A DNA stretch of 59,629 nucleotides, from the NCBI GenBank assembly GCA_012960465.1, contig DUBF01000209.1, forward strand, positions 1 through 59,629, read 5' to 3'. The position numbers and the translations under genes were made by a program. Positions within the stretch are counted from its first letter, which is position 1. Every line of letters begins with the position of its first letter. The notes below the pieces were generated by a model. It worked only from the letters and a program-made list of their open reading frames with translations, was not told the origin of the DNA and searched no databases. Source of the DNA: Rhodospirillales bacterium (GTDB lineage: Bacteria; Pseudomonadota; Alphaproteobacteria; Rhodospirillales; UBA2165). Shown here in pieces: positions 1 to 59,629 of the stretch.

Positions 1-187
1 AAAATGATCAGAACATGGTAAATAATGGCCATTAGTTTTGCATATATCTTGTCTTCTATAAGACTAGTTTCTAATGGCCGGGAGATTAAGCAACGTTTTT
101 AGAACTGTCAAACTGTCCGGATTATGGTGATGAGTTCGCTAATGAGGATAGTATAACTAGTCAATGCACTTCCTTTTGTTGGTAGTT

Positions 188-937
188 TTATATTGCTGTA
201 AAACCACCATCTATAAGGAGGTCTGACCCCGTCATGAAGGAGGATTCGTCGCTTGCGAGGAATACAGCACCCGGCGAAATTTCATCTGGTCTTCCGAGAC
301 GTTGAAATAGGGTAAAGTTATTCTCACGAGCATGTTCAACGCTATCAAAGTTGCTGACATAGCGGTCTGTTTCAATAGGACCCGGTGAAAGTGCGTTGCA
401 ACGTATGCCTTGTTTGGCATGGTCGAGCGCAATAGCGCGTGCCATATTGATTAGGCCGCCTTTGGCGCCGCAATACCACGGACGTCCTGGTCGCGCAACC
501 CGTCCCAATTGTGATGCAACTAAAATAATACTGCCGCCGCCATCTCTTTCCATTTCCGGAATTGCGTGTTTACAGAATAAAAAGGAGCTGTTGAAGTTAA
601 CGTCCATTAGGCGACGCCAATCATCTGCTTTAATCTCTGTTAAAGGCACATATGGGATATCCATAATTGCATTACTAACGAGAACATTGAGCCCGCCAAA
701 TGATTTTACGACCAACTCAACAGCCGCCTCAGCCATGCTTTCTTCAGAAACGTCTGCTGTCATCGCTATAGCCTTGCCGCCCATGTCCGTAACTTGTTTT
801 GCGGTTTCGTTAGCTGTCTCTTCGTTAATATCCAAACAAAGTACGGCAGCTCCTTCTTTGGCAAAGTCGAGGCAGATCGCACGGCCTATTCCCCCGCCGG
901 CGCCGGTCACAATTGCTTTCTTATTTTCTAAGCGCAT
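188..937 (-). CDS. SDR family NAD(P)-dependent oxidoreductase
   Basis: Classical short-chain dehydrogenase of 249 residues, the usual length for the family. The Rossmann glycine motif TGAGGGIG is at residues 11-18 and Asp36 at the end of the second strand favours NAD(H) over NADP(H). The catalytic set Asn114, Ser142, Tyr155 and Lys159 (YCGAK) is intact. The usual NNAG motif after strand 4 reads SNAI at 88-91, an uncommon variant. I chose the ATG at 937 because AGAGGA lies 9 bases upstream; a TTG two codons earlier (943) is spaced too closely to that site. The gene stands alone, divergent from nothing obvious, so the substrate is unknown. Confidence 0.85.
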   Translation of the reverse strand: MRLENKKAIVTGAGGGIGRAICLDFAKEGAAVLCLDINEETANETAKQVTDMGGKAIAMTADVSEESMAEAAVELVVKSFGGLNVLVSNAIMDIPYVPLTEIKADDWRRLMDVNFNSSFLFCKHAIPEMERDGGGSIILVASQLGRVARPGRPWYCGAKGGLINMARAIALDHAKQGIRCNALSPGPIETDRYVSNFDSVEHARENNFTLFQRLGRPDEISPGAVFLASDESSFMTGSDLLIDGGFTAI

Positions 938-1073
938 ATCCAATTTTCCTCTATAATGTAAATTGTTATTCTGTTTTATCGGTGTGTTGCCATTTTTAAA
1001 AGGAATAACTTTGTGGCCGATATTCGAAAATCTGATGAAAGAATTGGTTTTAATATAACCGCCTTAAAATAAA

Positions 1074-1937
1074 TTATAAGTCAGCAACATCAACCAACGT
1101 TGTTCTTGTTTCCTGCTGTTGTCGGTGGTTAGCTTCTACAGCTTTTTGAATTTCTGGGGGCACAATAATCTCCTTTGCGAATGCCGGCTCCTTGCGCAGC
1201 TGCTGAAACCAAGAATTAACATTAGGGTGCAGATTTTCCACCGGATAACTACAACGAACTAGACGGTTTACGTAAATAAACCAGGCAATGTCTAGGATAC
1301 TAAGTATATTGCCTAATAAGTATTGGTTTTTCGTTAATAGATGATCTAGTTCCTCCAAGGAGATACGAAAACGCTCGGCAGATTTTTTTATTGCTTGGTC
1401 GGTAATACCTTGAGTAGCGACTTTTTCCCAAAACTCAATTTCGCGTATTCTATCAGGGTCGACTTTGCCACGAACTGTGCCACTGCCTCCATTCCGGTAG
1501 TTGTTTAAATCCGCAGCAGTTCTTGGAGTTTTACCTCTTGGCTGCGTAAATCTAAAGGTTAAAGTACGTAAATCCAGATGAAGATCATTTTCATGATGCA
1601 GTAATTCTTGTATATGGTTTTGGAAATTATTAGGGATTAATTTATGTTGCGGAAATTTTTCATCTAGCAATTGTATTATATCGTTACTTTCAATGTAAAC
1701 GGTGCCATCCATGATTAATGTTGGAACAAGACCACGTGGGTTTATACCTAGATACCAAGGTGTTAAATGCTCGCTTTTACCTAAATCAACTTCATGAGAT
1801 GACCATTTCAGTCCTTTTATATTTAATACAATTCTTGTTTTTTGGGAACATGAAGAGGCTGAAAAATGAAAAAGATGCAGCCCTTTCCATTTTAAAATTT
1901 CTTTCGTTTGAATATCTTGATCGAGTAATTCGACCAT
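1074..1937 (-). CDS. Glutathione S-transferase family protein
   Basis: 287 residues with an N-terminal thioredoxin-fold GST domain (about 20-100) and an alpha-helical C-terminal domain (about 110-260). Visible GST signatures are the SASSCSQKTR segment near residues 26-35, which occupies the catalytic Ser/Cys position, the NPRGLVPTL stretch with the cis-proline, and the Glu-Ser pair in YIESNDI that binds the glutathione gamma-glutamyl group. The pattern resembles the LigE/LigF-like and broad 'GST family' proteins rather than one characterised class. AAGGAG precedes the ATG by 7 bases. It is monocistronic, and its substrate cannot be inferred. Confidence 0.8.
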   Translation of the reverse strand: MVELLDQDIQTKEILKWKGLHLFHFSASSCSQKTRIVLNIKGLKWSSHEVDLGKSEHLTPWYLGINPRGLVPTLIMDGTVYIESNDIIQLLDEKFPQHKLIPNNFQNHIQELLHHENDLHLDLRTLTFRFTQPRGKTPRTAADLNNYRNGGSGTVRGKVDPDRIREIEFWEKVATQGITDQAIKKSAERFRISLEELDHLLTKNQYLLGNILSILDIAWFIYVNRLVRCSYPVENLHPNVNSWFQQLRKEPAFAKEIIVPPEIQKAVEANHRQQQETRTTLVDVADL

Positions 1938-2021
1938 TTATTTTCTCCTTGAATACAGTATTAATAGGACATCTTGTATAGGTCTATGTGATTAGGGATC
2001 AAGGTTCAATTTCGCAAATCA

Positions 2022-2049
2022 TTGACTTTTGGTTGATTTTCACTACATT
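2022..2049 (+). promoter_or_regulatory. Candidate sigma70 promoter of the cold-shock gene
   Basis: TTGACT (2022-2027) and TACATT (2044-2049) are separated by 16 bases and would leave a 5' leader of about 140 bases before the ATG at 2193. A long leader is typical of CspA-family genes. The leader contains a 13-base palindrome, CTCAATAATTGAG, at 2145-2157. Assigned by eye only. Confidence 0.35.
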
Positions 2050-2192
2050 TCCTATTCGTTTTGCATTTAATCTGCATTGCATACTAAAAAAGTAGGCAGA
2101 CAGGCTTGTTGGTCTAGTTAATGTGAACGTTAATCGATCTTGCGCTCAATAATTGAGGGCATATTTTTTTAAGAATGTTTGAGGAAATTATT

Positions 2193-2402
2193 ATGGCTAC
2201 AGGTACTGTTAAATGGTTTAACCCAGCCAAGGGTTATGGATTCATAGAACCAGAGGACGGCGGGGCGGATGCTTTTGTTCATATCTCTGCGGTTGAGGCG
2301 GCTGGATTGAGTACGCTTAATGACGGGCAAAAAGTTTCTTACGAGCTTAAGCCAGGTCAAAACGGCAAATCTTCTGCTGAAGATATTTCTGTCGTCGACT
2401 AA
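2193..2402 (+). CDS. Cold-shock protein (CspA family)
   Basis: 69-residue single cold-shock domain, an OB-fold that binds single-stranded RNA and DNA in the cytoplasm and melts mRNA structure. RNP1 (KGYGFI, residues 13-18) and RNP2 (FVHIS, 28-32) are both present, with the conserved KWFN at 7-10. I chose the ATG at 2193, with GAGG upstream, because this gives the canonical [10 protein letters not shown] start; an in-frame ATG at 2175 would add six residues not seen in the family. It is followed by a rho-independent terminator and is probably monocistronic. A paralogue lies at 44172. Confidence 0.95.
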
Positions 2403-2410
2403 CTATATTA

Positions 2411-2448
2411 GGCGCTGCTTCCAACTACTTTAGGAGCCGCGCCTTTTC
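2411..2448 (+). terminator. Rho-independent terminator of the cold-shock gene
   Basis: A stem starts GGCGC at 2411 and closes GCGCC at 2439-2443. After one mismatch it continues with GCTTC pairing to GGAGC, with one G-U pair, and the stem is followed by TTTT at 2444-2447. It sits 8 bases past the stop codon. Confidence 0.7.
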
Positions 2449-2465
2449 CATTAACGTAGACTTGA

Positions 2466-2489
2466 GTGTGGGAGCGACCTTGTGGTCGG
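2466..2489 (+). repeat. REP-like GC-rich hairpin
   Basis: A GTGTGGGAGCGACC segment is followed by TTGT and GGTCGG. It forms a CGACC/GGTCG stem (2475-2479 with 2484-2488) around a TTGT loop, in otherwise AT-rich DNA. The GTGGGAG head followed by an imperfect GC hairpin resembles the REP elements of gammaproteobacteria that are mobilised by RAYT transposases. Only one copy is visible here, so this is a resemblance and not a family assignment. Confidence 0.45.
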
Positions 2490-2534
2490 CCTCATGCCTC
2501 GTCTCGCGGTTTTGTCGGCTATTGGGGTAGGGTC

Positions 2535-2765
2535 ATGGCACGCAAGAAATCTAAAAGCAAAGGCCCGGCGTTTTTGACGTTTAATGTGGAGTATGAAGAC
2601 GGTTCAGTAACTTCGAACCGCAGGGTCTCAAACGATTTGCTTGATCAATCCTTTGGCGCTAAATTAGAAGATTTGGCTCTTAATGCTATTTTAGATCAAG
2701 ATAATGACATAGCACAACGTTCTGGTCACCGTCGCTCTAAAATTAAAAAAATTACGCGGGCCTAA
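2535..2765 (+). CDS. Hypothetical small basic protein
   Basis: 76 residues and no family recognised. Both ends are strongly basic (RKKSKSKG near the N-terminus, RRSKIKK near the C-terminus) with a more acidic, possibly structured middle containing VEYEDGSVTS and LEDLALNAIL. This would suit a nucleic-acid or ribosome-associated protein, but that is only an inference from charge. I chose the ATG at 2535 because the upstream in-frame GTG at 2466 would translate through the REP-like hairpin. No terminator is seen after it. Confidence 0.5.
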   Translation: MARKKSKSKGPAFLTFNVEYEDGSVTSNRRVSNDLLDQSFGAKLEDLALNAILDQDNDIAQRSGHRRSKIKKITRA

Positions 2766-2849
2766 GCTTTCTCTAATTTTATTTGTATTTAATCGCATTC
2801 TCTCGAAATTTAGTTATAATTACTTATATAAATTTTAGAGAGGACGGTT

Positions 2850-3098
2850 TTGCTTAAACCAATTTCAGTAAAGATTGATCAAATTTATGTGCCTAAAGAT
2901 CGTCTTAAAGAATTAAACTCAGAAAGAATTAATATTATAGCAGAAGAAATTATAGCAGAAATCGAATATCAACCGATTCATTTACGTAAAGGAAAAGGTC
3001 GGTATGTTCTGGTATCCGGAGTTCATCGCTTAGAAGCTCACAAAGCGTTAGGTGAAACAAATATTCAGGCTATAATTGTCGGGGCACGATTATTTTAA
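2850..3098 (+). CDS. Small ParB/Srx-like domain protein
   Basis: 82 residues matching only the N-terminal core of the ParB/Spo0J/sulfiredoxin-like superfamily: a VPKDR segment, a helix (ERINIIAEEII), the QPIHLRKGKGRYVLVSG strand pair, and the signature GVHRLEAHKALGE that corresponds to the ParB GxHR/phosphate-binding motif. There is no helix-turn-helix or dimerisation domain, so it is not a partition ParB. It starts at a TTG with AGAGAGGA 5 bases upstream, which is a convincing site. Similar stand-alone domains occur as plasmid or toxin-related nucleases and as uncharacterised proteins; no role can be assigned. Confidence 0.65.
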   Translation: MLKPISVKIDQIYVPKDRLKELNSERINIIAEEIIAEIEYQPIHLRKGKGRYVLVSGVHRLEAHKALGETNIQAIIVGARLF

Positions 3099-3115
3099 TA
3101 TTTAATTGTTCAAGG

Positions 3116-3724
3116 CTAATTCGTCAAAGTGAGTTTTAAGCCAAAAGCAGCAAACGAGCCGGCAAGCGTTCGCTGTGTCCACTTGGTTACTCTGGGCGAT
3201 GACACAACGTAAGAACTGAGTTTGACTGCCATTAAACCATAGATGGTAAATATTAAAAGTGTTAAGATCATAAAAATGGCACTCATGCTGATCATTAGAG
3301 CAAAGGGAGCCGCTGAGTTGGTCGTCATAAACTGTGGTAAAAAAGCTAAGAAAAAAACTGATAGTTTGGGATTTAATATATTTATCAGAAAGCCGCCTAA
3401 ACAAATACGTCCGATACCTTTTTGCTTTTCAATTTGTTTTATTGCAACGTTGCCGCTCTCACGCCACATTTCCCATGCTAGATAAAACAAATACGCGCTG
3501 CCAGCCAATTTAAATATCTGGAAAGTTTGTATGTTAATTTGCACAACAGCCGTAATCCCTATGATACTGGTTGCTATATGCGGCAAAATTCCGAATGTGC
3601 ATCCAACTGCGGCTACAATACTCGCTAATTTGCCTCTAAAGAGACCGTGAGACACTGTATAGATAACGCCAGTGCCCGGTATGAGTATGACAATAAGAGA
3701 GGTTATTAAAAATTCTATAGTCAT
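3116..3724 (-). CDS. LysE/RhtB family amino-acid exporter
   Basis: 202-residue inner-membrane protein with about six hydrophobic segments, the normal size and topology for the LysE/RhtB translocators that export amino acids or homoserine lactones. The N-terminus (FLITSLIVILIPGTGVIYTV) has the conserved P-G-P/T motif of the first helix, and the SAYLFYLAWEMWR and LNPKLSVFFLAFLPQF segments match family signatures at the end of helices 3 and 4. It is divergent from the GntR regulator at 3925, so the shared intergenic inverted repeats could affect both. The substrate is not predictable. Confidence 0.85.
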   Translation of the reverse strand: MTIEFLITSLIVILIPGTGVIYTVSHGLFRGKLASIVAAVGCTFGILPHIATSIIGITAVVQINIQTFQIFKLAGSAYLFYLAWEMWRESGNVAIKQIEKQKGIGRICLGGFLINILNPKLSVFFLAFLPQFMTTNSAAPFALMISMSAIFMILTLLIFTIYGLMAVKLSSYVVSSPRVTKWTQRTLAGSFAAFGLKLTLTN

Positions 3725-3768
3725 TTTCTATAAATTCCCCAAACTTATTTTTTAGGCTACCCCAACTG

Positions 3769-3811
3769 CATAATTTAATTATGTTGAATTATGTCATCTG
3801 ATATTTCAGAT
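3769..3811. promoter_or_regulatory. Paired inverted repeats between LysE and GntR genes
   Basis: A perfect 7-1-7 palindrome, CATAATTTAATTATG (3769-3783), is followed by ATCTGA-TATT-TCAGAT (3796-3811). They lie in the 200-base divergent region between the exporter and the GntR regulator. Dimeric GntR/FCD regulators bind symmetrical AT-rich sites, so these are candidate autoregulatory operators. This is inference from symmetry only. Confidence 0.4.
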
Positions 3812-3924
3812 ATATATTTTATATACGATTGTAATATTTCTAGTATGTTAAAAAAAGATAGAAATCCTTGTATTTTATGATTAGTTTATATAAAAAAAGA
3901 AATATAGATATTTCAGAGGCTTTA

Positions 3925-4623
3925 ATGTTAGAGAACTTAACAGATACCACGGAAGTAAATATAAAACCAGACAATGGTTCAGTTCTTATACGGGATGGGG
4001 TTTATGAAAGGATTCGTGCCGATATTCTAGCCTGTGTATTATCGCCGGGTTCTCGTATCTTTGAGAATGATCTGGCTAAACGTTACAATGTAAGTAAGTC
4101 GCCAGTTCGGGATGCGCTTTTGCGCCTGCAAGAACAGGGATTAATTGAGGTGCTCCCGCGTAAAGGTTATCTTATCCGACCCATCTCTATAGGAGATGCG
4201 CACGATCTATATGAAATGCGTTTACTGCTTGAGAAATCTAGTGTACGTCGCGCATGTGACGAAGCAACTGATGAGGATTTGGCTTCGTTGGATCAGTTTC
4301 GTTCTGTAGATAATGGCGATTTAGTTCACTGGGTAATGTATAATCGAAAATTTCATCGTCGGATAACAGAACTTTCAGGTAACATGCGAATGGCAAAAAT
4401 TACAGCTGAAGTTATAGACCAATTTGATCGTTTGACTTTTGTTGGCGTATTAAACGCGCCGAGCGCTGAAGCCTCTGAAAAATTTGTTGCCGAACATGGG
4501 GAAATTATTGACGCGCTGCAAGCTAGAGATCGTTCAAAAGTGACTAGTTTGATTACCAAACATATTACAAAATCAAAAAAAAGGTTGTTCTCTGTTCTTG
4601 GTAATCAGCCAATTATTGAGTGA
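3925..4623 (+). CDS. GntR family transcriptional regulator, FCD (FadR-C) domain
   Basis: 232 residues. A winged helix at about 20-90 carries the GntR signature (LAKRYNVSKSPVRDALLRLQEQGLI, then the wing LPRKGYLIRP), followed by an all-helical FCD ligand domain (about 95-225), which in this subfamily usually binds a carboxylate through a metal site. I chose the ATG at 3925 because AGAGG lies 5 bases upstream; a longer frame opens at a TTG at 3868. It is only 41 bases ahead of the molybdenum hydroxylase genes on the same strand, so it probably controls them, with their substrate or product as the effector. Confidence 0.85.
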   Translation: MLENLTDTTEVNIKPDNGSVLIRDGVYERIRADILACVLSPGSRIFENDLAKRYNVSKSPVRDALLRLQEQGLIEVLPRKGYLIRPISIGDAHDLYEMRLLLEKSSVRRACDEATDEDLASLDQFRSVDNGDLVHWVMYNRKFHRRITELSGNMRMAKITAEVIDQFDRLTFVGVLNAPSAEASEKFVAEHGEIIDALQARDRSKVTSLITKHITKSKKRLFSVLGNQPIIE

Positions 4624-4643
4624 TAGTATAGAGGATTTACTAT
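4623..4643. promoter_or_regulatory. Inverted repeat ahead of Mo-hydroxylase operon
   Basis: ATAGTA (4623-4628) and TACTAT (4638-4643) are separated by 9 bases, in the 41-base gap between the GntR gene and the FAD subunit gene. It is just upstream of the GAGGAAGG ribosome site (4651-4658) that precedes the TTG start at 4665. Possible operator or translational control element. Confidence 0.3.
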
Positions 4644-4664
4644 AAGTTATGAGGAAGGTGTAAT

Positions 4665-5534
4665 TTGAAACCGTTTGATTTTATTCAACCCGCAACCATT
4701 GATGCAGCTATTTTGGCGCTGGCTGAATATAGCCCTAATGTGCGTATTCTAAATGGTGGCACTGATTGTCTCGTTGAGCTTAAGCATGTGGCCCAATCCC
4801 CAGGCGTTGTTATCGATGTATCTAGGTTACAGGGCTTGAAAGGTATCGAGATTGTTGATGCAGGCCTGCGTATCGGCGCGGGTGTAACTCACACGGAAAT
4901 TATGGCTGATCCACTCATCAAGGAACATGTACCGGCGATGATCGATGCCGCACATACAGTGGGGGCTGTGCAAACTCGCAACCTTGGAACGCTTGGTGGT
5001 AATCTTGTCACTTGTGTCCCTTCAATGGATAGCGGACCAACACTATTAGCCTTGGATGCAGACGTTACGATATTGGGTGCAAAGGGGACCCGTCAATCTA
5101 GTCTTACTGATTTTTTTGTGGCTCCGCGTAAGACATCGTTGGAGCCAGATGAATTATTACTTGAAATCATTATTCCAAAAGAAAACCTCGGTAAACCGGC
5201 GAGTTTTATAAAATTTGGTCTGAGAAAAGGTCAAGCCCTAGCTCTGGTAAATGCCGCTTCAGCACTTTGGGTTGAAGGTAATAAATTTAAAGATGTTCGT
5301 ATAGCTCTGGGAGCTGTTGCACCTGTGGTTATTCGTGCTTCGAAAGCTGAAGCCCTTCTCGAAGGACAGTCGGTTTCTGAAGGTTTGATTCAAGAAGCGG
5401 CAAAAATAGCCGTTGGTGAAGCAAAGCCGATCGATGATTTTAGAGCTTCGAAAGAATACCGTAATGATTTGATTGAAGTTGGTACTCGACGTACGCTGCA
5501 AGCGGCACTGGGTGCTTCTAATATACAAAGTTAA
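4665..5534 (+). CDS. Molybdenum hydroxylase FAD-binding subunit (NdhF/CoxM-like)
   Basis: 289 residues, normal for the medium subunit of xanthine dehydrogenase/CO dehydrogenase family enzymes. It carries FAD and passes electrons from the 2Fe-2S clusters to the external acceptor. The two flavin pyrophosphate motifs are visible: NGGTD at residues 30-34 and TLGGN at 109-113. The C-terminal CO_deh_flav_C domain covers about 180-285. The start is a TTG with GAGGAAGG 6 bases upstream. The 2Fe-2S gene follows after 10 bases, then the two molybdopterin frames, giving the order F-S-L-M seen in bacterial nicotinate dehydrogenase. The substrate is unknown. Confidence 0.9.
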   Translation: MKPFDFIQPATIDAAILALAEYSPNVRILNGGTDCLVELKHVAQSPGVVIDVSRLQGLKGIEIVDAGLRIGAGVTHTEIMADPLIKEHVPAMIDAAHTVGAVQTRNLGTLGGNLVTCVPSMDSGPTLLALDADVTILGAKGTRQSSLTDFFVAPRKTSLEPDELLLEIIIPKENLGKPASFIKFGLRKGQALALVNAASALWVEGNKFKDVRIALGAVAPVVIRASKAEALLEGQSVSEGLIQEAAKIAVGEAKPIDDFRASKEYRNDLIEVGTRRTLQAALGASNIQS

Positions 5535-5544
5535 AGAGGAAAAA

Positions 5545-6045
5545 ATGACAGATGTAACACTCATAGTGAATGGTGAAACGAAAACAGCTTCGGTACCACC
5601 AGAAACTACACTTCTTAAAATGCTGAGGGAAGATCTAAACTATACCGGATCCAAACTTGGCTGTGATGTTGGTGATTGCGGTGCCTGTACAGTGCTGGTC
5701 GATGGATTGGCGGTGAATGCTTGTTTGATGTTGGCAGGGCAGGCTGAGGGTAAAGAAATATTGACGATTGAAGGGCTTTCGACTCTAGAAAAATATCATC
5801 CAATTCAAAAGGCTTTTGAAGATGTTGCTGCGTTGCAATGCGGTTTTTGTGGGCCCGGAATGATTATGACAACTAAAGCATTGATAGATCAAGATGAGGA
5901 CGTGACAAGACAAAATATCAAAGATGCATTGTCTGGTAATCTATGTAGATGCACCGGCTATACTAAGATCATAGAGGGTGTGATTGACGCATATCAGGAA
6001 ATTACGGGTAAAAAATTGCCTGAAATCAAGCCGCGTGCAGCATAA
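5545..6045 (+). CDS. Molybdenum hydroxylase [2Fe-2S] subunit (NdhS/CoxS-like)
   Basis: 166-residue small subunit with two [2Fe-2S] clusters. The N-terminal ferredoxin-like domain has Cys40, Cys45, Cys48 and Cys60 (C-x4-C-x2-C-x11-C). The C-terminal helical domain has Cys99, Cys102, Cys134 and Cys136 (CGFC and CRC). All eight ligands are present. I chose the ATG at 5545 because AGAGGA is 5 bases upstream and the family start MTDVTLIVNG is reproduced; the frame is open further upstream. It relays electrons from the Mo centre to the FAD subunit and is translated between its two partners in one operon. Confidence 0.95.
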   Translation: MTDVTLIVNGETKTASVPPETTLLKMLREDLNYTGSKLGCDVGDCGACTVLVDGLAVNACLMLAGQAEGKEILTIEGLSTLEKYHPIQKAFEDVAALQCGFCGPGMIMTTKALIDQDEDVTRQNIKDALSGNLCRCTGYTKIIEGVIDAYQEITGKKLPEIKPRAA

Positions 6046-6060
6046 GGTAAGGAAATAAAA

Positions 6061-7455
6061 ATGGCAGATGAAGTTAAAGTAGCAGATAAAACCGAGACCG
6101 TAGAAAGCCTAAGGAAAATTGATGATAATTTACGGTTGCCCTCAGTTCCAGAGAAAAGGGTTTTCCCAAAAGAAATTGATGTATCTGCAGCTCGCATGCA
6201 AACGCCTGCGGTTGGGCAGAGAGCTACCCGTCCAGATGGCCGCATGCATGGTTTAGGCCAGACAAAATATATTGACGATATGTTCTTTCCTGGAATGATC
6301 CATGCTAAAATAAAACGGGCTGGTATTGCTCATGCAAAGATTAAAAGTATTGATGTTTCTGAGGCTGAGAAAATGCCAGGTGTTATGGCAACTTTAATAG
6401 GATCTGAAATTCCCGTTAATAGCTTTGGCCCCTCTTTACAAGATCAACCTCTCCTTGCTGATGACGTGGTGCGACATGCTGGAGATGGCGTGGCCGCCGT
6501 CGCGGCAGTGACTGAGCAGCAAGCCTTGGATGCGCTTGAAAAAATCAAGATTGTATATGAAGAGCTTCCAAATGTTTTTGATCCGGTCGAGGCTATGAAA
6601 GATGACGCATATAAGATACACAACAATGAAAGTAATATTTATGCATCAAAAACAATTATGAAAGGGGATGTTGAGAAAGGGTTTGCTGATTCTGATTTTA
6701 TTTTTGAGCGAACATTTACCACTCAAATGGTCGAGCATGTTCCAATGGAGCCTCATGCTTCAATTGGTGAATGGGATGCAAATGGACGTGTAACACTGCA
6801 TTCAAGTCTTGGTCGTATTACCCTTGGTCGAGCGGATATTTCTCGGACCCTTGAGATGCCGATTAATCGAATTCGCATTATTGCGACTGTTGTTGGCGGC
6901 AATTTTGGTGGTAAGAACGAAATAACCACTGAACCAATTGTTGCGTTGTTATCAAAAAAAACGGGTCGCCCGGTTAAATGTGTTTTTACTCGAGAAGATG
7001 AATTTATTTCCTCTACGACCCGCCATCCATTTGTTATGGAATATAAAACCGGTATGTCTAAAGAAGGTAAAATTATGGCGCGCAAAGTGCGCTTAATATG
7101 CGATGGTGGCGCCTATTGTTCTTGGTCTGAGACTACCTTAGGTAAAGCATGCATATTGTCTGCCGGCCCGTATAATATTGAAAATCTGCATGTTGATGCG
7201 TATGCCGTATACACGACCAAAACTATGACCGGTGCCATGCGTGGTTTTGGTGCACCACAAGTGTGCTTTGCCTATGAATCTCATATGGATGACATGGCAG
7301 CAGAACTCGGAATTGAGCCATTAGAAATCCGTTTGAAGAATGCATTTAACGAAGGATCAGCAAGTCCGACAGGTCAGGTATTGGAGGCTGTTGTAGTCAA
7401 AGATTCTCTGGAAATGGCGACCGAACGATTTGGTTGGAAGGAGTGGCGGAAATGA
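6061..7455 (+). CDS. Mo-hydroxylase molybdopterin subunit, N-terminal half (NdhL/XdhB-like)
   Basis: 464 residues covering only the first half of the usual ~780-residue large subunit. After a charged N-terminal extension (about 1-55) come the a/b hammerhead (about 60-170) and the first molybdopterin domain (about 200-440). FGGK at 282-285 and MRGFG at 393-397 are the loops that approach the Mo centre in xanthine dehydrogenase. The AYRCSFR loop of CO dehydrogenase is absent, so this is an aldehyde/purine/N-heterocycle hydroxylase type. The frame stops at a TGA overlapping the ATG of the next gene (ATGA, 7452-7455), at the boundary between the two Mo domains. It could be a natural split subunit or a one-base deletion in the AAA run just before the stop. 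Confidence 0.85.
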   Translation: MADEVKVADKTETVESLRKIDDNLRLPSVPEKRVFPKEIDVSAARMQTPAVGQRATRPDGRMHGLGQTKYIDDMFFPGMIHAKIKRAGIAHAKIKSIDVSEAEKMPGVMATLIGSEIPVNSFGPSLQDQPLLADDVVRHAGDGVAAVAAVTEQQALDALEKIKIVYEELPNVFDPVEAMKDDAYKIHNNESNIYASKTIMKGDVEKGFADSDFIFERTFTTQMVEHVPMEPHASIGEWDANGRVTLHSSLGRITLGRADISRTLEMPINRIRIIATVVGGNFGGKNEITTEPIVALLSKKTGRPVKCVFTREDEFISSTTRHPFVMEYKTGMSKEGKIMARKVRLICDGGAYCSWSETTLGKACILSAGPYNIENLHVDAYAVYTTKTMTGAMRGFGAPQVCFAYESHMDDMAAELGIEPLEIRLKNAFNEGSASPTGQVLEAVVVKDSLEMATERFGWKEWRK

Positions 7456-8474
7456 TCCGGCGAGGTAAAGGTGTTGGCTGTATGTGGTATCCTATCGGGT
7501 TTACCGTTTTAGCTAATCCGAGCGCAGCAACTGTTAAAGTAAATGAAGATGGAACTGCGACGCTGTTGACAGGTACTGTTGAGACAGGACAAGGTTCATT
7601 GACTGTACTGGCCCAAATCGCTGCAGAGGAGCTGGGTGTTTCAACCGATGATATTCACGTTGTTTCGGCAGATACGGATACGACACCAATGGATACAGGC
7701 GCGATAGCTAGCCGTACAACCTATGTAACTGGAAATGCAATCAAATTAGCAGCTGCCAATGCGAAGCAAATCTTATTTGAGGTGGCAGCCCCTTTATTGG
7801 AGGTACAGCCAAATCAGTTAGAAGCAGTTGATCGAAAAATACAGGTTCAATACTTCCCCCAACGGTGTTTACCCATTGCTGATGTGGCTCTTCAGGCGCA
7901 GTTCGTCATGGGCCGACCTCCAATTGGCAGTGCTTCATATAATCCGCCAACCGTTGGTATGGACCCAGAAACGGGCCAAGGTAAACCTTTCTCGACCTAT
8001 GTCTATGCAACGCAATGCGCTGAAGTTGAGGTCGATGATGAGACTGGTGAAGTAGATGTTATTTATATGTCAGCGGCCCATGATTGTGGAACAGCAATAA
8101 ATCCGATGCTGGTTGAAGGTCAAATTGAGGGTGGTATCTCAATGGGTATAGGCTTTGCCCTACAGGAGGAAATGTTGTTTGACGATAAAGGTCTGCAGCT
8201 TAACCCTAATTTGACAAATTATATAATGCCGACCAGTTTAGATATGCCGGAAATCGATGTTGATATTGTTGAGAACTTCGATCCAACTGGACCGTTTGGG
8301 GCTAAAGGTGTTGGTGAGCCAACGGCTGTCCCTACAGCCGCTGCCATTTGCAATGCAATTTTTGATGCAGTTGGTGTTAGGATTACCTCTTTACCGGCAA
8401 CAGCCGAAAAAGTACTCCGTGCTATAAAAGAGAAGAATGATAATGACCAAAAGATTTTACCCGCCGCAGAGTAA
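7452..8474 (+). CDS. Mo-hydroxylase molybdopterin subunit, C-terminal half (NdhM-like)
   Basis: 340 residues forming the second molybdopterin domain. GQG at residues 46-48 and GVGEP with the catalytic Glu289 are present, so the active-site base is here while other Mo-site loops are in the preceding frame; both products are needed for activity. The ATG overlaps the upstream stop (ATGA) and has AAGGAG (7438-7443) 8 bases ahead, a textbook coupled start; an in-frame TTG at 7434 is also possible. Eubacterium barkeri nicotinate dehydrogenase has the same division into NdhL and NdhM after FAD and FeS genes. If not natural, the two halves are one gene broken by a frameshift. Confidence 0.82.
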   Translation: MIRRGKGVGCMWYPIGFTVLANPSAATVKVNEDGTATLLTGTVETGQGSLTVLAQIAAEELGVSTDDIHVVSADTDTTPMDTGAIASRTTYVTGNAIKLAAANAKQILFEVAAPLLEVQPNQLEAVDRKIQVQYFPQRCLPIADVALQAQFVMGRPPIGSASYNPPTVGMDPETGQGKPFSTYVYATQCAEVEVDDETGEVDVIYMSAAHDCGTAINPMLVEGQIEGGISMGIGFALQEEMLFDDKGLQLNPNLTNYIMPTSLDMPEIDVDIVENFDPTGPFGAKGVGEPTAVPTAAAICNAIFDAVGVRITSLPATAEKVLRAIKEKNDNDQKILPAAE

Positions 8475-8492
8475 TTTTTTTGATCTTCGATT

Positions 8493-10097
8493 ATGAAAGA
8501 TTTTGATTATATAATTATTGGGGCAGGCTCTGCTGGCTGTGTGTTGGCCAATCGTTTGAGTTCAGATTCAAAAAATAGCGTTCTTGTCTTAGAAGCTGGT
8601 GGTAAAGATTCGAGCCTACTATTTCATATTCCCACCGGTACTGCCAAAATTTGGAATAATCCCAAATATAATTGGTCCTATATGTCTGAGCCAGAACCTC
8701 ACATGAATGACCGCCGCCTATACCATCCACGCGGCAAAGTTTTGGGGGGATCTTCTACGATCAACATGACTGCCTATGTGCGAGGCAATTCCGGAGATTA
8801 TGATCGCTGGGGGCAAATGGGTCTCACGGACTGGAGCTATGAAAAAGTACTGCCGTATTTTAAAAAATCAGAAAACTATCTGACAGAAAAAAGCGAAATT
8901 CGAGGTCAGGATGGACCGATGAAAACTGCGATCTCCCCAACCAAAGACAAAATATTTGATGCGTTCCGGTCGTCAGGTGAAGCGCTCGGCTATAGCTATC
9001 GAGGTGATTATAACGGTAGTGAACAAGAAGGCATAGCTCGTATGCAATTCACAACTGCTGAAGGCAGGCGTCAAAGTACTGCTGTGGCCTTTCTTCACCC
9101 CGCTTTGAAGCGCACTAATCTTACCGCCATTACCAAGGCCCATGTTCAGCGCATTGTATTTGAAGGCAATAAGGCGGTTGGAATAGAATATTTAAAAAAC
9201 GGTCAAAGGTATACCGTGAACGCGAATAAAGAGGTAATCCTATCGTGTGGAACATATAATTCTGCGCAACTATTATTACTTTCAGGAATTGGACCTGCTG
9301 ATCAGCTTCGGGAAAATGGGGTCGAGGTGATATCAGACTGTAAAAATGTGGGGTCGAATTTACAAGATCATCCAAGTGTCATGATTGAATGTGAACGCAA
9401 AACGAGGTCCGTTTTTCAAGAGAATTTAAGATTTGATCGTCTGGTTTTCAATATGGCTCGCGCACAGTTTTTTAAGTCTGGACCAGCCACGCATCCGTTG
9501 GGGTTTGGCACTGGGTTTGTAAAAAGCCGACCTGAGTTGGCATTGCCGGATATTCAGTTATTTTTTCGTTTATTTTCCGTACAATCCCACGAATGGTTCC
9601 CGTTCGTGAAAAAACCTGGACCAACAGGAGTAGGACTACTTGCCTGTCATCTTCGTCCCGAAGCGCGTGGAACGGTTAGCTTGGCATCAGGTAACCCAAA
9701 TGATGCTCCGAAGATAATTAATAACTTTTTTGCTAGCGATATGGATCGGCAGGCAATCCGCCAAGGATTTAAGATTGAGCGTTCTATCATGTCTCAATCT
9801 GCCTTTAGTGAACATCTTGGCGCAGAAATAACGCCCGGCAAAGAGGTTCAAAGCGATAACGAAATAGATGCATTTATCCGTGAAACAGCAATGACGGTCT
9901 TTCATCCGATAGGTACGTGCCGAATGGGGACAGATGAAGCCTCGGTTGTTGATCCAAAACTTAAGGTGCGCGGGTGTGAAAATCTTCGAGTGGTGGATGC
10001 ATCCGTTATGCCTGATCTTGTTGGTGGAAATATTAATGCGCCCGTAATTATGATCGCTGAAAAAGGAGCTGATATGGTGTTGGCCACAAATTCTTAG
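8493..10097 (+). CDS. GMC family FAD-dependent oxidoreductase
   Basis: 534 residues, typical of the glucose-methanol-choline family (choline dehydrogenase, alcohol and sugar dehydrogenases). The FAD motif GAGSAG is at 10-15, the GMC signature HPRGKVLGGSSTIN near 75-88, and the C-terminal catalytic pair is His471 (FHPIGTCRMG) with Asn515 (GGNINAP). There is no signal peptide, so it is cytoplasmic. It follows the Mo-hydroxylase operon by 18 bases and is likely co-transcribed, which suggests that it forms or removes an aldehyde or alcohol handled by the hydroxylase. The ATG at 8493 has only a weak ribosome site. It ends exactly where the convergent sulfurtransferase ends. Confidence 0.92.
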   Translation: MKDFDYIIIGAGSAGCVLANRLSSDSKNSVLVLEAGGKDSSLLFHIPTGTAKIWNNPKYNWSYMSEPEPHMNDRRLYHPRGKVLGGSSTINMTAYVRGNSGDYDRWGQMGLTDWSYEKVLPYFKKSENYLTEKSEIRGQDGPMKTAISPTKDKIFDAFRSSGEALGYSYRGDYNGSEQEGIARMQFTTAEGRRQSTAVAFLHPALKRTNLTAITKAHVQRIVFEGNKAVGIEYLKNGQRYTVNANKEVILSCGTYNSAQLLLLSGIGPADQLRENGVEVISDCKNVGSNLQDHPSVMIECERKTRSVFQENLRFDRLVFNMARAQFFKSGPATHPLGFGTGFVKSRPELALPDIQLFFRLFSVQSHEWFPFVKKPGPTGVGLLACHLRPEARGTVSLASGNPNDAPKIINNFFASDMDRQAIRQGFKIERSIMSQSAFSEHLGAEITPGKEVQSDNEIDAFIRETAMTVFHPIGTCRMGTDEASVVDPKLKVRGCENLRVVDASVMPDLVGGNINAPVIMIAEKGADMVLATNS

Positions 10098-10937
10098 TTA
10101 TTTTTCTACTGGGAAACCCACTATCGATCCCCATTCAGTCCAAGAGCCATCATAAATTTTAACATTTTTATAACCTAAAATATAAGTCATCGCTGTCCAT
10201 GCAAGTGTTGCGCGGTGCGATAATCGACAATAGGCCACAATTTCATCAGCTTTTTGTTGTTCAGTAATTATCTGCGCAAAGATGGCTTCTAATTCTTTAG
10301 CCGACTTAAAGCTATCATCCGAATTTAGTAGCTTCTTGAAGAAGAGGTGTTTTGCGCCAGGAATCCGACCGCCTCTCTCTGCGCCATGGTCAAATTGTCC
10401 GTACTCCATTACCCGCTCTCCAGAGTATTCTTCTGGTGTTCGAACATCAATTAAGACGCGGCCATCGCTACCAAGATTATCTCTGATATTATCCCGTCCA
10501 AGGCGCATCCATTGATCTGGTGATTGAATTTCGTATGTAGTACTCTTTGTTTCTGGTTGTTTTTCTGTAACTGGTAACTGGTCTTCCAGCCACTTTGTTC
10601 GACCGCCATCGAGTAACATTAAATTAGGATGGCCGGCCATTGTTAAAGCCCAAAATGCGTAGGTGCCATATTGCACAGGATCACCATATATTATGAGCCT
10701 GTCTTCATCACTAATACCGATATCACCAAGACGCTCAGCCAACTGTTTTGGGGTAACAAATTGCCGATCAGTTTCATGCCAACATAAATCCTTCCACCAA
10801 AAATTAAACGCACCAGGGATATGTTTTTTAGTATAACCGGCCTCGTCCCCTTTTTTTGATGAAACCTCAATTATTTTTATAGTAGGGTCGAGGAGGCGTT
10901 CCGATAGCCACTCAGTTGATATTATAGGTGAGGACAT
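10098..10937 (-). CDS. Sulfurtransferase with two rhodanese domains (SseA/TST-like)
   Basis: 279 residues, the standard size of thiosulfate or 3-mercaptopyruvate sulfurtransferases. The inactive N-terminal rhodanese domain covers about 5-130, and the catalytic C-terminal domain about 150-275, with active-site Cys237 in the loop CRLSHRA. This loop is neither the CRKGVT of thiosulfate sulfurtransferase nor the CGSGVT of mercaptopyruvate sulfurtransferase, so the donor is uncertain. The C-terminal DGSWTEWG is a family hallmark. It abuts the GMC gene tail-to-tail with no spacer. A role in sulfurating the neighbouring Mo cofactor is possible but unproven. Confidence 0.9.
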   Translation of the reverse strand: MSSPIISTEWLSERLLDPTIKIIEVSSKKGDEAGYTKKHIPGAFNFWWKDLCWHETDRQFVTPKQLAERLGDIGISDEDRLIIYGDPVQYGTYAFWALTMAGHPNLMLLDGGRTKWLEDQLPVTEKQPETKSTTYEIQSPDQWMRLGRDNIRDNLGSDGRVLIDVRTPEEYSGERVMEYGQFDHGAERGGRIPGAKHLFFKKLLNSDDSFKSAKELEAIFAQIITEQQKADEIVAYCRLSHRATLAWTAMTYILGYKNVKIYDGSWTEWGSIVGFPVEK

Positions 10938-11097
10938 GATTAAGTTCCTTCTTATGATTAGTTTTTAAGATAATGTTGGCGATTCTGTGGCTCCTATTTT
11001 TAATTTAGTTAACAGCGGTTCTAACTTCTTCTATGAGAATATTTGGCATACAAATTGTTTTATAAATAAAGTTCAGATTATCGGTGTGTCTAGTTTA

Positions 11098-12111
11098 TTA
11101 ACCATCATGGTCTAAAATAATTTTTATACAATTGCTATCGCCACCGTCTAGCATATCTAACGCTTTATTTATTTGGTTTAGCCCAAGCGTATGAGTAATC
11201 AGAGGCTTAAGGTCAACCACACCCCGTTGAACAAAATCAATGCTAGCCGGGTAGTCTTCAGGTTTGGCAACCCGAGCATTTACAACTTGGATTTCTTTGA
11301 AATACAAATTGTAAAAAGGAAGTTCCCCTTTGGTTTGGGTGTATATACCGAAGGGTAGAATGCGCCCTCCCAATCTAACAAGTTCAATTGCTTCGGCTAA
11401 GATTGATAGTTGGCCGACAGATTCAATGACTAGATCAACACCACCTTTTTCTCCCGTAACTTTGAGGACATCACTTTTTAAATTTTCATTTGGAGCAAAA
11501 GTGAAATCTGCCCCCAGATCTTCTGCAAGTTCACGTTTCCATTTTGAACGCGTCACGCCAATAACCGGATATGCACCATGTGCTTTGGCTAATTGGACAT
11601 GAAGAAGGCCAGTCACGCCGAGGCCATAAACCAAAACCGCCTCACCTGGGAAAATTTTAGCTTTTCGCTGCGCGTGTAAGCAAGTCGTCATAGGCTGAAT
11701 TAGGGGTGCAATTTCAGATTTTAAGTTGTTAGGTAAAGCGTGTATGTTACGGCTCGGAGCTACCATGAAATCGGCAAAACCACCTTCAACATCTCGACCG
11801 ATTAATCCACCATTTGGACAGAGGTGGCTTTGACCGTCTCGACAGTTATAGCATGCCCCGCAATAATAAGCAGGATCAACAATTATTGGAGTTCCTGGAG
11901 CGAGGTCTCCACCGGAGACCACTTCGCCAACCGACTCGTGACCTAAGATGCGGGGGTAGTTAACCGGAATACCTCCTTGGAATATTTTAAGATCAGTCCC
12001 ACATATACCTGACTTGGTAACCTTAATTAATGTTTCATCTGAACTAATATCTGGAACCTTAACTTTCTGGTTTGCGACTTCTCTTGGCGCTGTCAGAACC
12101 ATCGCTTGCAT
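11098..12111 (-). CDS. Zinc-dependent alcohol dehydrogenase (MDR family)
   Basis: 337 residues with a GroES-like domain followed by a Rossmann domain. The catalytic zinc ligands are Cys37 (GICGTD), His58 and Glu59 (GHE). The structural zinc site has four cysteines at 84, 87, 90 and 98. The nucleotide-binding segment YGLGVTGLLHVQLAKAHG is near 165-182. Overall it resembles sorbitol/threonine dehydrogenase-type polyol or hydroxy-acid dehydrogenases. AGGA is 8 bases before the ATG. It lies 14 bases after the 2-hydroxyacid dehydrogenase and is certainly in its operon, so both probably act on one carbon source. Confidence 0.9.
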   Translation of the reverse strand: MQAMVLTAPREVANQKVKVPDISSDETLIKVTKSGICGTDLKIFQGGIPVNYPRILGHESVGEVVSGGDLAPGTPIIVDPAYYCGACYNCRDGQSHLCPNGGLIGRDVEGGFADFMVAPSRNIHALPNNLKSEIAPLIQPMTTCLHAQRKAKIFPGEAVLVYGLGVTGLLHVQLAKAHGAYPVIGVTRSKWKRELAEDLGADFTFAPNENLKSDVLKVTGEKGGVDLVIESVGQLSILAEAIELVRLGGRILPFGIYTQTKGELPFYNLYFKEIQVVNARVAKPEDYPASIDFVQRGVVDLKPLITHTLGLNQINKALDMLDGGDSNCIKIILDHDG

Positions 12112-12125
12112 TTTATCTATCCTGT

Positions 12126-13091
12126 TTAGCTCGGTTTAACTGGATACTTAGGCTCTCCGCCAGACAAGATTGTAGCTACATCGGTCGCAACTGTTGTCTG
12201 AAGATCTAATAGAGCATCCTCAGAGTAGAAACCCGTATGAGGGGTTAGAACCACATCTTCTCGTCCAAGTAGAGGATTATTTTTAGTAGGTGGTTCTTCG
12301 GGAAGGACATCTAAACCGGCTCCAGCGAGCTCACCGGCATCTAGAGCGGCTGCAAGATCATTAATTTCAACTAATGGACCACGTGCAGTATTAATAAGGT
12401 AAGCACTATTTTTCATTTTTTTGAATGCATCCATGTTAAACATATTTTCTGTCTCGGACGTTAACGGTGCGTGAACCGAGATAAAATCAGACTGGCTTAA
12501 AAGATCGTTGAGTTCCACTTTTCCGACATCAAGCTTGGAGAAAATTTCATCAGGGCAATACGGATCAGATGCAATTACATTAATACCAAACGCCTGCGCT
12601 TTTCCGACAATTTTCTGTGGAATATTCCCGAGGCCTATGAGACCCAAGGTTTTACCCCTAATTCGCCCAATTGGCGCCACTGCGGGCATCTCCCATCGTC
12701 CTTGTGCTGCTCGGGCATTAGCAAATGGAATTTTACGTGCGCAAGCCAATAATAGAGCCATCGCGTGATCTGAAACCTCATCTAAACAGTAAACTGGGGC
12801 ATAACAGACTGTTATACCTTTTTCAGTAGCGGCTGTTATATCAATATTATCCGTACCAATACCAAAACGTCCGATGGCCTTACAATTTTTAAGGCCAGTA
12901 ATAACTTCGGCATTTATTTGGCTATATGTTACTAACAACGCGTCCGCATCAGCGGCGACGGCTAGAATGCTCTCGGCTGATGTGTCATTTGACATTCGAA
13001 AATCTTCAGAAGTCTGACCTGAGAGAGCTTTTTTTGCAAGGTCGAGACTTGGAAAGACTGAATCTGCGACAGCAATGATTGAATTGGACAT
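12126..13091 (-). CDS. D-isomer 2-hydroxyacid dehydrogenase (C-terminal-binding-protein-like)
   Basis: 321 residues with the split catalytic domain at both ends and a central NAD domain. The dinucleotide motif reads GLGNIP, with the third glycine replaced by Pro as in some CtBP-like members. The catalytic Arg237 (NTARG), Glu265 (LPEEPP) and His285 (TPHTGF) are all present, so the enzyme should be active, interconverting a 2-keto acid and a D-2-hydroxy acid with NAD(H). It is the first gene of a two-gene minus-strand operon with the zinc alcohol dehydrogenase. A perfect palindrome at 13161-13174 lies 70 bases upstream of its start. Confidence 0.9.
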   Translation of the reverse strand: MSNSIIAVADSVFPSLDLAKKALSGQTSEDFRMSNDTSAESILAVAADADALLVTYSQINAEVITGLKNCKAIGRFGIGTDNIDITAATEKGITVCYAPVYCLDEVSDHAMALLLACARKIPFANARAAQGRWEMPAVAPIGRIRGKTLGLIGLGNIPQKIVGKAQAFGINVIASDPYCPDEIFSKLDVGKVELNDLLSQSDFISVHAPLTSETENMFNMDAFKKMKNSAYLINTARGPLVEINDLAAALDAGELAGAGLDVLPEEPPTKNNPLLGREDVVLTPHTGFYSEDALLDLQTTVATDVATILSGGEPKYPVKPS

Positions 13092-13160
13092 ATTTTCTTT
13101 TTTCCTTCTCGTTAACGGTTATACATTTAATCTACAACCAATCTTTTATAAGAGTAATTA

Positions 13161-13174
13161 ATGCTAACTAGCAT
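13161..13174. promoter_or_regulatory. Palindrome upstream of hydroxyacid dehydrogenase operon
   Basis: ATGCTA-AC-TAGCAT is a perfect 6-2-6 palindrome about 70 bases upstream of the minus-strand start at 13091 and 50 bases past the stop of the membrane-protein gene. It could be an operator, or a short hairpin ending the upstream transcript; it has no adjacent U-run. Confidence 0.3.
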
Positions 13175-13221
13175 CCAAAACCGTCTATTTCCAGTATATT
13201 TTCAGAGAAATATAAAACTAA

Positions 13222-14766
13222 TTAGCCTACAATTGGTTGGGCGATAATCCAAAGACTGAGCATGGTATAACCAATCATCAAAACAATCATAGGAATTTGA
13301 CTGATTAAGGTTCCGTATCGCCCTTGGGAACGATCTGCGTAAATCCGCAGTGCTTCCATATGGGCAACATAAACGGCAATGATGTGTCCTATAACAATAA
13401 GGATAATAGAAAAATACCATACAAATTTTGCGTTTATGATTGTTATATCTGTTTGATAGGCTGACGTATTGAACAAATTCCACCCAAAGCCAAAAGGGTC
13501 TGATATCAGTCGAATAGCAAGTTGTCCTTCTATAGCTAAAAGAGAGATATAGTGTGATAGATGATAAGCAATCGAAATTGGTACAATTGAAAAAATAAAA
13601 ACCCGAGCTAATTCGAGGGTGCGTTTGGTTTCTTCATCCATAAAGGCGCTCAACCAGATAAAGAATCCATAGGTCAAAATGAAAACTATTGGAAAAGATA
13701 GAAGCGCGACCGTATCGAAAAAAGATTGTGCAAAAGCGTCTATTTCTTTGCCCGTTAAATCTTTGGCGAATTCAATATAGCTTAGGGAGATTTGCTGAAA
13801 TGTCTCTGTTTCCGTAAAGCCGTCATAAGTTACTGTTGAAAGTAATAAAAGTATAAAATATACCAAAGTAGGTTCGGGCAAATTTTTATCTTCACGGAGA
13901 AGCCCAATCCCCGGAGGCCTTAAGAACCATTCTGGTTTTTTTGAGTTAATTCTGCCTTCTGTTATAGAAAATCTTGAAAATAATGAGTAAACTACGGTAA
14001 AGCATTCGCCATATTTTAGCCAGGTTTCGCGGCCATAAACCCACATTCCGACAAATGTAAATACGCTATATACCAATAGTGCAGTTGCTACCGAACTAGG
14101 CGTGTTTGAACCTGACCAATTGATTTCTAGCCAAGCAAAGCAGAAGAAAAAAACAAAAGACGGCAAATATCCATATTTTATGGGATATTTATTATGTCTG
14201 GAGAGGTTGTTTCCAGTTATTTTTCTGTATCCATTTTCTGTATATAGAAAAATAGTATTCCATGGATTTATTATTGCCCAGAAATTACCAAGTAAAGAGC
14301 AGATAAAGGCTAAACCAACCCAAGCGATTACCCAGACCATAACAATGGAAATATTATTAAGTGGGTTTTGTGACCCCCAAAACCCTGCCGCTATAATTAA
14401 TATGAAAAGTGCTGTGAACACAAATCGGATTAAGCCAATAATTATTGGATGGACAAGAAATTTTCCTATTCGGCTTTTTAGGAGATTAAATTTTAAGGAG
14501 GCATCATTCTCTCGAGGAGGCCGCGCAAAAAGTGCAATTATAATAAACGAAACCATTACCGCTAGAGCGCCTCCGGCAATGAATAACCATAAGGGCAACG
14601 GAAGGTCATATCTTTGACCAAACGCATGTGCAATTAGGGGTGACGGTATTAGGTGACTTAAAATAAGGGCGCCTGGGAACCAGGCTAAGCTACTAAATTT
14701 TCTAATAGGTCTATTCCATTTTTTATTTTGGATGAACTTCGATATAAAAAAGTGCCCCTTTTCCAT
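13222..14766 (-). CDS. Polytopic membrane protein, 'fenitrothion hydrolase'-like family
   Basis: 514 residues with about 12 hydrophobic segments. The N-terminal one (SSLAWFPGALILSHLIPSPL) is signal-like and is followed by HAFGQRYDLPLPLWLF. Distinctive conserved pieces include NPWNTIF, YGRETWLKYGECFTVV and several membrane histidines and tryptophans. I recall homologues annotated as fenitrothion hydrolase, which is unlikely to be the native role. The start is uncertain: the frame is open to an ATG at 14838, and I chose 14766, which overlaps the upstream cupredoxin-like gene by 44 bases, but neither has a clear ribosome site. The overlap implies co-translation with that protein. Confidence 0.6.
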   Translation of the reverse strand: MEKGHFFISKFIQNKKWNRPIRKFSSLAWFPGALILSHLIPSPLIAHAFGQRYDLPLPLWLFIAGGALAVMVSFIIIALFARPPRENDASLKFNLLKSRIGKFLVHPIIIGLIRFVFTALFILIIAAGFWGSQNPLNNISIVMVWVIAWVGLAFICSLLGNFWAIINPWNTIFLYTENGYRKITGNNLSRHNKYPIKYGYLPSFVFFFCFAWLEINWSGSNTPSSVATALLVYSVFTFVGMWVYGRETWLKYGECFTVVYSLFSRFSITEGRINSKKPEWFLRPPGIGLLREDKNLPEPTLVYFILLLLSTVTYDGFTETETFQQISLSYIEFAKDLTGKEIDAFAQSFFDTVALLSFPIVFILTYGFFIWLSAFMDEETKRTLELARVFIFSIVPISIAYHLSHYISLLAIEGQLAIRLISDPFGFGWNLFNTSAYQTDITIINAKFVWYFSIILIVIGHIIAVYVAHMEALRIYADRSQGRYGTLISQIPMIVLMIGYTMLSLWIIAQPIVG

Positions 14767-15127
14767 GGGTATGCGTTTTTTCATCGCTAAATCCATGTGA
14801 GGTAACGGGAAACCGCCCGGTCGCGTGTGCTTTGACATGCATTGGAGTAATTTTATCGATTACGATCTTTTTTTTGATGTTATAACCGTGGAGATGTAAT
14901 TCAACGTTCTCATCTGTTTGCCAGAGAAGTGTTATTTGATCCCCTTGGGATATGCGAAGTTTCTTTTTACCAACAACTTGACGCTTATTTATTTTAACAG
15001 AAAAAGTTTTAACGCTCTCTGCTGAAGCAGGTTTTGTAAATATTAAGTTATTTAATGGAGAGAAAGATGTCAGAGATAAAGTTAATAGAATAAGTGAGAA
15101 GAATTTCATAATAGTCCATGTAATCAT
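14723..15127 (-). CDS. Secreted cupredoxin-like protein
   Basis: 134 residues with an N-terminal hydrophobic export signal (FFSLILLTLSLTSF) and probable cleavage near PASAES. The mature part is a small beta-sandwich with SQGDQITLLWQTDENVELHLHG, as in cupredoxin and EfeO-type cupredoxin-like domains. His residues in LHLHG and HVKAHATG are present, but there is no clear Cys/Met ligand set, so copper binding is uncertain. A second in-frame ATG at 15109 would shorten the signal peptide to MKFFSLIL and may be the true start. It overlaps the following membrane protein, which suggests a periplasmic partner. Confidence 0.6.
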   Translation of the reverse strand: MITWTIMKFFSLILLTLSLTSFSPLNNLIFTKPASAESVKTFSVKINKRQVVGKKKLRISQGDQITLLWQTDENVELHLHGYNIKKKIVIDKITPMHVKAHATGRFPVTSHGFSDEKTHTHGKGALFYIEVHPK

Positions 15128-15269
15128 TTCAGTTGTTTGAGAAACATATAACCAAAAAGCTCAGAAATTTCGACCAATAAATTCAGAAACAATTTAAAAT
15201 TCTTTGATAGTGGATGCCAATCTTGACAGAACCTTTATAAAAATCATAGGTTCCCTCGTATTCTATAAC

Positions 15270-15281
15270 TCTTATATAAGA
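15270..15281. promoter_or_regulatory. Shared palindrome TCTTATATAAGA, copy 1
   Basis: A perfect 12-base palindrome 58 bases upstream of the Gfo/Idh/MocA-TctB-TctA operon, next to a -10-like TATAAC (15264-15269). The same 12 bases occur upstream of the partner tctC at 18583-18594. A TTGACA (15223-15228) lies further upstream. Probably an operator for a common regulator. Confidence 0.5.
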
Positions 15282-15339
15282 CTTCGAGTGAGTTTATTTT
15301 TTAAAAATTAATAAGATTTAAGTGATAAAAGGGAATAAA

Positions 15340-16407
15340 ATGAAACAAATTAATGTTGGTGTTATTGGCACTGGCTGGTGCGGTGGTATACGAGCAAACA
15401 CGTGTGCCAGTAGTCCATTGGTTAAAGACCTCCACATTGCTGAAATTAGGCCTGAGCGTCTCGAAGAAGTTAAAAATCTTACCAATCCGGTGACCGCGAC
15501 GACAAATTATAAAGAGCTTTTAAAAAACGGTGATATTGGCGCATATTTTATTTCCGCTACGCCGGAGGATATACATTTTCCAATCGCGAAAGACTGTATG
15601 GAAGCTGGTAAGCATGTCTTTCTTGAGAAGCCCTTATCAATAACTTTAGCCGAAGCAGATGAATTAGTTGCTTTAGCTGAGAAAAATAATATTAAATTTA
15701 CAATCGGCTATTCCCAACGTTTTAATCCAAAATTTGCTTATCTTAAAAAATGTTTAAGTGAAGGCACAATTGGCAAGCCTGTCGCGGGTTTAGTTAGCCG
15801 TCATATTACCCGGGGTCTGGGTAGTAAAATTGGCAAGCGTATAAAGCTATCGCCCGCAGCCATGGAAGCAACGCACGATCTGGATTTTCTACTTTGGTGC
15901 CTAGAGCCGGCGAAGCCAATTCGGGTTTACTCGCAGTCTGCTTATGGTGCAATGAAGGATGTAACCGGCCTAGAAGATGCGCAATGGTCAATGGTGACGC
16001 TTGATAATGGTGTGGTCATCACTATCGGGTCGGGTTGGACTATGCCGCCAGGCCATCCCAATTTTTCGGGGACGTGGATTGAGTTCACGGGTACGGAGGG
16101 GATGTTAATTTTGGATGACACTCACAGAGATGTAATTTTAAATACAATGGAAAATGGAATTCGCTTGCCAATGTCGTCAATGCCGGGCGAGCAAGTTGAG
16201 CATGTTTTCGCAGGGCCTATGCATAATGAAGGTGTTCATTTTCTGGAAGCAATTGCGTTAGACCGCCCGGTAATGGTTACACCGCAGGAAGCTCGCCAAG
16301 TAATGGAGGTTTACATGGCTGCTGATTTATCTGTAGACCGGAATGAGCCCGTTACGTTACCGCTAAATAGTAATGACATGTCTTCAATCCGTATTCCTAC
16401 GAAATAA
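15340..16407 (+). CDS. Gfo/Idh/MocA family oxidoreductase
   Basis: 355 residues. The N-terminal Rossmann fold has GTGWCG at 10-15 and the family lysine in LEKP near residue 97. The C-terminal alpha/beta dimer domain has ATHDLDFLLW, containing the conserved His-Asp, near 185. These enzymes oxidise sugars, inositols or related polyols with NAD(P). I chose the ATG at 15340 because AAGGGA is 7 bases upstream; a GTG at 15322 is in frame. TctB follows after 16 bases, so it is co-expressed with a tricarboxylate-type transporter. It is clearly related to the protein at 24081 (shared DDTHRD/EDTHRD segment). Confidence 0.88.
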   Translation: MKQINVGVIGTGWCGGIRANTCASSPLVKDLHIAEIRPERLEEVKNLTNPVTATTNYKELLKNGDIGAYFISATPEDIHFPIAKDCMEAGKHVFLEKPLSITLAEADELVALAEKNNIKFTIGYSQRFNPKFAYLKKCLSEGTIGKPVAGLVSRHITRGLGSKIGKRIKLSPAAMEATHDLDFLLWCLEPAKPIRVYSQSAYGAMKDVTGLEDAQWSMVTLDNGVVITIGSGWTMPPGHPNFSGTWIEFTGTEGMLILDDTHRDVILNTMENGIRLPMSSMPGEQVEHVFAGPMHNEGVHFLEAIALDRPVMVTPQEARQVMEVYMAADLSVDRNEPVTLPLNSNDMSSIRIPTK

Positions 16408-16423
16408 TAGTCTAATTAATCCT

Positions 16424-16945
16424 ATGGATAGATCTTTTAGAACACAATTTAATTTTAATACTATTTCAGCATTTATATTTATTGTGTTGGGAATTTTTCT
16501 TTACGTAATTATCCCGAGTCAGATTGATAAACCTCTGATACAGTTGGCTGTTGGCCAATTTAATTTGTCACCTGAACTTTTTCCTCAAATTATAGCAATC
16601 TGTATGGTGGTATTGGGTTTTTGGTTTTTATATAAAAGCTTTTCAATAGACCAAGTTAATGAGTTAAAAAATCTGGATAAGGAGGCAATTACTAACGTTA
16701 TCGTAACACTGGTAATGATGGCCATTTATGTACCATTAATGGTCAATCTTGGATTTGTTGTGGGGAGTGCTATTATGATCCTTTCGATGTCTACTTATTT
16801 TGGTAATAGGAATTATATTTTTGGGGCTTTGATTAGTATTTTTCTTCCTATGCTAGTGTTTGTAACTTTTAGAAGGGTTCTGTTGGTTGAACTTCCTCCA
16901 TTCCCTATTGATATTTATCCCCTAACTAACTGGTCTTTGATATAA
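16424..16945 (+). CDS. tctB: TTT transporter small membrane subunit TctB
   Basis: 173 residues with about four transmembrane helices, the expected architecture of TctB. The first helix (AFIFIVLGIFLYVII) is followed by the short periplasmic loop and the SPELFPQIIA segment that corresponds to the TctB 'FP..' motif. TctB and TctA form the membrane complex of the tripartite tricarboxylate transporter fed by the periplasmic protein TctC. I chose the ATG at 16424 as it gives a normal N-terminus; no strong ribosome site precedes it, so translation may be coupled to the upstream dehydrogenase. tctA follows after 41 bases. Confidence 0.85.
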   Translation: MDRSFRTQFNFNTISAFIFIVLGIFLYVIIPSQIDKPLIQLAVGQFNLSPELFPQIIAICMVVLGFWFLYKSFSIDQVNELKNLDKEAITNVIVTLVMMAIYVPLMVNLGFVVGSAIMILSMSTYFGNRNYIFGALISIFLPMLVFVTFRRVLLVELPPFPIDIYPLTNWSLI

Positions 16946-16986
16946 GTTTTACGGCTCACAATTTCAACCCGGAGAACTAAAAATAG

Positions 16987-18492
16987 ATGTTTGAGTCATT
17001 CATAGAAGGTATTGGCTTGGCGCTGCGTTGGGACACCATGATTTATATATCAGGTGGACTATTCCTCGGGATGTTTGTTGGGGCGTTGCCGGGTTTTACT
17101 ACATTGATGGCGATGGCAATTCTTTTACCTATTTCGTTTTTCCTTGACCCGCTATTGGGAATTCCTTTTTTAATTGGGGTTTATAAAGGCGGTATTTATG
17201 GAGGCTCAATTCCTGCTATTTTGATTTCAATGCCAGGGACGGGTGCGGCGGTGGCCACAACTTTTGATGGTCCAAGTTTGACTAAGAAAGGTCAAGGTAG
17301 AAAAGCACTTGAGATGGCCTTATTTTCTTCCGTTTCAGGAGATCTCTCTAGTGACATTATTACAATAGCGCTCATTGGGCCCATCGCGGCAGTTGCTTTA
17401 TTACTAGGGCCACCGGAATTGGCAGCCATTTTGTTGTTGGCGCTGATTGTTATTTCAGCAACGTCAAGTGGAGTATTTGTTAAAGGCCTATTAATGCTGG
17501 TAGTGGGTCTATTTTTTGGAATGATAGGTCAAGATCCTATTGGGGCATTATCGCGGTTCTCTATGGGTATCCCGCAGATTGAGGCGGGTATCCCATTGCT
17601 GCCAATGTTGATTGGTGTTTTCGCGTTACCTGAGATTTTTACTAATATTGAAAAGAAAGCCTCTTCTTTGATCAAGGCCGAAGATCTTAAAGTGAGTGGT
17701 GCGCGCTTAACCTGGACCGAATTTAAGAGCTGTATTCGAACAATTGCACGATCTACAGTAATTGGTACATCCATAGGCATGATCCCGGGAGTTGGGCAGG
17801 TCGTTGCGGCATTTATGGGTTATGCTGCGGCGAAATCCGCCTCAACGCACCCCGAAACTTTTGGCGAGGGGGAACTTGAAGGTGTTGCCGCTGCGGAGGC
17901 CGCCAATAATGCAGTAAATGGTCCAACACTAGTGCCTTTGTTAACATTGGGCATTCCGGGGGATAATTTGACAGTTATACTTGTGGGCGCTTTCATTGCG
18001 CAAGGTATGAGGCCAGGCCCGCAATTAATGGAAGAGCAAGGCTCCCTAGTTTTTGCAATACTCGTAGCGATGGCGCTGGCAAATATATTATTTCTAGGAA
18101 TTGGTTACTTGTGTATTCCATTTTTCGCCCGAGTAGTAACGATCAGGAAATCGTTCTTACTACCTTTAACTTTAGTTTTTGCTTTTGCTGGCTCTTGGGT
18201 GTTTCGTGCCCAGCCATTTGATTTGGCGGTTCTAGTATTCTTTGGCGCATTTGGTTATATTGCGAAAAAACTACATTTTGATGTAACGCCAATGGCGATG
18301 GGTTTTATTTTAGGACCAACGCTCGAATATTCTTTTGGGCAGAGTATAACACTTTCAAACGGCGAGCTTTTTGGTTACATGTTATTTGAAAGGCCAATTA
18401 CTGCCGTTATTTTAACTCTCACGCCCATTGTTACTTTTTTAATGTGGCGTAGAAGTAATCGACTTAGGAAACAATTTGAGACTGAGGAATAA
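16987..18492 (+). CDS. tctA: TTT transporter large permease TctA
   Basis: 501 residues with about 11-12 transmembrane helices, full length for TctA. The N-terminal FVGALPGFT motif and the internal repeat segments GGIYGGSIPAILISMPGTGAA and IGMIPGVGQVVAAF carry the paired Gly-Pro substrate-site motifs of the family, and TLGIPGDNLTVILVGAF is a further signature. It is secondary active and driven by an ion gradient. Its binding protein lies 174 bases downstream, across a separate promoter-like region, which is an unusual arrangement allowing independent expression of TctC. Confidence 0.93.
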   Translation: MFESFIEGIGLALRWDTMIYISGGLFLGMFVGALPGFTTLMAMAILLPISFFLDPLLGIPFLIGVYKGGIYGGSIPAILISMPGTGAAVATTFDGPSLTKKGQGRKALEMALFSSVSGDLSSDIITIALIGPIAAVALLLGPPELAAILLLALIVISATSSGVFVKGLLMLVVGLFFGMIGQDPIGALSRFSMGIPQIEAGIPLLPMLIGVFALPEIFTNIEKKASSLIKAEDLKVSGARLTWTEFKSCIRTIARSTVIGTSIGMIPGVGQVVAAFMGYAAAKSASTHPETFGEGELEGVAAAEAANNAVNGPTLVPLLTLGIPGDNLTVILVGAFIAQGMRPGPQLMEEQGSLVFAILVAMALANILFLGIGYLCIPFFARVVTIRKSFLLPLTLVFAFAGSWVFRAQPFDLAVLVFFGAFGYIAKKLHFDVTPMAMGFILGPTLEYSFGQSITLSNGELFGYMLFERPITAVILTLTPIVTFLMWRRSNRLRKQFETEE

Positions 18493-18558
18493 AATAGAAA
18501 TCAACAAAATTAAGGGATTAGTGTTAGGAATAAACATACAGTGAAACATTATTTGGTC

Positions 18559-18594
18559 TTGACGAGGGCTTTATGTTTGAGATCTTATATAAGA
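18559..18594 (+). promoter_or_regulatory. Promoter and palindrome copy 2 ahead of tctC
   Basis: TTGACG (18559-18564) is followed by TCTTATATAAGA (18583-18594), a perfect 12-base palindrome identical to the one at 15270-15281. Its first half could serve as the -10 box (TCTTAT at 18 bases spacing), so a bound regulator would block polymerase. It is 72 bases ahead of the tctC start. Confidence 0.5.
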
Positions 18595-18666
18595 GTTGAA
18601 TCAATAAATTTAATAATTTTAAAATACACAATAATTAAATTATTTTAACTTAGAGGGGAAATTAAT

Positions 18667-19629
18667 ATGCGGATGATTAATCTGACTAAGCTTTTTCTTG
18701 GTACTGTGTTGGCTTTGGGGTTATCGATTGATGACGTTAAGGCTGAGTATCCAGAAAAACCCATTACCATGATACTGCCTTTGGGAGCAGGTGGCTCTCA
18801 TGATCGCAATGCTCGGGTTTTCACGAGTGTTATTCCAGTATTTCTTGGAAATGCTATTATTGTAAAATTAATGCCAGGTGCATCAGGGCAAGTAGGGACG
18901 GCGGCGGCGGCTCGAGCCAAACCCGATGGCTATACATTGCTTTTCACTCATAATTATTATGATCAGCTGCAAAAGCATGTAAAAAAATTACCATATAACA
19001 CGGACAAGGATTTCATCACAGTTGGAAAATTGAACTCAGGTAGTTTCTCTGTGATTGTCCGTGCCGATAGCCCGTTTAAATCATGGAAAGAGTTAGTTGC
19101 ATTTGCTAAAAAGAACCCTGGAAAACTAAAATTCGCACATTCTGGTAACTGGGGAGCTACTCATGCTCCTGCTCTTCAGCTTTTCACTGAAGCGGGTATC
19201 GTTAAAAATGTTGTGATGGTACCTTATAAAGGTGGTGGACCTTCTTTACGTGGTTTTCTTGCCAAAGAGGCTGATTTTACCTTTCAGTTTAAATCAACAA
19301 TTTTAGCTCAAGGTAAAAAAGTTCGCGTTTTGATTAGTGCAGGTAAAAAAACTGCATTTAAGGGTGTCCCAACGTTTGGTGATCTCGGTTACACGACTGA
19401 TATTGGTTTGATGCATCGCGTGCTTATGGCGCAGCGCGGTATTCCTGCCGATCGACTGGCAAAGCTTCGCTCTGCTATGACTAAATTGCAAGGTCATAAA
19501 ACCTATAAAAAACTAATTAAGGCGATTGGTGAAGTGACGGATTATGAAACTGGTCCAGCCTATGAAGCTCAACGCCCCGCTCAAAGTAAGGCGTATAAGG
19601 CAATGGTTCAGGGTTTGATGAAAAAATAA
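18667..19629 (+). CDS. tctC: TTT periplasmic substrate-binding protein TctC (Bug family)
   Basis: 320 residues with an N-terminal Sec signal (about 1-26, cleaved near VKAE). Mature signatures of the Bug family are visible: YPEKPITMILPLGAGGSHD, GASGQVGTAAAARAKPDGYT and VPYKGGGPSLRGFLAKEADF. These proteins bind small carboxylates through two water molecules; acidic binding residues can be replaced, so the ligand could be almost any organic acid. AGAGGGGAAATTA precedes the ATG. It has its own promoter-like region and is followed directly by a strong terminator, as expected of a binding protein needed in excess over its permease. Confidence 0.95.
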   Translation: MRMINLTKLFLGTVLALGLSIDDVKAEYPEKPITMILPLGAGGSHDRNARVFTSVIPVFLGNAIIVKLMPGASGQVGTAAAARAKPDGYTLLFTHNYYDQLQKHVKKLPYNTDKDFITVGKLNSGSFSVIVRADSPFKSWKELVAFAKKNPGKLKFAHSGNWGATHAPALQLFTEAGIVKNVVMVPYKGGGPSLRGFLAKEADFTFQFKSTILAQGKKVRVLISAGKKTAFKGVPTFGDLGYTTDIGLMHRVLMAQRGIPADRLAKLRSAMTKLQGHKTYKKLIKAIGEVTDYETGPAYEAQRPAQSKAYKAMVQGLMKK

Positions 19630-19644
19630 GTCTAATTCTGATTT

Positions 19645-19687
19645 AAAAAAACTAGCATCCCCTATTCTAAGGGGATGCTAGTTTTTT
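19645..19687. terminator. Bidirectional rho-independent terminator
   Basis: A perfect 17-base-pair stem with arms at 19645-19661 and 19671-19687, built from ACTAGCATCCCC and GGGGATGCTAGT flanked by an A-run on the left and a T-run on the right. The loop is about 9 bases. It lies between convergent genes (tctC ending 19629 and the dehydrogenase ending 19733), and the A/T runs let it work on both strands. Confidence 0.92.
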
Positions 19688-19732
19688 AGACTTTGTAATA
19701 TATATAAAAACGTTAGTTGATTATGTTTAATT

Positions 19733-20653
19733 TTACTTCCTTTGCTTTTTTGAATTTCTATCCAGCTTTTCTAGGGCCGGATAAAGCTTGGTAAAATCTT
19801 CTTCCGACCTACCTTGGGTAATGGCTTCTTGTATATAGGCGTAGGTATTTTTTCCAATGTTAACGGTAGCACCGAGTTTATCAGCTAACGCAATTGCCAT
19901 GCCGACGTCCTTGTTGAGATTATAGACGCGAGAGCGCCCATCCCAGGTTTTGGAGAGAATATGGTCTGGGAACCGACGCTCCGAAATAAAGCTCCGAGCA
20001 TTACCATTATTGAAAACTTCTATTAAATCCTTAAGTTCTATACCCGCGCGTCTACCCAGATGGGCGGCCTCACATAGTGCAAAGAAATTAGTATGAGTGA
20101 TCATGTTGTGTACGATTTTCATCGTGTGACCTGTACCACTTTTACCAAGATAAATGAGTTTTTTAGCCACGGAAGCAAGCACGGGGGCAGTTTTATTAAA
20201 AATCTTTGGATCTCCGCCAATCATTAAGGTCATGGTGCCTTTATCAGCTCCTAGGGCTCCGCCGCCCGTCATACCTGCATCCATATAACTAACACCTTTA
20301 GAAGCTGCACGCCGTGCGAGTTTTTTCGTATAGTTGGGATCAGAAGTTGTGAAATCGTAAAGAATTAGTCCCCGTTTCGGATTTGCTAAAATACTATTTT
20401 TGCCTTTTAGCATCGCATTAATCTCAACTGAACCCGGCACAACAAAAATAATGATAGAACATTTTTGCGACATTTCATCCGGCATTACTATCGTTGCGGT
20501 TTTCTCGAAAGCTTTGCACGCTGTTTCAGCTAGATCCCATACAAAAACTTTATTACCCGCCTTGATTAGATTCTTAGCAATTCCTCTGCCCATATTGCCG
20601 AGACCAATGACACCAATTTTTTTTATGGATATTTTTTTTGAATTAGAATTCAT
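19733..20653 (-). CDS. 3-hydroxyisobutyrate dehydrogenase family oxidoreductase
   Basis: 306 residues. The N-terminal NAD(P) domain has GLGNMG near residues 16-21 and a central long helix precedes the C-terminal helical domain. The substrate loop reads DAGMTGG instead of the usual DAPVSGG, and the catalytic lysine is in GTGHTMKIVHN. The family includes 3-hydroxyisobutyrate, tartronate semialdehyde and 6-phosphogluconate-type dehydrogenases. I chose the ATG at 20653, which overlaps the upstream paralogue by 11 bases; the frame is open further but those residues lie inside the upstream gene. It is the last gene of a GntR-headed operon. Confidence 0.88.
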   Translation of the reverse strand: MNSNSKKISIKKIGVIGLGNMGRGIAKNLIKAGNKVFVWDLAETACKAFEKTATIVMPDEMSQKCSIIIFVVPGSVEINAMLKGKNSILANPKRGLILYDFTTSDPNYTKKLARRAASKGVSYMDAGMTGGGALGADKGTMTLMIGGDPKIFNKTAPVLASVAKKLIYLGKSGTGHTMKIVHNMITHTNFFALCEAAHLGRRAGIELKDLIEVFNNGNARSFISERRFPDHILSKTWDGRSRVYNLNKDVGMAIALADKLGATVNIGKNTYAYIQEAITQGRSEEDFTKLYPALEKLDRNSKKQRK

Positions 20654-21560
20654 TGGTTTTTTTTTCTTCTTTCGGACGTTCAATATTGGCGGCTCTCTCC
20701 ATCGCTGCGCATACCGCTGCGGCATCTTCATCAAAATGACCTTGTGCAATAGCGGCATAATAGGATTGCAGAGCAACATGATAAATTGGCGTCGGGACTT
20801 GCATCTTATGGGCATGATCTGAAATAAACCGAGAATCTTTGATTGGTACTGAAAAGTTCATACCCTCATGCTCATAGTTGTTATTTGCCATCATTGCCCC
20901 TCTAGTTTCAAACATAGAAGAGCTTGAGCCTGATCCACTAATGACATCATGAATTAATTCAGGGTCGAGGCCCGATTTCATGCCTAAAACCATTACTTCG
21001 GCCGCTACAGAGTTATGAACTAAATTGAGGATATTCGCACAAAACTTCATCTTCATGCCGTTACCAAAGGGACCAACATAAAAAGTTCTACGCGCAAAAC
21101 CTTGAATAATTTTTTGAACATCATTGTACGTTGCTTCATCGCCACTACCAAAAGCCGTTAGCTGTTTTTTGACTGCTAGAATTCGATTACCACTCACTGG
21201 ACAATCAAGCATTTTTTTATCCACGGCGTCCATAAGGGACTTGGCTTGTTCTTTATCCTCGACAGGAAAGGTACTTGTCTCGATAATGACTTGTCCAATC
21301 TTATTAGCTTTATCGATACCGTCGTCGCCACCAAAGACGTCTAATAAAACATCCACGGTTGGCAAGCATGTAATGAGAACATCGCTGAGCATGGCTGCGT
21401 CGCAGGGCGATTTAGCGATTTGCATGCCAAGTATCTCGAGCTCTTCCATAATTTTTGGTCGAATATCATAACCAATAACTTCAAATCCACTGTCAATTAT
21501 GTTTGGCACCATTGCAGAACCTAAGACGCCAAGTCCAATGAAGCCAATCTTCCTAGTCAT
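20643..21560 (-). CDS. 3-hydroxyisobutyrate dehydrogenase family oxidoreductase
   Basis: 305 residues, a paralogue of the downstream gene. GLGVLG near residues 9-14 is the dinucleotide motif, LDCPVSG is the substrate loop, and the catalytic lysine lies in GNGMKMKFCAN. Relative to classical HibD the sequence SGSGSSSSMFETRG replaces part of the C-terminal helix region, as in several uncharacterised tartronate-semialdehyde-reductase-like proteins. I chose the ATG at 21560, which has AAGGA 8 bases upstream. It is 19 bases after the GntR/UTRA gene and overlaps the next gene, so the three are one transcript. Confidence 0.88.
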   Translation of the reverse strand: MTRKIGFIGLGVLGSAMVPNIIDSGFEVIGYDIRPKIMEELEILGMQIAKSPCDAAMLSDVLITCLPTVDVLLDVFGGDDGIDKANKIGQVIIETSTFPVEDKEQAKSLMDAVDKKMLDCPVSGNRILAVKKQLTAFGSGDEATYNDVQKIIQGFARRTFYVGPFGNGMKMKFCANILNLVHNSVAAEVMVLGMKSGLDPELIHDVISGSGSSSSMFETRGAMMANNNYEHEGMNFSVPIKDSRFISDHAHKMQVPTPIYHVALQSYYAAIAQGHFDEDAAAVCAAMERAANIERPKEEKKTNEF

Positions 21561-21579
21561 TAAGTTAGTCCTTTTTTTA

Positions 21580-22344
21580 TTAGCCACGTTCCGAGATATA
21601 TTTGTAGTTGCGTGTATCACAATGGCTAACCCGCCATTCAACCGGACGGCCATCTAGCATTCGTGCAACACGATCAATCTCTAACATCGGGGTGCCCTCA
21701 TCAATATTTAGGATAGTAGCTTCTTCTGCTGATGCGCTGACGGCTTTCAAATGTTCTTCCGCTTTAGCTATCGTGATACCATAAGATAACTGATAGAACC
21801 GAAATAGATTGTTGGGCGGTTCCATCTCAGAACCGAAGCCAGGAAAATGTTCCAGTGGAAGGCAAATGGTTTCTATAATCGTCGAAATATTGTCAAAATA
21901 ACGGATGCGATGGAAGCGCACGACCATCTCACCATCATTAAGCTCTAGCCTAGCTTGTTCTAGTGGAGATGGTAATTTTTCTTCGCATGAAAGAATAGTG
22001 CTTTCTGGTAAAATACGTGTGCCGTCATTACCGACAATACTAAAATAAAGAAATAAGGCTCGCCTCTCAGTATGTTCAGAAACAAAAGTACCAATCCCTT
22101 GTTGGCGAAATAGTAGGTGTTCGGCAACCATGTCATTAAGCGCTTTTCGCACCGTGCCTTGGCTAACATTGAGTTCTGCGGCTAGCTGTATTTCGCTTGG
22201 CAGTATGTCACCTGGTTTCCATACATTGTCTATTAAGCGTTGTCGAATAATATTATCGACTTTTTGATATTTCGTTTGTGTTAGCTTTTTCCTGTCATTT
22301 ATTCGTATTTCTTTATCTGCGGAGTGCATTGATTTTTGTTTCAT
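21580..22344 (-). CDS. GntR family transcriptional regulator, UTRA (HutC) domain
   Basis: 254 residues. The winged helix-turn-helix covers about 25-95, with SEIQLAAELNVSQGTVRKALNDM and the wing FRQQGIGTFVS, followed by a UTRA ligand domain (about 115-250) of the HutC/FarR type. The N-terminal 20 residues are basic and probably disordered. It heads an operon with two beta-hydroxyacid dehydrogenases and is divergent from the cupin/dehydrogenase pair at 22497, so it probably controls both directions from the 150-base intergenic region. No convincing operator symmetry was seen there. Confidence 0.9.
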   Translation of the reverse strand: MKQKSMHSADKEIRINDRKKLTQTKYQKVDNIIRQRLIDNVWKPGDILPSEIQLAAELNVSQGTVRKALNDMVAEHLLFRQQGIGTFVSEHTERRALFLYFSIVGNDGTRILPESTILSCEEKLPSPLEQARLELNDGEMVVRFHRIRYFDNISTIIETICLPLEHFPGFGSEMEPPNNLFRFYQLSYGITIAKAEEHLKAVSASAEEATILNIDEGTPMLEIDRVARMLDGRPVEWRVSHCDTRNYKYISERG

Positions 22345-22496
22345 ATTTCTCTGCCCACGTATTTTTTTAAGTTTTTAATTAAGGTCTGTTATTAAAACTA
22401 TACTCTCGCATCAGACATTGCGAAAGCTATTGATTCTAGTATTCTAAACAGAAAGATATAGCATTTGAGCTAAGTTCAAATAAATAGGACAGAAGA

Positions 22497-22907
22497 ATGT
22501 CACAGACAAAAATTTTTAAAATCAAAGACGCGCCTACCCATGAACGAGGTGATGGTGTTATTACAACAGTTCTTGTTACCAATGAAAAATGTGGTTCTCG
22601 CATTACGTCTGGGTTGACCAGCTTTCCCGCTGGCAAAGAAGTGCCCGTACATTGTCACAATTGTGATGAGCAGGTTGTGTTACTTGAGGGTGAATGTAAT
22701 GTGGAAATTGCTGGAGAATTGACGGCCGTGTTTCCAATGGACACTACGTACATTAAAGCAGGTACATATCATCGTTTTGTTAATATTGGTGAAACACGGG
22801 CGGTCATTCTTTGGACCTATGATTCTGATGCCGTTACTCGCACTTTCCAGGAGACCGGGAAAACCGTTGAGCATTTATCTGGCGACGATGTTGTCACACG
22901 TCAATAA
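22497..22907 (+). CDS. Cupin domain protein
   Basis: 136 residues containing one double-stranded beta-helix cupin. The metal-binding motif 1 is visible as PVHCHNCDEQVVLLEG (two His and a Glu), and motif 2 contributes the His of AGTYHRFVNIG. This gives a 3-His/1-Glu site able to hold Fe, Mn or Zn. Small single cupins act as isomerases, dioxygenases or ligand sensors, and no substrate can be named. It is followed after 21 bases by the Ldh-family dehydrogenase, so they are likely co-translated in a sugar-acid or hydroxy-acid pathway. Confidence 0.85.
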   Translation: MSQTKIFKIKDAPTHERGDGVITTVLVTNEKCGSRITSGLTSFPAGKEVPVHCHNCDEQVVLLEGECNVEIAGELTAVFPMDTTYIKAGTYHRFVNIGETRAVILWTYDSDAVTRTFQETGKTVEHLSGDDVVTRQ

Positions 22908-22928
22908 AATAATAAATAGGAGAAATTT

Positions 22929-23996
22929 ATGGCTGAAAAAGCTTTCGATACAAAACGCTTTTCAGCTGGGGCGATTGCAGAATTTATTCAGCGTGCTTTA
23001 GTGGCCGTCGAAATGCCGCGCGAGGATGCTCGTATTGTTGCAAAGTTAATGACTGAAGCTGATATTAATGGATCTGATGGCCATGGGATATTCAGATTGC
23101 CAGGTTATATCCGCCGAATAAAAGAAGGCGGATTAAATCTAAAGCCTAATATTCATGTAGAGAGAGATAAAAGTGGTATGGCTTTGGTTGATGGGGATAA
23201 TGCGCAAGGACATCTGGTAATGCGATATTGCGCTGAGTTAGCAATTAAGAAAGCTAAAGATAGCGGTGTTGCTTGGGTAGGAACACATCATAGTAACCAT
23301 GCTGGACCGGCTGCACTTTATGCAAAAATGCCACTTGCTGAAGATATGATTGGGTTATACGTCGCAATCGGAAATGCTAATCATTTGCCGCCTTGGGGTG
23401 GTGTTGAAATGCTACTTAGTACGAACCCTATCGCTATTGCTGTACCGGGAAAGAATGAACCTGCAATAGTATTAGATATGGCGACTACTGTTGCTGCTTA
23501 CGGTAAAGTTAAGACGGCAGTACAACGCGGCGAGGAAATGCCAGAGGGTTGGATGATTGATAGGCATGGACAACCTCTAACCGACCCAACAAAATCTGAT
23601 GAGGGTTTTTTAATGCCAATTGGTGGACCAAAGGGCTATGGCTTAGCACTGATGTTTGGCCTTCTTGCCGGTACTCTTAATGGGGCTGCTTTCGGCAAAG
23701 ATGTTGTAGATTTTAATGTTGATTTCAAAACGCCAACGAATACGGGCCAGTTTATTGTCGCTATCGATATAGCGGCGTTTGGAGACGTTGATGCTTTTAA
23801 ACAAAATGTTGACCATATATATAGGGCTATGAAAGCCTCACCTACCCTTCCAGGCTATGATGAGGTTCTATTGCCAGGCGAACAAAGTCACAAGAAACGC
23901 CAAGATCGTACACAGAATGGTGTGCCGATTCATAGTGGTCTACTAAAGTCTCTAGCCAAGACCGCGAATGAATTGGGTGTTGTGACTTTAGAGTAA
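22929..23996 (+). CDS. Ldh family oxidoreductase (malate/L-lactate/ureidoglycolate dehydrogenase type)
   Basis: 355 residues, full length for the malate/L-sulfolactate/ureidoglycolate dehydrogenase family, whose NAD(P) fold differs from classical LDH. Conserved segments are GSDGHGIFRLPGYIRRI, which holds a catalytic His, HHSNHAGPAALYA, LSTNPIAIAVP and GGPKGYGLALM. The family oxidises L-2-hydroxy acids with a carboxylate or sulfonate group. AGGAGAAATTT precedes the ATG. It is downstream of the cupin and converges on a Gfo/Idh/MocA gene. The substrate may be whatever the UTRA regulator senses. Confidence 0.92.
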   Translation: MAEKAFDTKRFSAGAIAEFIQRALVAVEMPREDARIVAKLMTEADINGSDGHGIFRLPGYIRRIKEGGLNLKPNIHVERDKSGMALVDGDNAQGHLVMRYCAELAIKKAKDSGVAWVGTHHSNHAGPAALYAKMPLAEDMIGLYVAIGNANHLPPWGGVEMLLSTNPIAIAVPGKNEPAIVLDMATTVAAYGKVKTAVQRGEEMPEGWMIDRHGQPLTDPTKSDEGFLMPIGGPKGYGLALMFGLLAGTLNGAAFGKDVVDFNVDFKTPTNTGQFIVAIDIAAFGDVDAFKQNVDHIYRAMKASPTLPGYDEVLLPGEQSHKKRQDRTQNGVPIHSGLLKSLAKTANELGVVTLE

Positions 23997-24080
23997 AACA
24001 AACCTAGTTAGAAAATTAATTTCTTTAATGAAAATCCATTACTCTTCTGCCACGTGTTTCTTATTTGAGCCCAAAAAAGT

Positions 24081-25211
24081 TTATTTATAAAATTCTTCTG
24101 GATCGATTGGCAATTCCACCTCTTGGCCGCGTTTTGCGGAGAGATCCATGGCCATTGTGCACATTAGGTTTGCGTGACCTTCAGCTGCCGTTGCATGTGG
24201 GGTTGGCGTTCCCATCATTATTCTTGTAAACCAGCCTATAGTTTCTTCACGCATCGGACCATAAAGTTGGCCGTTCCAAAGGTCGCCGGGAGGGTAGGAG
24301 GTCAAGAAATCGACGTGTCGTTCAGGTGCTTCATAGCCTCCAGAAATATAGCCTCCGGGCAGCTTTTCGTTGGTAGCTAGAACTAGGTCTCGGTGCGTGT
24401 CTTCGATGTCAATAATACCTTCTTTACCGACTATTCCGATTTCTAAACCATAAACTGTACCCGGCCAAACTTCCGGTAAGGCCCAACAAATATTCATGGA
24501 AAATAGTGTGCCATCATCCATTGTGAAAATGCCAAAGGTTGAATCTTTTGTGCCCCATTCGTTGAGGACTTTTTCGACTGACTTGGCATAAACGGTTTTT
24601 GGTTTTTTACCTTCCATTAGCCACATCGACATATCTAATGAATGGGTGCCAGAAACTACCATTGGGGTTAAGTTATGACGGGCATTAGTTTTGGTGATGG
24701 TAGCAATTGGGACCATTCGGTTCATGAATGCACGGGTGGTTACCGAGTGCACATCACCAATTTGGCCGTTCATGAGACGCTCTTTGACAGTTAAGAACCT
24801 GCGACGAAAACGTTGAGTGTAGCCGACACAAGCATCTAAGTTTGCCTGTTCAATTGCACTCAATATTTGAAATGATTCTCGGGCTTCGGTTGCTAAAGGC
24901 TTTTCAATAAAAAGCTTATGTCCCTCTTCAACAGCTAGTAATGTTGGCTCAGTATGTTTATTTTCATCCGTTATGATCATGACGGCATTCACCTCTGGCC
25001 GCTTGATCAACTCATTAAAGTCATTGGTGTAAAAGTCAGCATTTGTATCTGTTGCAAGTTGCTTACCCAGATCATCATTAATATCGCAAAGCCCCAACCA
25101 TTTAATACCTGGGTACTCTCGAGCGTATTTAGCACGAATACGACCGATGGTGCCGCACCCAACTATTGCCAAGCCAATTTCATCTACGGTGTCCATATTG
25201 ATCTCAGGCAT
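24081..25211 (-). CDS. Gfo/Idh/MocA family oxidoreductase
   Basis: 376 residues. The Rossmann motif GCGTIG is near residues 18-23 and the catalytic lysine in FIEKP near 106. The C-terminal domain has SGTHSLDMSMWL, where the His-x-x-Asp stands for the usual substrate-proton relay. Like the protein at 15340 it contains an E/DDTHRD segment and the WALP/WTMP motif, so the two are paralogues likely to act on related polyols. AGAGG lies 5 bases before the ATG. It is convergent with the Ldh gene and downstream of the ketopantoate-reductase-like gene by 226 bases. Confidence 0.88.
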   Translation of the reverse strand: MPEINMDTVDEIGLAIVGCGTIGRIRAKYAREYPGIKWLGLCDINDDLGKQLATDTNADFYTNDFNELIKRPEVNAVMIITDENKHTEPTLLAVEEGHKLFIEKPLATEARESFQILSAIEQANLDACVGYTQRFRRRFLTVKERLMNGQIGDVHSVTTRAFMNRMVPIATITKTNARHNLTPMVVSGTHSLDMSMWLMEGKKPKTVYAKSVEKVLNEWGTKDSTFGIFTMDDGTLFSMNICWALPEVWPGTVYGLEIGIVGKEGIIDIEDTHRDLVLATNEKLPGGYISGGYEAPERHVDFLTSYPPGDLWNGQLYGPMREETIGWFTRIMMGTPTPHATAAEGHANLMCTMAMDLSAKRGQEVELPIDPEEFYK

Positions 25212-25437
25212 TTTTACCTCTACCTTTTTATATCTGTTATTGGTTAATTTCTTTAAAGAATTAGTTGATAACTTTTCTAAGCTTAAATTTATGTATCGTA
25301 AAGTGGTATAGAAAAATTTATGTGTTTTATATTTACTTTGAAATTTATTAAATTTATTTATTATTTAATCAAATTTGGGATTTAGCCTGAGCCAACCTTA
25401 TAGACGGGTTCCCATACTTCTATCCTGAAGAATGTGT

Positions 25438-26460
25438 TTAAATCATCAAATCTAAAGCCAGTTCTAGATTTGAAGGATCAGGTTGCAAGTCGCCATCCTG
25501 TATTTTTTTGGTAACCTTGGCGATTGCTGTATTAGCTGGAGCTGGCTTACTAGAGAGCATGCTTTCTTCTGCAACCAAACCATTGATCATATCTACCTCA
25601 CTGTATCGACCCTTAAGGTGGTCCTGCAGGACACAGTCTCTGGCTGAGGGACCAATATCGGCTGCTAATTTATCAAAGAGCGTCTCAAGAAGATGATTTG
25701 TATCTTTTATATCATCTGAGTTGAGGCCGAAAATTGGTTCTATTGAGTAGCCTCTATCCTGTCCAACAGCCAAAGCCTCAGAACCTGCTTTCAAAACAAA
25801 CTCTCTTACACCCGGAATTTTCATTGCTTCGGAGAGAGTGAGCCCAAGCATGGCAAGAGGACCAAGACACATACAATTAACGACCAGTTTCATCCACTTT
25901 GCAGAGAGTATATTATGGGTATTTGAGACTTTTCCAACATTTTGCAGAATCTGTTGAACTTCATTTACTCGATCATCCATGGAAGGTTCAAGGGCACCTA
26001 AACCGAACCATGTTTTCTCCGGCGGAGTATTTCGTTGAACAATCCCCGGCGTAAATATCTCCGATGAAAGTTCTACGACACAACCAATTGTCCTTTCTTT
26101 TCCCACAATATCAGCGATTTCATGGGCGGTCATAGCATTCTGTATACCTACCATCATACCTTCAGTTGATAAATATGGCTCCATTAGTTGTGCTGACCAT
26201 TTCGTATCGTATGCCTTAACCATGATAAAAATATAGTCAAACACCCGGTTCAGCGTGCAAACATCACAAAGATTATTTGCATCAACCTCCACATCTATAT
26301 CTTTTTCGGGCATTTTTATTTTGAGACCTTGGGTACGCATGGCTGTAACGTGGTCAGGCCATTGGTCAATCAGTGTTGTGCTATATCCCGCCCGGGTCAA
26401 ATCTGCACCTACGCAACTTCCATTTGCACCGGTACCCACGATAGCGATTTTTCCCTCCAT
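25438..26460 (-). CDS. Ketopantoate reductase (ApbA/PanE) family protein
   Basis: 340 residues. The dinucleotide motif GTGANG is at 9-14, the catalytic lysine in AKWMKLVVNC near 195, and the SEVDMINGLV segment supplies the conserved Glu and Asn. It is longer than E. coli PanE (about 300) and sits among catabolic dehydrogenases rather than pantothenate genes, so it may reduce or oxidise another branched 2-keto acid. AGGAGA lies 5 bases before the ATG. It is divergent from the ABC importer at 26910 across a 449-base gap. Confidence 0.82.
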   Translation of the reverse strand: MEGKIAIVGTGANGSCVGADLTRAGYSTTLIDQWPDHVTAMRTQGLKIKMPEKDIDVEVDANNLCDVCTLNRVFDYIFIMVKAYDTKWSAQLMEPYLSTEGMMVGIQNAMTAHEIADIVGKERTIGCVVELSSEIFTPGIVQRNTPPEKTWFGLGALEPSMDDRVNEVQQILQNVGKVSNTHNILSAKWMKLVVNCMCLGPLAMLGLTLSEAMKIPGVREFVLKAGSEALAVGQDRGYSIEPIFGLNSDDIKDTNHLLETLFDKLAADIGPSARDCVLQDHLKGRYSEVDMINGLVAEESMLSSKPAPANTAIAKVTKKIQDGDLQPDPSNLELALDLMI

Positions 26461-26909
26461 CTGGATCTCCTTTATAGATTGGCTCAGGCTCTTTGGTGAT
26501 ATCTAGTACTTTTTATTGGACTGTAACATGAGTGAAAGGGTGTGAGAAGACACGCTGTCTACTAATATGCTGTTTCTATTGAATAAATAATAATTTTGTG
26601 GTTGTCCAACATTGCTAGAAAAGAGGAGTGTTGGATTGTTGGCTTTATATGATTTTGCAAATTCGTAATTCTTCATAGTAAGTGTGTTATTAGAAAAATA
26701 TTTGTTTTATCGTTTGTTGTTAATGAGTTATTCCTGTATCTGTTTTTCATTGGTTTAAGCTTTATGAGTTAGAGGCAAGGATCAATCGCTACAGTCTAAT
26801 CATAAACATTTGGTGTTTCAGGGCTGTTTGTACGTAAGTTAATTTTTTTTGATACGGGCTCAGGGCTAATTCTAACCCTGTTGCCCGTCAACTTAGGGAG
26901 AAAATAAAA
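26461..26909. other. Divergent non-coding region
   Basis: 449 AT-rich bases without a credible gene, between the ketopantoate-reductase-like gene and the ABC importer. It holds an inverted repeat TCCAACA/TGTTGGA (26605-26611 and 26629-26635, 17-base spacer) and, just before the importer, a leader hairpin ACGGGC...GCCCGT (26854-26888) whose inner stem is AGGG/CCCT. The hairpin ends 21 bases before the ATG at 26910 and could influence translation. No tRNA or small-RNA signature was recognised. Confidence 0.5.
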
Positions 26910-27911
26910 ATGGTTCGTGTATTAAAGTCTTTGTTTTTGATGTTGCCCCTTCTTTTACCAACAATGGCAAGTGCTCAAACAGTCAACGTGGGCGCAGCAG
27001 CAAATGTAGGTGGAATGATAGTTTTTATTGCGCAGGCAAAAGGTTTCTTTGCAAAAAATGGTATTGATGCAAAAGTTGTTACACGCCAAACCGGTGGTGC
27101 GCTGACGAAATCTTTAAGGGCAGGAGAGATGGATTTTGCGCCTGCTGCTTTTACCAATTTGCCAGCTGCACTTGAAAAAGGCATGAATGTAAAAGCATTT
27201 GTAGGTTATACGGGTGCCTCTTATGTTAAGTCCACTAGCGATAACTTTGTTGGAATTGCGGCAAGGGCAGGGACCGGAATAAAAAGCTTAAAGGACCTTA
27301 GAGGGAAAAAGATAGGTGTAACATTTGCTAGCACCGGCGATCTTTACCTCCGGACGATACTGCGAAAGAATGGTATTACCAAGCGTGATTATAGTCGGAT
27401 CAACACACGTCCACCGAGTTTAGTGGCAGTTTTAGATACAGGTGGTGTAGATGCTATTGTCGCTTGGGAGCCAAATTTGACACGTGCGTTAGATAAAGTA
27501 AAAGGATCGACCCTCATATCGCGTGGCGGTGATCATGTTTGTTTCTGTGCTGGCTTACATGGATTTCCAAAGAAAGTTTACGGAGATAGAAAAAGAACAC
27601 AGGGTGTAGTTGATGCCATGGCTCAAGCGGCACATTGGCTTCGGAATCCTGCAAACCTTGATGAGGCAGCACAGATCGGATCTCGTTTTGTGCGCGGCAT
27701 GACCCCTTCACTAGCTAAACGCACGATGCCGCACATAGTTTATGATGTTCGTATGGGCGAAAATACAAAGAAGGCTTTCAATTTTGCTGTGGCCGAGTTG
27801 ATTAAGCAGAAGAAAATGAAAAAACCATACGATCCAGACAAGTACTTTGATTTTTCATTTATAAATTCAACAATGAAACGTCATCCAGAATGGTTTTCTG
27901 ATCTAAAGTAA
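26910..27911 (+). CDS. ABC transporter substrate-binding protein (NMT1/THI5/SsuA-like)
   Basis: 333 residues with a Sec signal peptide (hydrophobic core LFLMLPLLLPTM, cleavage after ASA near residue 22). The mature part is a type II periplasmic protein of the NitT/TauT group, with GMIVFIAQAKGFFAKNGID, GALTKSLRAGEMDFAPAA and DLRGKKIGVTFASTGDLYLR. An unusual HVCFCAG adds two cysteines near residue 210. These proteins bind sulfonates, nitrate, pyrimidine precursors or aromatic acids; the ligand is unknown. GGGAG precedes the ATG. It is separated from its ATPase gene by a very strong hairpin. Confidence 0.92.
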   Translation: MVRVLKSLFLMLPLLLPTMASAQTVNVGAAANVGGMIVFIAQAKGFFAKNGIDAKVVTRQTGGALTKSLRAGEMDFAPAAFTNLPAALEKGMNVKAFVGYTGASYVKSTSDNFVGIAARAGTGIKSLKDLRGKKIGVTFASTGDLYLRTILRKNGITKRDYSRINTRPPSLVAVLDTGGVDAIVAWEPNLTRALDKVKGSTLISRGGDHVCFCAGLHGFPKKVYGDRKRTQGVVDAMAQAAHWLRNPANLDEAAQIGSRFVRGMTPSLAKRTMPHIVYDVRMGENTKKAFNFAVAELIKQKKMKKPYDPDKYFDFSFINSTMKRHPEWFSDLK

Positions 27912-27926
27912 TACTGTATTTTGGTT

Positions 27927-27971
27927 AAAAGTTATAGCGGGCGGACAATTGATCCGCCCGCTATAACTTTT
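27927..27971 (+). terminator. Intercistronic hairpin, probable partial terminator
   Basis: A perfect 19-base-pair stem (arms 27927-27945 and 27953-27971) with a 7-base loop and a TTTT tail, located between the binding-protein stop (27911) and the ATPase start (27991). Such hairpins act as leaky terminators or 3'-end stabilisers so that the binding protein is made in excess of the membrane complex. Confidence 0.85.
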
Positions 27972-27990
27972 CTAGTTCAAGAGAATTTTA

Positions 27991-28791
27991 ATGAATAAAT
28001 TAATTCCTAAATTAGTTGTTGAGGGACTCTCCCATCATTATCCCGATGAATATACAGGAGAGTCGGTACATGCATTAGAAGATATAAATTTGGAACTGTA
28101 TGAGGGTGAGTTAGTCTCTGTCGTCGGTCCAAGTGGATGCGGTAAATCTACGCTATTAAATATACTTGCCGGTCTCCTACCCTACAATATTGGCGTTGCC
28201 AGTGTTGATGGAGAGGTTATAACCGGTCCAGGACCTGATCGAGGTGTTGTGTTCCAAGAGCATGCGATACTACCCTGGCGGACAGTGGCTCGGAATATTG
28301 GCCACGGTTTGGAAATTAGAAAAATTCCCGAAAAAGAGAGAAACAAAACGGTGCAAGACTTTATTAACCTCGTGGGATTGACAGGTTTTGAGGACAAATA
28401 CCCGCATGAGTTATCGGGGGGAATGAAACAACGTTGTCAAGTGGCAAGAACGCTTTGTGCTGATCCCGTGGTCATGTTGATGGATGAGCCTTTTGCTGCT
28501 GTTGATGCTCAAACCCGTATCACTTTACAGGAAGAATTGAATCGTATCGCTATGGCTACAAAGAAAACGATTCTATTTATCACCCATGCGGTAGATGAGG
28601 CTGCATTTTTGGGAGATCGATGTTTGGTTTTCTCTGCTAGGCCAGGTCGGCTTAAGGAGATAGTTAAAATAGATATTCCTCGAGAAAAACGAGTTTGGGC
28701 CGATATGAACACTGATGCTGTTTTTATCGCAGCGCGAGATAAAATTTTAGCATCTGTGCGTGAGGAGGTTAGCGTTGCAGTCGAGGAGTAA
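27991..28791 (+). CDS. ABC transporter ATP-binding protein (SsuB/TauB-like)
   Basis: 266 residues. Walker A GPSGCGKST is near 47-55, the Q-loop in VVFQEHAILPWRT, the signature LSGGMKQR, Walker B VVMLMDEPFAAVD and the switch His in FITHAVDEA. This order and the AILPW sequence are typical of the NitT/TauT importer ATPases. It energises import through the two permeases encoded immediately downstream. Its 3' end overlaps the start of the first permease gene, indicating translational coupling. Confidence 0.95.
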   Translation: MNKLIPKLVVEGLSHHYPDEYTGESVHALEDINLELYEGELVSVVGPSGCGKSTLLNILAGLLPYNIGVASVDGEVITGPGPDRGVVFQEHAILPWRTVARNIGHGLEIRKIPEKERNKTVQDFINLVGLTGFEDKYPHELSGGMKQRCQVARTLCADPVVMLMDEPFAAVDAQTRITLQEELNRIAMATKKTILFITHAVDEAAFLGDRCLVFSARPGRLKEIVKIDIPREKRVWADMNTDAVFIAARDKILASVREEVSVAVEE

Positions 28792-29587
28792 ATTGGACCG
28801 CCTTCTTTGGTCTTTACAACAGCTTATGAAGATCGACGCTATGAATATAGTGATCCTGGTGATTGTAGTTCTTTTGGGCTGGTCTGTAATATCTGATAAT
28901 ATAGAAAACCCTGCACGTTATTTGCCCTCTCCGATAGCTGTTGCGTTTTCCTCGGTTGATATGTTGGTAAAGGGACTTCTACCAAGTTACTTCAGTGATA
29001 CACTTGTTAGATTAATAATTGGCAGTGCAATTGGGTTAGCAGCTGGAATACCATTTGGTCTTCTACTTGGGCTAAATCGTACCGTAGCAGATATGTTTCA
29101 CCCCATGATGAATTTTTTTCAGTCTGTCTCAGGGATTGCGATTTTTCCTATTATCGTAATTTGGTATGGCAATAGTGATATGACAGTCCTGATTGTAATA
29201 CTTTATACGAGTTTTTTCCCAATAGCTTTTACCGTTTTGTCAGGAGTTAGAGAGATACCTCTTCGCTATATCAATGCTACTCGGACCCTTGGAGCTAGTC
29301 GTTTTCAGGTGATGAAGGACGTTTTATTTCCTGGGGCAATGCCACATATAGCCACCGGTTCCCGTTTGAGTATAGGTTTTGCCTGGCGGGCTGTGATAGC
29401 AGGCGAGATGTTAGCCGGAAGGGAAGGCTTAGGTTGGATGATATTCACTGGGCAGGATGCCGATAAAACAACGGAAATTATATTGGGGATGGTAATAATA
29501 GGATTTACTTGGATAGTTTTAGATCATTATCTTTTAAGGCCCATGGAGGAAAGAACAATTGAGAGATGGGGGCTCGTTCAAAGATGA
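28775..29587 (+). CDS. ABC transporter permease (SsuC/TauC-like), first of two
   Basis: About 270 residues with six transmembrane helices and the BPD_transp_1 fold. The EAA-type cytoplasmic loop that docks on the ATPase is seen as INATRTLGASRFQVMKDVLFPGAMPHI. The start is ambiguous: the frame opens at a GTG at 28760, a TTG at 28775 has AGGAGG 6 bases upstream and was chosen, and a TTG at 28793 also has a ribosome site. All overlap or abut the ATPase stop. The C-terminus ERTIERWGLV is echoed in the second permease. Confidence 0.85.
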   Translation: MQSRSKLDRLLWSLQQLMKIDAMNIVILVIVVLLGWSVISDNIENPARYLPSPIAVAFSSVDMLVKGLLPSYFSDTLVRLIIGSAIGLAAGIPFGLLLGLNRTVADMFHPMMNFFQSVSGIAIFPIIVIWYGNSDMTVLIVILYTSFFPIAFTVLSGVREIPLRYINATRTLGASRFQVMKDVLFPGAMPHIATGSRLSIGFAWRAVIAGEMLAGREGLGWMIFTGQDADKTTEIILGMVIIGFTWIVLDHYLLRPMEERTIERWGLVQR

Positions 29588-30444
29588 TGGTATTTTCCCG
29601 GCTCTCGGTTGCGTTGCAGCGTAGATTTGGGCGGCAGCGATTAAGGAAAATTATTTTAGGCTCTATTCCGTTCCTATTTTTTATCACTATATGGCATGCA
29701 AATACTGTTTTTGGCTGGCTGCCGCCTGTTTTTGTGCCGACGATTGGTGAAGTTTGGGAGGCAATATTTTTTCTCCAAGAGGATTGTCCCGGTTTTGTGC
29801 CGCTGATCAAGTTAGACAATGATTGTATGATGACGACACACATACTTTCTAGCCTTGGACGTGTGATCCTGGCAACTGTGATTGGTCTTCCCGCGGGCAT
29901 TGCTTTAGGTGTTGTCGCTGGCATGAGCCGTCCAATTTCAAAGTTTCTAGAACCGGTAGGCGTTTTTGCCAATTCTATCTCGGGCATAGCCTGGATTCCC
30001 CTCGCTATCGTTTGGTTCGGTGTGGGTTGGGTTACGACACTATTTATAATGCTCAATACAATTTTCTGGCTTATGTTTTTTAACTCGATGCTGGGAGTTC
30101 GAAGTATTGCAAAAGTTTACGAAGACAGCATTCTCACAATGGGGGGAAGTCGTTGGGATGTAGTAACTCAAGTTTATTTGCCAGGTGCCATGCCAAGTAT
30201 AATTACTGGAATGCGAATGAGTATGGGCTTCGGATGGAGAGCGTTAATAGCGGCTGAAATGATTGGAGGCGACAGTGGGTTAGGTTTTATGATTTTCACT
30301 TCTGCTGCTGAGTTTAAAATTGAGGAGGTGTTTCTCGGCGTCATTATTATGGCAATAATTTTTATGGGAACAGATAAATTTCTTTTGGCACCTTTGGAAA
30401 AATGGACCGTAGAACGTTGGGGTTTGGTTTGGAAACCGAGCTAA
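29584..30444 (+). CDS. ABC transporter permease (SsuC/TauC-like), second
   Basis: About 286 residues, six predicted helices, paralogous to the preceding permease. The EAA loop reads EDSILTMGGSRWDVVTQVYLPGAMPSI. Compared with its partner it has an extra periplasmic stretch (FLQEDCPGFVPLIKLDNDC, two cysteines) between helices 1 and 2. The ATG at 29584 overlaps the upstream stop as ATGA; an earlier ATG at 29566 is also in frame. Two different permeases suggest a heterodimeric channel, whereas most NitT/TauT systems encode one. Confidence 0.87.
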   Translation: MMVFSRLSVALQRRFGRQRLRKIILGSIPFLFFITIWHANTVFGWLPPVFVPTIGEVWEAIFFLQEDCPGFVPLIKLDNDCMMTTHILSSLGRVILATVIGLPAGIALGVVAGMSRPISKFLEPVGVFANSISGIAWIPLAIVWFGVGWVTTLFIMLNTIFWLMFFNSMLGVRSIAKVYEDSILTMGGSRWDVVTQVYLPGAMPSIITGMRMSMGFGWRALIAAEMIGGDSGLGFMIFTSAAEFKIEEVFLGVIIMAIIFMGTDKFLLAPLEKWTVERWGLVWKPS

Positions 30445-30459
30445 TTAATGGGAGAAACT

Positions 30460-30858
30460 ATGACAATTGATCCAAGTGATTCCAAAAACGATCAGGATGG
30501 AATTACAGAATCAGGCTTTCAAAGACGTCGTTGGTATAATCAGCGTGATTTTAAATTTATAGCTGCAGTAGTGATTTTTGTAGTTCTTTTTCAGGGTTAT
30601 GGTTTTTTAACTGGCCCAACTCGCATTGGTGAAAATCTCCAACAGGCCATTGATGCTGGTGAAACGAAGTTAGAAATATTAGTTTGGGCAAATTTTCCTG
30701 CCGAGGCATTTCACATGGAGCTTTATCAGAAACTTGGAGCGATACGTGGAGAACAAGAGGGTGCGGTGCGGCTGGCTGGTGTTCGGCCTTTGGATGTTAA
30801 ATTTTTATCTAGAAAATACTGGATCAAAATTATGGATGTGGCACCCCCGGAAAAATAA
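30460..30858 (+). CDS. Single-pass membrane protein of the ABC importer operon
   Basis: 132 residues, family not recognised. A charged cytoplasmic N-terminus (about 1-35, with a FQRRRWYNQRDF segment) precedes one transmembrane helix (FIAAVVIFVVLFQGYGFL, about 37-54). A probably periplasmic domain of about 75 residues follows, with TKLEILVWANFPAEAFHMELY and VRPLDVKFLSRKYWIKIMDV. The ATG at 30460 has GGGAG 5 bases upstream and lies 15 bases past the second permease stop, so it is the last gene of the operon. It may be an accessory subunit that contacts the binding protein; that role is inference from position. Confidence 0.6.
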   Translation: MTIDPSDSKNDQDGITESGFQRRRWYNQRDFKFIAAVVIFVVLFQGYGFLTGPTRIGENLQQAIDAGETKLEILVWANFPAEAFHMELYQKLGAIRGEQEGAVRLAGVRPLDVKFLSRKYWIKIMDVAPPEK

Positions 30859-31098
30859 TTTTGTAAACCCGCACTTTTGAGTCATCATCCCAAATAGCTG
30901 TGAAATGATAGTGGATAAAAAAAATTCAATTAGAAATCGGCTGTTATAATGTTAAATTCAACAATTTTTTTGACGGTTCTTTTATTGAATTCAGGAAAAA
31001 AATTTAACAAAACTCAAATAACGTGGATCTGTGGTATTGTAATTTAAACCAGTTTTTTAATCTTGTCTTTGGTGATGTACCGTGGTCATTTATTGATC

Positions 31099-31443
31099 AT
31101 GATTAGAGTATACGGATTAAAAAATTGTGATGTCTGCAGGAAGGCGATTAAAGACTTGAAAGAGGCTAACATTGCTTATGAATTTTGCGATTTTAGGCGT
31201 GATGGACTTGAAATTGTCAAAATCGAGGAGTGGGAGAGATCGCTAGGCTATGTTTCTTTGCTTAATAGAAGAGGAACAACTTGGCGAGGATTAAGTCAGA
31301 GTGATAAAGCTGATTTGAATAACGAAAAAGCAATAGCTTTGATGTTTAATAACCCAGCGCTTATAAAGCGACCTATTTTTGAAACTGAAAATAAAATTGT
31401 AATTGGTTACACAGAAAATCAAATTAAGGAACTTGGTCTTTAA
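31099..31443 (+). CDS. ArsC/Spx/MgsR family protein
   Basis: 114 residues with the thioredoxin-like ArsC fold. The N-terminus RVYGLKNCDVCRKAIKDL places Cys10 and Cys13 in a CxxC, as in Spx/MgsR and YffB-type proteins. The RGTTWRGLS and KRPIFETENKIVIGYTE segments match the family's conserved Arg-Pro and substrate loop. It is probably a small thiol or glutathione-dependent reductase rather than an arsenate reductase, since a better arsC candidate lies at 44500. The ATG at 31099 has a weak ribosome site; a longer frame opens at 31063. Confidence 0.8.
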   Translation: MIRVYGLKNCDVCRKAIKDLKEANIAYEFCDFRRDGLEIVKIEEWERSLGYVSLLNRRGTTWRGLSQSDKADLNNEKAIALMFNNPALIKRPIFETENKIVIGYTENQIKELGL

Positions 31444-31464
31444 TGATTACCTAGGAGAAAAAAT

Positions 31465-31884
31465 ATGAGAACAGATCTAGAAAGAGGTGATTTTCTCGCT
31501 CTTTTAGAGAAATTGAAAAGCGAAGAGGATGATGAAGTTCTAGGGGTAGTTCGTGATATTAATGCTAAAATGACGGTCGCAGGAGTGTCCTGGGACGACT
31601 TATTGATATCTCAAGATGAGACGCAAGAAGATAGTGCTGACGATGACAAGGATGAAGATGGTCAGGAAAGTGGCCGAGAGAACGTTAGTGATGATAATTC
31701 TGAGCCTTTGAATGATGAGGAAAGGCAAGAGGCAGAAAATTTGATTAATGCTATTAAAGGTATGAAAGTATCTGAAGCCACCAAGCAGGAGATCGATGAA
31801 TATAGAGATGATCTCCGTGAGGGTGAGTTTGAGCAAATGGATCTTCGTTATCTACGTGCGCTAAAAGCAAGGTTGTCGGTTTAA
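31465..31884 (+). CDS. Hypothetical acidic protein
   Basis: 139 residues, no family recognised. Two short helical regions (about 1-50 and 85-139) flank a low-complexity acidic linker (about 52-85) rich in Asp and Glu, which gives a very low predicted pI. The C-terminal part has SEATKQEIDEYRDDLREGEF and MDLRYLRALKARL. AGGAG precedes the ATG by 8 bases and it follows the ArsC-like gene by 21 bases, so they are probably co-transcribed. It may bind basic partners; nothing more can be said. Confidence 0.6.
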   Translation: MRTDLERGDFLALLEKLKSEEDDEVLGVVRDINAKMTVAGVSWDDLLISQDETQEDSADDDKDEDGQESGRENVSDDNSEPLNDEERQEAENLINAIKGMKVSEATKQEIDEYRDDLREGEFEQMDLRYLRALKARLSV

Positions 31885-31894
31885 CTTTGTGACT

Positions 31895-32245
31895 ATGCGG
31901 TTGATTTATCATGTATGTCAGGCAGAAGAATGGTTTTCTGCAGAGATTTCTGGAATTTATAGCGGATCTTCTCAAGATCAAAAAGATGGATTTATTCATT
32001 TTTCAAGTGGATCGCAAGTTATCGGAAGTGCAGAAAAACATCGTGCTGGACAAGATAACCTAATACTGCTGGAGGTCGATGCACAGAAATTAGGTCCAGC
32101 TTTAAAGTGGGAATTGTCGCGTAATGCCGAAAAATTTCCTCATCTCTACGGTGAATTACCAGTTGCAGCGGTTACACGCAGCTTTGCGTTAACGTTGAAT
32201 TCCAATGGAACGCATTTATTTCCGAAAGATTGGAATCTGGGTTAA
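31895..32245 (+). CDS. DUF952 domain-containing protein
   Basis: 116 residues matching the DUF952 pattern: LIYHVCQAEEWFSA at the start, then GFIHFSSGSQV, LILLEVDAQKLGPALKWE and the hallmark FPHLYGELPVAAVTR. The family is widespread, cytoplasmic and of unknown function. It has a fold related to ADP-ribosyl transferases through the GFIH(C/F)S motif, but catalytic activity has not been established to my knowledge. I chose the ATG at 31895; a GTG two codons earlier is possible. It begins 10 bases after the acidic protein and appears to be in the same operon. Confidence 0.85.
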   Translation: MRLIYHVCQAEEWFSAEISGIYSGSSQDQKDGFIHFSSGSQVIGSAEKHRAGQDNLILLEVDAQKLGPALKWELSRNAEKFPHLYGELPVAAVTRSFALTLNSNGTHLFPKDWNLG

Positions 32246-32328
32246 CATTTTAATATGTTGATTGTTTATTAGCAAGTTTGTTTGATCGAAATTAGACAGC
32301 TAGTGTTAAGCCTAGAAGCGGAAGAGAA

Positions 32329-32964
32329 ATGCAGCCAATGCCAGATTTTACATTAGAGGATAAGCTTTCCAATAAGGGTTTCAGCTGTATTGCAGGCGTT
32401 GATGAAGTCGGGCGGGGTTCATGGGCTGGACCAGTCGTAGCCGCGGCAGTTGTGTTTTGTAAAAAAAAATGGCCAAAAATTATTAATATTGGTCTCAATG
32501 ATTCTAAACAGCTTTCACCTAAGCGGCGAGAAGGTCTTTTTGATATTATACAAAATAATGCGGATGTCGGTATTGGACTAGCCAGTGTTAAAGAGATAGA
32601 TCAGATCAATATTTTACAGGCTACGTTTTTAGCTATGGATCGGGCTTTGGAAAATCTTTCTATTACTCCGGATTATATTTTAATTGATGGAGATAAGGTC
32701 CCACCGATTAAGTATCAAGCTGAAGCAATCGTTAAGGGGGATGGACGTTCTATTTCAATTGGGGCGGCATCAATTATAGCCAAAGTGACTCGAGATAAAT
32801 TAATGATTAAGCTTGGACTTAAGTTCCCCAGTTACGCATGGGAACATAATATGGGGTATGGTACAAAAAAGCACCGAGCAGGTTTGGAGAGGTTCGGCGT
32901 GACCGAACACCACCGAAAAAGTTATAAGCCGATAATCAATATATTGAAGCTTCATAACTCATAA
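32329..32964 (+). CDS. rnhB: Ribonuclease HII
   Basis: 211 residues. Cleaves the RNA strand of RNA/DNA hybrids and starts removal of single ribonucleotides from DNA. The four metal-binding acids are in place: Asp25 and Glu26 (GVDEVGRG), Asp120 (LIDGD) and Asp138 (KGDGR). The LNDSKQLSPKRRE and AASIIAKVTRD motifs and the C-terminal HHRKSYKPI are also intact. GGAAGAGAA precedes the ATG. It is followed by ccrM, an adjacency common in alphaproteobacteria. Confidence 0.97.
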   Translation: MQPMPDFTLEDKLSNKGFSCIAGVDEVGRGSWAGPVVAAAVVFCKKKWPKIINIGLNDSKQLSPKRREGLFDIIQNNADVGIGLASVKEIDQINILQATFLAMDRALENLSITPDYILIDGDKVPPIKYQAEAIVKGDGRSISIGAASIIAKVTRDKLMIKLGLKFPSYAWEHNMGYGTKKHRAGLERFGVTEHHRKSYKPIINILKLHNS

Positions 32965-33002
32965 CTCCTATATGTTGTGGTATTAATCTGAGCTAAGTCA
33001 TT

Positions 33003-34144
<1,142 letters not shown>

Positions 34145-34155
34145 TTTGAAAGGTT

Positions 34156-35031
34156 TTAACGGGTAGGAATTGGTATTTCTCCTTCATAGTCGTAAAATCC
34201 TTTTCCTGCTTTGCGACCAAGCCAACCTGCTTCGACATATTTGACGAGGAGAGGACAGGGACGATATTTTGTATCGGCCAAGCCTTCATGGAGGACTTGC
34301 ATTACACTGAGGCAAGTGTCAAGGCCAATAAAATCGGCAAGTTCTAAGGGTCCCATGGGATGGTGGGCACCAAGTTTTAAGGCTGTATCGATTGCTGCAA
34401 CAGTGCCAACACCCTCGTAGAGGGTGTAAACAGCTTCATTAATCATAGGAAGAAGAATTCTGTTAACTATAAACGCTGGGAAGTCTTCTGAGCTGACGGC
34501 CGTTTTCCCGAGTTTGTTGGTAAAGTCACGGATAGTTTTGAAAACATCTGGATTTGTTGCAATACCTCTAATTAATTCAACTAGTTCCATCAATGGTGCC
34601 GGATTCATAAAGTGAATGCCCATGAAACGGTCCGGACGATCGGTTTGGGCGGCGAGCCGTGTGATTGAAATTGAAGACGTATTGGTAGATAATATCGCAT
34701 GTTCTTTTAGGATCGGACAGATTTGTGTATAAATTGCCTTTTTTATTTCTTCATTCTCAGTTGCTGCTTCAATAACTAGATCACATTCACTTAGGCTATT
34801 AAACTCAGTGTCTGTAGAAATTTTTACCAAAGTCGACTTTTTATCTTTTTCAGAAATTTTACCACGAGAGACTAAACGGCCTAGATTTTGGCCAATTGTA
34901 GTGGTTGCTTGTTCCAATGCGTCGCTATTAATATCGACAAGAATTACATTATTTCCGGAAGCCGCACATACGTGGGCAATACCAAGACCCATCTGGCCAG
35001 CCCCTATAATACCAATATTATTTATTTCCAT
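34156..35031 (-). CDS. 3-hydroxybutyryl-CoA dehydrogenase
   Basis: 291 residues, normal for the short monofunctional 3-hydroxyacyl-CoA dehydrogenases (Hbd/PaaH). The NAD motif GAGQMG is at 10-15, and the catalytic His is in GIHFMNPAP near 138 with its Glu partner in VIEAATEN. The C-terminal helical dimer domain contains GPLELADFIGLDT and ends GRKAGKGFYDY. It oxidises (S)-3-hydroxyacyl-CoA in the cytoplasm. It is the last gene of a minus-strand run after etfB and etfA, linking beta-oxidation to flavoprotein electron transfer, and it converges on ccrM with an 11-base gap. Confidence 0.95.
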   Translation of the reverse strand: MEINNIGIIGAGQMGLGIAHVCAASGNNVILVDINSDALEQATTTIGQNLGRLVSRGKISEKDKKSTLVKISTDTEFNSLSECDLVIEAATENEEIKKAIYTQICPILKEHAILSTNTSSISITRLAAQTDRPDRFMGIHFMNPAPLMELVELIRGIATNPDVFKTIRDFTNKLGKTAVSSEDFPAFIVNRILLPMINEAVYTLYEGVGTVAAIDTALKLGAHHPMGPLELADFIGLDTCLSVMQVLHEGLADTKYRPCPLLVKYVEAGWLGRKAGKGFYDYEGEIPIPTR

Positions 35032-35065
35032 TTTAAGTCCGCTCTTTATTTTTAGCTTGTTGATC

Positions 35066-35998
35066 TTATTTATTTAGTTCGGCTTCCAATTTTGGCACCG
35101 CTTCAAATAAATCCGCAACGATCCCATAATCTGCGATTTGGAAAATCGGTGCTTCTTCATCTTTATTAATTGCAACAATAACTTTACTATCTTTCATTCC
35201 AGCCAAATGCTGAATGGCGCCGGATATACCCACGGCTATGTAGAGGTCTGGTGCTACAATTTTACCAGTTTGACCAACTTGGTAGTCGTTGGGAACAAAG
35301 CCAGAGTCAACAGCTGCTCGTGATGCACCAACGGCAGCGCCTAATATATCGGCTATTTTTTCTAACATAGCAAAATTTTTACCATTTTGCATTCCTCGCC
35401 CGCCTGAAATAATAATATTTGCTTGGGTCAATTCAGGTCGGTCGGATTTACTCAACTGTGTGCTGATAAACTCGGATTGATCAGGATTTTCAGCGGCATC
35501 AATCTGAATGATATCAGCAGTTGTTTCACTCTTATTCACCGCTTCGAAGGCAGTGGCTCTAACCGTTAGCACTTTGATTGGATCAATAGATTGGACTGTG
35601 GCTATAGCATTTCCAGCATAAACTGGGCGATCGAATGTTTGAATATCGTGAATAGCCGTAATTTCTGAAATTTGTTGTACGTCTAATATGGCAGCTACCC
35701 GGGGCAACAGGTTTTTACCGAATGTGGTCGCCGGTGCTAAAATATGAGTATAATCATTTGCAATGCTCAAAATTAACGGCGTAAAGACTTCGGCCAAAGC
35801 ATTAGCATATTGCGCATCATCAACGAGTAAAACTTTTGACACCCCAGATAAATTAGCTGCTGTGTTAGCAACATCGGTACACCCACTTCCAGCAATTAAA
35901 ATGGTCACGGGTCCAAGCTCGGAGGCTGCAGTTATAGTATTTAAAGTTGAACCTTTGAGGTCTGCATTATCGTGTTCTGCTATAACTAGAATTGTCAT
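35066..35998 (-). CDS. etfA: Electron transfer flavoprotein alpha subunit
   Basis: 310 residues. The N-terminal domain I covers about 1-190. The C-terminal FAD domain has the ETF-alpha signature: GRGMQNGKNFAMLEKIA, GASRAAVDSGFVPNDYQVGQTG and YIAVGISGAIQHLAGM. It carries electrons from acyl-CoA dehydrogenases to ETF:quinone oxidoreductase. I chose the ATG at 35998 because MTILVIAEHDN is the family start; the frame is open upstream into etfB. It begins 13 bases after etfB, so the two subunits are made stoichiometrically. Confidence 0.97.
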   Translation of the reverse strand: MTILVIAEHDNADLKGSTLNTITAASELGPVTILIAGSGCTDVANTAANLSGVSKVLLVDDAQYANALAEVFTPLILSIANDYTHILAPATTFGKNLLPRVAAILDVQQISEITAIHDIQTFDRPVYAGNAIATVQSIDPIKVLTVRATAFEAVNKSETTADIIQIDAAENPDQSEFISTQLSKSDRPELTQANIIISGGRGMQNGKNFAMLEKIADILGAAVGASRAAVDSGFVPNDYQVGQTGKIVAPDLYIAVGISGAIQHLAGMKDSKVIVAINKDEEAPIFQIADYGIVADLFEAVPKLEAELNK

Positions 35999-36011
35999 TC
36001 TGAATACTCTC

Positions 36012-36761
36012 TTATATAACCTTGGCCTCATTTCTAAGTTTATCAACCAATTGGGCGACATCCTCGACAATTACCCCTGCCTGGCGTGAAGAAGGTTCCT
36101 CTACCTTCAGAGTAGTTATGCGGGGTGAAATATCAACTTCAAGATCAGCGGGAGATATTTCGTCTATTGTTTTCTTTTTGGCCTTCATGATATTAGGTAA
36201 AGATGCATAGCGAGGGGTGTTAAGGCGTAAATCCGTGGTTATAATAGCAGGCATTTTAAGGTTGAGGGTTTCGAGCCCACCATCAATTTCGCGAGTTATG
36301 TGTGCTATGCTCTCATTAATAGTCAACTCAGAGGCAAAAGTTCCTTGGGGCCAATCCAGTAATGCCGCGAGCATTTGGCCTGTTTGATTGCTATCATCAT
36401 CAATTGCCTGTTTGCCAAGGATTATTAGATCGGGATTTTCTTTTACAGCGATAGCTTTTAAAATCTTTGCTACAGCAAGGGGTTCAATTTCTTCGTCCGT
36501 TGCAACGTGAATACCTCGATCTGCACCCATGGCTAATGCCGTACGAATAGTTTCTTGAGCTTGTTTAGAGCCAACGGAGATCGCGATTAGTTCTTCTGCG
36601 CCGCCATTTTCACGCAAGCGAATACCTTCTTCAACAGCAATTTCATCGAACGGATTCATAGACATTTTAACATTAGCTGTTTCAACACCGGTTTGATCCG
36701 GTTTAACGCGAATTTTAACGTTGTAATCAATCACGCGTTTGACCGCGACAAGAATTTTCAT
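36012..36761 (-). CDS. etfB: Electron transfer flavoprotein beta subunit
   Basis: 249 residues, the normal size, with the AMP-binding fold and the signature [16 protein letters not shown], then [34 protein letters not shown] and the recognition-loop region [18 protein letters not shown], which docks on partner dehydrogenases. I chose the ATG at 36761 because AAGGAAG lies upstream and it gives the family start [10 protein letters not shown]. It forms a heterodimer with EtfA downstream. The upstream gene is a cobalamin adenosyltransferase, an order I recognise from other alphaproteobacteria. Confidence 0.97.
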
Positions 36762-36905
36762 ATGGCTTCCTTTAAAGTCCATTACAAATTTATATAGTTA
36801 ATATAGATTTTTTATAGCTATATAAAGACCCTGATTAGAGTATATCAATAATACCGATTAGTTGAGTTCGGTTAGAATTCTTTCGGGCCAGTAGTAATTT
36901 TAATT

Positions 36906-37481
36906 TTATCGATTTTTGCCGGGCTCCCATAATACATCTGTAGTGCCATTATTATTTATTTTTCTGGAAAGTACGAATAGATGATCAGATAATCTATTTA
37001 AATAGACTGCAGCTAATGGATTTGTTTGATCTAGGTTATTATCTTCCGTCATTAATCTTGTTATAAGGCGTTCCGCCCTTCTAGTAACAGTCCTTGCCAC
37101 GTGAAGGTGGGCTGCACTGGCTTTTCCGCCCGGTAAAATGAACGACTCTAGTGGTTTTAGGGAAGTATTTATTTCATCAATCTCAATTTCGAGGCGGTCA
37201 ATTTGGCTTTTAATAATCCTTAGATCTTCTCCGGAGGATCCGGATTGTATAGGACGTGCAAGATCAGCTCCTAAATCAAATAAGTCATTTTGAATGCGTG
37301 AAAGCATCGCATCCGATTTACTGTCGATATCTTGTCTGGCTAATCCAATATGAGCATTTGCCTCGTCAACTGTACCAAAGGTTCTTACTCGAAGGTCATG
37401 TTTGGCAACGCGACTACCATCGCTAAGTGATGTTTCACCTTTATCGCCACCACGAGTATAAATTTTATCTAATCGGACCAT
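36906..37481 (-). CDS. Cob(I)yrinic acid a,c-diamide adenosyltransferase, PduO type
   Basis: 191 residues. It makes adenosylcobalamin from cob(I)alamin and ATP. The N-terminal ATP-binding YTRGGDKGETSL and the FGTVDEANAHIGLAR, LPGGKASAAHLHVARTVTRRAER and YLNRLSDHLFVLSRKIN segments are all signatures of the PduO-type enzymes, which are unrelated to CobA/BtuR. I chose the ATG at 37481, giving MVRLDKIYTRGGD; a TTG at 37493 is also in frame. Its product is the cofactor of the NrdJ encoded 0.8 kb away. A 20-base palindrome lies 119 bases upstream. Confidence 0.95.
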   Translation of the reverse strand: MVRLDKIYTRGGDKGETSLSDGSRVAKHDLRVRTFGTVDEANAHIGLARQDIDSKSDAMLSRIQNDLFDLGADLARPIQSGSSGEDLRIIKSQIDRLEIEIDEINTSLKPLESFILPGGKASAAHLHVARTVTRRAERLITRLMTEDNNLDQTNPLAAVYLNRLSDHLFVLSRKINNNGTTDVLWEPGKNR

Positions 37482-37874
37482 TTTATTATCCAATGTTAGG
37501 GGAGGAGTTTAAAGCACAAATGGGAACAATAGCAAAAAATTTAATAAAGACAATCGCTGGTAGCGTTGGTTGTCGTTGATGATCCCAATAAGAAATAAGT
37601 CCAAATAAATTTATTTGGATGATTACTATAAATAGAAGTATTTTTGTTGATTATTAATTTTTGCCTGATATACAAAGAACAGTATGAAAGATAAAATAAT
37701 AATTAAAGGCGTAATTAACGGATCCACTCTCTCTAAAATATATCGTTAATATTCTGTTTGCTGGACAAACCCGACCAAGATCCTAACTTGTAGGAATTAG
37801 GGTTTAGATTGGGCAATGACATTTTTGTTGTGGGTGTGTATGGTGATTATAGAGATTAAATTCAGGGGGGCTAA
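37482..37874. other. Divergent non-coding region with 20-base palindrome
   Basis: 393 AT-rich bases between the adenosyltransferase and a small hypothetical gene. The striking element is TCCAAATAAATTTATTTGGA at 37600-37619, a perfect palindrome with no spacer. It lies upstream of both genes and is not followed by a T-run, so an operator is more likely than a terminator. No cobalamin riboswitch core was recognised. Confidence 0.5.
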
Positions 37875-38174
37875 ATGTTCTTTGACGAAATTAAAGAAGT
37901 AGAGAAAAATGTTGCTGATTTGAAAACGGACCTTGTGGCGATCAGAGAAGGTGTCGAGGGAAGTTTTGATCAATTGGACGATATAGCGGCGCACATAATT
38001 GCTCTTGAAGCTATTTTAGTTGAAGTAATTAAAAAAACCCCAATTGATGCAGATGCAGTCAAAGCATGGATCGTCGAGGCTACCGGAGAAAATACAGGCG
38101 GAGACGGTGGTAAAACAAAATCAGAAATAATTGTGGATAGCCTTTTAAAGGGGGAGACACTTCCGAAAAATTAG
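37875..38174 (+). CDS. Hypothetical coiled-coil protein
   Basis: 99 residues, not recognised. The N-terminal half (about 1-55) is predicted long helix with heptad-like hydrophobics (FDEIKEVEKNVADLKTDLVAIREG and DDIAAHIIALEAILVEVI), suggesting a coiled coil. A Gly-rich segment (about 77-82) and a short helix ending SLLKGETLPKN follow. AGGGGGG is 4 bases before the ATG, a strong site, so it is probably a real gene. It converges on nrdJ. No function is proposed. Confidence 0.55.
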   Translation: MFFDEIKEVEKNVADLKTDLVAIREGVEGSFDQLDDIAAHIIALEAILVEVIKKTPIDADAVKAWIVEATGENTGGDGGKTKSEIIVDSLLKGETLPKN

Positions 38175-38256
38175 AAAAAAACCCTTCAGTTATGCTTCAG
38201 ATGATTGAAAAAGGATCTAATCTACCGAATATAACTATATGATAGTCGAATTTATT

Positions 38257-40617
38257 TCAGCCACATTTAGAATAAGCGCAACTAGTACATGTATCGCAAT
38301 TTTCTTGCCGGATTAGACCGGCTTGACCGCATTTTGGGCACTGTCGGAACCTATTGTCGTTTTCTTTAATTTCATGGTGTAGGTTCATGACCTGAGGTTT
38401 GGTTAAAATTTCATCTTCAGCTAGCGCACCCGGTGCTTTTATAAATCCAATTGTTACCATGTGTTCTTCGAGAACTGAGCCAATAGCAGCAAGCAGGGAT
38501 GGTATGTAACGTCCTTTAAACCATTGGCCGCCTCTAGGATCAAATACTGCTTTGAGCTCTTCGACAACAAAAGATACATCACCACCCCGTCTAAATACGG
38601 CTGAAATCATGCGAGTAAGGGCCACTGACCAGGCAAAATGCTCAGTATTCTTTGAATTAATAAAAACTTCAAAGGGCCTACGCCGCCCATCTTGAATCAC
38701 ATCGTTGATGGTGATGTAAAGAGCATGTTCGCTCTCCGGCCAAAGAATTTTATATGTAGCGCCTTCAAGGGCTTCAGGTCTATCGAGTGGGCGCGTTAAA
38801 TAATGGAGTATACCGCTACTACCCAAATCTTGTGGAATAGAGTTAGTCCCGGCTATCGCTTCTTTTGGCAATTCTAGAGGAAGTTCCGTTTGTTTTTTTG
38901 CTTCATCGAATTTTTTCTTTGTGTCCTTGGTTTCTAGTACTGCTCCCGTTATATCATTGGGCCGATAAGTTGTGCAGCTCTTGCAGCCAAGTTCGTAAGC
39001 TTGAATGTAGATGTCCTTGAAATTATCAAAATCTATATTTTCGGGGCAATTGATAGTCTTTGAAATTGAGCTGTCGATAAATTTTTGGGCCGCAGCTTGT
39101 ATTACGAGATGATCTTTTGGGGATAGTTCCTGAGCATCAACGAAAGCACTAGTTAGAGGGGTGTTTTCTCCTTTGAGACGTCGAAATAATTGATAGGCAT
39201 AATCAGTTACGTCTTCATCCCGCCGATTACCGTCGGGCATCAAAATGTGTCGTGTATAGGAAAAACTAAAAACGGGCTCGAGGCCAGAAGAGACATTATT
39301 TGCGAATAGAGAGATTGTACCCGTTGGTGCTATCGATGTTAGTAAAGAGTTTCGAATACCAAATTTTCTGATTGCCGTCGAAATATCTTCGTCTAAATTT
39401 TGGATAGCCTCACTGGAAACATATGCCGCTTTATCAAAAAGTGGAAATGCCCCTTTTTCTTTGGCCAGCTCAATGGAGGCTAAATAGGACGCACGTTGTA
39501 TTGTCTTTAGCCAAATCTCAGTATGTCGGACGGATTCGGTTGATCCGTAGCGTACGTTGCACATAATAAATGCATCGGCAAGCCCAGTAATGCCCAATCC
39601 GATACGGCGTTTAGCCTTGGCTTCTTTTTTCTGCTCTTTTAAAGGAAAGCGTGAGGCATCTATTGTGTTATCTAACATTCTTACCGACGTACTCACTATT
39701 TTAGCCAATTTTTTTATGTCTAATTTCGCATTATCCGTGAATGGATCATTAATAAACTGTGTTAGATTGATTGACCCTAGGAGGCATGCGCCATAGGGCG
39801 GCAACGGCTGTTCACCGCAAGGGTTTGTTCCGTGAATTGTTTCACAATAGGAAATGGGATTTAGTCGGTTTATTCGGTCTATAAAAATTACGCCTGGTTC
39901 CGCATATGCATATGTTGCCTGCATAATTCTTTCCCAAAGTTCGCGCGCTTTAACGCTGCGGAAAACCGAACCATCAAAAACTAACTCCCAATTTGAGTCA
40001 TCTTTAACTGCTTGCATAAAGTCATCAGAAATAAGTACTGAAAGATTAAACATTCGAAGCCGCCCGGGGTCTTGTTTTGCCGTTATAAAGTTCTCAATAT
40101 CGGGGTGGTCGCAACGCATTACAGCCATCATCGCTCCCCTACGAGAACCTGCACTCATAATTGTCCGGCACATAGCATCCCAGACGTCCATAAAAGAGAG
40201 GGGGCCAGATGCGTCAGCGCCAACACCTTTTACGGGGGATCCTTTTGGGCGAAGTGTAGAAAAATCATATCCTATGCCGCCTCCTTGCTGCATAGTAAGA
40301 GCTGCTTCCCGCAGACTTTCAAATATACCCGACATATCATCCGGTATATCACCCATTACAAAACAGTTGAAAAGCGTAATATCTCGCTCCGTTCCAGCAC
40401 CCGACATTATTCGACCTGCCGGTAAAAATTTGAACTCCCTCAGAGCTTGGTAGAATTTCTCGGTGTGAATGTCAGGGTTAGTTTCTACTTGAGCTAAGGC
40501 TGAACTAACGCGAGAAAAGGTATCATCAATCGTTTTATCTATTGCGACACCATCGGTAGTCTTTAGGCGATACTTCATATCCCAAATTTGTTGCGAAATT
40601 GCGGCTATTGATGCCAT
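38257..40617 (-). CDS. nrdJ: Adenosylcobalamin-dependent ribonucleotide reductase (class II)
   Basis: 786 residues. Reduces ribonucleotides to deoxyribonucleotides with a thiyl radical generated from adenosylcobalamin, without an R2 subunit or oxygen. The active-site Cys85 (LFNCFVMG) and Cys267 with its neighbours (NPCGEQPL), the APTGTIS loop and the GCKSCTTYRPN C-terminal region are intact, followed by a zinc-ribbon tail (CPKCGQAG and two further CxxC-type pairs) that is typical of this NrdJ subgroup. The ATG at 40617 is preferred over a TTG two codons earlier. It is monocistronic and is the only ribonucleotide reductase in the window. Confidence 0.96.
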   Translation of the reverse strand: MASIAAISQQIWDMKYRLKTTDGVAIDKTIDDTFSRVSSALAQVETNPDIHTEKFYQALREFKFLPAGRIMSGAGTERDITLFNCFVMGDIPDDMSGIFESLREAALTMQQGGGIGYDFSTLRPKGSPVKGVGADASGPLSFMDVWDAMCRTIMSAGSRRGAMMAVMRCDHPDIENFITAKQDPGRLRMFNLSVLISDDFMQAVKDDSNWELVFDGSVFRSVKARELWERIMQATYAYAEPGVIFIDRINRLNPISYCETIHGTNPCGEQPLPPYGACLLGSINLTQFINDPFTDNAKLDIKKLAKIVSTSVRMLDNTIDASRFPLKEQKKEAKAKRRIGLGITGLADAFIMCNVRYGSTESVRHTEIWLKTIQRASYLASIELAKEKGAFPLFDKAAYVSSEAIQNLDEDISTAIRKFGIRNSLLTSIAPTGTISLFANNVSSGLEPVFSFSYTRHILMPDGNRRDEDVTDYAYQLFRRLKGENTPLTSAFVDAQELSPKDHLVIQAAAQKFIDSSISKTINCPENIDFDNFKDIYIQAYELGCKSCTTYRPNDITGAVLETKDTKKKFDEAKKQTELPLELPKEAIAGTNSIPQDLGSSGILHYLTRPLDRPEALEGATYKILWPESEHALYITINDVIQDGRRRPFEVFINSKNTEHFAWSVALTRMISAVFRRGGDVSFVVEELKAVFDPRGGQWFKGRYIPSLLAAIGSVLEEHMVTIGFIKAPGALAEDEILTKPQVMNLHHEIKENDNRFRQCPKCGQAGLIRQENCDTCTSCAYSKCG

Positions 40618-41077
40618 GGCCAAAGTACACCCTGTGATTATTTATTAACTCAATAAAAAATTGAATTGAATTGTGCCTCAGACAAACTAGAAAATCAATA
40701 AAGTTCTTGTTTTGTTTCCCCCGTTATTCAATAATTACTCCCAAATATATTGATATTTAACACATTGATTATGCATTATTTTTTAAGTTCTTAACACTTT
40801 ACACAGGGTTAACAAAAAAAATACGTGGATAAATGCTAAAAAGGCAACACCATTTTTAGGCAAGTTTCTAGTTTCATATAGAATGGGAGGGCAATTGAAG
40901 AAAATATAACTTGAGATTGTTTTTTGGTCCTTGTGACTAGATTGCACGCTCCTCGATATTACGTAGACCGGCATTTTTGTTAATTCTATCGCTCAATCTT
41001 CCCAATGGGATGGGATAGTCATTTTCTCGTGGGTTTAAGCACCTGGGAAGCTTGAATTTAGCCTATTTGACTTAGTT
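40618..41077. other. Non-coding region upstream of nrdJ
   Basis: 460 bases, very AT-rich, without a credible gene. It should contain the nrdJ promoter. I looked for an NrdR box pair and for a cobalamin riboswitch core and saw neither. One DnaA-box-like sequence (complement of GTGGATAAA, near 40834) occurs singly and is probably chance. Confidence 0.4.
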
Positions 41078-41494
41078 TTATGTTGAAGGGGGCATACCTT
41101 GAAAATTATCAATTTTGTCATCGATGTAGGAGCAACTTAACGCATGAGCCGTATAAAGATTAACTTGGGGCTTTACAAAACGTGCATCATCAATACTTCC
41201 AACTTTGATATTTTTTACCCCAGGACGGTTGGCTCCACTGCCGAAAACTTGCGATCCACAATCACTACAAAATTCTTTTATCATAGTGTTATGGCTATCA
41301 GCTAAATGCTCAAATTTCTTTGGGGTACCTTGTAAAATTTTAATTTGCTCTTCTTTGAAAAATAAATTAGTTGCATAGGCTGAACCAGTGGCTTTTCGGC
41401 AATCGTCACAATGACAATTAGCTGTCCTGAAAGGCTCACCATCAATTTTATATCGGATAGCGCCACATAAACATCCACCTGTAATTTTGGTCAT
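41078..41494 (-). CDS. GFA family zinc protein (DUF636)
   Basis: 138 residues of the glutathione-dependent formaldehyde-activating enzyme family fold. The cysteine pairs are GGCLCGAIRY (Cys8, Cys10), NCHCDDCRK and CSDCGS, the usual two zinc sites. The ATNLFF and GVKNIKVGSIDD segments fit the family. I chose the ATG at 41494 because AAGGA is 5 bases upstream; the frame is open to 41566. Most members are not proven Gfa enzymes, so 'CENP-V/GFA domain protein' is the safe call. It is monocistronic. Confidence 0.88.
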   Translation of the reverse strand: MTKITGGCLCGAIRYKIDGEPFRTANCHCDDCRKATGSAYATNLFFKEEQIKILQGTPKKFEHLADSHNTMIKEFCSDCGSQVFGSGANRPGVKNIKVGSIDDARFVKPQVNLYTAHALSCSYIDDKIDNFQGMPPST

Positions 41495-41604
41495 TTGAGT
41501 CCTTAAGTAATTTGGCCTATTTAGGCTTGCAATATTATTATTACTATTGAAACGTATGGAGAGCATTTCATCAATACCTAGTTAAATTAAAGATTGAATA
41601 ATTT

Positions 41605-42972
41605 ATGGTACCAGTAAGAGCTAAAGCTTCTGCATGGATATATTTTACCTTATGTATATTGGTAATCCTTGATGCTTTTGTAGGTTCGGTTTGGCCTATG
41701 TTCATTACAGTTGGTTTGATAATAATATATATCATTTTGCAATTTAAGAATATTCCGATCCAGCAGAGATTTGCGGGAGTCGCCCTTTTAGCAATAGGCC
41801 TAATTGCTGCAATTGAAAGTGGTGCTGTCCAAGAGACTTTGATCGATGGAATTGGGCGGTCCCGAATTTTCTTACTCCTTTTCTTTGCTGTTGCGTGGTT
41901 GCAGACACCTGTCAACAAAAGCCCTTCTTTGGCAACTGTTCGCGACGCAATTTTAAATCAACCTCCAGGGCGGAGATTTTTAGGTTTATCTATTGGCATT
42001 CATATATTAGGGGCTCTTTTAAATGTTGCAGCGGTAGGTTTATTATCTCCATTGCTAAAAAATCGTAGTGATGCAGTTCTACATCGTCGTCTATGTGTGG
42101 CAACGATGCACGGTTTCACGAGTGCTTCTGCGTGGTCGCCTTTTTATATTGGTATGATTGTTGTTTTGGTTGCAATTCCAACCGTCACCTGGTCACAAAT
42201 CGCAATACAAGGAATCGCTATGGCGGCGATTATGATTTTAGGTGGGTGGTTATTTGATCGAATAAGTTATCCGCGTAGGAAGCCGATTAAAAATGAATAC
42301 TTCATCCCAGTGAGATCACATAAAGGGATTCCTAGAACGATTTTCATTTTAACTCTTTTAATAAGTATGGTCATGCTTACATTAAATTTTTCAGATGTTA
42401 GTATACCGGTTGCTCTCGGGTTAACTTGCCCGCCGTTCGGTCTTATTTGGTATGCAACACAAAAAGAAACGCATCCAGATAAAGGCAAGCCGGTTATCTT
42501 TATGGTAAATCAGGTCATTAGCGGGTTTGCTAATTTAAGGAATGAAACATTGATGTTTGTTGCGGCAAATGTCTTTGGCATAGGAATAGCTAGTGTCATT
42601 CCGACGGATAATATGTTGTTATTAATTGACGTAATATTACCTTGGGTGGATCTACGTATCGCCTTTATTACTTTTATTTTTCTCTTTTTTGGTTTTGTAG
42701 GTCTACATCCAATTATAGTGGTTCTGTCTCTTAGTGCTATTCTTTCACCTGAAATCATTGGTTTAAGAGACTGGGTGTTAGCTTTGACCTATCTCGGTTG
42801 CTGGGGGTTAGCAACCATGATTTCGCCGTATTCAGGTACAACACTTTTTATGTCAAGATATACGGGAGTACCTTCTTATACCATCGGATGGAAATGGTCG
42901 CTTTATTCAGTATGTTTTAACGCAGTGCTAATGGATGTATTTATCATAACGTTACGGCATTCAACTCTATAA
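41605..42972 (+). CDS. Polytopic membrane transporter, ion-transporter (IT) superfamily-like
   Basis: 455 residues with about 11-12 hydrophobic segments. The two halves carry similar hairpin-like polar motifs within hydrophobic surroundings: MHGFTSASAWSPFYIG in the first half and TMISPYSGTTLF in the second. This is reminiscent of the SNT/SPS-type re-entrant loops of IT-superfamily carboxylate or Na+/H+ transporters (CitM, DctM, ArsB). No exact family was recognised. It starts at an ATG at 41605 with a weak ribosome site and has no co-directional partner, so the substrate is unknown. Confidence 0.6.
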   Translation: MVPVRAKASAWIYFTLCILVILDAFVGSVWPMFITVGLIIIYIILQFKNIPIQQRFAGVALLAIGLIAAIESGAVQETLIDGIGRSRIFLLLFFAVAWLQTPVNKSPSLATVRDAILNQPPGRRFLGLSIGIHILGALLNVAAVGLLSPLLKNRSDAVLHRRLCVATMHGFTSASAWSPFYIGMIVVLVAIPTVTWSQIAIQGIAMAAIMILGGWLFDRISYPRRKPIKNEYFIPVRSHKGIPRTIFILTLLISMVMLTLNFSDVSIPVALGLTCPPFGLIWYATQKETHPDKGKPVIFMVNQVISGFANLRNETLMFVAANVFGIGIASVIPTDNMLLLIDVILPWVDLRIAFITFIFLFFGFVGLHPIIVVLSLSAILSPEIIGLRDWVLALTYLGCWGLATMISPYSGTTLFMSRYTGVPSYTIGWKWSLYSVCFNAVLMDVFIITLRHSTL

Positions 42973-43043
42973 TTTATAGATTTTGATTACTTTAACTGCA
43001 TTCTAATCTGTTAATCTTAGGTATCTTTCTAATTTTAATTAGA

Positions 43044-43511
43044 TTAATTAATTTCATTTTCAAGATTTTGAACGACGACTTCAAGTGCACTTAAGAAACT
43101 GGAGCGATCTTTTCTTGAAAAAGGCCGAGGACCACCGGTAATTTCTCCACTTTCCCTTAGGGTTTGCATTAGGCCACGTGTTGCTAGAGCTATGCCAATA
43201 GAATTGTCGGTGAATAAAGTGCCATTGGGCTTAATAGCCTTGGCCTTTTTCTTTAAACTGCGTGCAGCTAATGGAATGTCGCTTGTGATGACTATGTCTC
43301 CAGCTTCAATATGTTCTACAATCCAGTCGTCTGCTGCGTCTGCACCTTGTTCAACAATAATTAGATTAACAAATGGTGATGGGGAGGGCCTAATTCCGCC
43401 ATCACTGACCATATTAACATTAATGCTATGTCTATTTGCTACCTTGATAACTTCGTCTTTAACAGGGCAGGCATCAGCATCGACATAAATTTCTGGAATT
43501 TTCTTAAGCAA
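43044..43511 (-). CDS. YaiI/YqxD family protein (UPF0178, DUF188)
   Basis: 155 residues, the usual length. The conserved N-terminus IYVDADACPVKDEVIKVA and the central QGADAADDWIVEHIEAGDIVITSDIPLA contain the acidic cluster of this PIN-like family, followed by GGPRPFSRKDRSSFLSAL. The function is unknown, though the fold suggests a nuclease. The start is a TTG at 43511 with GAGAGGA 4 bases upstream, and no better ATG exists. It is divergent from the small gene at 43523, with start codons only 11 bases apart. Confidence 0.9.
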   Translation of the reverse strand: MLKKIPEIYVDADACPVKDEVIKVANRHSINVNMVSDGGIRPSPSPFVNLIIVEQGADAADDWIVEHIEAGDIVITSDIPLAARSLKKKAKAIKPNGTLFTDNSIGIALATRGLMQTLRESGEITGGPRPFSRKDRSSFLSALEVVVQNLENEIN

Positions 43512-43522
43512 TCCGTCCTCTC

Positions 43523-43939
43523 ATGTTATTAAATGAAATAGATAAATTTAGAATAAAGACACCCCTGATGAACAATTACAACTTTTATGCTGGTTATTTG
43601 CGTTTTGTCGCAAAAAATACCACAGTGGACAGCCCTGAAATTCAAAATATGATGGCCGAGCTTATCTATATTGCAAAGATTTTGGAAAATGATGCTACTT
43701 TCACGGTTGTGCAAAATAAATTACGTGTAACAGCTCGGGCACTTGCTGGAGTGGCCGGTTTTCTTCAACAACACATCCTACCCGAGATAATAGAGGCGAA
43801 GAACGTTCTAGGGGAGCTTCAAACGCGCTGGGTCATTGATACGTCAATGAGCCTAATGTCAAATTTAATGGTCCATGCTGAACTTACGAATGGTTCAGAG
43901 GCTTTTGTTGTCGTATTGCCTAAACCGCCAGTAATTTAA
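43523..43939 (+). CDS. Hypothetical protein
   Basis: 138 residues, family not recognised. It appears mainly helical: MMAELIYIAKILEND, KLRVTARALAGVAGFLQQHILPEIIEAKNVLGE and WVIDTSMSLMSNLMVHAEL. There is no signal peptide or membrane helix. An in-frame ATG at 43568 (MNNYNFYAGYL) may be the true start, because the first ATG is only 11 bases from the divergent YaiI start and neither has a clear ribosome site. The product may be structural or regulatory, but there is no evidence for a specific role. Confidence 0.5.
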   Translation: MLLNEIDKFRIKTPLMNNYNFYAGYLRFVAKNTTVDSPEIQNMMAELIYIAKILENDATFTVVQNKLRVTARALAGVAGFLQQHILPEIIEAKNVLGELQTRWVIDTSMSLMSNLMVHAELTNGSEAFVVVLPKPPVI

Positions 43940-44171
43940 TAAAAGAATAGCCAAAAAAATGTTCGAAAAGCATAGAATTGATATTTATATTTCTCTTAAA
44001 CATTGAGATTTTTATCCATCCGTTATAAAAATAAAGTAATTTAATCCTATTTATTTATGGATTTTACTCTTTTGATTAGCGGGTAGCTGTTTCCTTCATA
44101 GATGCGGATAATTAAAAGCCGAGTTTGAACGGCGTGTTATTGCCAGTAATATCAAGTGAGGAGTTAATTTA

Positions 44172-44381
44172 ATGCCAACTGGGATTGTAAAGTGGTTTAA
44201 TTTGCAGAAGGGCTATGGTTTTGTGGTACCTGACGATGGCGGCGAAGATGCTTTCGTTCATATCTCTGCCGTCGAACAAGCTGGGTTAACTAGTTTGGGG
44301 GAAGGGCAAAAAATTGAATATGAATTGGTTGAAGGTCGAAATGGAAAAATGGCTGCACAAACTATATCTATTTCTGAATAA
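44172..44381 (+). CDS. Cold-shock protein (CspA family)
   Basis: 69 residues, a second single cold-shock domain, highly similar to the one at 2193 but distinct. RNP1 is KGYGFV and RNP2 is FVHIS. Differences are concentrated in the C-terminal third (KIEYELVEGRNGK). GTGAGGAG lies upstream of the ATG. A 232-base AT-rich leader region precedes it, containing a GCCG/CGGC hairpin near 44120, and a strong terminator follows. Paralogues of this kind often differ in temperature or growth-phase control. Confidence 0.95.
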   Translation: MPTGIVKWFNLQKGYGFVVPDDGGEDAFVHISAVEQAGLTSLGEGQKIEYELVEGRNGKMAAQTISISE

Positions 44382-44400
44382 AATTTTATAATTTGAGTAG

Positions 44401-44430
44401 GGCTGGCCGTTATTGCCAGCCTATTTTTTT
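44401..44430 (+). terminator. Rho-independent terminator of the second cold-shock gene
   Basis: GGCTGGC (44401-44407) pairs with GCCAGCC (44415-44421) around a 7-base loop and is followed by TATTTTTTTT. It lies 20 bases after the stop and also separates the gene from the convergent arsC. Confidence 0.9.
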
Positions 44431-44499
44431 TGCGTTTCTTCATACGGTATAGTCGCCTAATCCCGGGGCTATTGAATACTACCGAAGGAATATTTTAAT

Positions 44500-44853
44500 T
44501 TAGATAATTTTAAGGACGGATTCCGGGGGGCGGCCAATAGCAGCTTTATTATTTGCAAGCACGATTGGCCTTTCCATCAAGATTGGATTTTGAATTATTG
44601 CTTCAATAAGTTGAGAACGTGATAAATTCTCATTTTTGAGCTTATTAGTAGCATAAACCAGTTCATTCTTTCTCATAATATCGCGTGGTTCCTTACCTAG
44701 TTTTTCTAAAATATTCTCTATTATACTTTTGTCTAAAGGCATTATTAGATATTCGATGATTTGCGGCTTAATATCATGCTCTTCAAGCAGATGAAGTGTC
44801 GCTCGAGATTTACTACAGTTTGGATTGTGAAATAATTTAACTATGCCCGACAT
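44500..44853 (-). CDS. arsC: Arsenate reductase (glutaredoxin-type) ArsC
   Basis: 117 residues. Catalytic Cys13 is in HNPNCSKSRATL, and the arginines that bind arsenate are in MRKNE and NPILMERPIV, a signature of the E. coli plasmid-type glutaredoxin-coupled ArsC. It reduces arsenate to arsenite in the cytoplasm. No arsR, arsB or acr3 is nearby, so it is an isolated copy; many such ArsC-like proteins have unproven arsenate activity. It converges on the cold-shock gene. Confidence 0.9.
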   Translation of the reverse strand: MSGIVKLFHNPNCSKSRATLHLLEEHDIKPQIIEYLIMPLDKSIIENILEKLGKEPRDIMRKNELVYATNKLKNENLSRSQLIEAIIQNPILMERPIVLANNKAAIGRPPESVLKII

Positions 44854-44988
44854 GCTCTATTCCTGGAAACTCTGTTTTTAAATAATTAGAGAGATTGTGG
44901 TCGACGTTTTATTTTTTTGATAAAATCTCTATAGTAATTCGAGTAATTCAAACGAAATTCATTTTTCAAATAGCTTCTGGAGTTAATA

Positions 44989-47349
44989 GTGGCAAAATCC
45001 CTAAAAATCAACGTTATTGGCGGTGGACCCGGTGGACTTTACTTCTCTATATTAATGAAACTCGCAAATCCAATGCACCAAATAACGGTATTTGAGCAAA
45101 ATAAACCAGATGATACTTTCGGTTTTGGTGTTGTTTTCTCAGATGAAACTCTTGAGAATTTCATGGGTCAAGATCCAATAACCTATCATGAAATTAAAAA
45201 TCAATTTGCGTATTGGGATCAAATAGAGGTCCGCTATCGTGGAGGGCGGAGTCGCTCAGGAGGGCATGGATTTGCTGGTATGGCTCGGATGACACTTTTG
45301 AATATTTTCCGAAAACGCTGTCTGGATCTCGGTGTTGAAATTAATTACGAAACTGTAATTAAAGACCTTAAGAAATTACAGGATGCCGACCTGGTTTTGG
45401 CAGCAGATGGTGTAAATAGTTTTGCCCGCGAAAGTCTTAAAGTTCATTTGAAACCTACAATAGATATGAGAAAAACTAAATTTGTATGGTTAGGGACTAC
45501 ACAGAAATTTGATGCATTTACTTTTATTTTTAAAGAAAATGAACATGGTTGGTTTTACAATCATGCCTACCAATATGGTCAAGGGGTTGGTAAGGCGGCT
45601 TCCACATGGATTTTGGAAACTCATGAAGATACATGGAAAAAAGCCGGTTTAGATCGCGCAGATGAAGATCAAACTATTGCGTATTTTGAGGCACTATTCG
45701 CGGAGGAGTTGGATGGCCATCGCCTAATTTCGAACAAATCTATATGGCGAAATTTTCCAGTAATATCTGCTGAAAAATGGTCCCATGAAAATATTGTGCT
45801 AATTGGTGATGCTATCCACACCGCACAATTTTCGATTGGTTCAGGTACTAAGATTGCAATGGAAGATGCAATTGCCCTTTCTGATGCTGTTTTGAATGCA
45901 TGTGACGAAAAAAGAAGTATTTTAGAAGCATTACGCGCTTATGAATCCGAGCGAAAAGATGTAATCTCTAGACAGCAACGAACGGCGATGGTGAGCCTTA
46001 GCTGGTATGAAAATGCTAGACGTTATAATGGTTTGTCACTTAAGCAATATGCATTTAATTTTTTAAGCCGAAATAAATCGGTCACATATGAAAATTTAGC
46101 TTTGCGTGACCCTGATTATGGTGCTGATATTAACCAGTGGTATGCCGAGTTGGTACGGGACAATCTCGGGTTTGATTTACCGACCGAAAATCCGCCACCT
46201 CCCATGTTTACTCCTTATAAGGTTGGTAATCTTACTTTGCAAAATAGGGTGGTTGTTGCTCCAATGTGCCAATATTCGGCCGACGACGGAACCCCAACGG
46301 ATTGGCAATTAGTCCATCTTGGTAATTTTGCCAAAGGCGGCGCCGGCTTGGTCATTACGGAAATGACAAATGTGTCGCCAGAAGGGCGCATTAGCCATAA
46401 GTGCACTGGTATGTACAAACCTGAACATATTCCTGCCTGGAAACGTGTTGTGGATTTTGTTCATGAGAATTCTAAATCGAAGATTTGTGTACAATTAGGT
46501 CATGCCGGACGAAAGGCATCCTGCAATGTTGGTTGGGTTGGAGGAGGCTCACCCCTTAAAGATGACGGGTGGTCTATACTAGCAGCCTCGCCAATTCCTT
46601 TTACCCCTAAAAGCCAAGTTCCAAAAGAGATGGATCGAGCCGATATGGATAAAGTGCGTGATGATTATGTCCGATCAGCCACCATGGCCACTGAAGCAGG
46701 TTTTGATATGATCGAATTTCATGGTGCCCACGGTTATCTGCTTTCAAGTTTTATCTCACCAATTAGCAACATCCGGACCGATGAATATGGTGGATCTATT
46801 AAAAATAGGATGAGGTTCCCAATAGAGGTTTTGAGGGCTGTTCGAGCCGTTTGGCCGGCAGATAAACCTATTTCTGTTCGTATTTCTGCTGAAGACTGGG
46901 TCGGTGAGAGGGGTAATTCGGGCGATGATGCCGTTGAAATCGCAAAGTTGTTTTATGATAATGGTGCAGATATAATACATGTATCAGCGGGTCAGACATC
47001 CTCAGAGCAAAAACCAATTTATGGGAGAATGTTTCAGGCTCACTTGAGTGAGCAGGTGAGACTAGAAGCGGGTATTCCTACCATGACTGTGGGCAATATC
47101 ACAACAGCGGATCAGGTAAATACAATTTTGGCGGCTGGACGAGCTGACTTGGTTACTCTTGCGCGAACTCACCTCAGCAATCCGTTTTTTACTCTGCATG
47201 CTGCGGCCCATTACAACTGGGAGGATCAGTATTGGCCAGACCAGTATCTTCGAGGTAAGGATCAAGCATTTAAGGAAGCGTCGGCTGAGAATGTTCGACA
47301 ATCTGAGTTGTTGAGAGCTAATAAGCCAGTCTCTCATGCGGAATATTAA
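44989..47349 (+). CDS. Bifunctional salicylyl-CoA 5-hydroxylase / flavin oxidoreductase
   Basis: 786-residue fusion. The N-terminal FAD monooxygenase (about 1-390) has GGGPGG at 11-16 and the second FAD motif LIGDAIHT near 274-281, as in salicylyl-CoA 5-hydroxylase, which makes gentisyl-CoA. The C-terminal old-yellow-enzyme/NADH:flavin oxidoreductase domain (about 406-770) has FTPYKVGNLTLQNRVVVAPM, the His pair in HGAHGYLLSSF, and TVGNITTADQV. The start is a GTG with GGAG 6 bases upstream. It sits beside an acyl-CoA dehydrogenase and an SDR, as in other aromatic acyl-CoA clusters, but the CoA ligase and thioesterase are absent here. Confidence 0.9.
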   Translation: MAKSLKINVIGGGPGGLYFSILMKLANPMHQITVFEQNKPDDTFGFGVVFSDETLENFMGQDPITYHEIKNQFAYWDQIEVRYRGGRSRSGGHGFAGMARMTLLNIFRKRCLDLGVEINYETVIKDLKKLQDADLVLAADGVNSFARESLKVHLKPTIDMRKTKFVWLGTTQKFDAFTFIFKENEHGWFYNHAYQYGQGVGKAASTWILETHEDTWKKAGLDRADEDQTIAYFEALFAEELDGHRLISNKSIWRNFPVISAEKWSHENIVLIGDAIHTAQFSIGSGTKIAMEDAIALSDAVLNACDEKRSILEALRAYESERKDVISRQQRTAMVSLSWYENARRYNGLSLKQYAFNFLSRNKSVTYENLALRDPDYGADINQWYAELVRDNLGFDLPTENPPPPMFTPYKVGNLTLQNRVVVAPMCQYSADDGTPTDWQLVHLGNFAKGGAGLVITEMTNVSPEGRISHKCTGMYKPEHIPAWKRVVDFVHENSKSKICVQLGHAGRKASCNVGWVGGGSPLKDDGWSILAASPIPFTPKSQVPKEMDRADMDKVRDDYVRSATMATEAGFDMIEFHGAHGYLLSSFISPISNIRTDEYGGSIKNRMRFPIEVLRAVRAVWPADKPISVRISAEDWVGERGNSGDDAVEIAKLFYDNGADIIHVSAGQTSSEQKPIYGRMFQAHLSEQVRLEAGIPTMTVGNITTADQVNTILAAGRADLVTLARTHLSNPFFTLHAAAHYNWEDQYWPDQYLRGKDQAFKEASAENVRQSELLRANKPVSHAEY

Positions 47350-47452
47350 AGGCAAAAGCAGCAGAATAGATTGGGGAGCCTAACAGTTTATGGGTGGTCA
47401 TATAATTGGAATTCTAGGTTGGTTTATGCCTATAAAATTTGGTGACGATCGT

Positions 47453-48628
47453 TTATTCGGCCATGGCTTGGCCGGCAATAACTAGTTTCTGTATTTCGCT
47501 GGTACCCTCGTAGATTCGAAGTGCACGGATCTCTCGATATAAGCGTTCTACCACAACCCCGGAGACAACGCCCATTCCTCCAAAAATTTGCACGGCCTCA
47601 TCAATTACCTCTTGAGCACTCTCAGTCGCATATAATTTTGCCATTGAACTTTCTCGGGTAACCCTTATACCTTGAATATCTTTAACCCAAGCCGACCGAA
47701 AAACAAGCAACGCGGCGGCATCTATTTTTACAGCCATATCACCAATCTTTGTCTGTATAATTTGGAAATCGCCAATTTTTTTACCAAAGGCCTCTCGCGT
47801 TTTAGCGCGTTCAATTGCTTCGTCCATTGCCCGTCTAGCAAAGCCTAGGGCTGCCCCACCAACGGTAGTCCTAAAAATATCAAGTGTTGTCATCGCAACT
47901 TTAAAACCCTCACCAGATTGGCCGAGCATGCTACTCGTTGGTACCCGGCAATCAGTCAACGTCAAGGTGCCTAATGGATGAGGTGCTATAACATTTATAC
48001 GCTCAGTAACTTCCAGGCCGGGATTGTCCGCATCAATTACAAAGGCTGAGAGACCTTTTGCGCCTGGCCCATCGCCTGTTCGTGCAAATAAAACATACTG
48101 GTCAGCTATGCCGGCATTAGAAATCCACGTCTTAACACCATTTATGACATAATGATTTCCATCAAGTTTGGCCGAGGTTGACATTGCAGCTACATCCGAT
48201 CCGCATTCTGGTTCAGAAATCGCGAAAGCTGCTGTGCGGTTTCCAAGTCCAACATCAGGTAAGTATTGTTGCTTGAGCTCCTCGGATCCAAATAAGGTAA
48301 TGGGCCCAGAGCCAAGACCTTGCATAGCGAACGCAAAATCTGCGAGACCAGTGTGGTAGCCTAAGATCGATCTCGCTAATGCCATATGACGTACATCAAA
48401 TTTGTCTAAGGCCCCACCATATGCCGCGGGGATTGTATATTTTAACCAGCCGGCTTCTCCCAGTCTCTTGATAATTCTTTTAAAAGAGCTATCTAACGCG
48501 CCATTGGTATGGTGATCATCGTTTTCTAATGGAGCTATTTCCTGCTTTGCCCAAGCTGTAAGATCAGCGGCAAAGCTTTTATGGCTATCATCAAAGAAAG
48601 GCCAGTCAAGAAAGGTGGTATCAGACAT
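47453..48628 (-). CDS. Acyl-CoA dehydrogenase family protein
   Basis: 391 residues with the complete three-domain fold (helical, beta, helical). FAD and substrate signatures are FAISEPECGSDVAAM and the terminal YEGTSEIQ with the catalytic base Glu374. The GLGSGPITLFGSEELKQQYLP segment is usual for the family. Electrons would pass to the EtfAB encoded at 35-37 kb. Its start lies 14 bases after the SDR gene, so the two are co-transcribed. The adjacent salicylyl-CoA hydroxylase suggests an aromatic or alicyclic acyl-CoA substrate such as cyclohexenecarboxyl-CoA, but that is conjecture. Confidence 0.93.
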   Translation of the reverse strand: MSDTTFLDWPFFDDSHKSFAADLTAWAKQEIAPLENDDHHTNGALDSSFKRIIKRLGEAGWLKYTIPAAYGGALDKFDVRHMALARSILGYHTGLADFAFAMQGLGSGPITLFGSEELKQQYLPDVGLGNRTAAFAISEPECGSDVAAMSTSAKLDGNHYVINGVKTWISNAGIADQYVLFARTGDGPGAKGLSAFVIDADNPGLEVTERINVIAPHPLGTLTLTDCRVPTSSMLGQSGEGFKVAMTTLDIFRTTVGGAALGFARRAMDEAIERAKTREAFGKKIGDFQIIQTKIGDMAVKIDAAALLVFRSAWVKDIQGIRVTRESSMAKLYATESAQEVIDEAVQIFGGMGVVSGVVVERLYREIRALRIYEGTSEIQKLVIAGQAMAE

Positions 48629-48642
48629 ATTTTAATCCCTTA

Positions 48643-49464
48643 TTACATAACTGAGCCACCGGCAACGACGATCGCCTGGCCGGTAATTGAGGCTGATGAC
48701 GGAAGGCACAGCCAAGCGACGCTTTCAGCTACTTCTTCTGGGGTAACAAGGCGGCCCATTGGGCTCATATTTTCGATTTCTGTTTTGATATTTTTTTTAT
48801 CGCGGCCCGAGGTTTTAGCAATATTATCAATGGCCTCTGAGACCAAGTCGGTCTCGGTATAACCAGGACAAATAGCATTTACAGTAATTCCTTTTTTTAC
48901 GGCTTCGAGGGCGAGTGTTCGAGTTAAACCAATTACCGCATGTTTTGATGCCGTGTAAGCAGCGATATATGGATAGCCACGTAAACCGACGGTTGAAGAA
49001 ATATTAATGATCCTACCGTAGCCTCGTTCTCTCATGTTTTCATAGACCTGCTTCGTACAGAGGAATGTACCGGTAAGATTTAAGTCTAGAGTTGCTTTCC
49101 AAAAATCCAAATCCATTTTGTGGAATGGCATACTTTTGCCAATACCGGCGTTATTAATCAAAATATCGATAGGGCCGTTAGCGTCGATGGATCTGTTAAA
49201 TGAGCCATCGATTTCTTCTTCGTTTGTAATATCGGTGCTGGCGTAAAATACATTGGCCCCAAATTCGGCTTTCAGATGGTCACTTTGGTTTATTAGAGTT
49301 TTATTATCTCGGGCAAGAAGAGATATATTGGCGCCAAGAGCTGCTAACGCATTTGAGATAGCAGCGCCAATACCACGTGACCCACCGGTAATGAGAGCGT
49401 GTTGGCCTTTGAGGGGCTTCGACACAAACAAACTACCAAGATCATTCTTTTTAAAATTGTTCAT
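48643..49464 (-). CDS. SDR family oxidoreductase (beta-hydroxyacyl-CoA type)
   Basis: 273 residues. TGGSRGIG is at 26-33 and INNAGIG is present in its normal form. The catalytic Ser157, Tyr170 and Lys174 (YTASK) are intact, and the GYTETDLV segment follows. The N-terminal extension of about 20 residues is longer than usual. It is probably a type II 3-hydroxyacyl-CoA dehydrogenase acting with the downstream acyl-CoA dehydrogenase in ring or side-chain oxidation. It is the first gene of a two-gene operon, and no terminator separates it from the second. Confidence 0.9.
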   Translation of the reverse strand: MNNFKKNDLGSLFVSKPLKGQHALITGGSRGIGAAISNALAALGANISLLARDNKTLINQSDHLKAEFGANVFYASTDITNEEEIDGSFNRSIDANGPIDILINNAGIGKSMPFHKMDLDFWKATLDLNLTGTFLCTKQVYENMRERGYGRIINISSTVGLRGYPYIAAYTASKHAVIGLTRTLALEAVKKGITVNAICPGYTETDLVSEAIDNIAKTSGRDKKNIKTEIENMSPMGRLVTPEEVAESVAWLCLPSSASITGQAIVVAGGSVM

Positions 49465-49555
49465 TTATAGATCATTGAAAATTGGAGCGATTAAAACAAC
49501 CAATTTATTTTTAATTACACTAACTATTTTTTAATTACACTAATCATATTTTTAA

Positions 49556-50566
49556 TTATTCGCCAGTCTTCATAATTTCAGCGATGCTCACATAACGTTT
49601 TTCACGGGCCGATTTAACCCCTGCACGGATTACTGCTAACGACCTTGATGCCCACTCACCACTAACTTCAGGTTCTGCATCGTTGCGAATACACTCGCCA
49701 AACTCTTCCATTTGCTCGGCTATCGTATCGTTCGGCTCAAAGTTCATTTTTATTGGTTTTTTTTCACCTCGCTTAACGTGATACATGCCGGTATGAAGCG
49801 AATAGAGTGCAGATGCTTCTTTACCGTAAATATTCATGACATAGTTCTCACCTGCTGATGCATAGCCTGCATTCAAAGTTGAGATCGCACCATTCTCATG
49901 CTTCATAACTAATCCGGCAACGTCTGGATTGTTACCGGGTAGAACTAGTTGTGATAACATCCCCGATACTTCTATAATTGGGCCCATCAGCATTTCCATA
50001 ACATCTACATAGTGTGGTCCAATTTGTAACATGACGCCACCTGGCATACCCTCAGCTGTGTATCGCCAGTGATCTGCCTCAAACTGTCCTAAGCGATCTC
50101 GACTAATATTAGCCTCAGCTTGAACTATTTTACCAAATCGTCCCGCTTTAATTTCTTCGTGAACCCAGCGAAATTGTTTTTCACGACGACGCTGGAAACC
50201 AATTGAAAGTTTTATATTTGCATCGCGGCAGATTTTGGCAATTTCCATGCCTTCACCCACAGAGTTGGCTATCGGTTTATCGAGAAAGACATGTTTACCG
50301 GCCTCCGCTGCCTGTCGGGTCGTTTCCAAATGAATGCTATTGGGGGTCGTGTTGACGATGGCGTCGATGCTGTCATCTTTCAACAATTCTTCATAGCTAT
50401 TGGCATAAGCGCAGTTGTACTTTTCGGCAAAGGTTTTGCGTTTTTCTTCGGACCGGGTGAAGCAGGATACCACTTCAATGCCATTGGCCGCTACGATGCC
50501 ATCGGCTAAGACATCCGACCACCAGCCGAGGCCGAGCGAGGCAACGCGGATTGGAACTGAACTCAT
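49556..50566 (-). CDS. Gfo/Idh/MocA family oxidoreductase
   Basis: 336 residues. The Rossmann segment is LGLGWWSDVLADG and the usual EKP lysine motif reads LDKP near residue 96. MLQIGPHYVDVMEML carries the conserved His-x-x-Asp. It is not a close match to the other two Gfo proteins of the window, which share a DTHRD segment absent here. It starts 11 bases after tctA, and is the last gene of the second TTT operon. The repeated association of Gfo-type dehydrogenases with TTT transporters suggests that the imported compound, or its product, is a cyclic polyol or sugar acid. Confidence 0.88.
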   Translation of the reverse strand: MSSVPIRVASLGLGWWSDVLADGIVAANGIEVVSCFTRSEEKRKTFAEKYNCAYANSYEELLKDDSIDAIVNTTPNSIHLETTRQAAEAGKHVFLDKPIANSVGEGMEIAKICRDANIKLSIGFQRRREKQFRWVHEEIKAGRFGKIVQAEANISRDRLGQFEADHWRYTAEGMPGGVMLQIGPHYVDVMEMLMGPIIEVSGMLSQLVLPGNNPDVAGLVMKHENGAISTLNAGYASAGENYVMNIYGKEASALYSLHTGMYHVKRGEKKPIKMNFEPNDTIAEQMEEFGECIRNDAEPEVSGEWASRSLAVIRAGVKSAREKRYVSIAEIMKTGE

Positions 50567-50577
50567 GCCTAATTCTC

Positions 50578-52077
50578 CTAAGTTTGTTGTTTTTGTTCTT
50601 GTTTAGATCTGTGTTCGGCCCAGAAGGACCAAAATACCGATGCCGCCGCCAGACATAGAAAGAACAGGCTGAACGGCGAAGTGAAAAATATTGTGATGTC
50701 ATTTTTTGACGCGATGAGCGAAACTCTGAGGTATTCTTCAATTTGCCGGCCAAGGACCATCGCTAACAGGAGTGGTACAGTCGGCATATCGAGCCATCGC
50801 ATTATTATACCCAGAAGTCCAAAGCTAAACATTACATATACATCAAAAAAATTATTACGGAGTGCGTAACTGCCAATGACGCATAAAATGGCGATTGATG
50901 GCATCAGTAGCGTTTTGGGGATAATCAAAACTTTGACCAGAAAGCGTAAGCCAACCAGCGCAATAATAATGTTGAAAATATTAGCCCAGAAGAACGAGAA
51001 AATTACGCCATAGGCAAACTCGCCATTCTCAACAAAAAGCAATGGTCCTGGTATGAGGCCGTGAATGAGCAGGGCTGCGATCAAAATAGCTGTTACCGGA
51101 TCACCCGGAATGCCGAGCGTCATCATTGGAATAAGGGCGCCGCCGGTTACCGCATTATTGGCTGATTCCGGAGCGGCAATGCCTTGTGGCGAGCCGTTGC
51201 CATACTCTTCCGGATTTTTGCTGAGTTTCTTCGAATAATCATAGCTAATGAAAGCCGCAATCGGTCCACCGGCACCAGGTAATATGCCGAGGAAGGAACC
51301 TATCGGGGATCCAATCGCGACCGGCAAGCGCATCTGTTTTAGGTCAGCGATTTTCGGGAAAACACTTTTGATTTTAGTTGTATTGCCTTCGTCTGTTCCT
51401 TTGATTATGTCCGCAAAATTGTCGACCAGTTGAGGGATCGCAAAAAGACCGATTAAGGCTGTGAGAAAGTGAATGCCGGCGGTGAGGTTAACTTGACCGA
51501 AAGTGAAGCGCTGCGTGCCCATCATAGGGTCTTGGCCTATGGTGACAACGGCCAAGCCGATCACGGCGGCGAGCAGGCCTTTCACCAGGGATTTGGCCGC
51601 AAAACTACAGATGATCGTCAGACCAAAAATCATTAAGCTGAAAAGATCAGGCGATTTAAATTGCAGGGCGACGTCCGCTAAAATGGGTGAAATGAAAAAC
51701 AGGCAGAGAAAGCTGAAAAGACCGCCAACAAAACTTGCCGTTATGGCAATGCCAAGCGCGCGCCCAGCTTCGCCGCCTTTGGCCATCGGGTTGCCATCGA
51801 TGGCGGTTGCCGTGGCGGAAGGTGTACCGGGAATATTTAAAAGAATGGCTGAAAAACTGCCACCGGTCATGCCGCTAACATAAAGGCCAAGCAGCAAGGC
51901 GATCGAAATTTCAGGTTCTAAAACAAATGTCAATGGCAAGACGATGATAATCCCTGTGGAGATCGTCAGGCCCGGGATCATGCCGACAATCAAGCCGACC
52001 AGACAACCGACAGCGACTGCAAAAATCGTGTCATATTGAGTTGCTCGAAAAAAGCCGTCTAAGACGTCGGGGCTCAT
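50578..52077 (-). CDS. tctA: TTT transporter large permease TctA
   Basis: 499 residues, about 11-12 helices, full length. Signatures are VGMIPGLTISTGI, GGSFSAILLNIPGTPSATATA, IGSFLGILPGAGGPIAAF and TLGIPGDPVTAILIAALL. The ATG at 52077 overlaps the TGA of tctB (ATGA), so TctB and TctA are translationally coupled in the order needed for their complex. The frame is open further upstream inside tctB and those residues were discarded. The gene is visibly richer in G+C than the tctA at 16987, with which it shares fold and motifs but is not a recent duplicate. Confidence 0.95.
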   Translation of the reverse strand: MSPDVLDGFFRATQYDTIFAVAVGCLVGLIVGMIPGLTISTGIIIVLPLTFVLEPEISIALLLGLYVSGMTGGSFSAILLNIPGTPSATATAIDGNPMAKGGEAGRALGIAITASFVGGLFSFLCLFFISPILADVALQFKSPDLFSLMIFGLTIICSFAAKSLVKGLLAAVIGLAVVTIGQDPMMGTQRFTFGQVNLTAGIHFLTALIGLFAIPQLVDNFADIIKGTDEGNTTKIKSVFPKIADLKQMRLPVAIGSPIGSFLGILPGAGGPIAAFISYDYSKKLSKNPEEYGNGSPQGIAAPESANNAVTGGALIPMMTLGIPGDPVTAILIAALLIHGLIPGPLLFVENGEFAYGVIFSFFWANIFNIIIALVGLRFLVKVLIIPKTLLMPSIAILCVIGSYALRNNFFDVYVMFSFGLLGIIMRWLDMPTVPLLLAMVLGRQIEEYLRVSLIASKNDITIFFTSPFSLFFLCLAAASVFWSFWAEHRSKQEQKQQT

Positions 52078-52547
52078 CTGAACAAACCCTCTAAGATTCC
52101 GGCGGTCAGTCTGATCTGAAAAACCTCGCGGAAAAGGATAAAGACAGCCACTGAAATACCAATTGAACCGATGACGACCCATATTGGGCGGTGTTCACCA
52201 TATAAATACATGAGCCCGGCAAAGAGCAATATATTAGCCGCAACGAAGCCGAGCCAGGGAAGGGCAACCATATAGGCGATCGCCAGAACCAAACCAATGG
52301 CGATGCGTTTGGCGGGAATACCCGAACGAGGCAATATCTCGCTGTTGAAGTGAGGTAGCAGACCTTGAACCAGCAAAGCGAAGGACAGCAAACTCATACA
52401 TGCTACTATGATCCACGGAAAAAAGGAGGGCTGAGTCGAATTTTGAATATCCCGGCTGGGTAGATTAGATGTGAGATAGGCATAGCCGGCACACAGCAGT
52501 AACATAATCACTCCTGCCATCAGATTTCGTGTGCGCATGTTGTTCAT
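52074..52547 (-). CDS. tctB: TTT transporter small membrane subunit TctB
   Basis: 157 residues with four hydrophobic segments. After the first helix (LMAGVIMLLLCAGYAYL) comes the periplasmic STQPSFFPWIIVA segment, typical of TctB, and helices 3-4 end in FILFREVFQIRLTAGILEGLF. The starting methionine is uncertain among ATGs at 52547 and 52538 and a TTG at 52553; 52547 was chosen. It lies 80 bases after tctC and overlaps tctA by four bases. Role: partner of TctA in carboxylate uptake. Confidence 0.88.
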   Translation of the reverse strand: MNNMRTRNLMAGVIMLLLCAGYAYLTSNLPSRDIQNSTQPSFFPWIIVACMSLLSFALLVQGLLPHFNSEILPRSGIPAKRIAIGLVLAIAYMVALPWLGFVAANILLFAGLMYLYGEHRPIWVVIGSIGISVAVFILFREVFQIRLTAGILEGLFR

Positions 52548-52627
52548 GGGCAAACTCGCTGCCAGATAACCAGATGCCCCGCCTTAATCTACGACGGGAC
52601 ATCTTTGATAACGTTGGTTAATTATTT

Positions 52628-53593
52628 CTATTTTTTAGCCTTAGCTTGATACATTCCAGCTTTTTTCATGATGCTGACGATATTGGCATTGGCTTTTTTC
52701 AGCTTTGCTGCAAATTGCTTTTGGCCCATTGGCGCCAACGTAATTTTCAGCTTTTTCATGCGGCCACTAAATTTTTTTGAGGAAGCGGCTTTAATCATGG
52801 CTGCTTCAAGTTTGTCCTTAATTGCCTGAGGGGTTCCTTTGGCAACTGACAGTCCGCGGAACAGATCAAATTCCATATCTATGCCGAGTTCTTTAGCGGT
52901 CGGTACATTCGGTGCTGCAGGATTCCGTTTGCCGCTGGAGATGGCCAGAAATTTGCTTTTTCCGGCTTTAACCATTTTTAGCGGAACAAAGAAAATATCG
53001 ACCGCCGCGTCGGTTTCGCCGCTGAGGATCATCTTCCGTCGATCAGCACCTTTAACCGGTAGCATGATTGGCTTGCAACCCATGGCATTGGTCATAGCCA
53101 CTCCGGCCATATGAGTAGCACTACCAAAACCGGCAAACGCTATCTTTAACGTGTTTGGTTTGGCTTTACATTCGTCCATAAACTCTTTCAACGTGTTCCA
53201 ACGTGCTTTGGCACTGACAACGAACGGAACCGGCTGTTGAGCAACCTGACCAATGTGATCAAGAGCAGTGTAGTCGAACGGTACGTTGCCAATATTGGTC
53301 GTGGTCAAAATTGATGTCGAATTCCAGCCGACCGTGTATCCGTCCGGTTTAGAGTTCTTGACATGGGTATAGGCAATAGCGCCACCGCCACCGATTTTGC
53401 TGACCGGTACAACTGGCTGGCCAAGCTCTTTACTCATGGCCTTTGCAATCATCCGGCCCTCCACATCGGCGCCACCGCCAAATGGAATAATAAATTCGAT
53501 GGATTTTTCTGGCCATTCAGCTTGCGCCTGGCTGGAAACCATCATGAGGGCTGCTGCTACAGTTCCCATAAATACGTGTTTTAAATCTAACAT
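52628..53593 (-). CDS. tctC: TTT periplasmic substrate-binding protein TctC (Bug family)
   Basis: 321 residues with a signal peptide (hydrophobic AALMMVSSQ, cleavage near AQAE at about 26). Conserved segments are WPEKSIEFIIPFGGGADVEGR, KIGGGGAIAYTHVKNSKPDGYT and LGIDMEFDLFRG. The N-terminal GGGADVEGR replaces the usual GGSxD of Bug proteins that contacts a carboxylate, so the ligand may differ from that of the 18667 protein. A basic Lys-rich C-terminus is seen. AAGGGAG precedes the ATG. It is placed after the HbpS-like gene by 70 bases. Confidence 0.95.
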   Translation of the reverse strand: MLDLKHVFMGTVAAALMMVSSQAQAEWPEKSIEFIIPFGGGADVEGRMIAKAMSKELGQPVVPVSKIGGGGAIAYTHVKNSKPDGYTVGWNSTSILTTTNIGNVPFDYTALDHIGQVAQQPVPFVVSAKARWNTLKEFMDECKAKPNTLKIAFAGFGSATHMAGVAMTNAMGCKPIMLPVKGADRRKMILSGETDAAVDIFFVPLKMVKAGKSKFLAISSGKRNPAAPNVPTAKELGIDMEFDLFRGLSVAKGTPQAIKDKLEAAMIKAASSKKFSGRMKKLKITLAPMGQKQFAAKLKKANANIVSIMKKAGMYQAKAKK

Positions 53594-53663
53594 TTAGTTT
53601 CTCCCTTAAGTGATGTTGTGAATTAAAATTTTCCGATTTAGTCCCTGTTTTCAAACTTTACGC

Positions 53664-54107
53664 CTAACCTTGATAGCTTGCGCCGACCGCGTCAACCGCT
53701 GCTTGGGCAATATCTTGATCTTGCTGCCAGTCACCACCGCTGACACCAATGCCGCCAACACATTCTCCATCAAAGAAAATCGGAAATCCACCCTCCATGG
53801 CGGTCCAGCGTTCCGTGCCGGCGGCCAATGATAGCCCAATAGCGTGAAGGGTATCGAGGTCTTGGCCCTGAGCGCCTCGTATTGTGGTTGGGCGGCGGTT
53901 GGAGGCGGCGGTTACCGCTTTGGTAGTTGATGAGTGGACCGTGTGGAAACGCCCATCGTCCATTCGCTCGAGTAATATCATATGTCCACCTGCATCAACG
54001 ATTGCCACAGTAATTGGTATTCCAATTTGTTCAGCTTTTTCTATAGCTGCGACCATCATTTTTTTTGCACCGATATTTGTTAGGCGTTTGGCTGCTGCAA
54101 ATGACAT
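53664..54107 (-). CDS. Heme-binding-like protein (GlcG/HbpS family)
   Basis: 147 residues of the GlcG/HbpS family, a small alpha/beta fold with a characteristic GGI(G)VSGG segment, here near residue 120. The TVAIVDAGGHMILLERMDD strand pair, the GFPIFFDGECVGGIGVSGG segment and the Asp-rich C-terminus DQDIAQAAVDAV are typical. The ATG at 54107 was chosen as it gives the family-like start MSFAAAKRLT. The physiological role is not settled; members occur in glycolate and carboxylate operons. It is the promoter-proximal gene of the TTT operon, divergent from IclR. Confidence 0.87.
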   Translation of the reverse strand: MSFAAAKRLTNIGAKKMMVAAIEKAEQIGIPITVAIVDAGGHMILLERMDDGRFHTVHSSTTKAVTAASNRRPTTIRGAQGQDLDTLHAIGLSLAAGTERWTAMEGGFPIFFDGECVGGIGVSGGDWQQDQDIAQAAVDAVGASYQG

Positions 54108-54203
54108 ATATTGTATCCTAAGAAAAATAAATTCAGCGCTTTCTTGATTATAGTTAACTTGCAAAAACGACGAGATCAAGCGATTTCTATATGATGATAA
54201 TGC

Positions 54204-54232
54204 TTTTCATATTATGAAAATTTAGCTATACT
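54204..54232. promoter_or_regulatory. 17-base palindrome overlapping the iclR-type promoter
   Basis: TTTTCATATTATGAAAA at 54204-54220 is a perfect 8-1-8 palindrome, of the length and symmetry bound by IclR-family dimers. Its left end (TTTTCA) can be a -35 box with TATACT (54227-54232) as the -10 at 17 bases, directing the IclR gene. It sits 97 bases from the start of the divergent TTT operon, so one protein could control both. Confidence 0.6.
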
Positions 54233-54267
54233 ATTTTCACTATTTGCACCGAATCAATGAGCGAGAA

Positions 54268-55092
54268 ATGATGGAAATTTCAGAAAGAAAGCCTTCTTAC
54301 TACAATCGTGAAATACAATCCGTGGCCCGCGCCTTAAATATTTTGGAAGTGTTGTCCAAGGCTCCGGGTGAGGAGAAGGTTGGTGAGATGCAATTGGGTG
54401 AGATTGCTATTGCAACAACTCTCAATGTTTCAACCTGCCATCATATATTACTGACATTGATGAACCGGGGCTATGTTGCTCAACATAGGAGGGGGCGGGC
54501 ATATTTTCTTGGCACAAAAATACACGAACTGTCTTCCAATCGGGCGCGGCAATTTAGTTTGGCGAGGTCAGCTATGCCAGAATTAAGGCAACTAAACATG
54601 GTGACTGGTGAGAACGTTCATCTTGCTGTACTGCAAGGCAATGATCTTGTTGTTTTGGCGCAACTTAATTCGCCTAAGGTGGTGCGCGTAAATTTGGAAG
54701 CGATCAATTTGACCAACTCATCACATGCGACCGCGATTGGAAAATCAATTCTCGCGTGGCTTCCTGACATTGAGATTGAACGTCTTTTTAACGAAAAAGG
54801 CCTGGCGAAATACACGCCAGCGACGATTGTAGATTTTGGCAATTTAAAAGAGAATTTGCGGTTGGTGCGGCGGTTTGGTTACGCGATGGATCACGAGGAG
54901 TTTGTGGTCGGGGTGGCGTCCGTAGGAACAGCACTACGCGATCATGCTGGGGCTGTTTTAGGATCCGTAAGTTGCACACTTCCAGAGTCACGGGCAGACA
55001 CTGAACATTTTGATCTTGTTAAAAATGCGATTCTAAAATGTGCCGTCGATTTGTCTGAGAAAATAGGCTATTCAAAGTTAGATTTGCTCTAA
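54268..55092 (+). CDS. IclR family transcriptional regulator
   Basis: 274 residues. The N-terminal winged helix (about 15-80) contains SVARALNILEVLS and LGEIAIATTLNVSTCHHILLTLMNRGYV. The C-terminal ligand domain has LDIE-like LPDIEIERLF, RRFGYAMDHEEFVVGVASVG and the GAVLGSVSCTLPESRAD stretch, in the standard IclR order. I chose the first of two adjacent ATGs (54268) with GAGCGAGA just upstream. It is divergent from the TTT operon and is probably its local regulator, as is usual for IclR genes next to carboxylate uptake. Confidence 0.92.
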   Translation: MMEISERKPSYYNREIQSVARALNILEVLSKAPGEEKVGEMQLGEIAIATTLNVSTCHHILLTLMNRGYVAQHRRGRAYFLGTKIHELSSNRARQFSLARSAMPELRQLNMVTGENVHLAVLQGNDLVVLAQLNSPKVVRVNLEAINLTNSSHATAIGKSILAWLPDIEIERLFNEKGLAKYTPATIVDFGNLKENLRLVRRFGYAMDHEEFVVGVASVGTALRDHAGAVLGSVSCTLPESRADTEHFDLVKNAILKCAVDLSEKIGYSKLDLL

Positions 55093-55178
55093 AAAACTTG
55101 TTTTTTCATGAAACCCTATAAATAGTGTATTTTTTTACGATTTGATCCCTAAATATGGTAGCTATTACTGCTGTTAGC

Positions 55179-55257
55179 GTATTGTTCATAAATACAATAC
55201 AATATCCTGATTGCTATACAATATATAGTGTATATATTATGATATATAGTGTATATA
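55179..55257. repeat. AT-rich repeat/palindrome cluster upstream of lipoprotein operon
   Basis: GTATTG/CAATAC inverted repeat (55179-55184 and 55195-55200) is followed by two copies of ATATATAGTGTATATA (55221-55236 and 55242-55257) in a 21-base period, two helical turns. They end 48 bases before the ATG at 55305. They could bind a regulator on one DNA face or act as a bendable promoter element. Confidence 0.5.
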
Positions 55258-55304
55258 GTATGGTTGAAATATGAATTGAATCAGCCTCAGCGGGGGTAGA
55301 CGAA

Positions 55305-56660
55305 ATGAATTTAATCAGTGATGGCCGTAAATTTGAGCGTAATAAGTGCAGGATAGGATGCATTCTATTTCTTATGGTTGCGCTTAGCGGGTGTGAACTT
55401 ATAAAAAATAGTAATTTGATGGATAGTTTTAAACGAGGACCAAGCCCGGTCGAAAGCAGTGATATCTCAGAGCGTGGTTTTGGTAAGTTGTCTAAGGGCA
55501 AGTTTTTAGCAGCTCAAGCCATGTTTGATGAGGCCTTGAAGGCTAACCCCCGCGATGTTTATGCGCTGTTTGGCAAAGGAATTATACTCCAACATAGTGG
55601 TCAGTTAAATCATGCGCGTCAGGTATTTGAGGCTGTACTGGCATTGCGCCCTAGTAGTGATCAGAAGCTTTTGGTGATTAATGATTTAGCACCACAAACG
55701 GTTCGAGAGCTCGCCGCACTTAACTTGTCGTTGCTGGAAAGTAAAGGTGTGTCGAACGCCTTTGGTCCTCCGGGCAAACCCGGCGCACCGTCTCGAAACA
55801 TGAGTTTTTCGCGAGCCGACTTAAGTGTACCAGCACTTTCACGACGAATTACAACTAAATCTATGTCAATTGAGTCTGGAACTACTTCAAGAGATAGAAA
55901 CATAATTTCAAGGTTTGAGACGTTAAAAAAATTACGTGATCAAGGTTTGTTAACTCCGATAGAATACGTCGTTCGGCGGAAACGCAATTTAGGTGCTTTA
56001 ACCAAACTCACGGCCAACCCTCCGGCGGCTGGTCTAGCAAGATCGGTGCCCAGTGCAGAACAAATTTCACGGCGCCTAAAAGCGATTGGGCGTGCTTTAG
56101 AACTTCGGGCGATTACTATCCGCCAACACGGAGCTGAACGTAAAATGATTATCGATGGTTTAATGTCTGCCAACCCAAAAATTTCTGAAAAGCCCGCAAT
56201 AGCACCAAAGGGTCTGATGGCCGCGGCGGCAGCTGTGCGGCGTGTTGAAATGCTCAGAGAGCGGGGGCTCATTTCAAAGGATGAATATACCAAAGAAAAA
56301 ACCGCGATAGAGAAAATAATTGCACCAACAACGCCTATGATCGCTAAGGCGGCTAAAGGGACTAAAGCTGCAACCTCCGTCATAACCTCTAAGGGAGGTC
56401 CGAGGCCGGCTTTACATCTTGCTTCATTTCGGTCAAAAAAATCGGCAGACCGTGCTTGGCTGCAACTTCGTCGGGCCCACCGATCAATCCTGGGTAAAAT
56501 GAAATCAGAGGTGATACGGGTTAATTTAGGTCGGAGCAAAGGCGTATACTATCGGTTAATTACGGGTCCTTTTAAAAGTGCATCTGTTGCTGCTCAAGCC
56601 TGTAAGAAACTTAAATCAAGGCGTCAGTACTGTGATGCAGCATTTATGGGTGCTTTTTAA
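55305..56660 (+). CDS. TPR/SHOCT/SPOR-domain lipoprotein
   Basis: 451 residues. A signal peptide of the lipoprotein type has lipobox ALSGC with Cys30. Then come a TPR pair (about 60-120: KFLAAQAMFDEALKANPRDVYALFGKG), two SHOCT-like short helical hairpins (about 203-228, LKKLRDQGLLTPIEYVVRR; about 312-338, MLRERGLISKDEYTKEK) separated by a basic region, and a C-terminal SPOR-type peptidoglycan-binding domain (about 370-448, LHLASFRSKKSADRAWLQLR). This is a plausible envelope scaffold tethering the outer membrane to peptidoglycan at division or efflux sites. The TolC-like gene follows after 37 bases. Confidence 0.75.
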   Translation: MNLISDGRKFERNKCRIGCILFLMVALSGCELIKNSNLMDSFKRGPSPVESSDISERGFGKLSKGKFLAAQAMFDEALKANPRDVYALFGKGIILQHSGQLNHARQVFEAVLALRPSSDQKLLVINDLAPQTVRELAALNLSLLESKGVSNAFGPPGKPGAPSRNMSFSRADLSVPALSRRITTKSMSIESGTTSRDRNIISRFETLKKLRDQGLLTPIEYVVRRKRNLGALTKLTANPPAAGLARSVPSAEQISRRLKAIGRALELRAITIRQHGAERKMIIDGLMSANPKISEKPAIAPKGLMAAAAAVRRVEMLRERGLISKDEYTKEKTAIEKIIAPTTPMIAKAAKGTKAATSVITSKGGPRPALHLASFRSKKSADRAWLQLRRAHRSILGKMKSEVIRVNLGRSKGVYYRLITGPFKSASVAAQACKKLKSRRQYCDAAFMGAF

Positions 56661-56697
56661 GCCTTATACTCATAGCTTTCTTTTATAAATTAGTTGG

Positions 56698-58983
56698 ATG
56701 TTGGTTTGGGTCCAATTAAACCAAATTAAAAGGAAATTTATAATAGCATATCAAAAAGTTTTTTTCCACGCTGTCAAATTAGTCAAAATATCAGCTTTCC
56801 TGGTTTTGGTATCTTGTTCGGTTGTGCCAAAGCCATTAACAACGTTCGAACTGCAAAAGAGCGCTGAAATTGATAGAGCATTGATGTTTGGGAGTAAAGA
56901 AAAGTTAGTTGGCAGCCTTTCACTTGAAGCGGCGATTGCGAGGGCGCTAAAGTTTAATCTAGATAGCCGAGCTCGATCAATGGAACAGGCATTAGCCCTA
57001 AATCAATTAGATCTTGATAATTATCAATTATTACCTTCATTAGCTGCGAACGCTGGCTACTCTGATCGTTCTGGGTGGAATGCGACAAATTCAAAAACAC
57101 TTAAAGGCGATCCGCCTTCTTCGCAATATAGTTATGGAACCGATAAAACACTATTTACCGGTGACTTTACCGTGAGTTGGAATATTTTAGATTTTGGCGT
57201 GAGTTATTATAATGCCAGGCAAAATGCGGATCGTTCGCTTATTGCCGAAGAGCGTCGCAGAAAGGTGGTTGAGAGTCTGATCCGCGAGGTACAGTTTTCT
57301 TACTGGAGAATGGTTGCAGCACAAAAGCTTGAAAATAGAGTTAAGCTTGCTATTGCGAGAGCGGAGCAGGCGCTAAAAAGTGCAAGAAAAGTTGAGAAAG
57401 AGAAACTAAAAAATCCGACTGAAATACTGGTTTTTCAGAAACAGTTGCTCCAGAAGTTACGCCGGGTTGAAACCGTTAATCAAGTATTAGCAGGCGCCCG
57501 TATTGAATTAGCAGCATTAATAAATGTCTCCCCATCAACTAAGTTTCGCGTCGTTCCACCCAGTTCGGATAAATTGTCAATTCCTAAATGGACTATTGGT
57601 TTAGAAAAAATGGAACGTATGGCATTCCTAAATAATCCCGATATCCGCGAGAAACTTTATTTAAGTCGTATCAGTATAAATGACGCAAGAAAATCGCTTA
57701 TCGCTTATTTACCAGGTATCGACCTGAAAGCTGGAAGAAATTATAACTCAAATAGTTTTTTGGATTCTAATCGTTGGTTCGAATGGAGTTCCACTCTCAG
57801 TCTTAAAGTACTTAAGTTACTATCACTTCCCGATCAGTTTAAGTATAATAAAGCGAACAAAGCCCTTTCGGATACTCAGCGTCTTGCGCTTAGGATGGCT
57901 GTTCTCGCCCAAGTACATGTTGCAGATATGAATTATTTCAATGCAGTGAAGCAGTATAATAGGGCCAACGAACTATATAAAATTGACGAGCGTCTTACTC
58001 AGCAAATAGCAAAGCGGCAAGAATCAGATATACAGAGTATGCTTGAGCGTGTTTCTCAGGAAACGGCGGCAATAGAGTCAGTTATGCGCCGTTATCAAAC
58101 GTATGCAGAAGTTGTGGCGGCAGTGGGTCGGCTGCACTCGACACTTGGGATGGGTATTTTAAAAGCGGGGGTTCATTCGAATGGGTTAAAGGATCTTACC
58201 CGTTATTTGGGGAAGGCACTGGAGGTCAGAATGAGTGGTGTTTCTTTAGAAGCTGAATTAAATCTTTTCAAAAAGAAGAACATGGATGTGGAAAAAAAGA
58301 ATGTTGTTTTTTTCAAAAAGAAGCGAGAAAAAGTTTTGGATGAAGACTTATTTGTATATCCCGATGTGTCAAATATTTTTGCAAATGTTGATGTTCCGAA
58401 AGTAGAAAATGTAAAAGGCTATCTTGAAAATCTAAACATTCCTTTTGTTTTTCGTGGTCTAGTGTCGGGCCTAGATATCATAGATAAAAAAATTCTCTCT
58501 GGTTTAGATGAAGCGAGTAATGGGATAGTTTCAGTCTTAGATCAATTAACGTTACCAGGAAATTCAATGGTTAAGCAGCCGGCTATTTCTAACGATTCGT
58601 TGTTTCTTCGAGAAAAACCTAAAATCTTTTTAACTAAGATAGTCGGAGCGCCTGGAGATGGGAATAATTTGCTTTATAAAAATATGTGGCGGATGCTAAT
58701 TGCTGCGGGCTTAAATATGGTTAAAGAACGTCAACATTCTGAGTTTCTATTAAACGGCTTTGTTAATGTAGGTCCAGCTTATGATGCATTAAATGATATT
58801 GCAATTACATGGCTAATAACGACAAAAGACGGGCGGGTAGTCGGGAAAGCTACGCAAAACAAGAAGGTTCCAGAAGGCACCGTTAGGCAAGAATGGGGAC
58901 AAGCTGCAATAGACGCGGCATTAGAAGGAAGTGTTAGTATTAAGAATATTGTTACGGGACATTTATTATCAAGCAGACACTGA
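56698..58983 (+). CDS. TolC-like outer-membrane lipoprotein with extra C-terminal domain
   Basis: 761 residues, much longer than the usual 450-500 for TolC/NodT-type outer-membrane factors. An N-terminal signal with lipobox-like LVSC (Cys near 40) is followed by two TolC-type repeats (about 65-490) with typical segments: AIARALKFNLDSRAR, WNILDFGVSYYNARQNADR and AELALINVS-like AALINVS. Residues 510-600 are a variable linker rich in Lys and Val. The last about 110 residues (KIVGAPGDGNNLL, LLNGFVNVG, TKDGRVVGKATQNKKVPEG) form a compact domain resembling LpoB/TssJ-like periplasmic lipoproteins. The start is uncertain because the N-region is long and basic. Confidence 0.72.
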   Translation: MLVWVQLNQIKRKFIIAYQKVFFHAVKLVKISAFLVLVSCSVVPKPLTTFELQKSAEIDRALMFGSKEKLVGSLSLEAAIARALKFNLDSRARSMEQALALNQLDLDNYQLLPSLAANAGYSDRSGWNATNSKTLKGDPPSSQYSYGTDKTLFTGDFTVSWNILDFGVSYYNARQNADRSLIAEERRRKVVESLIREVQFSYWRMVAAQKLENRVKLAIARAEQALKSARKVEKEKLKNPTEILVFQKQLLQKLRRVETVNQVLAGARIELAALINVSPSTKFRVVPPSSDKLSIPKWTIGLEKMERMAFLNNPDIREKLYLSRISINDARKSLIAYLPGIDLKAGRNYNSNSFLDSNRWFEWSSTLSLKVLKLLSLPDQFKYNKANKALSDTQRLALRMAVLAQVHVADMNYFNAVKQYNRANELYKIDERLTQQIAKRQESDIQSMLERVSQETAAIESVMRRYQTYAEVVAAVGRLHSTLGMGILKAGVHSNGLKDLTRYLGKALEVRMSGVSLEAELNLFKKKNMDVEKKNVVFFKKKREKVLDEDLFVYPDVSNIFANVDVPKVENVKGYLENLNIPFVFRGLVSGLDIIDKKILSGLDEASNGIVSVLDQLTLPGNSMVKQPAISNDSLFLREKPKIFLTKIVGAPGDGNNLLYKNMWRMLIAAGLNMVKERQHSEFLLNGFVNVGPAYDALNDIAITWLITTKDGRVVGKATQNKKVPEGTVRQEWGQAAIDAALEGSVSIKNIVTGHLLSSRH

Positions 58984-59226
58984 AAACTAAAGCCCAATTT
59001 CATAAGAGACCAAATAATTGGTAAAATGAATGTATAACGTTTACATAATCTCGGCCTGCTATTAAAAAAATTAATTTATAAGCTCTTGTGTATTTAATGT
59101 TGTTTGCGGCTTATACTAATTTAACAAACATATTTTAAATTAGGATCAACATCTAACTGCCTTTAACTCATGGCTTTTGGAAAAATTTCTGCAGCATATG
59201 TCTGGCCTGACCGTATATTACATTAA

Positions 59227-59629
59227 TTAATTTTCAGAGGTTTGGTAATTCTTAGAGGCTGTATCTACCGCATGTAAATAATCAGTTTGTAACTCATCGT
59301 GCTGGATTTTAGCTTCATTAAAACTTTCTTGTCGAAGAGAGTTGGTATTTTGAAAATGCGGAAAGACATAACGTGCAGCAAGTTCATAACTATGTTTGGT
59401 AGCCTCCCACGGGGCAAAATTATTAGCAAAAAATAGAAACGTCCCAAACCCGCCTGACAGTTCTTGTATTCTCTCTATTTCTTTGACCAAATCTTCTGGC
59501 GTTCCAATTAAGAGTATTTTGTTGTTTACGCCCCATTTAAGAGGATCTTTTTCGTCGGTAGGAAATGGTGAAGCCGGTAGAACATTATGCGAGTAGTCCA
59601 CCCATTTCTGTAGACCAAAATCTAAATCT
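59227..59629 (-). CDS. LLM class flavin-dependent oxidoreductase, C-terminal part (cut by window edge)
   Basis: The frame runs from a stop at 59227 to the right edge of the window without a start, giving the last 133 or so residues of a luciferase-like monooxygenase. Recognisable family pieces are DLDFGLQKWVDYSHNVLP, GVNNKILLIGTPEDLVKEIERIQELSGGFGTFLFF and APWEATKHSYELAARYVFPHF. A GTG at 59601 is only an internal in-frame codon, not a start. The enzyme would use reduced flavin to oxygenate or oxidise an aldehyde, sulfonate, amine or alkane; the N-terminal half needed to say more lies outside the window. Confidence 0.85.
   Translation of the reverse strand, partial: DLDFGLQKWVDYSHNVLPASPFPTDEKDPLKWGVNNKILLIGTPEDLVKEIERIQELSGGFGTFLFFANNFAPWEATKHSYELAARYVFPHFQNTNSLRQESFNEAKIQHDELQTDYLHAVDTASKNYQTSEN

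Follow-up and report, generated by a model that had tools for sequence, protein, structure and literature searches.

Is the catalytic subunit of this molybdenum hydroxylase made as two polypeptides, or is an ordinary gene made to look like two by a lost base? The question is raised by an operon in the window (the whole stretch of DNA that was analysed, 59,629 nucleotides from a Rhodospirillales bacterium), in which the molybdenum (Mo) subunit is spread over two adjoining frames, L and M. The comparisons described here make it very probable that two real polypeptides make up the Mo subunit. The enzyme would then belong to the xanthine oxidase family of molybdenum hydroxylases and consist of four chains, the FAD, 2Fe-2S, L and M subunits.

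Layout of the operon and its molybdenum subunit

The genes in and around the operon, with the matches on which their names rest, are as follows.

3925..4623, + strand: GntR/FCD regulator, upstream of the operon (Pfam FCD and GntR; position of the start codon uncertain)
4665..5534, + strand: F, FAD subunit, NdhF-like (FAD_binding_5 and CO_deh_flav_C; top PDB match 3hrd_C, narrowly)
5545..6045, + strand: S, 2Fe-2S subunit (Fer2 and Fer2_2; top PDB match 4zoh_C, with 3hrd_D sixth)
6061..7455, + strand: L, first half of the Mo subunit, 464 aa (hammerhead, Ald_Xan_dh_C, and MoCoBD_1; top PDB match 3hrd_A)
7438..7443, + strand: AAGGAG, likely ribosome site of M, in Lys-Glu codons of L, 8 bases 5' of the ATG (codon-choice tests)
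7452..7455, + strand: ATGA, shared by the start codon of M and the stop codon of L (sequence; geometry compared across loci)
7452..8474, + strand: M, second half of the Mo subunit, 340 aa (MoCoBD_2; top PDB match 3hrd_B)
8493..10097, + strand: GMC oxidoreductase, choline dehydrogenase-like, 3' of M, putative operon member (Pfam)
11098..12111, - strand: Zn-dependent medium-chain dehydrogenase (cluster c1; relatives recur near related loci)

The sequence-only reading had described two frames with complementary motifs, and this description holds. L and M are each a complete open frame on the + strand, in the order F-S-L-M (by open reading frames and Pfam), with FGGK (residues 282-285) and MRGFG (393-397) in L and GQG (46-48) and GVGEP (286-290) in M; the ATGA and the AAGGAG are likewise seen in the sequence. 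Pfam finds all the domains expected of a xanthine oxidase-type enzyme (hammerhead, MoCoBD_1 and MoCoBD_2), as well as the FAD and 2Fe-2S partner genes. The cut had been placed exactly between the two molybdopterin domains; it does lie near their boundary, but by the Pfam bounds it falls within the MoCoBD_2 model, some 22 positions from its start. The MoCoBD_1 match ends at residue 428 of L, the MoCoBD_2 match starts at residue 2 of M, which is profile position 23 of 283, and the tail of L (429-464) probably carries the counterpart of the start of the second domain. With the E. coli-type XdhA models, L stops at 427-430 and M picks up at 437-440, and consequently little is missing between the two.

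Each half falls far below the cut-offs of the 13 NCBIfam equivalog models that were matched (XdhA, HcrA, CoxL, glyceraldehyde dehydrogenase and others), cut-offs that are set for whole subunits. The summed bits of L and M come to about 614 for XdhA NF043082 (cut-off 780) and to 617 for HcrA TIGR03194 (cut-off 994.55). The HcrA (4-hydroxybenzoyl-CoA reductase, 1rm6) and XdhA-type enzymes have the same domains and fold as L plus M, but their Mo subunit is one continuous chain, whereas that of the window is two.

An error of sequencing or assembly, in which a base lost from an AAA run splits an ordinary gene, would be in keeping with the AAA run that precedes the stop of L. It would also agree with the rest of the genome, where 13 other MoCoBD_2 places are found, all in open frames of at least 723 aa (two of them share one frame on contig C94, giving 12 genes). 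The relatives of the locus decide the matter.

The junction in related loci

Relatives are encoded by 97 stretches of public genomes; the best 80, some of them copies or near-copies, were retained. Among these best 80 of 97 loci, 77 are split, only two are fused in frame (L091 and L102), and one (L067) is without upstream sequence, its contig starting inside M. Thus, close homologues are far from being continuous genes as a rule, and the proposed single-base deletion in the AAA run is refuted. The junctions in the 77 split loci are ATGA in 58, TAATG in seven, GTGA in four, and other arrangements in eight, with gaps of 2, 4, 5, 8 or 28 bases; the last is probably wrong, as the +28 spacing of L106 is a likely script artefact and its junction contains ATGA. 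TGA, TAA and TAG stop codons and ATG and GTG start codons all occur across the split loci. Because the junctions are so varied, neither an error common to all loci nor a frameshift conserved among them can account for the split. A lost base is almost certainly not the explanation, given the differing overlaps, gaps, stops and starts of these loci and the enrichment of AAGGAG at the junction described below; the split appears to be an old working design.

A search at the order level (E 1e-90) gave a match in 22 of 297 genomes, one of them the window's, at 23 places, 20 of which (again with the window) are split and three fused (L027, L029 and L030); this set overlaps with that of the 80 loci. 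A phylum-wide search (E 1e-75) gave a match in 2 of 398 genomes, the window's being one. The reading of the enzyme as NdhLM-type holds, as described below, but the split extends well beyond this genome and is the rule in a large clade. Relative to L031, dN/dS is 0.031 (L) and 0.019 (M); besides these two comparisons, that with M of L036 was usable, other pairs being saturated or containing N codons. The M part of the fused members is about 73-79% identical to M of the window.

Several relatives are of interest in their own right. L032 and L033 are apparently one 67,001-base contig, filed under both a Rhodospirillaceae and a Gammaproteobacteria bin, and L054 and L081 come from bins titled Chitinophaga pinensis and Bordetella parapertussis, titles that are taken here at face value. 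One or two TGA codons lie inside the frames of relatives at G843:C4:30827-31816, G692:C59:93481-94449 and G827:C50:119259-120218, which are candidates for decayed genes, errors or recoding.

A GWKE sequence, followed by a few further residues, closes L in many loci. Dereplication reduced 70 L genes to 52 distinct ones, 23 of which have GWKE near the end, and in 19 of these 23 the Lys-Glu codons are AAGGAG, versus 7.5 expected from the codon use of each gene. None of 100,000 simulations reached so high a value, a result that overstates the certainty because the rows are related. Lys-Glu pairs elsewhere in the same genes, used as a control, have no such excess (AAGGAG in 24 of 81, versus 31.7 expected). 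With copies included, the counts are 29 of 33 rows before dereplication (9.4 expected) and 8 of 8 among the low-G+C rows (0.54 expected). Given this codon choice, M very likely initiates by itself, and an independent start of M is strongly supported. In fused genes, the same codons read CAAGAA (L091), AAAGAG (L102) and AAGGAA (L030); the loss of AAGGAG from the fused members is a weak contrast, since L091 and L102 retain purine-rich stretches nearby. Nonetheless, AAGGAG appears to be retained where M needs a start of its own. In this arrangement, the final codons of L would double as the Shine-Dalgarno sequence from which M is translated, and the overlap of start and stop suggests that initiation of M is coupled to the end of L.

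A programmed ribosomal frameshift would instead fuse L and M into a single chain, and the 4-base overlap of the frames and the AAA before the stop could be read as signs of it. Such a mechanism is very improbable, as spacings of -4, -1, +2, +4, +5 and +8 leave no single shift that fits all loci, the sequences before the stop vary between loci, and M retains a ribosome site.

Likeness to nicotinate dehydrogenase and a possible substrate class

The design of a Mo subunit in two chains is already known. According to PMC10331938, the nicotinate dehydrogenase of Eubacterium barkeri has four subunits, NdhF, NdhS, NdhL and NdhM, with the Mo subunit in two chains. The F-S-L-M order seen in the window had been said to match that of E. 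barkeri, a likeness that extends to the order in which the gene names, as opposed to a gene map, are given in that review. The assignment to the NdhLM type has been borne out by a wide margin: the top PDB match of L is 3hrd_A (NdhL; E 1.3e-83, runner-up 1rm6_A at 3.1e-60), and that of M is 3hrd_B (NdhM; E 9.1e-88, runner-up 7e-55). Residues 2-327 of M align to 2-327 of 3hrd_B, and consequently both M chains start at the same residue; the match of L ends 8 residues short of its own end and 11 short of that of NdhL. Thus, in sequence and position, the Mo subunit of the window is cut at the same place as NdhL/NdhM. The F subunit is also nearest to its E. barkeri counterpart, by a small margin, which brings the top PDB matches to 3hrd to three subunits, L, M and F. 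As a point of difference, the S subunit scores higher with other enzymes than with NdhS.

L and M were aligned separately, with 51 rows each, as a joint alignment of fused, L and M sequences had put L rows on the M half. In all 51 L rows, FGGK and M393 to G397 are invariant, as are C10 to T18 and E289 in the 51 M rows. E289, within GVGEP, is presumably the catalytic glutamate. The active-site loop of E. barkeri is AFRGFG (PMC8305194), for which the window has AMRGFG. By homology with NdhL and NdhM, L and M would assemble into one Mo pocket, to which L would contribute the FGGK and MRGFG loops and M the WY.IG motif and the GVGEP glutamate. A predicted model of L (pLDDT 77.5, pTM 0.72) has 3hrd_A as its best match (E 1.6e-45, TM 0.76). 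The model is uncertain at residues 1-66, 226-229, 278-286 and 390-394; the last two of these stretches overlap two loops, FGGK and MRGFG, that are expected to face M. The model of M is poor (pLDDT 62.8), with 3hrd_B as its first match at a TM of only 0.40.

It might be supposed from the F, S, L, M arrangement and from the 3hrd matches of L, M and F that the enzyme is nicotinate dehydrogenase proper. This is unlikely. Identity in structure-based alignments is only 36% to NdhL and 44% to NdhM. Furthermore, yqeB (TIGR03309), a marker of the selenium-cofactor trait, was not found in the 98.78% complete genome (the same search on 14 control genomes gave three matches, one above cut-off), and no gene of the nicotinate pathway was recognised among the representatives of neighbour clusters that were scanned.

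The neighbours of the related loci suggest, weakly, the catabolism of a small organic compound. Genes for one subfamily of Zn-dependent dehydrogenase, 56-67% identical to that of L085, were counted in 15 of the best 80 of 97 loci, L085 among them. In 11 loci the gene has the orientation of the operon and is no more than about 210 bases from one of its members, and in at least four (L046, L078, L082 and L106) it is located between S and L. The Zn-dependent dehydrogenase of the window is on the opposite strand and belongs to a different subfamily from this operonic one; its own subfamily, at 53-79% identity, is represented in seven further loci, of which two are copies. A member of the first subfamily, 57% identical, is encoded elsewhere in the window's genome. 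The operon of Phaeobacter includes genes for a zinc dehydrogenase, a tripartite carboxylate transporter, a TPP enzyme and an aldehyde dehydrogenase. Other clusters that recur are a D-2-hydroxyacid dehydrogenase, a rhodanese, a Gfo/Idh/MocA oxidoreductase, DUF1330, an ABC transporter and TctC, names that rest on Pfam or on family matches below equivalog cut-offs, for only some of the representatives. The neighbour counts are rough because antisense frames displaced real genes in G+C-rich loci (c0, c2, c3). From these related loci, on which the argument depends, it may tentatively be proposed, at somewhat less than even confidence, that the substrate is not nicotinate but a small compound of the alcohol, aldehyde or carboxylate type, on which a Zn-dependent dehydrogenase also acts.

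Closer to the Mo genes, the regulator cluster (c4) comprises 13 loci, the window among them, and lies 5' of the F gene in most. The GMC oxidoreductase scores barely above the cut-off of an NCBIfam subfamily model and below that of betA, and its cluster (c24) comprises three loci including the window. Elsewhere in the same genome (L162, contig C135, 389-6305), a Zn-dependent dehydrogenase of the operonic type, identified by match, lies beside genes that by eye resemble a racemase/maleate isomerase, a cupin and a TctCAB transporter; no Mo gene was noticed among the 14 frames listed there. Within the window, 44989-47349 comes near the model for a bifunctional salicylyl-CoA 5-hydroxylase/oxidoreductase (1067.2 bits, barely below the cut-off of 1078), and 38257-40623 on the minus strand encodes an adenosylcobalamin-dependent ribonucleotide reductase, above the NrdJ_Z cut-off.

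Age of the split

Trees of 61, 42 and 30 rows were built with a "quick" method and contain long branches. The 42-row tree is the 61-row set minus nine fused paralogs of the window's genome and ten split rows, and the 30-row tree uses 30 of the 61; L139 and L143 entered as stop-free stretches, with a TGA in frame at both places. A clade that holds the window and spans Pseudomonadota, Acidobacteriota and Actinomycetota is supported at 100, 100 and 99 in the 61-, 42- and 30-row trees, and within it the split Actinomycetota rows branch from all other members (98, 94 and 87). Two places inside this clade are occupied by fused members, L157/L029 and L156, and a grouping of its 23 split rows that leaves these out is rejected (p-AU 0.00024, 30-row tree), with at least two changes needed. 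Because the fused members nest within split ones, the split is ancestral in this clade and fusion derived, a few members having re-fused their genes in at least two separate events. In 199 genomes from the phylum of G690 (taken from L071, titled Terriglobia), relatives are 38-49% identical and mostly lie in long frames of fused size.

Near the window clade are 3hrd, the Phaeobacter/G611 type, the split L153, and the fused L139 and L144. On plasmid NZ_CP080276 of Phaeobacter piscinae and in G611, M is a separate gene, 45-46% identical to that of the window, but in Phaeobacter the FeS protein and L form one chain where the window has separate genes, and in both the tail of L is about 40 residues longer. 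The Phaeobacter FeS-L chain and M occupy 4106-7053 of L111 (NZ_CP080276.1), adjoining a zinc dehydrogenase and a tripartite tricarboxylate transporter; G611 is a close relative of this locus (86%).

It is a possibility deserving some weight, if the lesser one, that the split of the window clade arose apart from that of E. barkeri, though long ago. A single clade of all split forms (3hrd included) plus the three inner fused rows is rejected (AU p 0.0028, 42-row tree), and the likeness to the E. barkeri split is consequently limited to sequence and position. Moreover, fused relatives lie just outside the window clade at 45-49% identity (L143-L146), about equally near as the split ones there. Against convergence, L ends and M starts within a few residues of the ends of NdhL and NdhM, and an M start with RGKG.G.MWY.IG is common to the window clade and 3hrd. 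(The MWY.IG start also occurs in the fused L139; the variants are SWYGIA in Phaeobacter, SWHGIG in L144 and IEYPTG in L153, and no WY was seen in the other fused rows.) Split forms at 45-46% identity, those of Phaeobacter and G611, are also found just outside the clade, and a single older split with later re-fusions in L139 and L144 fits a 27-row clade that includes these two (support 92, 42-row tree). Beyond the window clade, the data agree with a single older split followed by several re-fusions, or else with repeated splitting.

The literature matches listed, from a search with most subscription journals outside its scope, hold nothing on the wide clade, the re-fusions or the embedded ribosome site. 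On balance, it is slightly favoured that the locus belongs to an undescribed and widespread clade of NdhLM type that acts on something other than nicotinate; the two-chain pocket of this clade would predate the spread over three phyla, at least two lineages would have re-fused the genes, and the split itself would be selected, as the ribosome site kept inside the coding end of L would indicate. If so, the single clostridial case of NdhL/NdhM would become a general and old way to build a Mo-hydroxylase site across two chains. It also serves as a warning that Mo-subunit genes that appear truncated or frameshifted can be intact. Furthermore, the natural fused and split versions allow a direct comparison; one genome (G184) carries a split copy (L019) and a fused copy (L030) together.
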